The notes under the pieces are model-generated. The model saw only the letters and a program-made list of their open reading frames with translations, was not told the origin of the DNA and made no database searches. This document shows, in pieces, positions 1 to 64,000 of a stretch of 64,000 nucleotides of DNA. Within the stretch, counting starts at the first letter, position 1. Each line of letters begins with the position of its first letter. The stretch is from Albula goreensis (lineage: Eukaryota > Chordata > Actinopteri > Albuliformes > Albulidae), in NCBI GenBank assembly GCA_022829145.1, contig CM040753.1, positions 6,007,384-6,071,383 of the forward strand. Reading direction: 5' to 3'. The position numbers were made by a program, and so were the translations under genes.

Positions 1-659
1 GATCCAGTTCATTTTGTGTTCTCGTCTACCTTTGGTTGAACTGCAATGTGGTGCCAGGATAATATTTAATTTTCAGGTACTCACCTTACTCTGTGTTGGA
101 AAACACTCTTGTGGATGCTTTTAGATCAAGTTTGTCAGCTCAATAACATGCCCTACAGATCCTGTATGGCAGCCTTTTGCTACACGAAGCCCCTCCTGCT
201 TCCACATCACCTCTTCTGGCCAGCGGCTCATGCGTCTATCGTGAAACCGTGCATCCGCAGAAACTACATCCCCGAAAGATCGGGGCACTGACGTTCAGAC
301 GAGAGAGCGCAGAGCTGAACATCTCTGATTATTGCATGGTCTCGGGTATTATGGGATACGTATCATATCTCTACATAGCAACAAGGGGACAGTACATACA
401 GACGCTGCGAAAGACATTTGATTTTCCGTGAATGATTAGTCCAGCTTGGTGTCAATTGAAATCTAACGGCATGAGGGCAGAGTCTCCAAAGGAGCGATAA
501 TTAGAGTCCAACAATCTTTACTCCTTATGACATAATTACCTGACTCTCTAGGAGAACTTCTCCATCCTCCTTTCTCTCCGAAGATCCATAAATCATTTTA
601 ACTGTAACTCACATCTCGCATTCACTTAATTCACAATCTCTTTTTCCTTTCGCCCCCTC

Positions 660-695
660 TCTCCTTCTATCCCTCTGTCTCTCTTTGTATCTGTT

Positions 696-729
<34 letters not shown>

Positions 730-752
730 ACTCCCCTCTCTATCTCTCTCTC
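660..752. repeat. Pyrimidine-rich (TC)n microsatellite
   Basis: Runs of CT dinucleotides are interrupted by TA and ACTCCC, flanked by CCTTT-type pyrimidine sequence. A second, cleaner tract follows at 905-941. Confidence 0.9.
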
Positions 753-902
753 ATCAATTACATGACAAATGTTCCTAGTTGGGTGAAATGAGCCTCTCTG
801 ATATGTTCTTATGTTCACTAATTCAATGGTACTTTTTCTTTATTGACAAAACAAACAGAGCAGCGTTTACCAACACGTAAACACTTACCGTGTAACAGTA
901 CA

Positions 903-904
<2 letters not shown>

Positions 905-941
<37 letters not shown>
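905..941. repeat. (TC)n microsatellite
   Basis: About 17 pure CT repeats. The reverse-strand frame through it encodes only alternating Arg-Glu and is not a gene. Confidence 0.95.
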
Positions 942-951
<10 letters not shown>

Positions 952-2589
952 CTTGTTTGATACAGTGACGGTAACAACCAAGTGCGCTGTCCCAGTATCT
1001 AATGTATGGTGTTAACTGTCGCGGCTCCTCCAATGGAAACCGCATCAGTCCAGGGAAGTGTCATCGATGGCTTATGGAAGAGTCTATGACACTCTCACTC
1101 TGGAGCATAAAGCCAACATTCATCACGTAAATGGCCGGGTGACGGAGCCGTCCCCAAACTGTCTGCGCCTTTAAAACGAACAGCTGCACCTTTATGTCAC
1201 TGCTATTCATTTCATGTTACCTGGCACCATAACCATGAAAGCACGTCCATGAAACATGATGGAGTGAAGCTGTTTTTTTTTTTTTTTGTAGATGGTAAGC
1301 TCCATTAAAAAATAAGATTGTGTGCAGTGAAAGACTATTATAGGAACTGAACTCTAGAATCCTCCGCTTCCTAGTGTAGTTTCACCTCTCGGTTCAGGCG
1401 GAAGAATACTGCTCTCCCAAGCAATGCAGCAGGCCGGTACCCAGAATTTAACGTTTTGAGAAGAGGAAAATTAAATGGCCCTCCGTCCATTAAAAATAAA
1501 TAAATAAACATGGCAGGCTGCGTCCAGGTCACTCAGTATTATGAATAGTTAAACTCTGTTGCGGTTTTTGCATCAGGCTGTTAGCGCACACGCACTGCAG
1601 TCGAGCGGTGCTTTTAGCGATGAAATGATCGGAGCACTTAGACTGAGTAGGTCCCCGCGCCCGCCATCTTTTTTTACTCCTCTCTTCACTAAACTTTTAA
1701 TGGATCATTTAAGAAAGAGGCAGCATCGCGAGCCGCTCGCTAAATGAGTCTCGAAACATCCAGCCAGTCTGTTTCCCACAATCCTCTGTACTCATTCCAG
1801 AATGATTCAAGGCTACCTCTTGTCATGTGACCAGGTTATATAACAAAGTGCCAAAACTAAGACAAACAACAAAACATCTCTTTCTGGCCGAGGTTTCTAT
1901 TTTGGTATTGTATACAGTCACTCATGTTTACTGCAGGATAATCTGTGTGGAATTTGATTGTTGGGCAGTTTTTTTAACTATAGTTTTCCATGTATGTCCA
2001 TACCTGGGCATTGGTTTGAGCTGAAAGTATCATGGAAACGTGGCATAAAAAATACAGCAGAAGTGCATAAAAAAAGATCTGAGCAGTTTCAAACTTTTAT
2101 TGAGGAAGAAGCAGAGTTGTAATGACTTTGTACTGAGAGAGGCATGCTATATCCTCCTCCCATGCTTATTAGCAGATAGTAGATTATTTCCATTCTGGTA
2201 AATAACCTCTGCCTTATCTCTGCGAGTGCATTGCCTTACTGGTTTCAGGCTTTGATGGGGTTTGATTAAGAGGCTGATTTTGTCTTCTTTTCATCTCTCC
2301 AATTAACTTGTTGGGATGTAGTGACCGCTCTTTGCATGGTGCTTGCAAGATGCCAGGGTCTGCTTTGTAACATTTTTTTTTTTCTGACAGGGTTTAATTG
2401 GATATTTAAAGAATCATTAAAAATTCTAAATTAGTCCTATTTAAGAATTAACAACAGTCATTAAGAATTAATGGGTTCGCTTGGCACCAGTGGAAATGGA
2501 GAGTGAAAGATTAGAATCTATAAGGGGGTCAAGGCAGGAGGAGATGCAACTTTGTACCCTAGAGAGTATCTCTGAGCCCATAAGCAGTG

Positions 2590-2620
2590 GGAGAGAGAAA
2601 GAGAGAGAGAGAGAGAGAAA
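2590..2620. repeat. (GA)n microsatellite
   Basis: Short GA run with one GAAA interruption. Confidence 0.9.
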
Positions 2621-3276
2621 TGAGAATGCGAATTAGCCTAAGCGCTGCAGGCTTGTCACTGTTTAGGGCTTGATCCTTCACTTGTCCTAAAGACCCAATG
2701 GCCGTCTTTACAGAGAACCCTGATTTCTCTGCTCTCTTTCTTTCATTTGAGAGCACAGGCACTGTGAACAGAGGAATTAACTTGGAACGCTGCTCTGCCA
2801 TTCTCTCTATCTTATGGTGGTTTGTTTGTATGAACCATACTGTGTATGTATACATGTATTGTGGTCCTCCCACCACTAGGGTATGCTCTGCTGCCACTAC
2901 CTTAGCATTTGTCCTCTATTTTAACTCACTTTTTAATCACAGTTGGAACTTCTTGCAATTTTGCATTTAAGAATCCCTGACCTATAATTCATCTTCATAT
3001 CTTGAATATTTATGTCCAATTCACCGAAAGCTTGTACAGAATGATAATGCAATACAACGTGATATAATATGGTAATTAACTTATTCAAAAGAATTTTGAT
3101 AATTTTACTCCCTTTTTCCTTTGAGGGAGAATTTGGATTTAAATGCCCACTCCACTTTTAGATAGCCATGGAAGAGGTCAATCCAAGTTTTTTGGGACAT
3201 TATAGTAAAAGAAAGGGTTATATATACAAAATAAATTTCACATAATATATTCATATAACAGTATATATTAATTGAA

Positions 3277-3277
<1 letters not shown>

Positions 3278-3328
<51 letters not shown>
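3278..3328. repeat. Compound (TA)n-(CA)n microsatellite
   Basis: About 11 TA repeats pass directly into about 14 CA repeats. Confidence 0.95.
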
Positions 3329-3330
<2 letters not shown>

Positions 3331-4639
3331 GTGAACTGGTGAGCTCCAAACAAATGACACACAAGCTTGATTGATCTGTTTACTTTCCTTGATTATCATT
3401 CAATTCATTTTCCAGATAATCAATACCAATATGTGTATTAATTGCTTATATTTTGTGATAACATTTCTGCTGTTTACAGTATTGTGATAGCATTATTGTT
3501 ATCTCCAGCTTTTGCAGAATTTTCTGTATGCACAGATTATTTGAACTCCTAGTTTCAGTGATATTTAATATTCATTCATTTTATTTGCAAAGATTGTGAA
3601 GCTTAAATGCATACAAAACAGAACAGAGTTTAGGAAATCCATTGGCCAGAATGTATTTTGCATTACAATCAAAGCTGGTGCAGTATACGTATAATGAAAG
3701 GTTTTCCTCTTGAAGATATTAAATTGATTTTACTAAATTGAATTCTATTGTATAATTTGTGTCCTGCAACATGATGTGAAGAAAGAGTATTCTACAATGT
3801 GAGATTGTTTGATTAAGAAGAATGGCAATTATCTGAATAATTAATTAGTGAGTAATCCCAAAGCCTTCTCTAAGTTTGTCTGAAGGTGTAGTGTTCCCTT
3901 TCCATCATGTCACGTCACGGAATAGAAATGAAAGTGCAGGGTTTAGAAGGGTAACAGGTACACTTAAATATATGAAAAAGACAGTCTTAAAGACCCGTAA
4001 ATATCCTGATCTGCACAGGTCAGTGTACTCCTTGAATTCTGGCATGGAAAAGTTTGTTTATCCACAAGTCTAATTAAACTGTAAAAGGTAAGAAAATGCT
4101 AAAATGTATAATTGGGAAGCGGGCCACCTCGGCCTCCTAATCATTACCTGTAGTGAGCTTTCATTGAACCAAAAATGAGAGGAACTACTGTTCAATTTCA
4201 AGGACTTGGACCGATGACTGAATTTGAGGTACAGAGAAAAACATTTTCTTTTGGTTCAGATAAGTCAACTCCTCCCTAACAGGGTCAGTGTAACCTGATT
4301 TTAGCCATCATTATCTATAAGTCAATTTGGAGTGAGTACCATGTATACCAGCTATAAGTGATACCAGAGAAAAAGTAACTTCTCGAACTTGCTGTACTTT
4401 AGTTGCTCTATAGATTAGTTCATGATATTGTATGTGGTTTTTTTTACTAAGCCTTTCCACCTTGGAGTATACCGATATGTATTTTTAGATTATCGTATTC
4501 AGTGAAGGTACTTGAACATAGAGATTTTTCTCGCAGTTTTAACAGCTGAAAAAGATACTGTGAATGTAGACACAGTCTGACACAGTCACAGTGGGCCTTG
4601 TTTTCCTTCCTTTTTGTTTGTCAAATTGACCAGGGAAGG

Positions 4640-4661
4640 TTTGTTTTGTTTTGTTTTGTTT
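4640..4661. repeat. (TTTTG)n pentanucleotide repeat
   Basis: About four copies of TTTTG/TTGTT. A similar tract occurs at 28713-28743. Confidence 0.85.
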
Positions 4662-4831
4662 CTCTTTCTTATTGCAGTACCCAAAATTAAACCTCGTTCA
4701 CAGTGACCTTAAATACAATGTCACTCTTCCCATTAACATTGTTCTGACCAAGGGACCTCTCTGAGGCTCCCGGGCAGTTATTCCCTTAAGGAAGTTCCCC
4801 TCAATCCACGGTGGAGCTGTGAGAGAAAAAT

Positions 4832-4953
<122 letters not shown>

Positions 4954-5843
4954 CTAAATTTCAGGGACATGATGTTGCACTTAGTACTCTTTTGAGAAAA
5001 TGGAGATTGCCGTATTCAGAGGTCCGAGAGTATGTGAGGATGATGCCCTCCTTCAATAAAATTAAAGCAACTAGTGAAGGAGATCCTTGCTTGTATTGTT
5101 TTGGGTCTCCCCTTCCAAAAATACAAGATTGAACCTTTCACAAATGCAACTGGGCAGTTTTATGTGGAAAATCAAATACCAAAGCAACTGAAAGTCTTAA
5201 TCAAACCCAGATGTTCTGAGAAGGACGGTTAAAGTGCAGCAGAGTGAATCACTGTGTTTTTCCAGTTTTTTTTTTTTTTTTTACCTTAAAGAGGTTTAAA
5301 TATGTGAGTTCACATGAAATGATTGGCTCGCAGCAGTAAACAATGTGTGACGATCTACAAAAGGGCGTTGCACCACGGACTCGTTCACAACAGCAAAACG
5401 CACTTTAACAATTCACTACACAGCAAGGCCTGTAAGTGTCAATGACAGTCAATCCAAAACGTACTTCTAAACCACTTTACAACAGGAAGCAGAATAGCGT
5501 GTTATCTTAACACCAGTGCCCGGCACACATGCAGTCTCTCGTTTTTATGTGTCCTTCTACATGCATGTTAGCCAGAACCTCATATTTTTAATGCTATTTT
5601 ATTGATTGCTATTTTATTGATTACTCTGTGATTTCAATTAATTAAGCTTTTTCCAACGGCTTAATTATTGCCTTTAAATTATCTTATTTGCTATCCTTCA
5701 GATTTATTAATCCTGAGCTTGTTCTAAACCTAAATGTTTGTGAGTGTTTTGCACATTTACAGATGTCTTGCCTTTTGATAATGTATTTATTTCCACATCT
5801 TAAATATTTACCTAAAACATTTTTATAAATATTGTACAGCATG

Positions 5844-5844
<1 letters not shown>

Positions 5845-5876
<32 letters not shown>
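5845..5876. repeat. (TAA)n trinucleotide repeat
   Basis: About ten ATA/TAA units in AT-rich DNA. Confidence 0.93.
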
Positions 5877-6237
5877 GAGTAAGTGGGAAAGGCACCGCTC
5901 AGTTCTTGTTTGGAGTAGGGATATTTATACAGTTCTGTTAATTAGCCTGGTTTCAAAGGGTGCCTTGTTCCGGAGCACATTATGTTACATTTCGTATCCG
6001 GTTATGTAAACAATTAAGTTAATTACAGAGTATGCTATTGTGTTCTGCTAAAAGAGGTATCTGTGCTATGTGTATATGCAGCTTTATAATAAAAGCAATT
6101 TGTGTACTGCAATTTAAGGCCAATTTCCTTGTCAGGATACTATTCCTATTATCCAGTGCATAGAACAAAATAAACTTTAGAATCTTGATTTTAAAATTGA
6201 GCTTTGAATTACTAACGATATGCTCTACAAAACATAG

Positions 6238-6339
<102 letters not shown>

Positions 6340-8834
6340 GAGAGATTGTCTAATATGGATGGAAAAATATACCATGAAATATGAAGATGTTTGATTTTAA
6401 TATTGAAAAGTTGGCTGAACACAAATGCCTGTGAAGGGGTTAGGAGCCGTTTGACTGTTTGACTGTTGTGTGTGAAATATTTTGTGAAGGAGATATTAGC
6501 TTGAGGACGGAATAAGCCGTCTGAGGCGGGCTGGAGATCATTTGAAGATTTGTGTGATATTTTAAAGTAGATTTACGATCTGAGGGTTAGAGCCGAGACT
6601 CGCCTTAAAGTCTTTTTGGAAATGCAGACCGACGGGAGCTTGTGTAAAACGCGCAGGAGCAAATCCTTTGTTTCGGGGATTTTTGATCTCTTAACGCACA
6701 AGCAGGAGGGCGGTTGGGGGTGGTGGTGGGGGGGGGGGTGAGGGGATTGCATTTTGGAAAGGCAGGTTGGGACAGCCCTGCCTTACCGCCATTTGAAGTG
6801 ACTCCGCGGGTTTTCCGTGTGGCAGGTGATCGGTAAGGGATATTGGCATCACATCCCTCACCACTATTTTGCATGCTGGAGAGGCTTGTGCTGGGGGGGG
6901 GGGCGCTGGAGGGGGATTCTTGCCTCTTCGTACCGTTCGCTTTTGGGGGCATCAGAACCCCAGCGTTCGCTTCATGTCGGATCTAGTTGACTGGGCCGTG
7001 TTAGTCAGGTAGGCAGTACCCCTCCTCTCCCAGCATGCTCTTGGACTCGGGTGCAGACTGCACCTTTTCTGTTCCAGGGGGACAGGGCCAGATGGAGGAA
7101 TTTGATTATCCAGCAGTAGAGGACCAAATGTTCAATTGGATACAGAACTGGAGAAAAAGGGTAGAGGAAATCTAAAATGGCTGGTCGTGTACGCGGCCAA
7201 CAGTTTCCGAGGGGAACCGAATAGGCACTGAGGTGTAGTAATGCGGAAGCCCTTCCAAGCACCAGCTGGGGCTTTTAGGAGCTGCTATCCCCACAGCAGA
7301 CACTCTGCGGGCTCCAAGCAGCTTGACTTTACCATATGTGGAACTTTTTATTCTCCACCTCGTTTCCCTGGGGGCTAGGGCCGCTGGGACGCCGGAGGCA
7401 GGTGAATTGCTCTTAATGCAAGGCACTAAATCACTGGGTTAACATGAGAAGCTTGAAGAGAGGAAATGGATCTGGAGGAGGACTGGCTCGGACTAGCTTA
7501 ACCTTGGAGCTCACACTTGTCTGGCCCCCACCCCTCCAAAACAAAAAAAAAAAGAGAGAGAGATGCTGCATAATATTTTATTATACTTCCACCTTGTGCT
7601 AACCCACTTTCTTAACTCATGACCTTTTCATCAGTGTGCATAATTTCTGAATGCTTTTAAAAGCAATTCAATACATTTCAATACTGGTTGCATCTCTCCC
7701 TCTATCTCTCTCTCGTTCTCCTCTCCCTAACCCCCTCTCTTCCTCTCACTCTCACTCTGTTCTGATCTCTATCGTTCCTCCTTTTTGTTTTGCTGCAGTT
7801 TGTTTTGCATTAACTTGGCTCTGCATGCCCAGTCGTTAGTGCCTTTTATTTAAAAAGCCTCTGAATTTGCTGAATTGAGTAGATCATCATTTTAAAAGAT
7901 AAACATTTATGAAACAAACAAATGGAAGACATGCACGCTAGGCTACCCCATGCGTGCTAAACACAGCACTCAACCTTTGATCTGTTAAAGCTGAATTTAG
8001 AACCTTGGGATATTTTAGGGTGTAACTGCAGCTAATTATGGAATACTTCCCGTAATATGGAAAAAAACAGAGCGAAATGTTGATTCTTAATTGTGAATTG
8101 GAACATATACATTGAAGCATGCATAAGCACGTCGTGGTAGTGTATTCTTTCGACAGCTGGTTTGGGGTTTTGTTCTGTTTCTATTTTTGCCTAAATCAGG
8201 CAGACTCTGCTCTCCTTCGCGTCACAGGTAAAACCCAAGCGTTTTAATCCGTGGTTTTAATGTGACGGGGTGCAAGGTGCCGCAGAGGCTGTAGGTGGTA
8301 AAGATTTATGGCCGAGAGAGGGCATTATGACAGAGGCAGATAGGAGCAGGGGGTGGGGGGGGGAGGTTTGTGGGGGTGTGGGACGGGAGGGGCGGGGTTG
8401 AGCCGGATCGGCAGGGCGTGGCCTCCCTCCTGTCCCGCTGTGGGAATAGAGAAATCCGAGAGGTTAACTACCGGACCATCAGGGGGCAGAAAGTTAATGC
8501 ACCCAGAAGGACCCAAAGCCAATTACTCAGACTCCACAGAACCAAGAAGGTTGTTTTTTTTTTTTTTTAATCCCTCCAAATGGCTCCTACATACCCTCAG
8601 CCAGCAGGCTGGTCTGGTCTGGGAGTTTAAATACATCATCTAAAGGGGGTTTCACACTGAAAAACCACACCCACTGTGCACATCCACCACTACCTCCTCC
8701 AATCAGAGGTCAGGAGACATGGTGCTGGGTGGAGCCATGCACTCTGACCTTAGAAACCTTAGCTGAGGGAATCTGTAGGCCTTTCAAGTTTGCATGTATA
8801 TGTGTGCTTATAAGTGTATGGGGGGAGGGCTTTT

Positions 8835-8888
8835 GTGTATGAGTGCGCATGTGTGTGTGTGTGTGAGTGCGTGTGTGCGCATGCGAGT

Positions 8889-8923
<35 letters not shown>

Positions 8924-9005
8924 CGTGCGTGTGTGTGTGTGTGTGTGCGTGCGCATGCGAGTGCATGTGTGTGTGTGTGTGCGTGCGTGCGTGTGTGTGT
9001 GTATA
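8835..9005. repeat. Degenerate (TG)n / GTGC-rich tract
   Basis: TG runs are interrupted by GTGCGTGC and by two copies of a GCGCATGCGAGT-type segment (near 8877 and 8950), which suggests an internal duplication of the tract. Confidence 0.92.
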
Positions 9006-9081
9006 TGCGCAGTTTAGATTTTTCTAAATCATGGCAGATACCTTACCTGAGACAGGTTTCCATGACATCCATACTTGCCTA

Positions 9082-9148
9082 AAAATATATTATATATAAT
9101 TTTATATATTTTATAATATATATTAATATATAATAATAATATTTTTTA
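9082..9148. repeat. AT-rich palindromic stretch
   Basis: Nearly pure A/T with repeated ATATAT and TTATAT segments that can fold on themselves. No coding content. Confidence 0.75.
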
Positions 9149-9504
9149 TAACTTTTTCAGTCCACCTCCCATACAGTGGAGTGCATCTGCCAAAAATGAC
9201 TTCTCTTACCCAAAAATACGAAACGCTGCTGTGTGCATGATCTCATTCTGGAGCAGCGAACTGATCCTGTGAAGGTGCTGTCTGTAGGTTGACATCACTC
9301 AAATCAAATGTGATGTTCATGACATGGGCCGTATCACTGAGCATTAGACTTTGTAATGCTTAATTAAGTGTGAATGACATGCTCATAGCTCCTCTATGAA
9401 GGATTATGACAGCGTACTTATCATGTGTCACATTCACAGAGTTTCAATCTGGATTTTAGTGAACTTGACATAATTCTGATTCAGTCGAAACACGTTCACT
9501 GTAG

Positions 9505-9612
9505 TTTGGTAGCTTGGGTTTGTAACCAGAAGGATAAAAGTTTAAATACCAGTGGGCACCTTGTTTTAAACCCTGAGCAAGATTCTTAACCTTGAATTGC
9601 TCAGGTATGAAT
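9505..9612 (+). mobile_element. tRNA-derived SINE-like remnant
   Basis: GGTAGCTTGGGTTTGTAACC resembles a tRNA-like head. The later segment CCCTGAGCAAGATTCTTAACC with GAATTGCTCAG matches the conserved tail of common fish SINEs ('ccttgagcaaggcacttaacc'). The remnant is diverged and incomplete at the box B region. I infer an old insertion. Confidence 0.6.
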
Positions 9613-10559
9613 CAGACTATACTGAATCCAGCTGTATGTATAAACATTATTTAACAAAAACAGAATGTAGCCATCAATAAGTATATCAAGTAACCAAATG
9701 AACGTAACACTACTACTGCTAATGCTATTGTTTAATACTAATAATAATAATAATATAATAATGAAAAATGTATAAATGTATTGTAAATAGATTTTGTAAT
9801 TGTTGGTGGCACACAGTCTGATGGCACGGCTGTGTTTTTCCATCATGCATTATGTGTCTCTGGTAATTGAGGTTTGATTGATTTTTTTGATGACACGCAG
9901 CACTTTCCTCGTAACTCAGGTTTAAAGATAGTCTGATTAAAAAGCTCTGTGCTGTTCTCCATACGCACGGCAGGTCTAAAGTGCTGCCTGACTTGCAGTG
10001 GAACAAAGATTGAAAAGTCAGTTCACAAAAAAAGGATAAGAGTTTCATTTTTTTCTTAACAAACATGTATTCTATTGTCCTCGTTGCATGTTTATATTCT
10101 GTTATACAAATATGTGTAATTAGGTCTGTTCTCCACCCATCGCTACACGTAAATGCATATGTGGTGCATTGAAAGCCCTTTCAAAATGACGTGGAAAGAA
10201 ACCTTGAGTGCTTTCAGGGTAAAGTCCCTGCTGATTCTGAAGACTCATGCCGTGGAGGGTGACAGCAGATGAATGAAGCGGGCTTAGCTTAAGGGCGTTC
10301 CGTGCGTAGCCTTGGCCTCTTTCACGCTCCCGTCCCCGTGCACGCCCATGGATCCGTTTTTATTGGGAAAAGCTGGCCGTAGTGCATTAGCTCGTTAAGC
10401 CATATGGAAAATGGCAGGGCTCTTTCTCAGGGCTGTGCGTTGTTTTGGAAAGTGCAGTCACACAGAGAGAGGACTCTGATTTCAGGCAGACATTCCTCCG
10501 TGCCCTGTTTGCGCAGCTGTACCAGCGATAGAATTACGCGGCCCTGTCCGTCCACGCCA

Positions 10560-10960
10560 CAGCCCAGTTATGGGGGGGGGGGGCAGGCCAGTTTAGGATC
10601 ACCCACTCCTACCACCAATAGAGCTCCATGGAGGCCTGGTCCAGACAGCCCCTCTTTCTTTTTTCCTTGGACCAATCCCACCCCCCTACCCCCTCCCCAT
10701 TCCCCATTCCGCCCTCTCCCATCCCCCCAACCTCACCCCACCCCGCACCGGATGGCCAATAGCGCAGCAGCGATGGCGCCCCCGGGGGGTCTCCCTGGAG
10801 ACGGGCCGGTGGGACAGAGCAGCGGCAGTCACGCAGCGCCGGGAACTTTGACAGCCTGCCGGGAGGGAGAGCAGCATCGCTGCTGTCAGCAGTTCCAGCA
10901 GTGCAAACAGTGTGAGGAACTCTCCTCTGGGATTGAATTACTGAAGGTTTCTGCTGCCTG
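10560..10960 (+). promoter_or_regulatory. GC-rich block with a CCAAT motif (candidate promoter-like region)
   Basis: A G run and C-rich stretches (to about 10745) precede CpG-containing sequence with GGCCAATAG near 10752 and several GCAGCAG-type repeats. An open frame of 189 codons covers it, but its composition (Pro, Ser, Gly) and lack of any recognisable domain argue against coding. The region could be an intronic CpG-rich control element or alternative promoter. This is inference only. Confidence 0.25.
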
Positions 10961-11671
10961 TTTTTTGGTATAATTGAGAGCACAGAGGGAGTTTGATTTC
11001 TCTGTCTTATGATTTGAAGGTGAAGACAGGATCCTGTAGGGCTCTGTCAGAGATGTGGGCATGCTCAAGAGCGAGACTTCAAAAAAATTTTTTTTTTTTT
11101 TTTTTAGAAAAGAGCCTATTCCCCTTTTGCCGGTGTGTGCGGCGCTGAATTGCTTACCTGAATATAAAAGTTTTAAGTTTCAGTGAATCGTTTAGCGCTC
11201 GTAGTCTGCACAGGTTACAAGTCACGTCAAACGAGGGGAGGAATCTCCCAAAACACGCAGCGCTCCAAAGCACCTTTGCATATATCCTGTTTCAGATGTG
11301 ACACTTCTTTTGCGCCCTCCCACCCGATCCTTTCTTTCTTTTTTCACCTCTTTTCTTGTGCCAACGACTACAAAAAAAAGAAAAAGCCGACAGAAAGGTG
11401 TTTACTTCTCTTTGTGTACCAAACATCTGCCCAGAAGACTATTGAGAGAGACATGCTTGTCACGGAAGCCCCGCAGTATCAATGCTTAAGAAAAGTAACA
11501 AAAAAAATATAAAAGTGTTGTGACAAGACTTTAACTGCGCCTACCCACATGGGGCGAGGAGATGCAGAGCTTTGCCTCTCTTGTGTTTCTTTGCTTTGTT
11601 TTGTTGTTGCCGTCTCTGTGCGGAACTTTGGATTATTTGTTTGTTCGGGAGTTTTGAGCGAGAAGACGTTT

Positions 11672-11692
11672 TTTTTTTTTTTTTTTTTTTTC
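11672..11692. repeat. Poly(T) tract
   Basis: A run of about 21 T. Similar runs occur near 11090, 11992, 28017 and 32020. They resemble minus-strand retroposon tails or simple expansions. No SINE body could be matched next to this one. Confidence 0.8.
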
Positions 11693-14390
11693 CTGAGTGG
11701 ATGTGCGAAAGCTCTCTGCCTCTTCCTCAGCATTGTGTCCTAATGGAACTGTCAACATCTGGATCTTCTGTGAGAAGCCATCAATCAGGCAGGGCTGGGG
11801 GGGTTTAATCAAGCCAGTCCCACTGCAGCCCTTCGCCGTACAAGAGCGCGCCCGTCAGACATCCGGATTGGTGCTCCGCAGTCTGAAGTCACTCAGAACC
11901 TGAGAGAAAGTTCCTCTGTGGAGTTCTCTGTGTGATCAGACGAGGCGGGAGCGTGGTTTATTCACCTCATTGTGTCAAAAGAGGAAGACTTTTTTTTTTT
12001 TTTTTCCTCTTTTTTTATTTTGTAGAGTTCAGCATTCTACGTGGTGAAACCGTAATGTCAAGAGGAACAGTGTATGTGTGTGTGTGTGTGCCTGTATGTT
12101 TGTTGGGGAAGGGGGTATGGAGGGGGGGGGGCGCTTGCCACCAAACAACACACTCACACTTTGTTGAAAGAAAAGAGAGGAGAAGGAAAGGCGAGACTTG
12201 TCGAGAAAGAAAAAAAAGGTTCTCAGAATCAGACAAACGGACAGTAAAGTGACCGTATTAAGTTCGAGGTCCCAACACCCCCCCCAACCCCTTTCCGCCC
12301 CCCTTTCATACGGCCGTATGTCGGGCAGACACAGACGAGGGGTGGAGGCACCTCTTTGTGTGTCTTACAGTCCAGTAGCTCGGAGACAAAGCGCCGTGCC
12401 GCAGTAGCTCCTTGTATGTCCGCGTCTGGGCGAACCTCAGAGGAGGCCTCTTCTGGTGTGCATCGTCTCCTCTTCCACCGCTGTCTGAATTTATTTACCA
12501 CTACGCCCCCCCCACCACCACCCCCCCAGGGCCCGCGTCTTGTTTATGAGTGCATCCTGAAGAGTCCTTCTGACAATCTTAATGGACAAGTGCCGGCTCT
12601 AGGAGAGTGGTGTTTATGGGGAAAAGAACACTCTTGGCACCTCTAGAATAAGTGCCTCTTCCCGGCGTCCGACTCTGTGTTTACATTAAAGGAAGAAAAA
12701 TACGCCATTAGAAAGCACTAGACGGACCCTTTTAAACCAGAGGGCTGCATCACCACGACGCACTGGTTTTACTCATTTTTTTGCAGTATTATTTGTTCTG
12801 TGTTTTTGGTATCATTTTCAAGTCAGATAACATGGACAAGGTTGGAATTGTGCTCATTGCTGACCAGAATAAAAATTTTAGGAAAACAACAAAAAAAACA
12901 AAAATGTTCCCTGAAAAAACTTTGCATGACCAGATAGATTAAGTCACTTTCTCAGGCAAATGAAAATGAGAGAAATAGAGCTAGCCGCAGACACAGATAC
13001 AGTAGCTAGGCTGGCTCCTTCCGCTCTCCGTACTGTATGCGTCTGCTCCAGTTCCGGGGTTTGAAATCTAAAAGGCTTTATCTGCAATTTTTATCACGCT
13101 GAATCCTCTGCTCTCGCTCTCCTGTGCTCGTACAGCTCCCAGTGATCTTTGTGGCAGAATCTCAGCTGTCTTCCTGCATTCCAAAAGCCGCTCTCTTGAC
13201 AGAAGGTCTTTGTGATGGTTTTCTCTCTCTTTTTTTTTGTCATGGCCCATGTCTCCTCTGGGTGTGTTGAATTTTTCAGGAGTTCCTATAATTTAGTAAG
13301 GATTGAAGGCGCGTCGCGCGTGGTTCAGTATCCACTTTAGCTATCGGCAAATGAATTTGGTGCAACATCCATGCCAACACCTCAAACTAGTGCGAGAGCC
13401 TCACAGTTAAAATGATTTATGGATCTTCAGAGAGGGACGAGGATGGGAACCAGGTAATTATATCACAAGGATAAAAGTTGTTGGGCTGTAATTATAGGTG
13501 ATCATAGGTGTTGGTGTGGATCAGTGCTCCACACGTTGGCGGTTTGCTGGAAAAACACAGTACCCATCCACTGACCGCTCCACTAAAGAGCTGTCCAGAG
13601 GCAGGACTGGGGTCAGGGTGTGGCCAGAGTCTTTCTCACTCTCAGTGAGAGGCCCATTGCATTCGGACACAGCAAGTGTCACTGTGAAGTGCTTATGATT
13701 ATGATGATTCAAATTGTGATCCTTTTATGGTGGGAACTGTTATGAGGATTTAAAAAAAAAAAAAAACCAGCTTCTTCCAGTTCTGGGGCAGACCCCTGCC
13801 ATCATCAACAGTTTAGTACCAAATGGTTAAAACGTAACTTACGATTTTGAGCACATATTTCACAATGTGAGTGGGTGGAGTGCGTCAGTCTTAACAGATT
13901 GAATTAAGTTGAATAAAACACAGGTATGGAGTGTACACTCCACCTGTGCCAAACAACAAACAAATCAACATTGTTTTCTGCAAACCAAGGGAACGTTTTC
14001 TTCCCCTTTTTTTGCATGCATTTCACCTGCATGCCTTAAGTTGCTCCACAGTCTGCAGGCTAAGCTAAGCGGAGAGTAGGAGAGTAGGCCTTGGCTTTAG
14101 TTTGCACCGTCATCTTTAAAAGGACAGTTCTGTGACACTGGCCGGGTAGGTCACTCCACCACGCAGGTCAGCGGTGTCCACAGAGGCGTATCACCAGAGG
14201 AGAAATAACACAAAATCTAAATAGCCACCTCACAACAGTTAACGATAAAAATAGAGTGTGTGAAGGGAGCGAGATGGGAGGGTGAGTGGGGTATTGGGGG
14301 GGTGTTGAACAGATACAGAACTCTCAGAGGTCAAACCTCAAACTCCATGCCCATTTACATTTTTGTTTCATTTTCCTACAATAAGAGAAA

Positions 14391-14661
14391 AGAATTCAAT
14401 CAAACACACTTAGTCTCTTTATGGGAATATGCAAATCAGTCAAGACAGTCTTTGGTCTGGAAGACCTTACACCATTTCTTTGCAGCATCACTATCTTTGA
14501 GCATGTTGTGTTTTATTGGCGACACTCACTCATGCCCTTTTGGAATGTGTTCTTTTAATTGTAAAGTAGAGTAGCATGTGCCTTTAAAAGAGACTAGAAT
14601 CTGTTGTTATTGAACTGCGTATGCCTTTGAAGAGACCAGGTTCATTTGATTGCATCTAGCC
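14391..14661 (+). mobile_element. Inverted-repeat element, family A copy 1 (MITE-like)
   Basis: The left end is ATTCAATCAAACACACTTAG followed by TCTCTTTATGGGAATATGCA and an AATC-type segment. The right end carries the complement in degraded form: GTGCCTTTAAAAGAGACTAG, ATTGAACTGCGTATGCC and TTTGATTGCATCTAGCC. The middle holds the family core CTTTTGGAATGTGTTC. No transposase is present. Confidence 0.75.
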
Positions 14662-14757
14662 ACGCTTCTCTGTCACACAGACTGCACCAGTCTGGCCCCC
14701 CCTTTAAACCCCCCCTACCCCCCACACCCACTCCGCCACCCCCTTGATCAATATTGG

Positions 14758-14800
14758 GAGGAGCGGGGCGCGGCGGGGCGCGGTGGGGCGCGGGCTCGTA
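14758..14800 (+). repeat. GC-rich short tandem repeat, potential G-quadruplex
   Basis: Three to four copies of a GGGGCGCGG-type unit of about 10 bp (GGGGCGCGGC, GGGGCGCGGT, GGGGCGCGGG). It has at least four G runs on the + strand within 40 bp. Confidence 0.75.
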
Positions 14801-15137
14801 AAGCGCGTTAATAAAGCGGAGCTCTGCCAGGTATTGTTTCCCGGGCTCGGCTCCTGTGTGGCACCAGCCAGAGCCGGGGTCCCCACAGTGCGGAATATTG
14901 AGAATTAGAGCAGGCGGATCTTAATTGTGCTGGGATCGCCCCGTGGAAGGAGGGTGAGGGTGGCTGACTCCGAAGGTTCGGGCGTGTGTAGCAGGGAGCA
15001 GAGTGAAAGTGGGGGGGGGGGGGGGTCGGGGGCCGGTAGAGGGACTCGCAGTGAAGGCCCTGAGCTGAGACCCCGCTCCTAAAAAGCGTACGGATGTTCT
15101 GTTGTGGCCTGTGCCACCAGCTGAACTGTTAGGATCG

Positions 15138-15600
15138 GATTCAATCAAATTCATTTAGCGTCTTTCAGGGCATATGCAATTTAATCAAAACAGGCTTTCG
15201 TCTTTTAAAGAGCATAGCTATTGAAACAAAACGGGCTTTCATCTCTTTAAAAGCATAGCTATTGAAACAAAATGGGCTTTAGTCTCTTTAAAGGAATATG
15301 CAGTTTCATCAAAACTGACTTTACACTACAGCAAACTTTTATTTTATTGAGACATGCAAACACATCCTTTGAAATGATTTCTTTTTGTTTTAAGATGGAA
15401 CAGGATATCACTTTACAGTGACCAGAGTTAGTTTTGTTTGAATTGCATTTGAGACCATTTTGGACCTGATTCAATCAAAGGTACTTTAAAGGGCATATGG
15501 CATGTAGCACAACCAAAGAAAATTATGGTGTCACGTAAAGTCTGTTTTGATTGAATTGCAGGTGGAATTAAAGGGACTAAGTGCGTTTGATTGACTAGTC
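15138..15600 (+). mobile_element. Inverted-repeat element, family A copy 2, enlarged by a tandem 41-bp repeat
   Basis: It begins GATTCAATCAAATTCATTTA and ends GGGACTAAGTGCGTTTGATT. Near the left end a 41-bp segment (gcatatgca/gcatagct ... aaaac(a/g)ggcttt ... ctttaaa) occurs three times in tandem, at about 15170-15210, 15211-15251 and 15252-15293. The core TTTTATTGAGACATGCAAAC with CATCCTTTGAAATG is shared with other copies. A further GATTCAATCAAAGGTACTTT at about 15470 suggests a nested or partly duplicated terminus. Confidence 0.75.
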
Positions 15601-15757
15601 GTTTGTGTGGTCTCAAGCTGACTGTCTGTGTGCATGCTACTAAAGTTGCTTTACAGTTTGACTGAGCCCGCTGATATCATTGCCTTTGTGTTGTTGTTGT
15701 TGTTGCTGTTGCTAAATGGTCTAAATATCAGTAAATGTGTCAGGCATTGAGGTGAAA

Positions 15758-15782
15758 GCTATTTTTTTTTTTTTTTTTTTTA
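15758..15782. repeat. Poly(T) tract
   Basis: A run of about 21 T just downstream of family A copy 2. Confidence 0.85.
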
Positions 15783-16417
15783 AAAGTAGCTAACAGTAAC
15801 AGACAGCAGTGCGTATGACATGAGGCCTAGCTGAGAGAGTCCAGCGAAGCCCATGAGCCTTTGGGTGGGTGAGGCGGGGGGCGGTGGGCTGATGGGGCTG
15901 GGGGCGGGAGGGGGGAGGGAGGGTGCACTCTTCAGCCTCTGTGCTGTCCCTATGCAAGGTTAGCCTTCATCAGCATGCATCGAGCAGCTGAGAACTTAAT
16001 TCATCACGCAAGCGGACATGAAAACATCAGCCAAAAGAAAAATCTTCATAAATCTCTGCAAGGCTTCATAAATGAGCAAAAACAAACAAAAAAAGTGTTT
16101 TTTTTTCTTATATTAAGCATTACTGAAATATCCATCTAGCAGTATGTCTAAAGAAAAAAAAAAAAAAACAAGCTCATTAAAGGATATTTGCGATTCAGCC
16201 CGCGCCTCAGTAGCAGCCAAACACGAGCGGTCGCCACGATGTCACCATAGCAATGCCATAGCCTGGAGGCCATCTGAGGAAAACGTGACATTACAGAAAT
16301 ATCATTCCTTCCTCTAAGGCCCTCTTCACCACCACTTACAAACGACATGCAGGTGTTTTCCCCGCCACGCGTTTGTGCACTTGATCTAATGAAAATGTAA
16401 AGATAAATACATAAAGA

Positions 16418-16520
16418 ATGGAGGGAGGAAGGGAGAGAGGGAGAGAGGGAAAGGAAGGTGGAGGAGGAGGGGGGGGTTGGGGGACGGGGAGTGGGAGTGG
16501 GGGTGAGGTAGGGTGGGAAA
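16418..16520. repeat. Purine-rich, G-rich low-complexity tract
   Basis: GGA/GGGA repeats pass into G runs (a run of eight G, then several GGGG). No coding meaning; it could form G-quadruplex or triplex DNA. Confidence 0.8.
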
Positions 16521-16814
16521 CACTTTTGGAGGAAGTGGCTGAATATGCTGTCTGTAGCAAATTGTTACCCCCAGATAGATTCATCACATCTCCCCTCTGG
16601 ATTAGGGAGGCCTATCTAATGAAGTTCCCCATCAAAATGAAGGGACTAATTCTGATTCGGCTGAGGTAATGAACTTCTCCCTCCCGGTGCGAGCAGCGGC
16701 ATGGGGCTAGGAGGGGAACGGCGAGAGAGTACGTCTCGAAAGGAAACGGGGGGGCGTGGAGCGTGGATTGGGGAGGGGTCTCTCTCTCTCTCAAAAAAAA
16801 AAAAACATTATGTA

Positions 16815-17215
16815 GAATGTCTGTCTTTTATTTGCTGAGATATATTAAATTTCTAGCGCGGCACCATGTTATATAAAATTATGCTAATGACTTTTGGCCC
16901 ACTGTGAAGGCAGCTTGCTGGTCCTAGGCATGTACGTCTGGCTCCTGCACTAGGCAGCACAGTGGGAATCGCCTTTTCTATTAAGAAACCTCTAGATACC
17001 TCATGATGAATTTTCTTTCACCAAATGTTCTCCTTTTGTCTAAAATACGAGCATTTTCTAAATGACTTTGGAGAGCAGCGCCGGGCTCCGATAGGGCCGT
17101 GGAGCGGCACGGGGGCCCTGCCGCCACAGACTTGGGAGTCAATTAATAGTAGCGGTAATAATTATAAGCCGGCCAAATACAGGGGCTAGCTAATTGCGCC
17201 GTGTTCCACTGCGCG
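16815..17215. promoter_or_regulatory. Candidate conserved non-coding block (unverified)
   Basis: A non-repetitive, AT-balanced stretch, unlike its low-complexity neighbours, with homeodomain-type cores (TAATGA, TTAATAG, GGTAATAATTATAAG, GCTAATTG) spread across it. Introns of ZNF423/ZNF521 genes are rich in conserved enhancers, so this is a reasonable candidate. I cannot test conservation from one sequence. Confidence 0.3.
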
Positions 17216-17639
17216 GGTTCTGGCGGGGGCCCTACGCCCCTCCCCATCGATGCCCCCCCACCCCCTTTTGTGCAGAAGGGGGTGCTTCAGTCCGCAGAAT
17301 AATACAACCAAAAACCAAGTAAAGAGCAAAAGGCCTTACACTTGTAACATAATTAACTTAACATGGCTTTCACCCGTTTGGAGGACAGGGTGAGATATTC
17401 TAATAGATTCTTTTTTTTTAACCTTCTCCCCTTCTCCTCCTTCCCCTCCCTCTGCCACCTTTACTAAGGATATTCTTATTTTATTTTTTCTTTCTTTTCT
17501 TTCCCTCTGCAGTCTCTCCTTAACCTTGGTGCACAGTAAATAGATGCAGTCTATACCTGAAGGCACCTTTTTTCGGCCCCCCCCTCTACTCCGTCACATC
17601 CACCACCACAACCCCCCACCCCACCCCATGGTGAAAAAT

Positions 17640-18010
17640 GACAGCACTTTAATGTCGGTGAAAGGGCATTAAATTGGAACAGCGAGCCGCAGAGTGTAGT
17701 TTGCCTGTAGTGTGTTGCGTGCAATTTGCAACAGCAGTGAGGACGCAGTTCTGTAATACATCTCTCTAAGTTTGTCCCACATGGGCACCCCTATCTGCCG
17801 TGCGGCCATTAGCTCTTTGATCGTCCACATCATTTGTTTAACACGTAATTAGCTCTGGTACTTTCTGTGCGTCCTGAAGAGTGCGTCTCTGCTATTCTCT
17901 TCCGTCGGCCTCCACCTGATGTTACCTTATCTTATTGATCAAAAGACCTCATCAAGTTGTTTCTTCAAGGATTCTAGGGTGATCAACATCCAAAAACAAT
18001 GAGTCGGGCT
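17640..18010. promoter_or_regulatory. Candidate conserved non-coding block (unverified)
   Basis: A non-repetitive stretch with cores such as GGCATTAAATTGG, TGCAATTTGCAACAG, CACGTAATTAGC, TTATCTTATTGATC and AGGGTGATCAACATCC. It is flanked by low-complexity C-rich DNA on both sides. Its composition and motif density resemble a developmental enhancer. This is inference only. Confidence 0.3.
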
Positions 18011-20728
18011 TCAGCCGAGCTCCAAATCTCTCTGTAAACATCTCCTCCTTGACCCATCCACATCCCCCACCCTCCCCACCCCCAAACCTCGTTCAGGCCA
18101 TGTTTGCAGAAGTCCTCAGAATGCTACCAGTGGACTTGTCCCATCACTCAGAGTCTCGAGCTCCCACGCTCTTAAAATTCTGATCAAAAGCGGGAAGGCG
18201 AAGGACAACACTCTGTCACAAAGGGTGAAATCGGCTCCAGCCGGGGGATTTAAAAAGTGTTTTTTTTTGTGTTTTATTCAATGCCAGGTTAAGGTTAAAA
18301 AGGAAAGCATTAAAACTGAATCTGATGGAGCCTTTTTCGCAGGGATTTGGGGGGCTGGGGAGGTGTGGGGGGGTTGGTGGGGAGTCAGGCATTTTTTGTT
18401 TGACTGTTATTTCAGCCCCTGAACCGGATTCGCTGAGAGCCCGTCCCTCGAGAGTTCGGCTCTGGAGCAGCAGAGTAAGAGAAGCCGGAGTGCCACTGTC
18501 AATTACCGAGCAACATGTAGATTATACATATCAACCACCGAGTGTCACTTCTGACAGAGTGTTGCGGCGCGAAGCAGTGCAGTATGGGGGCCGCTCGTGC
18601 CGCTGTGGGGGTGTCAGGGTTATCCGGCGTGCAAATGAAGAGCGCTGACAAGACAGCGGCCTGAGCCGCAGCTTCTTCCAACGCAGCCGATAGCCCACCG
18701 CATCCATGAGCGTAGCGCCGGATCAGACGCGGGCCCAGACATGGCGAGGGGTGGAGGGGGCTTTCAAGGCTCCTGCACTGAGCCAGTAGCTTTCAGACAG
18801 TCCGTATTTGCCCCATCCCCCCCGCCAGATAATGACATTGGTTCATTCCGCTGTTTTATAAAAGGGGGGTTTACCTGTTCGAAACCGGTGTTTGTAAAGC
18901 ATTTGACTCTCGGAGGCAGACTGTTCATGCTTTGTGGGCCGAACCACTTGCTTTGAGACAGCTGACTACCCACACACTACACGCCCCCCCCCACTGTTGT
19001 ATAAAATTAAACATAAAACGATGAAAGCCACGCTTGTAAATTCCGTTGATTCTCCGTCGGTGAACACCGGTTCAAATCCCCATCACCCCCCCGCCCCCAC
19101 CCTCCACCCATCACCGCTGTGTTTAAATGCAGGGTTTGGAGACGACGCGGTCAGGCCGACGCCCCCGTGATTAGCACCTTCAGCAGGGCTGAAACAGCGG
19201 AGCTGACACTATTGACTTTCGCTGAGAGATTTATCCGGAGGTCCCCAGGCTCGCTCACGGGGGCTGTGCGGTGGCTGACATGTCTTACCCTGGCAGCTCC
19301 CCGATCATCACCAAAGGTTTAAAATAAATGTCAGACCCCCCCCCCCGATCAAAGGGGCCTGTCTCTGCACCATACCCATCCCTGATTGCACCTTCGCTGC
19401 TATTCCAGTGTGCTCTTCTTCGCCGAGAGCATCTAGGATGCTAACGTTCTCTGTCTATCGTTTGAATGTTTTTCTTTTTTATTTTTTTCTGGAGAATTTC
19501 GCACCTCTTCGGATGTGTGCTGTTGACTGTTGATGCTGTTTGCTGTGGTCCCGTTTCACAGCAAAAATCGGCTCACTTTGGAGACTCTTGCCCCTTATAG
19601 GATGTCAACACTACTGCTGCGGTCTTGCGCTTGCCAAGATTTATGTTCGGGGATGTCGCGTCCTCAAACATTTTTATGACCACACAGCCCTCTTAAAAAA
19701 CATACTTTACCAAATAAAAGATCGGAAAATTATTTATTGTCGGAAATCAAAGCAAAAATCTCCAGAAGGTGTTCATTCACATTGTAGCCTGCATTTTTTT
19801 GTGTAAGTATTGAGTCCTGGTGCGATCCTCAGCCTGCCACGGCCGTATAAATCCAGGCCAAAGGTGCAGTCTTTGTTCACAGTGCGGCCTGTCCTGAGTG
19901 CAGTGCTCTAATCGAATTATTCACCAGCTTAATGGCCACAGATATAACAGCCTGTCCGCCCATTTGTACAGTTGGATGTTTACTGAAGCGGTTTGGGTTA
20001 AGTAGTCCACTCAAGGGAAAGGCATCGGAGGCCAGGGTTTTAGCCTTCAGTCTCAGGCCCCCTTCTCTAACTGCTGCTCCACACTGCCACCGTTTGAACT
20101 CATCTGAGACCTGGAATATTACACTTACTAATTCCATGTCATGATAAATGAATACAAGATGGCACTTGGTGAAAATATGCGAAGGGTTGTGAATGAGGTG
20201 CTCTACGTCCTGATGGGATTTCATGCATTGCGGCTCTTGCTCAGTTTTCTTAAGATAGCAGTAAACGAGCTTCTCTTTCAGAAGGTCAGTGATTAAACAA
20301 AATGTTAAAAATGTTAATATCTTTTCCACAGGGTCACAGTACAGACCTTCCTAATTTCTCTGCTAGTTTTCACGTTTATATCTATCATTCGGCTGCATTT
20401 TGGTACCATTCAAACATTCACACTGGAGAGGAGTTGTTTCTGTCTTTGTTCACGACTTCTTTTTTTTCTTTCAACACTGGCTTTTTATCTGACATGTTTT
20501 TTTGTGACATAGTGCATGCTTACATATTTTCCAAGCCACTGGCATAATTCCCTGTTTTGTGGTGGATGAGAAATTGCTTTTGTTTTTGTCCTAGAACTAG
20601 ATCCATCAGTTTACCTCGGTTCACAGACGTTATTTTTAAGGAGGGGTTTATCCGTGCCAATCGAAAGACCAGTGACTGGGTCACTGAGCAAACATACCTT
20701 CTACACATCTTTTGATGTAGACTATGGC

Positions 20729-21002
20729 TGAGATTCAGTCAAACGTACCTCGTCTCTTTCAGTGCATCTGCAGTTAAATCAAATCTGACTTTAGTCTTTT
20801 TAAGTGTGCATGTTAAAAGAACACATTGTAAATGACGTTTGCTTGTCTGTGATAAAGCACAAAATACTAAAAAGACAACGATACCGTATTGTGAAGTCAC
20901 TTTTTTATTGTCATGTATGAGCTCTTAAAGGTACTAAAGCCTGTTTTGATTTAATTGCATATACCCATAAAGGGACTATGTGCATTGGATTGAATGCAGC
21001 TC
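20729..21002. mobile_element. Inverted-repeat element, family A copy 3
   Basis: The left end is GAGATTCAGTCAAACGTACC, then TCTCTTTCAGTGCATCTGCA and AAATCAAATCTGACTTTAG. The right end has GCCTGTTTTGATTTAATTGC, then ATACCCATAAAGGGACTATG and GGATTGAATGCAGC. The two ends are imperfect inverted repeats of about 60 bp. The interior is more diverged than in other copies. Confidence 0.75.
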
Positions 21003-21634
21003 TGTCTTTTTTATTCTTACCAGTGATACAGTCCACATGTACTCCATATTAGTTCAACAAAGGCAGGACCCCACAGTACCCACAGTCACTGGGTCAGTCA
21101 ATCGCTGATTTAAGAGAGTTTCTGTTAGACGAGGGGTGTTGGGGTTGGGGAGGGGGGAGTGGGGGCAGCTAAGTACAAAAAGGACCGTAATCAAAAAGGA
21201 CGCTCAGAGAGGAAGTGGCCTTTCCATTAAAGTGGGATAATTATTATGTTTGTGTTATCCTTCAGTAACTCTGCATAGAAACAAGAAATGCAATCTCCTC
21301 ACACCTCTGCAATGGCTTTCCAATCAGCCCCGTCCTCGGGGGGGCTACCCGCGGTATGTTCCTTCATCAGCATATAGTTACTCACGGGGCACATACCGTT
21401 AAAATTAACCGTGTTCCACATGGACGGCTCGGGCTGCTGTTTCTCCCTGGAATACACAGAGGTGGAGCTGCTTTGTATTCAGGGAAAGTCTGGAGCTTAA
21501 TTGCTGTGATTTTTCCCATTATCTGTTAATTGATAATTCCTGCAGAGAGGGCCGTGAAATAAACCCACCTACTGATCACAAGCATGCCCCCTCAGCTGAT
21601 CCCGAAAAAACAAACAATTTTACACAATCACACA

Positions 21635-21699
21635 TACGTGTATGTGTGTGTGAGTGTGTGTGTGTGTGTGCATATCTGTCCATACAAGGGTGTATATAA

Positions 21700-21735
<36 letters not shown>

Positions 21736-21769
21736 TTGCAAGGGCATATTTAAATGTTTTTGTATGTAT

Positions 21770-21861
<92 letters not shown>
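21635..21861. repeat. Compound (TG)n microsatellite
   Basis: Two interrupted TG blocks (about 21642-21671 and 21701-21731) precede about 90 bp of pure TG (21772-21861). Open frames on both strands are Cys-Val or Thr-His artefacts. Confidence 0.96.
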
Positions 21862-21866
<5 letters not shown>

Positions 21867-23659
21867 CGTATTATCTTGTACTTCATCTCTTCGTCTGGAT
21901 GTGTTTTTTGGTAAAGGACCTCGGCAGAGAAGAGGTACTGAGAGGTTTTTCAAAGTATAACCACTTGAGTTTTCTCAGTCCTGACGTGGTCTGTGATTCT
22001 GTGCCAGATTTGTTTTTCAGCCTGTGACTCTGATAAACCTGGACGAGCGTAATCTTGATCCCGTCAGTGACACGCCAACCAATACACAGGTCTGGCTCAC
22101 TGTTCTGCGTAGTCATGGAGGGCAGAAAACAAGCTTGCGGAGGTGTTGGAGAGGATAGACTTAATATTGAAGTCAGACTAAAAATAATTTAATGGATGAG
22201 CTTTATGCAAAAGGTGATTGAACAGGGTAAAACTTGGGAGGTCCATAAAAGTGTCAAGCTTCCTTCGTCTGAAGTCCTGAATAGAATACAGTTGAGACGT
22301 GTCTGAAAGGCACACTGAATGCCATTTACTCTCCTTCCTGATAATTGACCTTGCCCCTCCCTGAGTGGTTGCTAAGGGACGGGCTGCAGGATTCCAGAGA
22401 TGCTTCTAATTCCATGTGCCGACCAGCCTCTGCATCGCTATCTGTCAGTGATGCAACGGGAGACAGGCTATACTCATGCTCATCGATACATACTTATCAC
22501 ACCTCGAAAATAATTCAACTAGAGTCAAACTGGGTTTTGTCAAGTTGTTTTTTCTTTTTTTTCTTTACCAAAGAAAGTACAAACGGCCAAATTAATCTTC
22601 TTTGAGTGGCGTTCAGAGACCACGTGCGAGCAGAGTCGTAAATTCATCTAGTTATTTCTGATATTGTGGTGCATTTGAATCCTCTGTTCTGTTACTGTAG
22701 TAGCAAGCTTTATTTTATTGCTCTGTGTGATAATATTCAGTGCGTACCGCTTGTTCTTCAATAAGCCGTACAACTGGGAGTGTCCCTGTGTCCAGGCTTG
22801 GTAAACATCTTTGTCTGGCAGTGGTCACATGTAGCCGTTGCTCCTGCCTCTTAATGCTGCCCCCCCTGCATCGCCTCTGCAGCCTGCCACCCTCATTTTC
22901 TATAGATTTCCTCACTCATGCCACCTTTCCTTGTGTGAAAACAACCCAATAAACAGGACTAATTGGCTGGAGATCAACTCCACCGCAACAGTCATTAAGT
23001 TTGCAGTCTTACTTTCCTTCGTGCTGGGAATACAATCAGTGCAAAGGCAAAAAAGTTACCTCGTGATTGCATCTTAACTTGTATGTTTCATGTCTTAACA
23101 GAGGTTTTCGACTGATGTTCCCCACCGCGTCAAACTACTGCATGTTTCTGGTGACGGGTACTCCCCCAAAGTCTTTGGTAATCACGTTAATCCGTGTTTA
23201 TTGGTGTGGCATCTGGCCTTTGTAATGATTTACCTGCTCGCATGAGACATACCCTGTTGTCCAGATGCTTTTGTTGATTAAAAGAAACAATGCGAATTTA
23301 TGTGAACCTGTTGTTTTTTTGCAAGTTTAATTACTGTAGGAATCTGGTCGGGATAGGGATGCCATATTTGGTACTGTTCCCCTTGGATATTGTATCAGTC
23401 CTTAGCTCTTGGTTTAGATTATATTGCCTTAGTAATGCGAAGCAGAGAAATCATCCGGCACAGTAGAAAATCCAGAAAGGACACTATGATCCAACTGAAT
23501 TGCAGTGTACATTTTCCGTCTGCTGTTGTGAAACACAAAGGGGGTTGGGCAACATGTGAGACATTGTGCATGCCGTTTCATGAGCGCACTGTGTTTTATG
23601 TGCAAGCGTGCATGCGATTGTGTATGAAGGCGCTTCAGTGCCTACATGTGGCTGCCAGT

Positions 23660-24066
23660 GAATGCATGTGTTTGTGAGTGTGTGTGTGTGAAACATTGTT
23701 TTTGTGACCACATGTGACTATAGGGACCTGATTTTTTGTGTGTGAGCAGACATGCATGTGTTTGCGTAATTGTATGGTTGTGTTTGCATGTATGTGTGAA
23801 TATGGATGCATAAAGTCTTATGCTTAAGTGCATGTTTGTGTGCGTGTGTGTGTGTGTGTGTGATTGCGTGTATTTGTGAGTGTGTATTCTTGTGTGTGTT
23901 TTTGCATGTGTGTGCATGTTTTAAATTGAATGAGTGTTTATGATGTTTATGTGACATGTTGTTTGTGTGTGTATGTTTGACTGTATATGTTAGTGTGTGT
24001 GTGAATGTGTGTGTGTGTGTGTATGAGGTGGGTGAGTTGTTTGTTTGAGTGTGTGCGCGTATGTGT
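23660..24066. repeat. Degenerate TG/TGTATG-rich tract
   Basis: About 400 bp of TGTG runs broken by TGCATG, TGTATG and TTTGTG segments, the look of an old, decayed TG expansion. Minus-strand open frames rich in His-Thr are artefacts. Confidence 0.85.
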
Positions 24067-25258
24067 GTTGTGAGCTGGAGCTTCGGTGCAGGCCCCTTTA
24101 AGAGGAGCACTGGTTAAAGATTCACCGCGCTCTTGAGAAATGTGTAAATCTGTATATCTGAGGTTTTTGTTCCAGTGCCAAGTGCTAAAAGTGATCATGA
24201 ATTCCTTGTTACTGGTCCTCTGTCTCAGAAGTACTGCTGACGAGTGGAGGGTCAGCTTAGACAGGGCAGACATAATAATTAAGGCCTGCACAGCTTTTAA
24301 ACTCTATTTTCGTCAAATATCGGATTTCAAAACCCCTCTGCGGCCTGTCCACCCACCTTCCTCATGCACGCGCCCCCCTTCCCTCACTCAGATTCATGGG
24401 GCTACGTGCGTGTGCACTCACTTACAAGTCCAGTCACTGCCGACATAAGTTAGTCATTCATAAGCTGCTTTTCTTCCTTGATTTTTTTTTTTTTTTTAGC
24501 GATGTAACTTTGGCAGCCTCACAGGTAAAGAACACCTAACGTGGTGCCTCTCGTTTCTTTTTTTATACTGAATCTCCAGCCCCCTCAACCGCCTGCCCCT
24601 CAATCCCCACCCCCCTTTTCCTCGGAAAAATAAATAGAAAAATAAATAAATGAAGCTGGGCAGGACGAACAATCAAATACATTAGATACTTGTTTCTCCC
24701 TGTCTTCCTCTTTAGCATGAGAGTGATATTAGGAGTTTGCTTCTCTATTTTTTCTTTTTTTTTTGCTTTCTGAGGAGCGGTAAAATACATAAACCATGAG
24801 TCTGAGGATGGGGCGGCCCCGTGGATATGTAGATGCGCTTTATTTTGCTGGTATCAGGGCGGCTTTGTTGGAAAAGAAAAAGAAACGGTTTTCATCTTAA
24901 GGACTTTTGGGAGGGGGAGGTTGGGTTGGGGGGTGTGTTGGAGTGGAGGGGAACGGAGGAGAGCAGAGTGCTGGCTGTCCCCAGTGGATCTGTAACTAGA
25001 TACAGAGACTGTAGCGAGCGAGGCCAGGCTCCCTGGTGGACGTGCTGATTGGACAGTCTGAAGGGAGCCGAGGGAGGCGTCAGGAAGTGAGCTCTCGCGC
25101 CGTGGGAGCTATAGGGGAGAACCAGATGAGACATTTGACTTCTTCTCTAACTCCCACTAAGGACAGATTGCCAGTATGATCCACCCTCTATTACTGCAAA
25201 TCAGCCCCTTTCTGCTCTGTCCCGTTTCATTAAGGCGAACGGCATGGTGCTGTATGGG

Positions 25259-25293
25259 CACACGCGCGTGCACGCACACACACACACACGCGT

Positions 25294-25359
<66 letters not shown>

Positions 25360-25488
25360 ACACAGACACACACACACACACACACACATCTACACAGACA
25401 CACACGTGCACATCTGCATACACACACACACACATCTACACAGACACACACATGCACATCTGCATACACACACACACACACACACACC
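25259..25488. repeat. (CA)n tract with an internal 46-bp tandem duplication
   Basis: The tract begins with CGCGCGTGCACG-type sequence, then long CA runs, then two near-identical copies of a 46-bp segment at 25387-25432 and 25433-25478, each holding CATCTACACAGACACACAC and TGCACATCTGCATACAC. TG-rich sequence resumes at about 25500-25570 on the same strand, so the locus has inverted CA and TG arms. Confidence 0.93.
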
Positions 25489-26595
25489 CGCGCTCATATC
25501 ACGTGTATACATGCATGTGCATGTGTCAGTGTGTGTGCATTCAGATGTGCACATGTGTGTCTTTATTTGTGTGCACATGTGCATCTGTGTTTTCATCAGA
25601 GTGCACTCTTGCATGTGTGCACAAATGCAAACAGACACATGCATGCAACACCCACATGCACAAAAAAAAAAAAAAAAAAAGGTTAGACAAAGTAATCTCA
25701 TAGACAAGCAGGTAACTGCCAAATGTGCATAATTAAGCTGCCAGTGGTGCTAATAGGGAAGCTTATGTGCTGAGAGATCATGCAAGGGCATGTGCATGCA
25801 ACTCTGCATATGTAAATCTCCAGCAGACAAAACTCATGCTGCAGCCCTCTGAGAGCATGATAATTATAGCAAAAGCAATGGTGTTTACTGCTCTGTCTTG
25901 GGCAAAAGGTCAGACGAGGGAAAAAAGCACACAACTGTGGTTTCGTCTTTCACCGAGGGGGGAGAAAAGCCCTTTCATACTCGACGTTTTGTATAATTAA
26001 TGGAGAGATACTTGGTCCGATTGTGGTAGTCATTGGAATGACATATACAATGGAATTTGCAGTGAAACTGGTGCCATTTTTCTTTTTCTTTTTTTTTTTA
26101 GTTTAACCACTAAAGCAGTCTGTTAAAAAAGGCTTTGTCTTACTCCCTGAAAAAGATTCCTGTAGAATTTCACAATTCGGTTTTCCCTGTTGGAGAAAAG
26201 ATGTCTGCCTTTCTGCCTCTATTCTAAATTATAGAGGCATTTTTTTTCCTTGAGCCTCTGCGTATCCTTTTTCAGTTAAATACTGTTTGTGGAAGTCGTG
26301 TTTCCTCTGTTTTTAATGAGAGTAATAACTGCTGTATTTAGAAGCAGTTTCTGTAATATAGGGCTCATAGTTCTATAGCTCACTTTTAACAAATACCTTC
26401 ATTGACAGTTGAGTTTATCAGCACCATTACTTCATGTGTCATCAGATAATTACTCTGTCACAATATCTGGCAGTTTTTTCTGTTTCTGTTTGTTTTTTTT
26501 TTTTCCCTCAGACATTTGATTAGTCAGTGTCATTTAACAGCTGCTGGAACGGTTGTCCTCTCAAAAAAGCCTGATCCTGTAGATTTAGTGTACAG

Positions 26596-26826
26596 TCAGG
26601 TGGATCCAAAAAAGCACGTTTATTCTCTTTAAGGCACATACAAATCAATCAAAACAGACTTTACAGAATGACATTATTTTCTGTCATTATATTTCTGTGT
26701 TATATTTTATGAGAGACAAGCAAACATGTCCTAGCTGGTGTCCACAAAGACAGTCAGTTAAAGTCAGTCTTTGATTAAATTGCAGCTGGCCCTTAAAGGG
26801 ACTAAGTGTGTTTGACTGAATCTGGT
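26596..26826 (+). mobile_element. Inverted-repeat element, family A copy 4
   Basis: The left terminus is degraded (GGATCCAAAAAAGCACGTTT) and is followed by TCTCTTTAAGGCACATAC and AATCAATCAAAACAGACTTT. The right end has CAGTCTTTGATTAAATTGCA, CCCTTAAAGGGACTAAGTGT and GTTTGACTGAATCTGG. The core GAGAGACAAGCAAACATGTC is present. Confidence 0.8.
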
Positions 26827-28649
26827 GTTTTCTGGCATTGAAGAAAAAAGTTTAAATAAGAGAAATAAAAATGACAGATTGTGGGTGTAGAGCAGGCATA
26901 AGTGGGCTCTTTGTGTTTCACCTCCTCTCGGTGTGTGTGTTGGGGGCGAGAGGAGAGGGGGGTTGTGGGTAGGGGTGTTGCTCGTTGCTCATTTATACAA
27001 TGGCACATTCCATTAATGGCCCACCTGGAGCTCCTCCATTTTGATGGGTCACAGCTGGTTTCCGGGCCAGACCGCCGAGTCGTTCTGTGGCATTCCGGGC
27101 CTTGCGAGGCGGCAGGCCATGGAAACAGACTGAGTGATGTCACGGATGAGTCCCCCAAGCTCGGTGACAGCCGTACCTCACCCCCCAACCCCCACCCCCG
27201 AGCACCCGGCTTTATGGAACCTGACGAAACGCCGGTGTGGCATCCCTCCCAATCGCCAACACTGATCGTTCAGTTTTTTTTTTTTATGTCTTTTTTTTCT
27301 GCTCCATGACGTTCTGAGGCTAAAGCCGAGAAATCCCACTCAGGAGACAGCAAATCACGGGGAGGACGGGCGGGCGGACGAGCTGGCAGGTTTGGCGTCT
27401 ACCTCACTTTTAGCCTTGTCTGATTGGTTGATGTTATCATCCGGGGTCGGAGGGGACTTGATAAACTGGTTGGAGTTAGTTGGAGTGACACACTCATTGT
27501 GAGCTGAAAGAACGCTGGCTCTGTAGACTATAGTCACTGCAGCAGCTCTTTCGCGGATAATTACATCTGATTATTACAGATTGTATACATTATACACATC
27601 TCTCCTCCCACGCCCCCATGCTATATAAGGGCATATAGTTCTAGAATGTTCTATAACTTCAAGTCGATTGTGGTCGCCATGCCAATTCAACGACATTGTG
27701 GTTTTTCCCCAAGTGGGATGGTCGTTCTCAACATTGAAGGAATAGTAACTATTTCACACTACGGCCGTGTTCAAAGATTTTTCCTCTGTTACGCTTTGAA
27801 AAATGCTTGGTGATAGCGATTGAATGTTTCCTCCTATTTTAAGGGACAAAAAGCCCATATAGAACATATAATAAAAAAAATAAAACATTTAACTAGTGGT
27901 AATTATTTTGTGAAGCAGATGATGGATTGTGTTTGACTCATTAAGACTGAAGTCAAATGCGTGACTGCCTGGAACAACGCTGGATGAGTTTAGCGGCGGT
28001 GCTCTGCTAGCCGGGTTTTTTTTTTTTTTTTTTGCGAAAGCCGCAGTGATCTGCAGCTCCCAGCTCTACTCCTGGCTGTAGTTAATGCAGCCAGGATCGT
28101 AATTAAAGTGCCAACACGGCACTCTGTAGCTCAGAGGCCGCTCCTCTGCCTGTCAGATCCCCTCGTCAGCCAATCAGCCGTCCCGTTTGCACCTGATGGG
28201 AACGGATCACACGGCCCGTTACGCTGGCTCATTTTCCCGACGCGGAAAGCCCCAGACGCAAGCCCTAGACGCGGGTTTTGTCAGAGCTCAATTAAAACGA
28301 GAGAAAAGAAAAGAAAAGAAAAGACAGTATTTCAGGCACGGAGATCCGGCTCCTCCAGTGCTATTAGTATTCTGTGTCAAAACTCAGATATGTCTTGTAA
28401 AAACAGAGGGACCAGAAAGATAAAAAAAGAGTGAGGCTGTGTGGCTCTTCCACACGCAACATATTTACTGTTGTTTCTGTCTCTCTTGTCAGCTGGGTAA
28501 CACAGAGTCGCTGCCTCACTGTCAGACAGGCATAAACTACTGTCTGTGTCACCACTGACAGATACAAACACCAAGTTAGCATGCAAGACAAGGGCCCCTG
28601 TATTCCTTACAGACACGACGAAGGTGTCAGATATGACCACCACCCCCCC

Positions 28650-28710
28650 ACACACACACACACACGCACACACACACCCTCTCATTCTTGTAATATCAGA
28701 TTACTTTAGC

Positions 28711-28741
<31 letters not shown>

Positions 28742-28743
28742 GG
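28650..28743. repeat. (CA)n and (TTTTG)n microsatellites
   Basis: CA repeats lie at about 28650-28676. About six TTTTG units lie at 28713-28741. Confidence 0.9.
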
Positions 28744-28844
28744 GTCTTTTATCTTGCTGCTCTCTTCTCACTTTGTTTTTCTGTTTATATATATGTATTT
28801 AAAATTTGAATACTGTTGTACTGGGTGAACTTTTGTTTTGTGTT

Positions 28845-28880
28845 TTGTGTGTGTGTGTGTGTGTGTGTGTTTTTTTTTTG
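28845..28880. repeat. (TG)n followed by poly(T)
   Basis: About 13 TG repeats followed by nine T. Confidence 0.9.
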
Positions 28881-29354
28881 TTTTTCTCTGACAGTGCAGA
28901 CAGACTTTCACGAAGCGCTGCAATTAAAGATTAAATATGCCCAAAGCATCATTACAGTGCTGTGCAGCAGTTCTTACAAATATTTCATTATTCTGCAGAA
29001 GATGGTTATTAGAATGAAGGGTGAAGCCCGGGTTTCCGTTCTCTCTCATTAAATTATTGACAGCTAATTTACGTTGCTTGCGTGACCTCTTGCACCTCGG
29101 GGGTCCCCAGCCCTGCTCCCACTGAACCCGGATTGGGCTGCTCCAGTGGCGGGGGACCTACAAAGCTGCAAATGTCATTTCCAACTTTCTTTTTGCCATA
29201 GGCAATAGATCAAAAAGTGAAAAGTGAGGCACTGGATCGGTATTTTTATTATATTTTTATTTCTCCGTTCCTTCATTCCTTGTTTTTTTTTTTTTTTCTT
29301 TTTGTCAGAAACCGCAGGCTAGCTGAAGGGGCAGTGCTTGTGTTTTTTGTCTGA

Positions 29355-29358
<4 letters not shown>

Positions 29359-29401
<43 letters not shown>

Positions 29402-29411
29402 TGTGTGTGTG
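29359..29411. repeat. (TG)n microsatellite
   Basis: About 20 pure TG repeats, one GAG interruption near 29400, then more TG. Confidence 0.93.
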
Positions 29412-30689
29412 GATTTGAAGGGGGAGAAGCTTATGCCAAGGAATCTCCTGGTGTCTTCACAAGCGAGACAACCCACCCCGGAGTCTCACCCCTTGGCCGC
29501 CAACTGCCAAGCTTGATAAATTAAGGATTGTTTGCCGAAATGCCAGCGGGGGCGTAGCAGGAGTGAGTCACAGTAGGGCACGGAACGATGGGGGGAAAGG
29601 GAGGTAATTTGGACCACGTAGGGATCCATACATGTCCAACATAGAAAATTCGCATATGGCGGTCATTACTGGGAAAAAAAGAACATTGGTGTGCTTTGTA
29701 TCTTCACCTCAAATTATGGTACTGCAACATTTTTTTGTGTGTGTTTTTGTTCCATTTTAGTTTTGCAGGGGAATTTTTTATTCTGTTTTATATAAGGGCA
29801 ATATGTAGTACGGGCTGTAATCCTGATCATTGTGTCCAATAGAAAGTTCTTTGTTTCACTATTTTTTTCCTCTTTTATTTACCCTGCATTATGACACATG
29901 TTATCCCTCAAGGAATTAGTACAGTCATCAGCTGTTTGTCTTTTTGAGTCTGAGGTATTTTATCACCTTTTTTAATGACAGTTTAATATACCTTTAATAT
30001 ACCAGCTACGGATGTAGCAGACCACATGGAAACGCTTCCTTTATTGCTTCTCATATCTGATATTTTGACAAAGAGAGTGAACTTGGTATATCGATAAAAA
30101 TGTATATGGGAAGACAATACATATTATGTTACATATGTATTGCTATGTGTCAGGTTTCATCTCTCATATTCCGTTGACAAAGAATGTAAACACTGAAGGT
30201 ATTGCAGTTCCCTCACTTGTGGATTTCATGTTATGAGACAATGCATTGACAGACGATGGGTATTTAGTGATCAACATGGTTCTGTCTCACCCTTGGCTCA
30301 TTTCCCTCTGAGCGGCACATCCTGCATAAAGGGTGCTTTCAGTGCCCTGAAACACGGCTGAAGCCTAGCAGTGATCCAGATCCCATCAGACTCATTCGTT
30401 CTCCACGTTGGCACCGCAATAACCAGGCCGTGCCTCACCGTGCACCCAGGGCTCAGCGCTCTCGCTCACCGCAGACTGTAGCCAAGCACTGAAAATGGGG
30501 GAGTAAATCTCTGATAAAACAGGCTCACGCCATTTCACCCTCAACTCCATGCACAGTTTCCATGAGAGAGACGACAAATAAACTGTATTTATTTATTTGA
30601 GGTAGAACAGGAAAGGATGGTGAGAATGCAAGGGAGAGGAGAAACCCAATGTAGGCTTTCAATGGGGCTCATAATCAAATACCAAAAGT

Positions 30690-30790
30690 AAGAAAATATT
30701 ATATTAATAAATAATTAAATATTATTAAATAATATTAAAATAATATATATTATTGTTATTATTATTAGTACTTATTTTTATATCTTATAT
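30690..30790. repeat. AT-rich ATTATT/AATAAT stretch
   Basis: Repeats of TATTAATAAATAATTAAATA type and (TTA)n; low complexity only. Confidence 0.7.
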
Positions 30791-30944
30791 CCAGTTTGTT
30801 GCTTCTTGTACTCAGGGTGTCATAGAAAATATATTTAAAAATTGATAAAATCAGCAAGGCATGATGGGAGGAAGTGCAGAGGGCGTGGTGCGGGCGTCGG
30901 TAGTGCTTAATGCGCGGCGTCTGCAGGGGAGAGGGGCCGGTGCG

Positions 30945-31050
30945 GCCCTGCCAGGCGATGAACTCAGATTGATGTTAATGGTCTGTCTGTTCAACCGTCA
31001 ATTTTAAGCTCCACCTGCTAACATTAAATACAGAGGCAGCCAGAGGTAAA
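30945..31050. promoter_or_regulatory. Candidate conserved non-coding block (unverified)
   Basis: A non-repetitive stretch about 540 bp upstream of the first exon with GATTGATGTTAATGG, CCGTCAATTTTAAGC and CCACCTGCTAACATTAAATA. It contains a CACCTG E-box next to homeodomain-like cores. This is inference only. Confidence 0.28.
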
Positions 31051-31224
31051 TGTCAAAACGCTCCACCTCATCGGGCGCCAGTCTCTCACCCGCCATTAGG
31101 ATTCTAAACCGCGTCTCTGCGTCACCTGATAAGACGTTCCGGAATTATGTTCGCGGTGCCAAGCAAACACGGAAGCCGCGCTTTGTTTCACCCTCATCTT
31201 TATTCATCAAATCTAAATAAAAAA

Positions 31225-31270
31225 GAGAGGGAGCGAGAGAGGGAGCGAGAGAGAGAAGAGAGAGAGAGGG
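31225..31270. repeat. (GA)n purine tract
   Basis: Repeats of GAGAGGGAGC and GAGA about 315 bp upstream of the zinc-finger exon. Confidence 0.85.
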
Positions 31271-31534
31271 ACCGATGGAGCCGTCTCATGTGCTTGTTCA
31301 GGGGGTGTTTAAAAAAAAAACTTCACCCTTTAAACCCCTCCTATTTGAAGGTTTGCATCTTATGGAATATGTGATTTCGTGATTTTTTTGAGAGTAAAAA
31401 AAAAAAAAGAAAAGCATGCACAAGTGACTGAAAGGTTGTGTAAAACAACCGAACGTGTGGACCCCTGCCTCAGTTGATCTGTCTCATCACAGTAACCCTT
31501 AAATCCATGTCCTCGACCCTCATGCCTTCTTTAA

Positions 31535-31744
<210 letters not shown>

Positions 31745-32018
31745 TAATCCCCTCACCTCGGTGTCGTCGAGTCGCCGGCTGTGACGGGTCTGAGCTCTGT
31801 CCGACACAGGTTCATCGATATGCGTGGGTTGTTCGGTTTAGCTCTGACACCAAAGGGGCCACGGTGTCTATGGACCTGACTGTATAATATTTGGCCCCTG
31901 TGGTGTAGTACCTAAAATGACTTGGTGTATGACTTTTAGCGTTTAACTCTTCTCGAGGCAAAGCAAAAGTTTCAAGATGTAATGAAAACTCATGAAGGAC
32001 TACCGCCAAAATGAGGTG

Positions 32019-32046
32019 GGTTTTTTTTTTTTTTTTTTTTTTTTTA
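32019..32046. repeat. Poly(T) tract
   Basis: A run of about 27 T about 300 bp downstream of the zinc-finger exon. Confidence 0.9.
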
Positions 32047-32107
32047 TCCAGGGCTGCAAAACACCTTTGCTAATTTGCCCCTTCCTTTCCAAAGACAGAC
32101 TAAGACA

Positions 32108-32149
32108 TATTTTTCATCCACATCATTGTTTTATGCTTATTTAAGTGGC
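32108..32149 (+). repeat. Perfect 42-bp dispersed duplicate, copy 1
   Basis: This 42-bp sequence (starts TATTTTTCATCCACATCATT, ends TATTTAAGTGGC) is identical to 43254-43295. The first differences lie immediately outside on both sides. It is not simple sequence and shares nothing with family A or the SINE-like remnants. It could be a duplicated regulatory module, a fragment of a dispersed repeat, or a gene-conversion tract. Confidence 0.95.
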
Positions 32150-32242
32150 TTCTTCTTGTGATTTCTGGAAGGGAGTTTCACCAAAAAACACTGAAATTCA
32201 ACCTAAATTCAGCCATACAATTTTCATGACATGACAAACCTC

Positions 32243-32472
32243 TGGATTCGATTAGATTAGTCTCTTTAATTAAGGGCTTATGCTATTTAATCAAGACTTT
32301 ACATTAAAACATATGTTTCTTTGAGTATTTTGTATTTCATTAGAGACTAGTGAAGCTGTCCTTTGGAATGTGCTATTTTATTCAAAAATAGAATTGCATA
32401 TGTCCTTAAAAAGACCAAAGTACATTTTGATTGAATAGCAAATTCCCTTAAAGAGACCAAGTGTGTTCGATT
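32243..32472 (+). mobile_element. Inverted-repeat element, family A copy 5
   Basis: The left end is GGATTCGATTAGATTAGTCT, then TTAAGGGCTTATGC and TTTAATCAAGACTTTACATT. The core is TCATTAGAGACTAG with GTCCTTTGGAATGTGCT. The right end is ACATTTTGATTGAATAGCAA, CCCTTAAAGAGACCAAGTGT and GTTCGATTGTAAATC. It lies about 90 bp after copy 1 of the 42-bp duplicate. Confidence 0.8.
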
Positions 32473-34396
32473 GTAAATCGATTTGTTCGATTTCTTATAC
32501 AACGATGTAACAGGGTAACCCCTTGATTCCCTGTAAAATCTCGTAGTGTCCGGACTAGAATATAGGAGGCCTTACAGATCCTGTTAAATTAAGCAAGACT
32601 TCCTATTCCAGTGGAAAAAAAAAAAAATCTGAACAGGTCATCGCACGACTAGCCAATCACAGCGGAGTCGAGGCTATCAATGCAGAGCAGGGTCCTGCGA
32701 AGCTGCTGGCCAGAGAGGACATGAAAATTCTGCTGCACACAGGGCTTTTTTTAAACAAATTGCCCCCCAAATCAGAAATAAATGAACGTAATCAGCAAAT
32801 AAAGATGTGCAAACTGTTGATGGCGGGCCTGGTAGTGTTTTCCTCGTCTCGTAGCCACAACAGAAGGAGTGAGGCCGCTCCTCTGAGATTACTTCTCCTG
32901 TTCCAGGGTCATCAAGGTTAATTGCCGGCGTAATAAAATCTGTGAAGTTGTCAGCGCCTTCTACACTCCTGCTCAAAGTGGGTTTAAGGTTCAGATTCAG
33001 AACATTTGAAATCGGCACCGGCACATGTTTGAGTCTCACCATGTGCCGTCGCTCAGGAGTTTCTTTTCTTTTCTTTTTTTTTTTTTTGCGTTGTGACAAA
33101 AACACCGCAGCCCAAAGGAATGCGCTGATAGATAAGCTGTCAGACCGCCGGCACGTGTCATATTGAGCATTGTTATTGTTTGTTATGACATCACCATTCA
33201 TTAAGGAATTACAAATCATTATGATGCTTGCACTTCCTGTCTGGCCAGACGTAAGACTGCTTTAATATTAAGTGCATGTGCGAAAGACAATCACAAGCAC
33301 ATTCATTTTCTTCCATTCAAATGAAGCCATTAGTCTCATCAGCAGCGATGGTCTATCCACATGGTTCACATGGCAACCGGCCTTTGACTTTTTTCACACT
33401 GCCGATTCCATACCAATCACATACTGCCTACGCCATCAAAGGAGTGGTTCATGAAGCTGCAGGTGCCAGGAAAGGTCACTAGGGGGCGACGGCACTGACT
33501 TGCTCCTTATTTATTCCCTGGTGAGGCTGAGTTAATTACTGCTTCGCCAGTGTGGACCTCCACACTGGCCGGTGACGCCGCGGTCCAAACTCGACCCCCT
33601 CAGGTCTCAAGGCACATAGTGTCACAATTAGCACAAGCAGCAACTAAACAATTTGTTTCGTAATCATATGATTTAATATCCTTTTAATAATTAATATGAA
33701 AGTGAATGTACACACCCCATCCCTCCAACATTCGACAGACATTTGCAGACATCGTTAAATATCATATAAGGTAAATAAAGCAAACATTCCCAGCAATGTT
33801 TAAACTGTTACCTTTAGCTTGATTGTATAAATATTACATGTTCCACTTCTTCCTATTATTTTTAATCATCATATTGTTATTGTGTCTATGCTCTGTTTAT
33901 ACTGCATTTATTGTATACACAGCATTTGGTACTTTGCCTGTAAATTGTTATTTCAACTTTAGTTTTATTCAGCAATTTTGTGATGAGCATTTAATCTTAT
34001 TTTCAGTTCAGCCACATTCCTGGTTTTTATTAGAGCTTTGTTTTGACTGAGTGATTATTTATGAATGTGCTTTATTGCCTCAGTGAAATATTTACTCTAC
34101 AGTTTATAGCAGAATCTGTTTCTGCCTTAGATGTGTCACACAGCTACTGGCTGATAATTGTTATCAGTGAGAGGTTCTCGTCTCCTCTTAGTGGCGATAG
34201 TGCTCATGTAGTGGGTGGTGCAGGCGGTAAACGGCGATAGCTCTCGTGTCGTGTGGCCTCGGGGACAGATAACTGTGGAGGGAGGGGACACTGGAGGGGG
34301 CTCATGCTTGGCCTGCACTGCCCCTAGTGAAAGTGCAGGGGGGGCAGCTGTGACTCCACACCCACTACGGGCATCTCCAGATTGCTGAGAAACAAT

Positions 34397-34740
34397 GGGC
34401 GAGATTCAATCCAACACACATAGGTCGGGATTCAGTCAACGTTTGTTGAGACAGAAGGCCGGTATTTAATCAACAATTGTCCTTTGACAATAATAGGGAA
34501 AGTTTTTGTTCTTTTTGCACAAACACAGTTCAGCTAAACATTCCACAAACACCTGAATTACTTTTTCAAACTGTATTTGGTAGATAGGGAAAACTTTGTT
34601 AAGAAGCTATTCAGTATATTCTGCGTTGTAAAAATGATCAAGATTTAACATCCTATTGATTCAGGGATCTGAATTAAATCATTACCTAGGGTGAGTTAAA
34701 TAAATAAATGAAAACTATTGCAATGAGATCTGAATCACCA
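34397..34740. mobile_element. Possible degraded inverted-repeat element(s)
   Basis: It starts with GAGATTCAATCCAACACAC, a family A-type end. After about 20 bp comes GGGATTCAGTCAACGTTTG and GGTATTTAATCAACAATTG. The far side has GATTCAGGGATCTGAATTAA. These look like termini of one or two related elements, but a full inverted-repeat pair could not be aligned. Confidence 0.4.
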
Positions 34741-34849
34741 TGGAGATGTGTGTTATTAATATATTTACTCTAAAGGGTAATCGCTCCAGAAGGTTCCGGC
34801 GCTCTGTCTTAATATCAGGGGCTTAATTTACACAGTCGCGGAGGATCTC

Positions 34850-35060
34850 AGGAGCCTCGCCCTTTAGGCATCGACTTCTTCCTCCTGCATGTTTGCCATG
34901 CGCGCCGTAACTTTCGTTCTGCGCGCTCAGAGGAGCGGTGACGTCATCGCGCCCGCGTTCCGGAAGCCTCCCGCCCACTGGCGGCGGTCCTCCGCGCCGC
35001 CGCGGGCTCGCCATTGCGGCGTTTAGCCGCTGGAAGCGGCGGGCGGAGCGGCTACGCCAT
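34850..35060. promoter_or_regulatory. CpG-rich island with CRE and ETS-like sites
   Basis: This is the densest CpG cluster of the middle intron. It contains a complete palindromic CRE, TGACGTCA (34939-34946), and CCGGAAG (34960-34966), followed by GCGGCGG/CCGCCGCGG-type sequence. Such pairs are typical of CpG-island promoters. On the minus strand an ATG at about 35012-35014 opens a 63-codon frame (MASPRRRGGPPPV...) that runs back through the island, but no family is recognisable and I do not call it a gene. It could be an alternative or antisense promoter, or a CpG-rich enhancer. Confidence 0.45.
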
Positions 35061-35334
35061 GCGGTGTCTGACGCACGGCTTTAACGAGAGATCTGTTTTC
35101 AATTAGCCCGTGATTTACCAGCCACGGCGTCAAAACAAGCTAATTTTTGCCGCCCGAATATAATCAGCCGCTGAAATAATGCACCCAGATGGGCCATTCT
35201 GCCAGCTAGTGTAGGGATGCTATCACATCAGTCTTATTGCCTGACTAACGCAGATGCTTCCTGGCCGTCTGAGGGGGATTCGGAGAGGCAGGCTGGGTAG
35301 AGACTATGGCAAAGCAAGCTATCTCCTGGGGACT

Positions 35335-35425
35335 GACAAGGGGCTGGGAGGGGAGGAAGTGGGGGGTGGGCGTAGGGGTAGGCGCAGGGGGCGGGGTGGG
35401 GGAAGGTTTGGGTGGTACAGGTTGG
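35335..35425 (+). repeat. G-rich tract, potential G-quadruplex
   Basis: Many runs of three to six G (GGGGAGG, GGGGGGTGGG, GGGGGCGGGG, GGGGG) within 90 bp. No coding content. Confidence 0.75.
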
Positions 35426-35909
35426 TAGGAACGATCCAATCACATCAGGGCTCATGGGAATCGTAGAATGCAGGTGACAGAGACCTTCCTCTTCCTCTTA
35501 GTTTTTCCTGTCAGCTCCTGTTAATGGTGTTTGAGGTTATCAGGCATGATGTAGCGGTGAAGAAACACCGCCATGTGGTTGAGGTGATCAAAACTCCCCA
35601 TCAAAAAAGGCCGCCTTTAGGGAGAGGAGGTCCGCAGGTGTCACCATGTTCAGGGGTAAGGCAATATTTTTATTCAGGGGCAGGCCAGTTTCTTTGATTC
35701 ATGGGTAAGCTAGTGCTTTCTTGTAAAAGAGATGTTAATCTCAGTGTGATTTTATTAAATAAAGGTTAAATACAATAGAACTGTGATTCTGCTCCTATTC
35801 TACCTGTGGAAAGGCAGTTATAACAATCATGCTTGTGTTCCTTATCACCTAAGTGGCTAACACGCCCAAGGGCAGCATTGCATTCCACGTGGGGAGAGCA
35901 CAACATACA

Positions 35910-35952
35910 GCTCCCAGCCACTTACATTTAGAAGCTTAGCAGGTGCTCCTGT

Positions 35953-35955
<3 letters not shown>
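35910..35955. mobile_element. Short fish-repeat fragment
   Basis: ACTTACATTTAGAAGCTTAG and CAGGTGCTCCTGTCCA resemble the widespread fish repeat 'acatttagcagacgctcttatcca'. It is followed directly by a (CA)n tract and the SINE-like remnant at about 36020-36125, so these may be parts of one decayed insertion. Confidence 0.5.

Positions 35956-35985
<30 letters not shown>
35956..35985. repeat. (CA)n microsatellite
   Basis: About 14 CA repeats. Confidence 0.93.
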
Positions 35986-35986
<1 letters not shown>

Positions 35987-36019
35987 TCGTACATCTGCAT
36001 ATATTGGTGAAGTAAACAC

Positions 36020-36125
36020 AGAAGAATTACCTTGCTGAAGCATACCACAGTAGTGCTCTGGGTCGGAGTTCTACCTTCAACCTCTGAGAAGATTCCTACC
36101 CATTATACTACACTGCCACCCTGAA
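36020..36125 (-). mobile_element. tRNA-derived SINE-like remnant (minus strand)
   Basis: Read on the minus strand it gives GGGTGGCAGTGTAGTATAAT then GGGTAGGA (a tRNA-like head with box A), AGGTTGAAGGTAGAACTCCG (decayed box B region), and a tail with GCTTCAGCAAGGTAATTC, matching the common fish SINE tail. It is diverged and inactive. Confidence 0.7.
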
Positions 36126-37414
36126 CCTGTTCACGCTGTCCTTTCCCCTCGCCACTGGACCTGACGCCACCATCCCCCGCCCTCCTCTGCTGGATGGGGC
36201 TCGGAGACAGGCGCGGTGTTCTCTGCAGAGGCAGATTTATCCTCCCGTCAGTGTCAGACGAGCGCATCACTCCACAAACCGTACATCACCGGTCACAGCC
36301 TCTCCTCCCTTCCCCTCTCCTCTCTCCTCTCTCTCACTCTCTCACTCCCTCTCTCCCACCGGACTGCTGCCCGCTCTCCTCCTTTTGAGGGTTTATTGAC
36401 ATTTGTCTTCAAACCAGCCCAGCCAACCCCCCACCCATGGTCCTTAATATACAAAGCATGTTTTTTCATTTGGGTGTTAATTTTCCACAGACTGATTTGA
36501 CGGGCGCGTCCCCCTGGAGGCGGCATCGATTGGGGCGGGCTGAGAGAGTGTGCCTTTAGGACAGTAGCCTTGGTCGTGGAGAGGGCACACGCTCACACTC
36601 CCCCGAGTCCCCTCTCCCTCAAGGGCGGATGGAAATGAAAGCCGGAGGGGCACTCTGGCTCTGTGGGATGAAGCTGATTGGTTTTTGTTTTTTTTTTTTC
36701 GGCCAGGTAGCACGCTGCTGCCCCGTGTGCTGACCGGGAATGTCTGCAACACCCTGCCGTTCCCTGCCCCCACACCCCGCGCACCCCCCACACCCGAAAA
36801 AACAAAACAAACTCTCTGGGACTGATTAAAGCTGCAGTGCACTTTTTTCAGAACAGCCTGGTTCTTCCATGGGCCAGTTATTCCCCTTAGGGGCCTTAGC
36901 TGATGATGAGGATGACAGTATCAAGCGTATTTCAGCAGTAGTGTACATGTGATCAACGATCAAGTATTCAGTAAAGAAAGAAGTGTGTCTACATGTAAGT
37001 ATTTTATCGTGCTCCTTGCTGTGAATTCCTATCTTTGAGTACAGTATCAAGTGAGAACGAAGTTTAATTATAAATATATAAGACAGACAGCCTTTTGATC
37101 TAAGCAAAGGTCTTTGTTGCACATCTTACGTATGTATGATTCATTTTACTGTGTGAGATTCCCTTTGTCTTTTGCTATTTCATAGTTCAAACAAGATTGA
37201 TGTCTTTTTTTATTTATTATAAGGGGATTGAATGCTCACGTTTTCCAAGGAAATGTTCATAAATCTTTCAGAATTTCACAGAATACATTGTGTGAATGTG
37301 TGTGTGTGTGTTTGTGTGTGCACATGTGTGTGTGTGTATGTGTGAGACAGTGAAGAGTATTGTTCACTTTTTCTCTCACATTAGCCATGGTAGCTACAGG
37401 TCATGTGCTCACCT

Positions 37415-37487
37415 GAGCTGCTGGTGATTGGCTGGTGTAGCTGCTGGTGATTGGTTAGTTTATCTGCTGTTGATTGGTCGGTTGTCT
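37415..37487 (+). repeat. Three tandem copies of a 24-25 bp unit with inverted CCAAT
   Basis: The unit is about (A)GCTGCTGGTGATTGGYTRGTT. Three imperfect copies follow each other, each holding ATTGG, the complement of CCAAT. Confidence 0.75.
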
Positions 37488-37629
37488 TATAGCAGGTGAA
37501 TCCCACGGCCAGGCCATCTGAGGTAGCACTGTCTGCTTCCTCAGCTCAATAAGGCACATGCTGGTCAGAGAATACACATCCCGCCCTGGGTCCAGCCACC
37601 AGACTTTCTCTCACCATTGACTGTGCTGT

Positions 37630-37913
37630 CCATGGAGGGAGAGGAGGGGAGGGGAGGGGGGAAACGAGAGAAGAAGAGGAAGCACACAGGAGAATGGAGT
37701 GGGGAGAAGGTCGAAGAGAGTGGAGAGGAAGGGAGAAACAAGAGAAGGGCAAGGAGGGGATGAGAAATGCGAGAACAGGGAGAAGAGGGCAGTTGAAAGA
37801 AGTGGGAAGGAAGAAGTGAGTGAAGAAGGGAGGGGAAGAGAGAAGTGGGAGGATAGACAGCACTTGAGAGAGAGGAAAGTGCAGCTTTGGGGCAGAGGAG
37901 GAATGGAGTGCAG

Positions 37914-37945
<32 letters not shown>

Positions 37946-37990
37946 TGAAGAACAAGGGATGAGAGGAGAGGACAGGAGAAAGGAAGCAGT
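37630..37990. repeat. Long polypurine tract (+ strand) with an internal (GA)n
   Basis: About 360 bp of predominantly A/G on the + strand (GGAGAGGAGGGG, GAAGAAGTGAG and so on), with pure GA at 37920-37944. Strand asymmetry is extreme, and the region may form triplex DNA. Open frames on both strands (Arg/Glu/Gly on +, Ser/Leu/Pro on -) are compositional artefacts. Confidence 0.9.
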
Positions 37991-38220
37991 AGGAGCGAAG
38001 AAGTGACTTGTTCTTTCCCAGGGTGGATGTGACAGGCATCAGAAGTGAAGCAGCCTGCCGGGGCTGTGGGACAGGAGAGGCGGAGAGGACAGACTGAAAG
38101 CGCGGATCAGGAATACGAATGAAAAACCAACAGGGTCCGTCTGTGGGAGCAAAAGCATGTGTGTCTCAGTGGCATCACCCTACAGTATGGTTCACTGCAT
38201 TTTAGGGCTAAAGACTAAGA

Positions 38221-38395
38221 GCCAGATTCACTAAGGCATTCAGTATGTGCAAAAATGTTTTGCTGGCACAAAAAGTCTAAGGGAGCCTGAGATTGGTTGA
38301 GGTAGTTTCTTTGCTCCAACCACAAATCATGTCACTGAAATTGCATGGGCAAAACATTTTTAACATGCCGTAAAGGCTTTGTTGATTTGACTTGT
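38221..38395. mobile_element. Second small inverted-repeat element (family B, MITE-like)
   Basis: The left arm, GATTCACTAAGGCATTCAGT then GTGCAAAAATGTTTTGC, pairs with the right arm, GGCAAAACATTTTTAACATG then CCGTAAAGGC and TTGATTTGAC. The arms are about 40 bp and imperfect. The element is about 175 bp, has no coding capacity, and lies only about 120 bp from family A copy 6. Confidence 0.65.
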
Positions 38396-38517
38396 TTAAC
38401 TATTTCAGGTACATCATTTGGGATTCCGATATTGCATAACATTTGGAGGATGATTAAAATGATTTGGAGCGATCAGCCAGCTGCGAAAAGGCAAAATAAA
38501 ACGCGAGGACAAAATGG

Positions 38518-38746
38518 GATAAATTCAATCAAATGCAACCTCTATATGTCACATGCAATTAAATTAAAACAAACTTTACTGGAACACGGTAATCTCATTT
38601 AGAACTGGAAAAAACCACACATTCTGAAGTACTTGTGTGCTTGACTCTGATACAATATAATGTACTCAGAGAACATGATGTTGTGATGTAAAGTCTGTTT
38701 CCTCCTAAAGAGACTAGGTGTGTTTGATTGGATCTAGCCCTAGGTT
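38518..38746 (-). mobile_element. Inverted-repeat element, family A copy 6 (minus orientation)
   Basis: The left end is AAATTCAATCAAATGCAACC then ATGCAATTAAATTAAAAC and AAACTTTACTGG. The right end is GTTGTGATGTAAAGTCTG, CCTAAAGAGACTAGGTGTGT and TTGATTGGATCTAGCCCTA. The asymmetric GTTGTGATGTAAAGTC motif is the complement of the left-side motif of other copies, so this copy is reversed. Confidence 0.75.
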
Positions 38747-38885
38747 GTAACAGTAGTCATTAAAAAATATTTATGCAGTGTTCACCTTCGAACCTGAACT
38801 CAGCGCTGGCTTGGGCAAGCCACTAAACATTTTGCCACTAAGACAGTTAATCATCTGTTTTATATTATGCTGATAACGCTCGCAG

Positions 38886-38902
38886 ACAAAAAAAAAAAAA
38901 AA
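38886..38902. repeat. Poly(A) tract
   Basis: A run of about 16 A. A second run of about 12 A lies near 39020. Confidence 0.85.
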
Positions 38903-39356
38903 ACATAAAGAAAGATACAACTGGCATGGATTCCCTTTGATTACTCCATAGATTTCTTTATCTCCAAGCAAAAAGAAAGGTTCACAGATGAAACTTCAGA
39001 AAAAGATGATGTACACTTAAAAAAAAAAAACCCAAACAGCTTAATATTGCTTTTGCGCTTGCCTGAAGAAAACACACACTGACAAAAATGATGAGGCCAC
39101 AGGAAAGGTCTGCAATTTGTGGCCCATGAGAACTAATCAGAAGTGTAATATCAGCCCATTCCACCCGCGGAGGCAGGCCCTGCCCCGCGCACAACCTCCC
39201 TGCCTCTGCCAGCGCTCAGCGCGCCTCGCTCCCGCTGCCGGAGCCAGCCGGCCACGCAGGCCAAGGCCTCCTCCCACTGCTGTGTCTTATCCACGGCTCA
39301 AAACCATGGCAGCCCAGCGCACACAAACGCCTCATTTTTAAATACTAAACTTATAA

Positions 39357-39366
39357 ATATATATAT

Positions 39367-39413
<47 letters not shown>
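39357..39413. repeat. (TA)n-(TG)n microsatellite
   Basis: Short TATATATG, then about 22 TG repeats. Confidence 0.93.
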
Positions 39414-39416
<3 letters not shown>

Positions 39417-39472
39417 ACGCCTGAGCACTCGCAAATTAGTGGGCTGACAGACCTGTTAGCTCCACACAGTGA

Positions 39473-39602
39473 TTGTTGACACTGGAGTTTGTCTTCCAAA
39501 GGACATGTTTGCTCGTCTCCACTGAAATAGAATATACTCTGAGAATATCGTTGTTGCGATGTAAGGAAACCGAGTGTGTTTGCCTGAAACTAGCCCTACG
39601 TG
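39473..39602 (-). mobile_element. Inverted-repeat element, family A copy 7, partial, minus orientation
   Basis: CTTCCAAAGGACATGTTTGC followed by TCGTCTCCACTGAAATAGAA is the reverse complement of the family core. GTTGTTGCGATGTAAGGAAA then GAGTGTGTTTGCCTGAAACT and AGCCCTA is the terminal region. The sequence after this terminus passes directly into the 26-bp minisatellite, whose unit is this terminus. Confidence 0.7.
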
Positions 39603-41050
39603 CATTTAATTGAATTTAGCTCTCGATCTGTTTGATCTAACCCTATTTGTGTTTGACTGAATCTAGTGAGCACTATGTGTGTTTGATTGAATGTAAGCCT
39701 ATGTGTGTTTTAAATGACTGTGAGACTATGTGTTTGATTGAATGTAACCCTATTTGTGTTTGATTGAATCTGACCCTATGTGTGTTTGATTGATTGTAGC
39801 CCTGTGTGTGTTTGATTGAATGTAGCCCTATGTGTGTTTGATTGAATGTAGCCCTGTGTGTGTTTGATTGAATGTAGCCCTTTGTGTGTTTGATTGATTG
39901 TAGCCCTATGTGTGTTTGATTGAATGTAGCCCTATGTGTGTTTGATTGAATGTAGCCCTGTGTGTTTGATTGAATGTAGCCCTGTGTGTTTGATTGAATG
40001 TAGCCTTTGTGTGTTTTATTGAATGTAGCTGTGTGTGTGTTTTATTGTGTGTGTTTTATTGAATGTAGCCCTGTTTGATTGTGTGTTTTGATTGAATGTA
40101 GCCCTGTGTGCGTTTGATTGAATGTAGCCCTGTGTGTGTTTGATTGAATGTAGCCCTATGTGTTTTTGATTGAATGTAGCCCTATGTGCGTTTGATTGAA
40201 TGTAGCCCTATGTGTGTTTGATTGAATGTAGCCCTATGTGTGTTTGATTGAATGTAGCCCTGTGTGTGTTTGATTGAATGTAGCCCTATGTGTGTTTGAT
40301 TGAATGTAGCCCTGTGTGTGTTTGATTGAATGTAGCCCTATGTGTGTTTGATTGAATGTAGCCCTATGTGTTTTTGATTGAATGTAGCCCTGTGTGTTTG
40401 ATTGAATGTAGCCCTGTGTGTGTTTGATTGAATGTAGCCCTGTGTGTGTTTGATTGAATGTAGCCCTGTGTGTGTTTGATTGAATGTAGCCCTATGTGTG
40501 TTTGATTGAATGTAGCCCTGTGTGTGTTTGATTGAATGTAGCCCTGTGTGTGTTTGATTGAATGTAGCCCTATGTGTGTTTGATTGAATGTAGCCCTGTG
40601 TGTGTTTGATTGAATGTAGCCCTGTGTGTGTTTGATTGATTGTAGCCCTATGTGTGTTTGATTGAATGTAGCCCTGTGTTTGATTGAATGTAGCCCTGTG
40701 TGTGTTTGATTGAATGTGCGTTTGATTGAATGCCCTGTGTTTGATTGATTTGATTGAATGTAGCCCTGTGTGTGTTTGATTGAATGTAGCCCTATGTGTG
40801 TTTGATTGAATGTGTGCCCTATGTGTTTGATTGAATGTAGCCCTGTGTGTGTTTGATTGAATGTAGCCCTATGTGTGTTTGATTGAATGTAGCCCTGTGT
40901 GTGTTTGATTGAATGTAGCCCTGTGTGTGTTTGATTGAATCTGGCCGTATGTGCAAAGATTAAATGTAGCCCTATGTGTGTTTGATTGAATGTAGCCCTG
41001 TGTGTGTTTGATTGAATCTGGCCGTATGTGCAAAGATTAAATGTAGCCCG
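39603..41050 (+). repeat. Minisatellite, 26-bp unit derived from the family A terminus
   Basis: About 1.45 kb of tandem copies of TGTGTGTTTGATTGAATG then TAGCCCTA, roughly 45-50 units. Early units (39603-39760) are diverged (ATTTAATTGAATTTAGCTCT, GTTTGACTGAATCTAGTG); the central array is nearly uniform, with CCCTA/CCCTG alternation and shortened 22-24 bp variants. The last 130 bp carry a 78-bp (three-unit) higher-order repeat containing CTGGCCGTATGTGCAAAG, seen twice near 40940 and 41018. The unit equals the outer end of family A elements (GTGTGTTTGATTGAATCTAG + CCC). A 266-codon minus-strand frame arises only because the array lacks stops in that phase. Confidence 0.96.
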
Positions 41051-41888
41051 ATGTCTTGTTTTCCTGACTGTGACTGGGAGTTCACTGTGGCAGGACAGAC
41101 CTGGCGTGATTCCACCGGGGGGTAGAGTGGGGTTAAGCTGGCCTGAGGTCCCATAAATATGCACAGAGTGCCCACAGGCTGCCAGCAGTTTTTATCAGTG
41201 AAACACTAGGCCTGTCTGTTCTGGGCATGGCAGCGATGGGGAGGAAGAGAGGGAAAATGTCTCAAAAAGTCAACTGATTGCAAAGTACAATCGTGAATTG
41301 TGAAATCAAAATATGCTAGATAAAAGTTTGAGTAGCTTATTAACTCTCTGCAAAAAAATGATGATGAATCTCCTTATGATTTATTCAGATGCCTTCTTCT
41401 TCACCCCTTTCCATACAACTGCACTTTCAGAATCCTTTGTGAGGTGTGTGAGCTGAGCAGTAACAGCAGCGCTCTCTAAATTCAGAGCCAGCTTCCACAC
41501 AAAGAATGGAGAGATAAGCTGATCTGCAAACCGCTGCATCTACACGGGCCACCTGAAGCCCGTCCAATTTATAATAATCCCTGCGGTGAGGCGTCGCGGG
41601 TGGCGGCATCGCGGAACCGTGTTTGTGTTACCACGGCGATACACCGGCCCTGAGAAATTGACTTGAGATCAATGGTGAACTCTGCCATACTGATTTTAGA
41701 TATGCCCACCGCATCTATCAGGGCTGCAGCTATCACAGGGCCTGAGCGTCTGCTGCAGGACCACGCATGTGCTCTCTAATTGCTTTGTTCTCCGTGTCAG
41801 TGAGTGCAGCCTGCCTGCACTGCCATGGTTACCGTTACTTTAGATTCCGGTCAGAATGGGAGGCAAAACAAAGCCGCTCCACAATAGA

Positions 41889-41902
41889 ATAGAATAGAAC
41901 AA
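41889..41902. repeat. Short (AATAG)n repeat
   Basis: About three units of AATAG. Confidence 0.6.
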
Positions 41903-42104
41903 ACTATGAATTTTGTTTTCAATAAACTGGATTCCATTGGTTTTCCTCCTTAACTATGATCCCTTTTAATTAAATGTAATTAAATTAATATTTGATTTTA
42001 GCAGTAGTAAACAAAGATTGCAGCTCAGAATGTAATTCAGAGGACTTGTTGTGGAGTGCTTCTTCATTCACTTGCAGACTGACTGCACAGAAACTAGAGC
42101 GTTG

Positions 42105-42262
42105 ACTCTGTGTTAAAGGGCAGAGTGGTGAAGTACTGTAAGGGGTAACACACAGGCACCAGGGTCATGTCTTTCAACCCTGTGTAGAAGGCTATAGTCT
42201 GGGCCCTGGAGCTATAGTGCTACAGTGCTAGTCATTCACATTCAGGGCATCTGCCATGCAAA
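42105..42262 (+). mobile_element. Possible SINE-like remnant
   Basis: GCAGAGTGGTGAAGTACTGT, TAACACACAGGCACCAGGGT and TCTTTCAACCCTGTG resemble a decayed tRNA-like head with box B. CATTCACATTCAGGGCATCT resembles another common fish repeat. The match is weak. Confidence 0.4.
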
Positions 42263-43253
42263 TACACAGTAATAATATACTCTTCTCTTCTGGCATAACA
42301 CAGAAAAAAACAGTCATAAAAAATGTGCTGCAATGTGTATACTTCATAATTTACCTTTCCTCTTCTGTAGAAGGAGTGTTTCTAAAGGAGCGCCAAGTAG
42401 GACGGCATCCTCACTCTTAAAACAAGGGCAGAAATGGTGGTCAGAATGATGCCAGCTAGGAAGAGATATCCTCAGCTGTTTAAAAATGGACCTGAAAAGG
42501 TTTCCTGCCTGGCAGTAATATGCTGTGCTATGATTTTTCACCCCTTTGTTTGTGTAAATGGGTTTTTTACCAAGGATGTATCCTGGAGTTAATAAACCGT
42601 GGTAAATGGCTTACCTTTGCAATACCGTGTTTCACACTTTATTTGTTTAATTACACACATAACTAGTTTGTGATTGGTGAAATATGATGTTGGTATAGCG
42701 CAATTTGAACTGACTTGAGCACCACCACAAGAATCCATTTTCAGACAATGCACAGCTGCAGATATTGTTGCAATATGATAACACAACTACAGAAAACTGA
42801 TTGAAGAATATGCTGAAAACACTATGCTTATAGGATCTAAAACTAAAATATAGTCTTTGCTTGGGCTGCCTGTCCTCTGTAGCTGATTATTTTAAATAAA
42901 TTGTGTTTGTATTAGTTTGGACTCCTGTGTGCTCTTAAGGTCTGCAATATGCCTGAAGCAGCAGCCAGTTTCATGACCCTGGAGGTGAGGGTTACATAGC
43001 TGAATGTCCTACAGAGTCAAGCAGACCACCGTCACCTGGGAGTGCGACTAAATCTGACATTTACCACCTGGGTTTATTGTGGAATATGTCGCGTCTCCGT
43101 GTTCCATAGTCTGAGGCACCCTCCTATGTAAACAGCATGTTTGGAGGAGTGAGGACCTCTCTCGCCCAGCGTTCACACAGGCATCTTTCCTTATTTATGT
43201 CAGGGCTCTGTGCTGAAATTTACATGAACTGAGACGAGGACGCCTCTCCAATC

Positions 43254-43295
43254 TATTTTTCATCCACATCATTGTTTTATGCTTATTTAAGTGGC
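43254..43295 (+). repeat. Perfect 42-bp dispersed duplicate, copy 2
   Basis: Identical to 32108-32149 over 42 bp, same orientation, 11.1 kb apart in the same intron. The flanks (ATC before, CCACGG after) do not match copy 1. Confidence 0.95.
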
Positions 43296-44094
43296 CCACG
43301 GCCTTGTTTCAACTCTAGGCATGTAGCATCCGAGGTAACGAGGCCAAAACATTGAATCTTTCCCAGACTGTGAAAAAGATATCATTCTGCTTTCCATGCT
43401 TCAATTAAAACTCTGCAATCACTCTATTATTTAGGAAATGTGCTATGTATCTATGGTACATGGTCCTGAGGCAGTGATGGAACAGTGGGGGTTCATGAAC
43501 CCAAAAATGGGTGGAGCTTGCAAAAGCTTACTGACCTTATTTTTTCTGTGGAAAGCAGATTTTTTTTATTGTTTCAATCATGGCACACCTCAGCTATTTT
43601 GAGAAATGCAACACCTCATTTGCTCATCACCTCCTTTAGGTTGTTCAGACTGATAGTGACACTGACAATAATCAATCGAAAAAGTTAAAACACAAGTTAA
43701 TTAATGTACTTTAATAAATAAACAAAACTGATGCTAAATTTGATCTCTAAAAAGATATTATCAAGACAATGGCCAGTGTGTCATTCGAGTAAATCCTCTT
43801 TCATATATCTGTGTCAATTTCTGTGTTGCATCCTGTCTCCTTCCATATGTTTTTAGGTTTTTGAAAATGCATTTTTTAATTAAATAAAAAAAACACACAG
43901 GAGCTGAGCCAGTGTGCGATGGGAGCTTCTAAAAGAAGGGAGTTTGCAGCATTGGCGCTTTGGCGTGAATGGTAATGGAACATCGCCCTGAAAGACGCGC
44001 AATTTTCATTAGTCGAGTGTCACACACGCCCGTGCCAGGGGCTTCAGCGCTCTGTGTGTTCGGATTAATATTATAGACATAAACTTTTTCTTTC

Positions 44095-44310
44095 TCGGGT
44101 CACAGTTGTGCTAGCTGTCCATCCAAAGGCCTGGCTGCCAACCCTAACTCTGCCTCTGGCATATGGGATTTAATTATTAATGTGCCATCTCCCAGGTAAA
44201 GCGTTACAGAGTCTGAGGGCCTTGTTTTGTAGTCATTAAAATTGGAGCATGTTTATATTATTGAAAGCGTTTGCATCGGGCACATAATCTGTGCTGATCT
44301 AAAGGCACCC
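44095..44310. promoter_or_regulatory. Candidate conserved non-coding block (unverified)
   Basis: A non-repetitive stretch with GGGATTTAATTATTAATG, TAGTCATTAAAATTGG and a CATCTCCCAGGTAAAG E2-box-like segment. Homeodomain cores are dense and no low-complexity sequence is present. This is inference only. Confidence 0.3.
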
Positions 44311-46060
44311 AAAGAGACCGTACCTCTGGTTTCTTTTATCCGACGTGTGGTGCCCTCACATAGCCATGGGGAAAACTTTTCCACTGATAAGAAATTCAAA
44401 TGAAGCCATAAATACTAACTTCTCCAGCGTACCCAGGCCTCAGAGATTTGCTGTTTTAAATAGCAGTCCTTAAAGCATAGGGGTTTATGGGTCGAGGATA
44501 ACAAACAGCATGTTTGAAGTGCTCCTCGGAGAATACACGCAAACTTTAGCAGTTTACCAGTATGGACTATTGCTTAATTAAATTGGATAGATATATATTC
44601 TTAACCGTCAGCTATACTGGTTTGTATCACAGCCACTGCACTGTGGGTCCTCAGAAATTAGTGTCCACATGAATATTTATACTGTAAATATTATAATTAG
44701 CGATGTAGACTAATGATGGCTGTTTTTTTCCGACGCTTGAAGGGGTGACATTTTTGTTGTTGCTGTATTCCTTATTTTCTCTTAGTATTTTTTCAGAATT
44801 TAAATTGAGCATAGCATTATTTTCCTGGTCCAGCACAGAGGAAGAATACTTAGCACCAGGCCATTAGAATGATGGCGTTAGCCCGTTATCGACAGTAAAA
44901 CCAGTGCGTGCCAAGGCCAGTCAGTGCCCAGCTGGTGAATTTTAGCCCTGCGCCCAAAGCACTGTGAGCAAGCCTGTTTCTATCTCTACAGTCGGACTTC
45001 ACTTTGTTAACAGAACCATCTCAAACGACCAAGAAGTAGTTGAGTTTATCAACTTAATAACCAATGTGAAGGTAACTGCACCATCCTGCTCATGGCCTGA
45101 ACCAGGACGTTAGGCCGAGTCTTGATGAGGAACATGGGTTAGGAAGGGGCCTAAGCACTGAGAAAGCTGAACGGAAGCCGTGAATAACGGTGAAAATGCT
45201 GTGAGCGCTGGCCCACCCTGGCTCTCACTTTAGTGTGACCGCTGAGGTGAGGCGAATGAATTACACCAGGCATTGCTTTTCTGGTTGATCAATTTAACAC
45301 CGAAATTTCTTTGTGAAAAGAAATGCGCACAGTCCTTTATACTCTGCATTACGAAAGATTGCTATCACATTTTGAGTTACCTGGCTGTGCTGGAGAGTGG
45401 AGTTTTTGTTGATATCCTGTAAATAAGGCAATGTTTTTTTAATGAACTCACACAAAAGTGTCAGGTATCAATGGCTTTTTGGCAAGAGTAAACTCTGTGT
45501 ATTCCTCTGCCGACTGCAGAAATGACCCTGACTGAGCTAGTTAGACCCCTCCATGCTTAAGGGATTCCATTAGGAGCCAGACAGTGGTGCCATACATTTT
45601 TTATATCAGTTTCTTATGTTCATGCAGTATTCACAAGGATGGAAAAAAGACAAAATTATAAACATCACTTAATCAAAAATGTTTAAATCATTTTTTTTCT
45701 CCCCTGGATGGCATTTTGAGGAATGTTCCTTCATTTGGTGGAGTGTACACAGTATTTGTTCCCCCGCTGTCTAAGTGCGCTCCCGTTGCTGACTTATTGG
45801 TGGGGCTGCTGCAGGGATGAGATTTTTATTAATAATAGCGGAATGATAAAAAAAAATGTTTTAAAAATGATGCTGTGATGATTTAGAAAATGATTTAAAC
45901 CAAAACCAAAACGGTATCGTAAGTCACAACGTAAATAGTTAATAAATGAAACTGCACCAGAGGAAAACAGCACTGACAGGAGTAAAGCAGAGCTAATATC
46001 CGGCTGATATTGATTCCAAGTAGCCGGGAAATCAGCTTTCTCATCTCTGACCTTTTTTAA

Positions 46061-46429
<369 letters not shown>

Positions 46430-47794
46430 TGATTGGTCCAAATCATTTACTTACTGATATGGTAGCCCCTCCCATTTTTGGTTCCAACTTCAGTCCTGCA
46501 TCCCTGGTGATTGCTTCATTCACTTCAAGCATAATCCAGGGGGCGGGGCTATACAATTTTGGTTTTTTTATAGCTCCACAGTGAAACATCACTGTTGATT
46601 TATGCTGTCCATACTCTTAACTAGCCCACTGCTGCAGCCTTCCTTTCTCATTGTAAAAGAACAGTATCCGGTTAGCGCAAACAATTCTTACATCACCTCC
46701 ACTGTTTTGAATAACGGTAAGTGTTGCCCGGAGATTTTTTGCCATGGTGTTCACTTTACAAAATTAGCTGATCCCCATGTCACACCCTTCTGTTCTCTGA
46801 TTGACTCAGCTCTTGACAGGTATGCACCAATCTGGAGAACCAGCTTAAGAGTTCTCCCTCTCTAATTGGCTATCATAGCATACCAGATCTGTGTAAGCCG
46901 GCCATCCCGTCACCTATATTCAGCTCCTTGGTGGCCTTTAGCCTTTAGCCTTTAGGATGTGTGCCTTGTATCATTAATGAGACAATTGGTCCTCTGTAGC
47001 ATCCTTCTGCTTGCAATATAGGGCTCAGTATAGGATCAAATATCTCTTATTATCTCTTATTACCTAATTTTCTCTCAAATAGCTGCTCTTGAGTATGCTC
47101 CCTCCATTAAAATTGTTCATGAGTCCAAACTCCAAAACAGAGAGTACTGTTGGGTCAGACCTCCGATTTGCAGTCACAGAAACCACAACAATGGCAACAG
47201 ATTAACAGTGTTAGTCATTTGCATCTGACAAGAGAATAGTCTCTTTTTCCCCCCCCTCTAATTATGTGTTCTTCAAATCATAATTCAAACACTAGGCAGT
47301 AAGCTGTTAGATGCCAGAAGCAAGGTTAATGCTGGTGATATCGTCACCGACTGTTTGTTAGTCAATGCCGAGCAAAAAGAAAATCAAAATGCAGACGTCG
47401 AAGGTCATTGTCGAAACGGTAAATGGCAAGCCCTTCCCATTTTGTGTGTGACCGGCGAGAGACTGTGGGTTCTCATTTATGTGCCGCGCACACTGACCCA
47501 TTAGTACCCCTTTACCTCAAAAGGAACCTCAATCACTCCTTCTGTCTTTATTTCCCCGTCATTTAGCATACCGTTTCCTATCTTACATGGCAGCCCCATA
47601 TGGTTATAAATGATTTTGGTTTTTTTTTTGTTTTTTTTTGAGGGCCTGAGAGTCGGTCATTAATACCGAGCGTTCGGAGGCTGTTTCTCGCACATTCTCC
47701 GTGAGTGAATGATGGACATTTTTGGGTGAACTGATCTCCCCACCCCGCGAGGGTTCCGTTGGTTTCACCCCTGCTTATATTTATTTCACTTTTT

Positions 47795-47810
47795 TTTTTT
47801 TTTTTTTGAA
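47795..47810. repeat. Poly(T) tract
   Basis: A run of about 17 T. Another T-rich pair lies near 47620-47640. Confidence 0.75.
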
Positions 47811-48711
47811 GTTGCTCAGACAAGAGCTAGCATGAAAGATATATGACCTTTTTCTGTGAGGGGTTATGATAGAAGTACAGACCTGAGCCATAGAGGGAAA
47901 AACAATCATTATACTCAACCTGTGCATTGTTCTCTGGCTGTCTCCTGCGGATGCACACATCTACACTGTTGTACTATCTGTCAGGTTTGATTTCTACCGT
48001 TGACTGCAGCACTGGGGCCCTAGTACTGATCCTTCTCAAGTTACAATCAGGAGTTGCTCCTAATAACTAAGGTGTACTGTTTTTTTTTTTTTTTATTTAT
48101 TTCCCATACAAAGGCTCAGAGTGTACGAACAGGACTTTACAGGGGCTCCCTGTCGGATTTCATCATCGGCGGTTGGCTCAAGCGCGCCGACGCGGTCTCT
48201 CCGCTCAGATTAACGTCTCATGTTTCCGTTTACGCGAAATTACCGCTTTTCACATCGGCCTCTCGTCAGTGACACAGGCCTGTCAGACCACCTTCATTTA
48301 ATCATCCTGTCCCCGTGCTAACGAAGCGCAGTGAGGTGAGCCCCCCAACCCCCCACCATTCCCCCATACTGAGCATAGCATAGTTGCCTATCGCAGCTGG
48401 AGTCCAGGAAAGTTCAGCATACTGCAACCAGGCTTCCTTTCTTTTTCTTTCTTTTTCTTTCTTTCTTGGTGTGTCTATATTTTTTTCATGCGCTGCAGTG
48501 TTGGAGGTTAAAGATCAGCCTCAAGCTGGGGCAGAGTTGCCAGGCCAGGTGGAAGCTCGCAGGGCTGATATTTTATTAATTTGATGCTGGGATTCTGAAT
48601 TTGGAGGCCCCTGACAAACTCAGTGACAGGTGGGCCTCCCGCCGCAGAACTCTGCCCGGCGAGGAGCTGGCTAATTCCGCCGCCTCGCGAGGTGGACGAT
48701 ATAAGGGCCTC

Positions 48712-48870
48712 CCTCTAATCAGCCCTCTAAGGACCCCCGGCTGCCCCCCCAGCTCCTTCAGCCCTCCTTAGCCCCCTTCAGCCCTGCTCATACCCAGCCC
48801 CCCCGCCCCCACACCCACCCCACGTCTCCTCCACCTCGGCCCCCTTCAGCCCCCCTCAGCCCTGGCCTGA
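48712..48870. repeat. C-rich degenerate tandem repeat (CAGCCCYC-type)
   Basis: Repeated TTCAGCCC, TTAGCCCC and CAGCCCCC segments over about 160 bp. The complementary strand is G-rich and may form quadruplexes. Confidence 0.75.
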
Positions 48871-49809
48871 TTGAATAACTCCCGGGCCTCCTCCCCCCGG
48901 GCAGCCGTCAGCGGGAGGCGAGGGGAAAGCAATCTCCTGCAGACTGGCACTGAGGAGAGACTCAAACCCCTGCTTCCGCCTCTCCTGAGGAGCCCCCCAC
49001 ACACACGCACGGAGAGAGAGGGATGGAGGGATGGAGCGCCCACACTTCTTCCTGAAAAGCTGTCAAGGAGAGGGAGGCTAACGCTCCGTCGCGGGCCCAG
49101 GCTGAGCTTCGACGCGGCCCGCATTCATGCCAGCTTCGTCTGGAGGTTTCTCCGCTCTTCCTCAAACCCCTCATATCCCATCACAAACCCCCCCCCCCCA
49201 CTTTCATTTGAGAAAGAAAAAGAGGAGAGCAGACTAAAAGAACTGGGTTCTTCTTAATCCCTGTCATGATCAACTTCCTCCTTTGTATCCTTGGTTCTTA
49301 GCTTGCCAGCTCTTTTTGGTTCAGCGCAGAAGATAGACAAATCGGCACCGCCGACACTAAAATATTTATAACGACTGAATGAAAGATCTGATTCTTTTTT
49401 TGTTCTGGCATCTTGTTGGCCGGGCTGCACAGCCGATTCTGAACCTCCTGAGCTTTCTGAGATGTTTTTTCTGATTCCCTTGCGCACTGTTTTTTGTGTC
49501 TACTAGCATAAGATGCCACTGGAGACTACAGAAAATTGTGCTAATGTTTTTAGGAGATTTTTTTACGGTTCTCATGCCCTAGTTGATTTAGACCATCTTG
49601 CCCTAACTCTGGGTAGGGTTTGTAAAAAGCTCAGCAAAACAACACTGTCCATAGTTTTCTACAGGCACTGCTCAGCTTTTTTATGAATGTATAGCAGTAG
49701 AAATCAGGCCCAGGTGAGCTTCTCAGTCACAAATAAGGGGTTTCTGCTCTGTTCACAAGACTTACAAGATCCGTTCCAGGCCAGCTTTAAGCAGGATATG
49801 ACGAGGCTA

Positions 49810-50042
49810 TCACGCTAGATTCAGTCAACTGCACCTAGTCCTTAAAGAATAGTTTTGGTTCAGTGAAAACACACTCTAGTTTTTTTAAAGAATATGCTAA
49901 ACTACTTCGAAATGTGTCCTTGTCTCCACGCATACTTAAAGAAACATTATGTTTCAATTGCTCAAAGCCTATATGCTTTTAAAGCCAATAACAGTCTAGC
50001 TTGGGTCCCAGCCGAAGTGTGTTTGATTGAATTCCACCCTAC
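49810..50042 (+). mobile_element. Inverted-repeat element, family A copy 8
   Basis: The left end is TAGATTCAGTCAACTGCACC then TAGTCCTTAAAGAATAG. The right end is GCCTATATGCTTTTAAAGCC and GTGTGTTTGATTGAATTC. The core GAAATGTGTCCTTGTCTCC is in reverse form compared with some copies. It is well diverged. Confidence 0.65.
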
Positions 50043-50985
50043 TGTCTGACTTAGACATAGATGCAGGAAATCCTTCCTTCTAAATGTGTTGTTTTCTCTG
50101 TTTAAATGGCACATTGCTACATTTGGGGCTGAAATCTGCCTCAGACACACAGGGTGAGGCTGTTCTGTGCCGGCCTGTTGTTCTGAATAATGATATTGCC
50201 TGAATTTCAGACCATGCTTCCTAAGGCAGCACTGTGGTGAAACTTTTGGAAGAATCAAAACTCTGAGCTACCGCATCCCTTTTTTTTTTATTCTTTCACT
50301 CTGCTGAGGCAGCTCAAAATCCAGTCATTGCCCTCCACTGGAATATGTGCATATATAAGTGAAGTTATTGGTTGCTGGACTGTGGTTGATTTTGAAATGC
50401 CATGCACGTCCACAAGGCCGTGAAAAGATTGAAGTGTTTGAACACTTTTGAGTAGGTCTTCGAACCAGCAGTTTTTTTTTGAAAGCCTCTTAGGATACAA
50501 CTCAGTAAAACATCTTTACATTAACCCCCTCATCCCTAATTAATATCATTTAAAGTTATACAACTGAGCCACGCAATTGATTTTATGTTCTCTCAAATAA
50601 TAAGTCAATTCTCATTTGAAAATTAAGTGCAGAGATAGTGTTGTTCTGGACAGACCAAATACAAACTTTTAGTCAGTAATTTCTGCATCCAATTGAACGC
50701 TTTTGGGAGAAAAAGGTTTACAGGGAGCAACTGGCGGTGTTATTTTACACTGTTCTGCGTTCGACAGGCACACACCACATTACTTTTCCAGAGGAGGGTC
50801 TGCCTCACATAAAAACAGAAAGTAGATGCGAAGCAGGTTTAATGTCTTTTTGCCTGTGCGATGAAGGATTTTAACATGCCCCCCAATTAACTACTTCTGA
50901 TTTGAAAACACATGTTTTTTTGTTTGTACAGTTATTTTTATTTATTTATTTACTTACTTATTTTGTACATCAACCTTGCATAAAG

Positions 50986-51238
50986 AGCAAGATTCAATCA
51001 AAAAGACCAACGGAATATGAAATTCAATCAAAGCGGACTTTACATCACAACATAATTTTCTTTGGGTTTGTTGTATTTTATTTGAGACGAGGAAAAATGT
51101 CCTTTGGCATGTGTTCTTTTGATTCTATAATACAGAATAGCATACTCCCTGAAAGTCTACTCCATATTCCATATTCCCTTGTTTTGATTGAATTGCATAC
51201 GTTGTAAAAGAAATGAAATGCGTGAGACTGAATCAAGC
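50986..51238 (+). mobile_element. Inverted-repeat element, family A copy 9
   Basis: AGATTCAATCAAAAAGACC, then AATTCAATCAAAGCGGACTT and TACATCACAACATAATTTTC at the left. The core is TATTTTATTTGAGACGAGG then AAATGTCCTTTGGCATGTG. TTGTTTTGATTGAATTGCAT and GTGAGACTGAATCAAG lie at the right. It is in the standard orientation. Confidence 0.8.
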
Positions 51239-51924
51239 ACAGAGATGTAAGCATTTGCTGGCATAGTGCTATGTCCTTATTTGCTTTCTGTTTTGATAAT
51301 CACCTTCAGTTTGAAAGATGGCTGTACGCTGGGCATACTGCAGACCTGAGAGCCGCTCCCAGTGTTCGGTCTCCCCTCTAATAAAACAGATGTCTGCCGT
51401 TCAGGGGGCTTTAGCGTTTGATGGCAAGCATGTCCTCTCTGCGGCTGGCCCCAGCTCTCTGAGACGCTGTGATATTTTTGGTCCCTAATAAAATCACCGC
51501 TGGTTTTTCATGCAGCCTCTTGAATTCCGCGTATGCCCCAGCAGTACAAAATAATTCATGCTCTTCGAGTCAATCCCTGCCTTTGTGCACGACCGCGGTG
51601 CAGGTTTGTTTGGTCTCTGGAGGTGAGCGCCGCAGCCCGCCGTACGTCCGCTCAGGTAGTTTGACAGGCAGGTAGAGAAGTTACACTGCGCCGTCCCTGC
51701 CTTTGCCGTAAAAAATGTATGGAAGCAAAAGGCCTTGAACGTGTTGTATAAATCGGTCTATTTTCTGTTCCACCACCGCATTCCTCCGCCCCACCCAGTC
51801 CTAGCCCCCCTCCTCGCCTCCCTTCATCCCTCAATCTTCCCCTCCATCTTTTCGAAGTGCAAAATGCCACGTCGTTATTAGTATTCAGAGGATTTCTTGC
51901 GAAGTCTTAGCATGACAGCTCCTT

Positions 51925-52045
51925 AGGGGAGCAACAGAGTGGAGTAGTGGTTGGAGCAGTGGACCCTGAACTCTCGTGGAGAGTTCAAGTCCCTCATTGC
52001 ATAACACTAGGCTACCCTTGAAAAAGATGCTTCTCATTACCCTAG
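51925..52045 (+). mobile_element. tRNA-derived SINE-like element
   Basis: GAGTAGTGGTTGGAGCAGTG resembles box A. AGAGTTCAAGTCCC is a good box B (GTTCAAGTCC). The tail ACCCTTGAAAAAGATGCTTC then ATTACCCTAGTTCTGAATG resembles the fish SINE 'cccttgagcaagacacttaaccc' tail. It is diverged, without a clear poly(A) or target-site duplication. Confidence 0.7.
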
Positions 52046-52539
52046 TTCTGAATGCGCAGCCACAGAAATGAGAATGCATCGGGACACATTTTTAATGGGC
52101 ATTTTTAAAGCCCTTTCGATTGGACGGGATCATCAGCCAATCACAGCATTTTTTTCCCCGTTACATTTGAATTCAGGGTTTGAATTTGACTGTGAACATT
52201 CAGCATTACCGGAATTATCAAGCATTTTGCTGCAAGGTTTGGTAGGAAGAAATATTTTACATTTTATTTTAGGCTCTGCAGTATGGTATGTTTTTTTCTT
52301 TTTGCAGAATAGTGCTTTAAAGAGTAAGGGATAGTTTAATTGACTGAAGAAGAGTGTGAATTAGAATGACGTTTCCTCGGGCACCTTCAGACACCTAGAC
52401 TTAATTGGGGTGTTCTTAAAAGGATCTCTTCTAAAGATGATAAAAACTACATGCTTTAATGAGAGTGAAGGACTGAAAAGATCAATTTAATATCATGTTC
52501 TACTTCCTCGCATCTGTGATATATTCTATTTTTAATATG

Positions 52540-52543
<4 letters not shown>

Positions 52544-52633
<90 letters not shown>
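52544..52633. repeat. (TG)n microsatellite
   Basis: About 45 uninterrupted TG repeats. Confidence 0.97.
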
Positions 52634-52634
<1 letters not shown>

Positions 52635-53831
52635 AACTGATTTTGAATATTGATTTGACATTTAGTTTGTCAGTCGATTGGTTTAGATGATGCGTGCCAG
52701 TATACTTAATGCAAAAAATTGCTTCTTGGACAGTGGATGTGTTCATGTATAATTTAGATTTCATTTAGAGTACAATTTCATAGTGTTTGAGCAACATTAA
52801 ATGAATATCTTTGTATACTGTTACTCTTTTCATAAATTGATGATGTGAATGTGAATTGTTTTCATTTAAGTCAAGTCCATTTGCATGCTGGGCCACTAGA
52901 GTCTAACCAATAGCACTGAAATGATGCTACTGAAGCATGTTAAGTTTTATTCAGCTGCAAAGCACCAGGATATGTTGAAAAGTAATTTATCAGATGTTTG
53001 TTTTTCACACAGTACAGCAAATTCTCTTCTGAAAATAACTCCACAAGTTCCTCCTCCTTTAAAAATAACTTTATTTTGCCATCAGTTCTCTATATTTCCT
53101 CAATATTAAAAAAAAACAGGTAACATGCATTGTGTTCTACCATTCCTCTATGACTGTCTTTATTGACTGTTCAGACATTAACCTTAACTGAAAAACATTG
53201 TCATAGAATATTTTAAATGTGTTTTAACTGAATTTTATTTAGTGTAAATAAAACATACCCTTTACAAAATAATTTTTCTTCCCCTAATAATGTTTGTTTT
53301 CCCTGCCCACTGTTCACATCCTCTCCTGATCCCTGTAGACTACAAATCATGTGATACTCTACGGCATCTTCACTTTTTAATCTTCGGCGGTTTTGAACAC
53401 CTTAGTCTGTGAAACACAGGCAGTGGCCTGTGGTGGCTGAGAGTCGCTCTTTGAAATTGTAAAAAAAAAAAATATAATAATAACAAAAACTGCGTTCTGC
53501 GGTTTCTCATTTCATCTCCCTTGTTGTTCAAGTGCATGGTTTTGAAGTGATCACACAGGTTGAGCACTAAATTAAAAGATAAAATAAAAAAAAACAACAA
53601 CCAAGGGAATGCAGCGTTAATATTTAAGATTATTTATAACAATGCTTGAGTACGCACGCACTGTAAACATTTCGAAGGTACCCTTTAAAGACAGACAAAC
53701 AACATAAAAGTGGCACTCAGATAAATGGTGATGTTGGAGTGGAGTGACGTTCTGTTTCCCAGGTAGGGCAGAATTAGACAACATGACAGGCCCCGGATCC
53801 TGGGAGGGTTTCCGCTGTGTCTGTGTGAGAG

Positions 53832-53888
53832 TGTGTGCCTCTCTCCCTCTCTCTATCTCTCTCTCCTCCATCTCTCTCTCTCTCTCCC
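53832..53888. repeat. (TC)n microsatellite
   Basis: TC runs with interruptions TATC and CTCCATC. Confidence 0.85.
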
Positions 53889-54365
53889 AGGGTCTGATTT
53901 GTGTATGCAAACACATTATCTGGAGGGAGATATGACAAATACTCCCACAAGTCTTTGAGAGCTCTTTTCTTTTCCTTCCATTTTTCCCCCTCCTTACTGG
54001 GGAAATGTGAACTACATTGTCAAATTTAACTTTGTTCCCAGTTTGTAGACGAAAAACCAAACAAACAGGAAAATCTGCAGCGCACATAAATGTATTATTT
54101 GTTTTCTGAAGTGTGTTCGGATTACTTTTTCTTGAACTTTCTGCAACTTTGATAAAGCATACCATTACCAGAGAATGTCAAGGAAATTCTACCCATAATT
54201 TACCAAAGTAAAACGTGGACTTGCAAGTGATACATTGAGCTTTGTGTTATTTCAAGGCAGTCATTGTTAAAATGTGTTTTCAGTCAACATTAATTCTTCC
54301 TGTAGCAGACTTTAAATGTCTTCCAATAGGCTTTGTATACAGTGTGTGCTGTATGAATTTGCACC

Positions 54366-54445
54366 AGTACGGGTGGCAGTTGGAAAACTCAGGTCAAAGC
54401 TGTAGTTTTGAATCCTGAGTAAAGCACTGCTGATGTAGCATGGAA
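54366..54445 (+). mobile_element. Possible SINE-like remnant
   Basis: GGGTGGCAGTTGGAAAACTC then AGTTTTGAATCCTGAG looks like a tRNA-like head with a decayed box B. CTGAGTAAAGCACTGCTG may be a remnant tail. The match is weak. Confidence 0.45.
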
Positions 54446-55554
54446 CGTCACAATTAACCGTCCTCATTGCGGCGATAGCTTTTACTATCTCATTGTTTGT
54501 GGTCTGGGGTCTCCAGAATTGTCTCAGGGAAAAATTCGGGCATGTAAATGGACGGCAGGTTTTAGGACCCGGGGCGTGTCATGGAGTGAAGTCTCCTTTG
54601 TGGTGCAGCTGTGGGTCATGTGACTGAGTGCTCAAGTCCTAGAAACTCCATTCCTGGCCATGACTGGAGGCCCACATTTGCGAAGGCAAAAAAATATGGG
54701 TTAAACCAGTTGATATTCATTATTCCTTTAGCCTATATTGGCCTCTCCTGGCTGACCGGGCACCTTCAGGCTGTTGAACTGGTGATATGCTGACTTCATG
54801 TCTCCCTTCATGGTGTAGGCAGTATGTGATTGGTCACAATTGCAGTGTGAAAAAAAGAGGTCTGGTTGCCACGTGAACTACAGCAGTCACATGTGCGGCA
54901 TCCTCCTGCCTAATCTGTGGGCGGAGGGACTCATAGAACTCTCACAGATCATTATGAGGAAAAAGGAGGGGTGGGGTACGGGTGTTAAAATCGCCTTACA
55001 CAAGGACACTTGCAAAGCAAATATTGTAACAATATTATCTGCCAGCCTAATGGAAACATCACATCAACATCAACACACATAGCATGTGATATTGCGGCAT
55101 GAACGCAGGGTGGTGGGAACGGGCTGTGTCCCAGCACCGGCAGCCGCGCATACACCCGTGGAGCAGTCGCTGTGTCGGAGGATGACGAGTCTCTGGTCTG
55201 GTGAAATAGTAATGCTTCACGAGGCTCTCCAGCAGACGATAACAGCATTATCCCTGGGCCAAGAGCTAGATGGAGATCGTCTCCCATGAATTCCTTGTAC
55301 TGCAGCATCACTGCGATTCCCTTTACTCTCGACAACGTTGGCAGTCCCTCAGTGAGCCACTTCCCATCGCCTGCAGTCAGGCTTTTGGCCCGCAGACGCC
55401 AGTCTGTTCATGCTACCTGTCATCTCTTAAAACATTAAAATGCATAACAGCGTATCTCCATTAGTTTGTTAATAATATCCTCAAGTCATGTAGTGAAGGT
55501 CTTTTTCACAACGGATCAAATTAGATTTAAAGGACAGTAGCTCTTTCGTGTATT

Positions 55555-55742
55555 GTGGGGTGGGGGTGTCGGGGGGAAACAGGGGATGAGGTGGGGTGGG
55601 GGGGGGGTTATGGAATAATTTGGATTCTGATGTGGTCAGCAGAGAGCTGCATAAGATGCTGGGGTTTTTGTGTTTTTGTTTGGGGGCAATGGGGTCGGTG
55701 TCGGAGCGGAAGGGGGCGGTGGGGGGGTTGGGGGCGGGGGCA
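55555..55742 (+). repeat. G-rich tracts, potential G-quadruplex
   Basis: Two clusters (55556-55612 and 55680-55742) with many runs of three to nine G, separated by ordinary sequence. Open frames through them (Gly/Trp-rich) are artefacts. Confidence 0.8.
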
Positions 55743-56404
55743 TTAGAGTCAGTCATGTATGAAATGGTTAATTGTGAGAGTGTCGTGTTTTTTGCTCTTG
55801 ATTCCGAGGCGAGGGGGTCCCACAGATCCTCCCTCCCTTCTAGTGACAGGTAGAGTACATTTGCTCCCTCTCCCTAATTATAAAATGTAGCCCAGGGCTA
55901 GCTCCCCACACAGGCCCACCCCCCGCACGACTCGTACAGAACGGCCTCTGAGGATGCCATTAATTATGGAGTTTATTCATAGTCTTCATTTAGTGGGGAA
56001 AAGTGGAAAAAGTGTCTGTGTTGACCACACCTTCTAATTGAGCAGGTGTTTTTTTTTTTCCTTCTCTTTTGGCAGAAAGGAGGAGGGGGGGATGTGAACT
56101 ACAGGTTTTTTTTTTGTTTTTTTTTTCTGTTTTCCACCCCGTCACTCCCTCCCCTAATGAGAGCTTTAATAAGACTACAGAAGCCGATTCGCCGGAGTCA
56201 GAACAGCAGGATTACGGCATTATGCATCGGGGCAACGTTTGCTTGTCTGGTTAGACGTGGTAATGACTCTCATTTGCAGCTGAAAACAATGTCTGTTGAA
56301 AGGAGTTTTTTTTTTTCCTCTTCAAATCTGAATAAAGACATACTTATATCCATGTCTAAAAATAAAATGCGCCATAAAACAAGTAATAAGAGTAAAGCTT
56401 TAGA

Positions 56405-56745
56405 TAACTGAGCTTGAGGGAGGGTGAGAGAGCGACTGAATGAGACTGAGCGAGTGAATGGGTGGAGGAGTTAGGGAGCGAGTGATTTATTGATTTGGTG
56501 AACGTGTGACTCAGTGCTCGAGAGTGAATGAGAAAGAAAACAAATGAGTGAATGAGTGAGTAAATGAAAAGAGTGAGTGAGAGAATGAGAGAGAGGAGGC
56601 AAGTGAGTGAGTTAGTGAGTGAGTGAGAGAGAGGAAGTGAGTGAGTGATTGAATGAGTGAGTGAGCGAGGGAGAGAGCGGAAGCAAGTGAATGAGTGAGA
56701 GAGTGAGCGAGAGAGAGAGGAAGCGAGTGAGTGAGTGTGCCAGAG
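56405..56745. repeat. Degenerate TGAG/GAGTGA repeat region
   Basis: About 340 bp of TGAG, GAGTGA and GAGAGA units on the + strand, with an approximately 4-bp period and larger irregular blocks (AGAGAGGAAGCGAGTGAGTG-type). The minus-strand 211-codon frame (Ser/Leu/His/Thr-rich) is a by-product. Confidence 0.9.
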
Positions 56746-57328
56746 AGTGGCAGAGCGGGAGAACACAGTGGAAAAGCATGTTGCGGGACTGGTGTCCTGC
56801 AGGGAGGTAAACAATGGGCCGTTCGTCCTGTGGCTGCCAGTGGCCCTGCCCCCCCCGACCCCCGCGGCTTCGGCCTTGACAGGCGACGGTTTCGGGAGAG
56901 CGTGCAGCTGCTCCTGCCTCCTCCCGTCCCAGCAGGCCGTTCCTCGCACGCCGCCCGCCTCGACAGGCCAATGGCAGCGCAGGAGCGTCACAGAGACACC
57001 GGCACCAAAGAGCTGTAATTTAAAAACGCCGGGTCCGGGCTTAAAATGGAAGGCAGCCTCTCTTTTGTCTGGGAACCCCCAATGCGATCTTACAGTGGCA
57101 ACAATGAGGGCTCTGGGCGGAAAGTGTTCAGCCCGCGTCTGCAGCGGCAGGGCCCTTATTTCTTCTGTATAACACGCCTTTCATCACAACCCCGATAACA
57201 TGACCAAAAAATTATAATACAAAGCCCCTAATTGTGAGTTGAAGTCATTGAAAACTTTTCTGGAGTTTTTTTTTTTTAAATTTAGCACTGACTGCATGGC
57301 CCCAAGGTTAAGCTTTCCAGTGCAATGC

Positions 57329-57353
57329 AAAAAAAAAAAAAAAAAAAAAAAAA
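57329..57353. repeat. Poly(A) tract
   Basis: 25 A in a row. The sequence upstream did not match any element described here. Confidence 0.9.
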
Positions 57354-57543
57354 GCAAAGCGCAGTCTCTTCTCTTCTTATAGTCCTCTTCTGTCAGGCAG
57401 GAGGGAATTGGTTTGCTTGTTAAGCGACTCATAGACATTAGGGAATGGGACAAAATATGTCAGAATCCATCTAGCGTTTTTACACAATAGTCTTCTGATG
57501 AAATTTGAAAGTGCATTTGTATGAAAGGAAGAGAGGGGCCAGG

Positions 57544-57546
<3 letters not shown>

Positions 57547-57580
<34 letters not shown>

Positions 57581-57604
57581 AGAGAGGGAGGGAGAGAGGG
57601 AGTG
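57547..57604. repeat. (GA)n / GGGA purine repeat
   Basis: Pure GA (about 26 bp), then GGGAGGGAGAGA units. Confidence 0.92.
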
Positions 57605-58721
57605 CGGCAGACAGGGCGTGATTGACAGCAGGTTATTTGGATGCTGGTAACTCAATCTTCCCTCGGCTGCACGGCCTGTAGCAGCAGTGAAGGACATCTG
57701 ATTATTTCAGCCATTAAAGAGCCGGGGATTTAAGTGCTTTCACCGAAGGACACAAAGGGTGGGTGGAAAGCCACTTTCCAGGAAAGCAGGGGAAAGCATC
57801 TTTTAAATAAAATTGTTATAACAAACAATTTTCAAGAGGATACCTTGATTTTTTCCCCCCCCCTACACTGTGAAAACTTAGTAATCACATATGAAGAACA
57901 AAATTAATAATGGTGCTGACATGCATACTGTATATATATATAACATACACGTGTAGGCATGCTCATTCACAGGAGGACAGCTGAGGAAATAAAATTACCC
58001 AGAAAGCTGTGGTCTTGCCTGCCTGCGCACACATGTGTGTTACATCGTTCTGCTTTTAGTTATTGTCAGAGAGCACCAGACCTCTCCCTCCCCATGGACT
58101 GGGAATCAAAACAAAATACCCACATCCCACTTCATTGTTTTCTCAGCCTCTCCCACGGATAGTTTGGACGTGTTGTATCTGGCCTAACTGGCATTTTGTC
58201 CTAGACTTCCACCCAGTGCACACCCCCTAACCCCCCTCCTCCAAAAGTAAAAGATCAGAAAAACAACAACTTGGCCTCATTCCTCATTCGTAACAATATC
58301 CTGAGTGTTACCTGTTGTTCCAGCATCCCTTCAGCTTGCCCTCCACTCCAGGAAGCCTGTGGGGAAATGCTACCCACCTCCTCTCTCCTCCCACCCCACC
58401 TCCTCCACCCCCCACCCCCAAACCCCCCGGAATGGTATGTCCATAACTCCCCAGGGGTAGCACTTCAAAGGAGATGGTCAGTTTCCAAGGAGACGGAGCC
58501 CAGCCGCAGCAAAACAAAAGGACGGGGCCTTGTCTCACATAGGCCTGATAAGTGTCGACTGTGTCAAATACACGCTGCTTTTTTTTTCAGCAGCCAAACT
58601 GGACAGCGGGTCCCTTGGCGATTTTCCAAATCAGGAAGGAATTCCCCACCCCCACCTCCCCACCCTGACCCCCTGCAGTAGACTAGCAAGCAGTCTGCAT
58701 CTCTCAGGAGCTCTCATTTAA

Positions 58722-58750
58722 AAAAAAAAAAAAAAAGAAGAAAGAAAGAA
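58722..58750. repeat. Poly(A)/(GAAA)n tract
   Basis: About 16 A, then AAGAAAGAAAGAAA. Confidence 0.85.
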
Positions 58751-58915
58751 AATGACTTTGGGCTGAGTCAATACTGGCTTGGCTTCAAATACCATAACCT
58801 CTCGAACCAAAAGCAACTGTGTTCTTCTCTCTGACTTTTGGAAAGCACAGCAATGAGCTCTGAAATGTTTTGTGGTTGGTATGGATCTCTGCTCAGTAAT
58901 CCAAACACTGTCTTT

Positions 58916-58956
58916 TGTTGTTGTTGTTGTTGTTTCTGTTGTTGTTGTTGTTGTCC
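58916..58956. repeat. (TTG)n trinucleotide repeat
   Basis: About 13 TTG/GTT units with one TTTCTG interruption. Cys or Gln homopolymer frames are artefacts. Confidence 0.92.
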
Positions 58957-59394
58957 TTCTGAGTTCTTGTGTGACAGCTTAGACAGGGACAATGTCAGGT
59001 ATGAAGAAGGCTTACACCAATCACACGTAATAGCATGTGGCTGCTCTTTGCAGGGTCTAGATTTCTGTGAAAGAAATTTAAATAATACAAATTAAAAGGG
59101 ATAGAAACAGAATGACACACACAAACAACAGTGTGTCTGTAGCGTGTACACTGTCACCGCAGAGAGAATGTTGGTACACTGATGGATTCATTAGCCATTG
59201 GAATGTTGAGTTGAGTTCAACGCAGAGGTTGAGTTGAGCGGTCTTTCTTAGAGTATACCATCTTCGTCATTGACCCCCACGTACTTCCAGGTTTGTCATT
59301 GGTGTGCCCGCCCCTCTGTGGTTCCTGTTGGTGCTGTAGCATATTTAAAATATTGATGAAAAAGAGGAACAAAAAAACTGTTCTTCAGTGCTGA

Positions 59395-59665
59395 GATCCA
59401 CTTAGCAAACAGGGAATCAGCGAAAACAAGCCCAGATCAAAGGCGATTTGTCCTCTCGGCTGCAGATATGGCGCGGCTGTAATTAAACAGTTGAAGAGGA
59501 TATGTGCTTACGCTTTATTTGTAATCAAACAGCTATCATGCTTTTCCACGGCATTGTGCTCGTACGCCTTCATTAAAATCTTGACTGATGACTCTGAATA
59601 AATTTGGGTTTCCGAGTTCCTGCGCACAGAATGCAAATGAGTTTGGGATCAGATAATAATGAGCA
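59395..59665. promoter_or_regulatory. Candidate enhancer block with TCF-like and POU motifs
   Basis: A non-repetitive stretch with AGATCAAAGG (59434-59443, TCF/LEF-type), GGCTGTAATTAAAC (homeodomain), TTGTAATCAAAC, CTTCATTAAAATC and ATGCAAAT (59631-59638, octamer). Motif density and composition stand out from flanking DNA. It ends just before a poly(A)-rich tract. The regulatory role is inferred. Confidence 0.38.
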
Positions 59666-59674
59666 GTTTCCTCC

Positions 59675-59710
59675 AAAAAAAAAAAAAAAAAAAAGTCTGA
59701 AAAAAAAACA
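59675..59710. repeat. Poly(A)-rich tract
   Basis: About 20 A, then GTCTG and eight A. Confidence 0.85.
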
Positions 59711-60839
59711 GAGTAGTGGCCCCCGGAACATCGATGGTATCCGTGTGCAAAGTCACACACATTTCAGTGTGTTTTTCTCCTTTCCCTGCCGAGGCCTGCA
59801 GGTTTTTTGGCCGTGACTGGAAGAAGCAGGCTTTGAAATGGGGTGGGGGGCTAGGGGCTGGGGGCACCATAGTGAGGTGGTACCACTAGAGGAGGAAACA
59901 AAACCCTCACAGAAGTCACAGCCAACATGCGCTGGCCTGTTCAAGGTCCTGACAGCAGTAACCTTTCTGTGTATGAAAATCTGGAATAAAATCCCTCAAT
60001 ATTCCAATGATGGTACTCCATGTCCGACAGTGTGGAGAACACGTTTTGAACCCCCGGCTTGCTGCTCAGCTTGCTTGTACACTGCGCCGTGGCGCCTGAC
60101 GTAGGCTGAAAAAGGTATAAAGTGGAAATGGGTCCTTGAGGCGTTGCTTGGCACTCTCTAGATGTCACCGTATGGCCCCTAAGAGGTGACGCTAACTCAG
60201 GGGCACACTCAATATGTCACCAAGTTATCTTCTCGATATTAGAAAAACGCCGTACCATGGGATGCTGCAGCGGATGTGATCTGCAGTATTTTCCCAAAAT
60301 GCCCCACCGCAAGGCGATGTGTATATTCACCTAATTTTAAGGCCATTCCCTGAAGGACAGTTTTAAAAATTCCCTTCAAAGGTTACAGTATTGGATTTTT
60401 GGACACTCAATAAAGAACCAATAATCTTGGCACCGTAATTCATTTTTATTCCTGTTAAGTGCTACGCCCTGCACAGCACCAGATGTAGCTCCTCTTGTAG
60501 AAATATCTAGAAAAGACAAGAGACTAGTGCACATCTGTACTTTTGCTCCCCGTTTTCTCATGCAAAGCGATCGATGTGAATTATTTGCATTCTTGAATTA
60601 TGTTTTCAGTTCACACGCTTGCATTGTTAATTGTCAATTGTGTTTGCGCCCTATGAGATCTTACTCGCCTGTTTAATATGTCAACAGTACAGCTGTTAGA
60701 CACATCCGTTCGATAGCCTTTTTGCAAGGTGTGACAAGGAGAGAATGTTGGGTGCCCACTGATGCATTGTGGGTAGGCGTGATGTTTCAGATGCACAGTT
60801 ATCTGTCCAGGAGAGAGCCGTCTCCGTGAATGCAGAATC

Positions 60840-60912
60840 TCGCCTCTCAAGACAGGTATTTGCATAGTCATAAATTATTCAAAATTAAGCTTCAGAATGC
60901 AAATGAGAGCAC
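60840..60912. promoter_or_regulatory. Inverted octamer pair (candidate POU site)
   Basis: ATTTGCAT at 60858-60865 and its exact complement ATGCAAAT at 60897-60904 flank an AT-rich core (CATAAATTATTC, AATTAAGC). Perfect octamers in inverted arrangement are typical of POU-factor target elements. Function is not shown by sequence alone. Confidence 0.4.
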
Positions 60913-61324
60913 TGAACGGGAAGATAAGAGAGGAGATGAGGACTGGCCGTGGTAACTGGTGAAATGGCACGATGGGATTGGTAGCTATTAGGGCTCGTAA
61001 GATTGTCTTGTTAGCTTGAGTTATACAGGGCGATACAGGATGCAGAGGGCGTGGGACGGGGAGAGGAAGCTCTGACTAATTCAAACGGAGACGGCGTTCT
61101 CGAGAGCGTGGGTGACGGTAATGAGACCGAGCCTTCAGTGGCACTCTGTGGTGCGGTTATTTTTGCAGACGCGGCTGGAGAAAGGCCGAGACTGCCATGG
61201 AAAGGCCACGGCGCCCCTCAACAGATGAATGAAACGAACGCAGGTTCGAGATCTAGGGTGCACGCGAACAAGTCTGAATGAATCCCCCCCTTTGCTTTTC
61301 CATGTACAATATGTATGTGTTTAT

Positions 61325-61328
<4 letters not shown>

Positions 61329-61399
<71 letters not shown>
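61329..61399. repeat. (TG)n microsatellite
   Basis: About 35 uninterrupted TG repeats. Confidence 0.97.
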
Positions 61400-61402
<3 letters not shown>

Positions 61403-62394
61403 CAGGATGATGTGGGGTGGGGGTGTTTTCTGGCTCTCAGGGGGCAGGCTCCTCTCTGCATAGCTGAATGTTAAGCCTGGCAGAGCCTGGGTGTCCATCT
61501 CAGATGTCCATCACAGCGCCACTGACCAGAGGGAACCCGAGAATGTGGGAAACGGGATCCACATTCACAGGGACACCAGACTCCAGACCGGTGCCGGCGA
61601 ACGCTGACACAATGACGTCCGGAGAACTCCTCTAAGGCGAAGCCCCAGAGGACGTGGAGTCATCCGCGGGGCGCTGAGTGGGCCGACACAGGAAAACGGC
61701 TGCGATCTGACCTTTGCTGAGATACGGTGCTGGAGCGTCCCGGCCGCGTGTGAGAACCCGGCCTGTAAAAACACAAGGACAAAGCCGGGTCCAGACTCTC
61801 AATGTGCCCCCCTGTGCCTCCCCGTGCATCCTTTGTTACCGATATAGCCGTAAACTTCCACACATGGAGATGTCCTTCACTCAAACCGCTTTACATAACG
61901 GGGCTGCTTATCTCCTTACCGACACCCTACCCACTCAAAAACAGCACGGCCCAACTGCCTGCAAGTGAACTGCGGTAACGCAGAAGGAGCAGTTGTTCTC
62001 AGTTTGTTGCGAAGAGAATTTGACATTGTCATTTGGAATGGAAAGTGGCCAAATTCTTTGGCTTCTGGTCCCCAGAACGCTTTTAAAGGCCTTTAGTCGT
62101 TGGCGGTGAGAGAGTGTACTTCGTTTTCTGTCGCCAGTGTTTACGCACAAGGCCAAACCATGACCCCAGTCTCACCATTAGGGGGTGCAGGATCCAGGAA
62201 CAACGCGAGAACACCACGAACCGAAGCCTTTCTCACACTAATACAACATGCCAAACACGCGCAAACACCAGACAAACCCCCACCACATGGGGTCAGCTGC
62301 ATTATCTTCACTGCAGCGTGAACTGATATGACATTTAAAAAACAATGATAATTATTACTGTTTTCCAGATCCTCTCCCTTTTCTTCTCTCCGCG

Positions 62395-62625
62395 GTCCCT
62401 GAGGGGCCTTGCGCTGCCTTTAAAAGGCACATTAGCAAGCCACACCTGTTAGCATTTGCATATCAGCTCCAGAGATGCCGCAATATGATGTAATCTGCTG
62501 AAAGTGGAGGTAATTCTTGCCGTGATCCGGCAAGAGGAGGGCCGGCCCCTCCGCGCTCCCTACGGCTGCTATCAATAAGTGAGCGGCTTCGCCGTCGAGA
62601 AGAGGCGCCGCCGCACCGTGTTTTC
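62395..62625. promoter_or_regulatory. Candidate regulatory block with octamer, then CpG-rich DNA
   Basis: AGCCACACCTGTTAGC (E-box CACCTG), ATTTGCAT (62454-62461) and GGAGGTAATTCTTGCCG lie in non-repetitive sequence. CpG density then rises to about 62830 (GCCGTCGAGAAGAGGCGCCGCCG). It could be a CpG-rich enhancer or weak promoter. Confidence 0.33.
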
Positions 62626-63079
62626 TACAGCCAGAACTCCACCGGGCTATAGGGGCCCCCCGGCGGAAATGGAACATGGTGGAGCCAATGCATCGTTAGC
62701 CCCGAGGGGGGCCTAGAGGAGACAAAGGCAACGGCGGGGATCAGGGAGCCGGGTTCCCTCGGACGGGGCCGGGGGGCAGGTCCTGGACGGCCACACCACG
62801 TCGGATGTGTGGAACCGCGCGGTGAGACGAGAGGGAGAGGAACATGAGAGGGGGAGAGATGGATGACCCCAAAATGGAACAAAGGAAGAATAAACAATAC
62901 ATCCGCCGCGTGCCGCCTGGCAGGTACAGAGGGGAGGCGAAACGATTTGTCCGCGCTGTCAGAGAGCCTTTTCTCCCCGCTGCCTGTGTGTTTGACGGCG
63001 TGACGGCTAGGCTGGGCTGGGACCGTCAGGCCAGAGCAGCTGGGAATCCCTCTCCCATCAGACCCTGGGGGCGTGAAAG

Positions 63080-63195
63080 GAGCGAGGGGGGGGGAGAGGG
63101 GCAGGCCCTCTTTAAAATCACTGAATCCAGGTCAAGCCACAGTTTTGGGAGACAGAATTTTGGGCAGTGGCGTTTGGGGGGTGGGGGGTGGGGGA
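63080..63195 (+). repeat. G-rich tracts
   Basis: G runs at about 63087-63095 and 63174-63193 with purine-rich flanks; low complexity. Confidence 0.7.
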
Positions 63196-64000
63196 ACTGC
63201 CTCCTCTTTTGGAGTAAAGAGACCTAAAAGCCCTCGGCGCTTTTGGCCCTCGGACTGGCTCCACAACGCGCCGGCCGCCACGGAGACACCCGTCATTGAG
63301 AGACCGCCCCTATTGGGGATGGCGTCCCAGCAGAGGTTCCGAACGGACCTCAGCCCCCCACCCGCTCACCCAGCACCGTCCCTGCTCTTCCGCCCACGTT
63401 TTGCCTTTTCAGGCTCTTCCTTTGTCTCTCACTGTGTTATTCATCATTCATGAGCACTGATCTGCAGCAAAACTAGACAAAACACACAGGCATTCCGGGG
63501 CGCATCCCATAATTCTGTGAGTTTTTTTTTTATTCTATCTTTTTGAACTCATTGGTGACCAAAAAAAATCAGCATAAACTGCCATGCCTTTTCCACCCTG
63601 TCAGGCTGGAAGGTGTTGTGCAGAGAGAAACATATTTCACCATCATAGATGTCTGAATTGGTATCATTTTTTTGGTCTATAGTGCTGTGTGTCATTAGCG
63701 TTCCACCCCTTTGCCCTTTTATTGGGTGGGTAGGCACTTTGACCTCAGGTATCCATGAATATGAGGCATTCAGTTCCACTGATTAGAGAAATAACTTTTA
63801 AATAAAAATGACAGGAACATACATGCGCACACACACACAAACAAATACAGGACAAACATGCTGTTATATCTGTTATAAGAGTAGATGCTTAATATTTTTG
63901 ATGGTATGATTAAAAATTATTTTGGCAGAGAACTGGCACAAAAAAGATGAGGCAATGAGGAGGAGATTAAACCGTGTGACATCGAGCCCACATTCGCCCC

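Follow-up and report, generated by a model that had tools for sequence, protein, structure and literature searches.

The window, that is, the whole 64-kb stretch of Albula goreensis DNA that was analysed, contains a minisatellite of ~1.45 kb joined to what is left of a short inverted-repeat element. Of the element, the remnant (39494-39618, forward strand) retains the right end and some of the core, the left half being missing. It was detected with nhmmer (positions 117-247 of a model of 253, 65.6 bits) and its tip runs straight into the array, confirming the partial copy that an earlier note on this DNA had described as abutting the repeats. TRF applied to the 64-kb window gave a unit of 26 bp in 54.3 copies at 39641-41030, with a score of 1721 and the consensus CCCTATGTGTGTTTGATTGAATGTAG, and by wrap-around alignment ~58 units could be followed from 39572 to 41049. 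All of them read on the forward strand. The element's own tip is the first unit (39572-39596), with an identity of 0.81 to the tip consensus and 0.77 to the array consensus. Then come diverged proximal units, some with the ancestral AATC (39597-39776, from the raw sequence and the wrap-around alignment; the unit at 39644 was read from the raw sequence and not from the alignment string), a homogeneous body with consensus TATGTGTGTTTGATTGAATGTAGCCC and a few irregular units (39777-40921, TRF and wrap-around alignment) and a diverged distal edge in which two units have the ancestral AATC (40922-41049, wrap-around alignment). In unit size and copy number the array is a minisatellite, and the repeat adjoining it is homologous and dispersed. 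Three units formed no hairpin as DNA on either strand, and the whole window gave no structured-RNA match in Rfam at gathering thresholds. A (TG)24 microsatellite is located at 39366-39413, ~80 bases upstream of the element remnant, and TRF found many long TG, CA and TC runs in the window.

When the genome (932 Mb in 208 contigs, the window being part of contig C13) was searched with 39473-39640 as query, at least 34 matches were found, at least 33 of them elsewhere and all of these to the core part of the query. The 33 genome copies that were fetched, oriented and aligned gave a profile of 253 positions, describing an element of ~250 bp whose two ends align as inverted repeats over ~65-69 positions. 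The element consensus ends in CTTAAAGAGACTAAGTGCATTTGATTGGGTCCTGGCC, with AAGTGTGTTTGATTGAATCTAGCCC as a frequent variant end. A further genome search for the element retrieved at least 28 matches, and with the profile ~11 pieces were recognised in the window. The element is short, has terminal inverted repeats and is dispersed in many copies, as expected of a MITE. In 19 copies with both ends, no target-site duplication emerged across the many offsets and lengths tried (best z 2.6), and for this reason we call it MITE-like only, its status as a transposon resting on the copy number and the inverted repeats. The neighbouring copy at 38517-38740 (forward strand, pattern and profile match) has a single tip at 38718-38740, one mismatch away from the 20-base terminus, and another copy at 49817-50039 (forward strand, profile match) carries a two-unit tip, its second-tip score being 21 versus 12 for the 99.9% null. 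The match at 34400(-) turned out not to be an element terminus but an isolated pair of tip units (34397-34440, reverse strand), beside which pattern and profile searches detected no element.

A second part of the element, a 41-bp inverted-repeat module located further in than the tip, is also found in short arrays, more rarely than the tip. One of them lies in the window, with 3-3.5 copies overlapping element matches (15154-15298, reverse strand, TRF), and another at 955-1166 of locus L030. A pattern for the module matched six times in the genome, three of them in one array on contig C24, versus 0 for the control. The module is tandem in some copies of the element, but most copies have short simple ends. 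At two loci, L078 (C17:5253000-5257300) and L018 (C12:37418625-37421820), a tip array is directly adjoined by two element copies in head-to-tail order and, going by these, whole elements may at times be tandem.

The array unit TATGTGTGTTTGATTGAATGTAGCCC corresponds to the outermost 26 bases of the element end (TAAGTG...GCC), in agreement with the match to the outermost terminus claimed in the earlier note. Allowing up to three mismatches, GTGTGTTTGATTGAATCTAG occurs 53 times in the window and never in 100 dinucleotide shuffles; the sites are within the focal array and at 26806, 34400(-), 38718, 39574 and 50988(-). The richness of the window in TG microsatellites, with one at 39366-39413, could suggest that an unrelated TG-rich minisatellite just happens to adjoin the element, but both the 53 matches against none in the shuffles and the recurrence of tandem tips beside element ends at many loci leave practically no room for such a coincidence.

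The 41 full-length units of the focal array have a mean pairwise identity of 0.943. Similarity falls little up to a distance of 20 units and is 0.92 at 30 units apart; since neighbouring units are no more alike than units ~20 apart, slippage and longer-range exchange are indistinguishable here. Identity to the tip consensus was 0.62-0.88 for the proximal units (39572-39776) and mostly 0.85-0.92 for the homogeneous middle, with its few irregular units. The first units had been described as the most element-like and diverged, and they are indeed diverged, but by identity they are not the most element-like; what they have kept is the ancestral C of AATCTAG, which is found only near both array edges (on the right at 40922 and 40999), the middle reading AATGTAG. 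Likewise, the homogeneous centre and the decay of the left edge were both found, but the right edge is decayed too and consists of a 77-bp block of three units followed by a partial second copy of the block (40922-41049). Growth and homogenisation in the middle, with the edges spared, would leave this pattern. While the units are 0.943 alike, the adjoining element body has diverged by 0.296 from the family consensus, indicating that the present units are much younger than the insertion.

Tandem tips are not a peculiarity of this locus. Eight array units used as genome query gave, among the matches listed, 49, of which nine fall in the focal array and the rest elsewhere, and several other arrays were found with units similar to but distinct from the focal ones. 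In twelve array loci whose flanks were read, the element core was directly inside the array in seven and ~160 bases away in one. A pattern of two tip cores 12-18 bases apart had 251 matches in the genome compared with 11 for the reversed pattern, and narrower two-tip patterns had 85 vs 5 and 79 vs 0 in the reversed control. Counted by hand, the lists of the narrower patterns correspond to 25 loci (two of them doubtful, and with four unrelated loci left out) and 26 loci. Tip-like units formed a chain in 61 of the 63 loci examined. Counting an element end as adjacent when it lay between about -100 and +160 bases from the chain, one was found beside the tandem tips in 40 of the 63, a left end in 21 and a right end in 19. 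This adjacency count misses L078 and L026, where the chain finder took other runs and the junctions were seen separately. At 15 loci the element's other end was testable too, and only one of them showed a second tip there. Without seven doubtful loci the figures become 33 adjacent (17 left, 16 right) and one of 11. Among element copies selected by their core a second tip was found at 2 of 76 ends, one of them marginal, and within the window at 2 of 18 element ends, one being the focal one. TRF run on 53 core-selected loci detected no tip-unit array overlapping an element, and one 12-bp array. The architecture leading from tip to array recurs, then, at many loci, on the left or the right of the element and seldom on both sides. 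The family termini elsewhere match the unit, their agreement having been set beforehand as a point on which the proposed origin could fail, and other element copies do carry tandem termini. The idea of a one-locus record of an element terminus turning into a tandem array is therefore upheld as regards the origin and not as regards the single locus.

The arrays appear to be separate from each other. In the 18 arrays with four or more units, identity was 0.903 within arrays and 0.648 between them, with units that are locus-specific, and 183 of the 207 units had their nearest match within their own array, indicating that each long array expanded, or was homogenised, on its own. An element end adjoins twelve of the 18 (the focal array, L018, L019, L023, L025, L078, L101, L102, L119, L120, L122 and L137). 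The other six (L031, L036, L075, L099, L100 and L121) have no detectable adjoining element, and a test of their flanks for a decayed one gave nothing convincing (z 1.9 on the L side of L036 and 2.1 on the R side of L075). These six arrays may stand for a later stage, after loss of the element. In one of them, L121 (C15:3264750-3265900), the tip-core array has a period of 23-24 bp and not of 26. As unit and element end are one sequence, their similarity alone gives no direction, and the 26-bp repeat could be the older of the two, the element having captured it or having been built from it; a review, in the portion of it that we draw on, proposes captured tandem repeats for other MITEs (PMC12628747). 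We consider this order of events very improbable, given that 74 of the 76 core-selected ends carry a single tip, that arrays vary by locus (0.648 between) and that divergence is greater in element bodies than in array units.

How the duplication starts was approached through the two-unit tips. The first comparison used 37 pairs, some of them misparsed, and was repeated on 28 clean ones (L027, L035, L068, L070, L071, L115, L116, L117 and L118 were dropped, L104 and L114 re-cut). In these 28, units from one locus resembled each other slightly more than units from different loci did (0.646 vs 0.618, p 0.026), with an excess also in the 12 bases before the core (p 0.0044), but there is also a position-dependent difference between inner and outer units, which none of 500 permutations reached. 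In the 18 pairs adjacent to an element there was no excess within loci, neither in the core and 3' part (0.682 vs 0.685) nor in the 8 bases before the core (0.444 vs 0.445), suggesting that the duplications are old, of about the age of the family, and that some may come from source copies. As these two-unit tips are as diverged as unrelated tips, the arrays probably grew late from old seeds, and the first duplication may predate the focal insertion. We also compared the element bodies in 29 of the remaining 33 loci, those with enough body sequence (of the 40, L030, L066, L068 and L115-L118 were left out as marginal or internal-module loci, L117 being a tip pair with a period of 28). Bodies of tandem-tip elements share slightly more changes (ratio 1.01 vs 0.91 and 0.84, permutation p 0.03), with 0.959 for left-left pairs and 1.043 for left-right pairs. 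The shared body changes are by themselves a weak signal for a distinct subfamily of tandem-tip elements, and such a subfamily was not retained.

From these data a source element with an already two-unit tip could have been spread by transposition, the duplication taking place once or a few times and the arrays being later local expansions. The register of 26 bp that is nearly always alike, the position-specific differences between inner and outer units, the element-adjacent dimers without within-locus excess and the slightly higher sharing of changes by tandem-tip copies (1.01 vs 0.91 and 0.84, p 0.03) all agree with such an inherited dimer. It sits uneasily, however, with the similar numbers of left and right ends (21 and 19), mostly one end per element (opposite end 1/15), with left-left pairs sharing no more changes than left-right pairs (0.959 vs 1.043), with the lack of a second tip at 74 of 76 core-selected ends and with the weak within-locus excess of the 28 clean dimers (p 0.026, or 0.0044 for the 12 bases before the core). 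We regard inheritance of the dimer as a serious possibility, if a little short of even odds. Tentatively, and at odds clearly below even, it could be proposed that the tip is a portable minisatellite seed, in which a one-sided duplication in the fixed 26-bp register has occurred repeatedly and independently, perhaps via breakage or repair at the terminus during transposition. If so, one genome holds the series from one tip to two, several and tens of units and to orphan arrays. Overall we favour old seeds that arose more than once, with local growth coming late.

The sequence outside the tip provides another hint about where growth took place. Single tips have a weak common motif, A.TGTCTTT, immediately outside them, and the flank beyond the last tandem unit resembles it more than the further-out flank does (51 loci, p 1.7e-4 against pooled flanks). 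With the 43 loci kept after leaving out misparsed ones and those then carrying another unit, p was 4.5e-4 against pooled flanks and 0.019 against the loci's own further-out flanks. In the focal array, the flank beyond the last unit (41050-41059, forward strand, GATGTCTTGT) is like this motif and ranks 11 of 100 control flanks, individually not significant. This is modest evidence that array growth may have taken place inboard of the former edge of the element. The outside sequence also resembles the tip start 24 bases back (z 6.8 at offset 24 and 3.3 at offset 26, both values being inflated because the copies share one consensus). The resemblance would suit slipped mispairing between noncontiguous repeats, though the period normally seen is 26. 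With z inflated and the stronger signal at an offset other than that period, a seed in the form of a built-in direct repeat was retained as no more than a lead.

Taken together, we believe, with a probability of roughly 85%, that the focal array is a minisatellite grown in place from the outermost 26 bp of an old copy of an abundant and short MITE-like element; growth in place is what we infer from a single genome, of one individual and one species. The process would have had two stages. In the first, an old duplication of the tip at some element ends, probably more than once, would have produced a two-unit seed. Later local growth and homogenisation, long after the insertion, would constitute the second, through replication slippage and/or unequal exchange or gene conversion. 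Nothing met in this analysis of the repeats hinted at a role for the host.

Several known systems resemble the one described here, as far as the portions of the sources cited go. The closest of the cases compared is the foldback transposon Tetris of Drosophila virilis and its TIR-220 satellite, where tandem repeats from part of the inverted terminal repeat gave longer arrays of variable copy number (PMC4079207). The units described for Tetris are of ~220 bp inside long TIRs, with target-site duplications of 8-10 bp (PMC4079207), whereas here it is the outermost 26-bp tip of a 250-bp element that is repeated, in many short independent arrays and with no target-site duplication found; one of the Tetris type was absent in 19 two-ended copies. 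The tandem 41-bp module also recalls foldback elements of the Tetris and Galileo type. The reviews in their cited parts trace satellites to inverted repeats and internal parts of MITEs, and among their examples are Xstir and miDNA4 of Xenopus, satellite or tandem arrays linked to vertebrate MITEs (PMC9659126, PMC12628747). In those two it is internal MITE sequence or a captured repeat that is involved, according to the same reviews, and here the outermost tip. Tandem arrays of CMITE elements in corals have been ascribed, in the part of the report used, to replication slippage, but they repeat whole elements and not only the tip (PMC2872659). In humans, transposable elements are the source of 23% of minisatellites and satellites, certain element regions being hotspots of tandem repeats, and their initiation is mostly unexplained, the postulated mechanisms accounting for only 6% of the transposon-derived arrays in the portion of the survey considered (PMC3389668). 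That survey spans all elements, and here one inverted-repeat element offers a graded series from one tip to tens. Among the titles listed by the literature searches, none was recognised as dealing with this element or with an array of 26-bp tips. Minisatellites derived from transposon ends are already known as a kind, and the focal array by itself is an ordinary example; the point of interest is the replicated series within one genome, where the tip occurs singly, in pairs and in short or long arrays at dozens of sites, frequently next to an element body that can serve as an age reference. The start of minisatellites is poorly explained, and such a natural series would be useful for studying how repeats begin, in that the step from one unit to two (initiation) could be measured apart from the step from two to many (growth).
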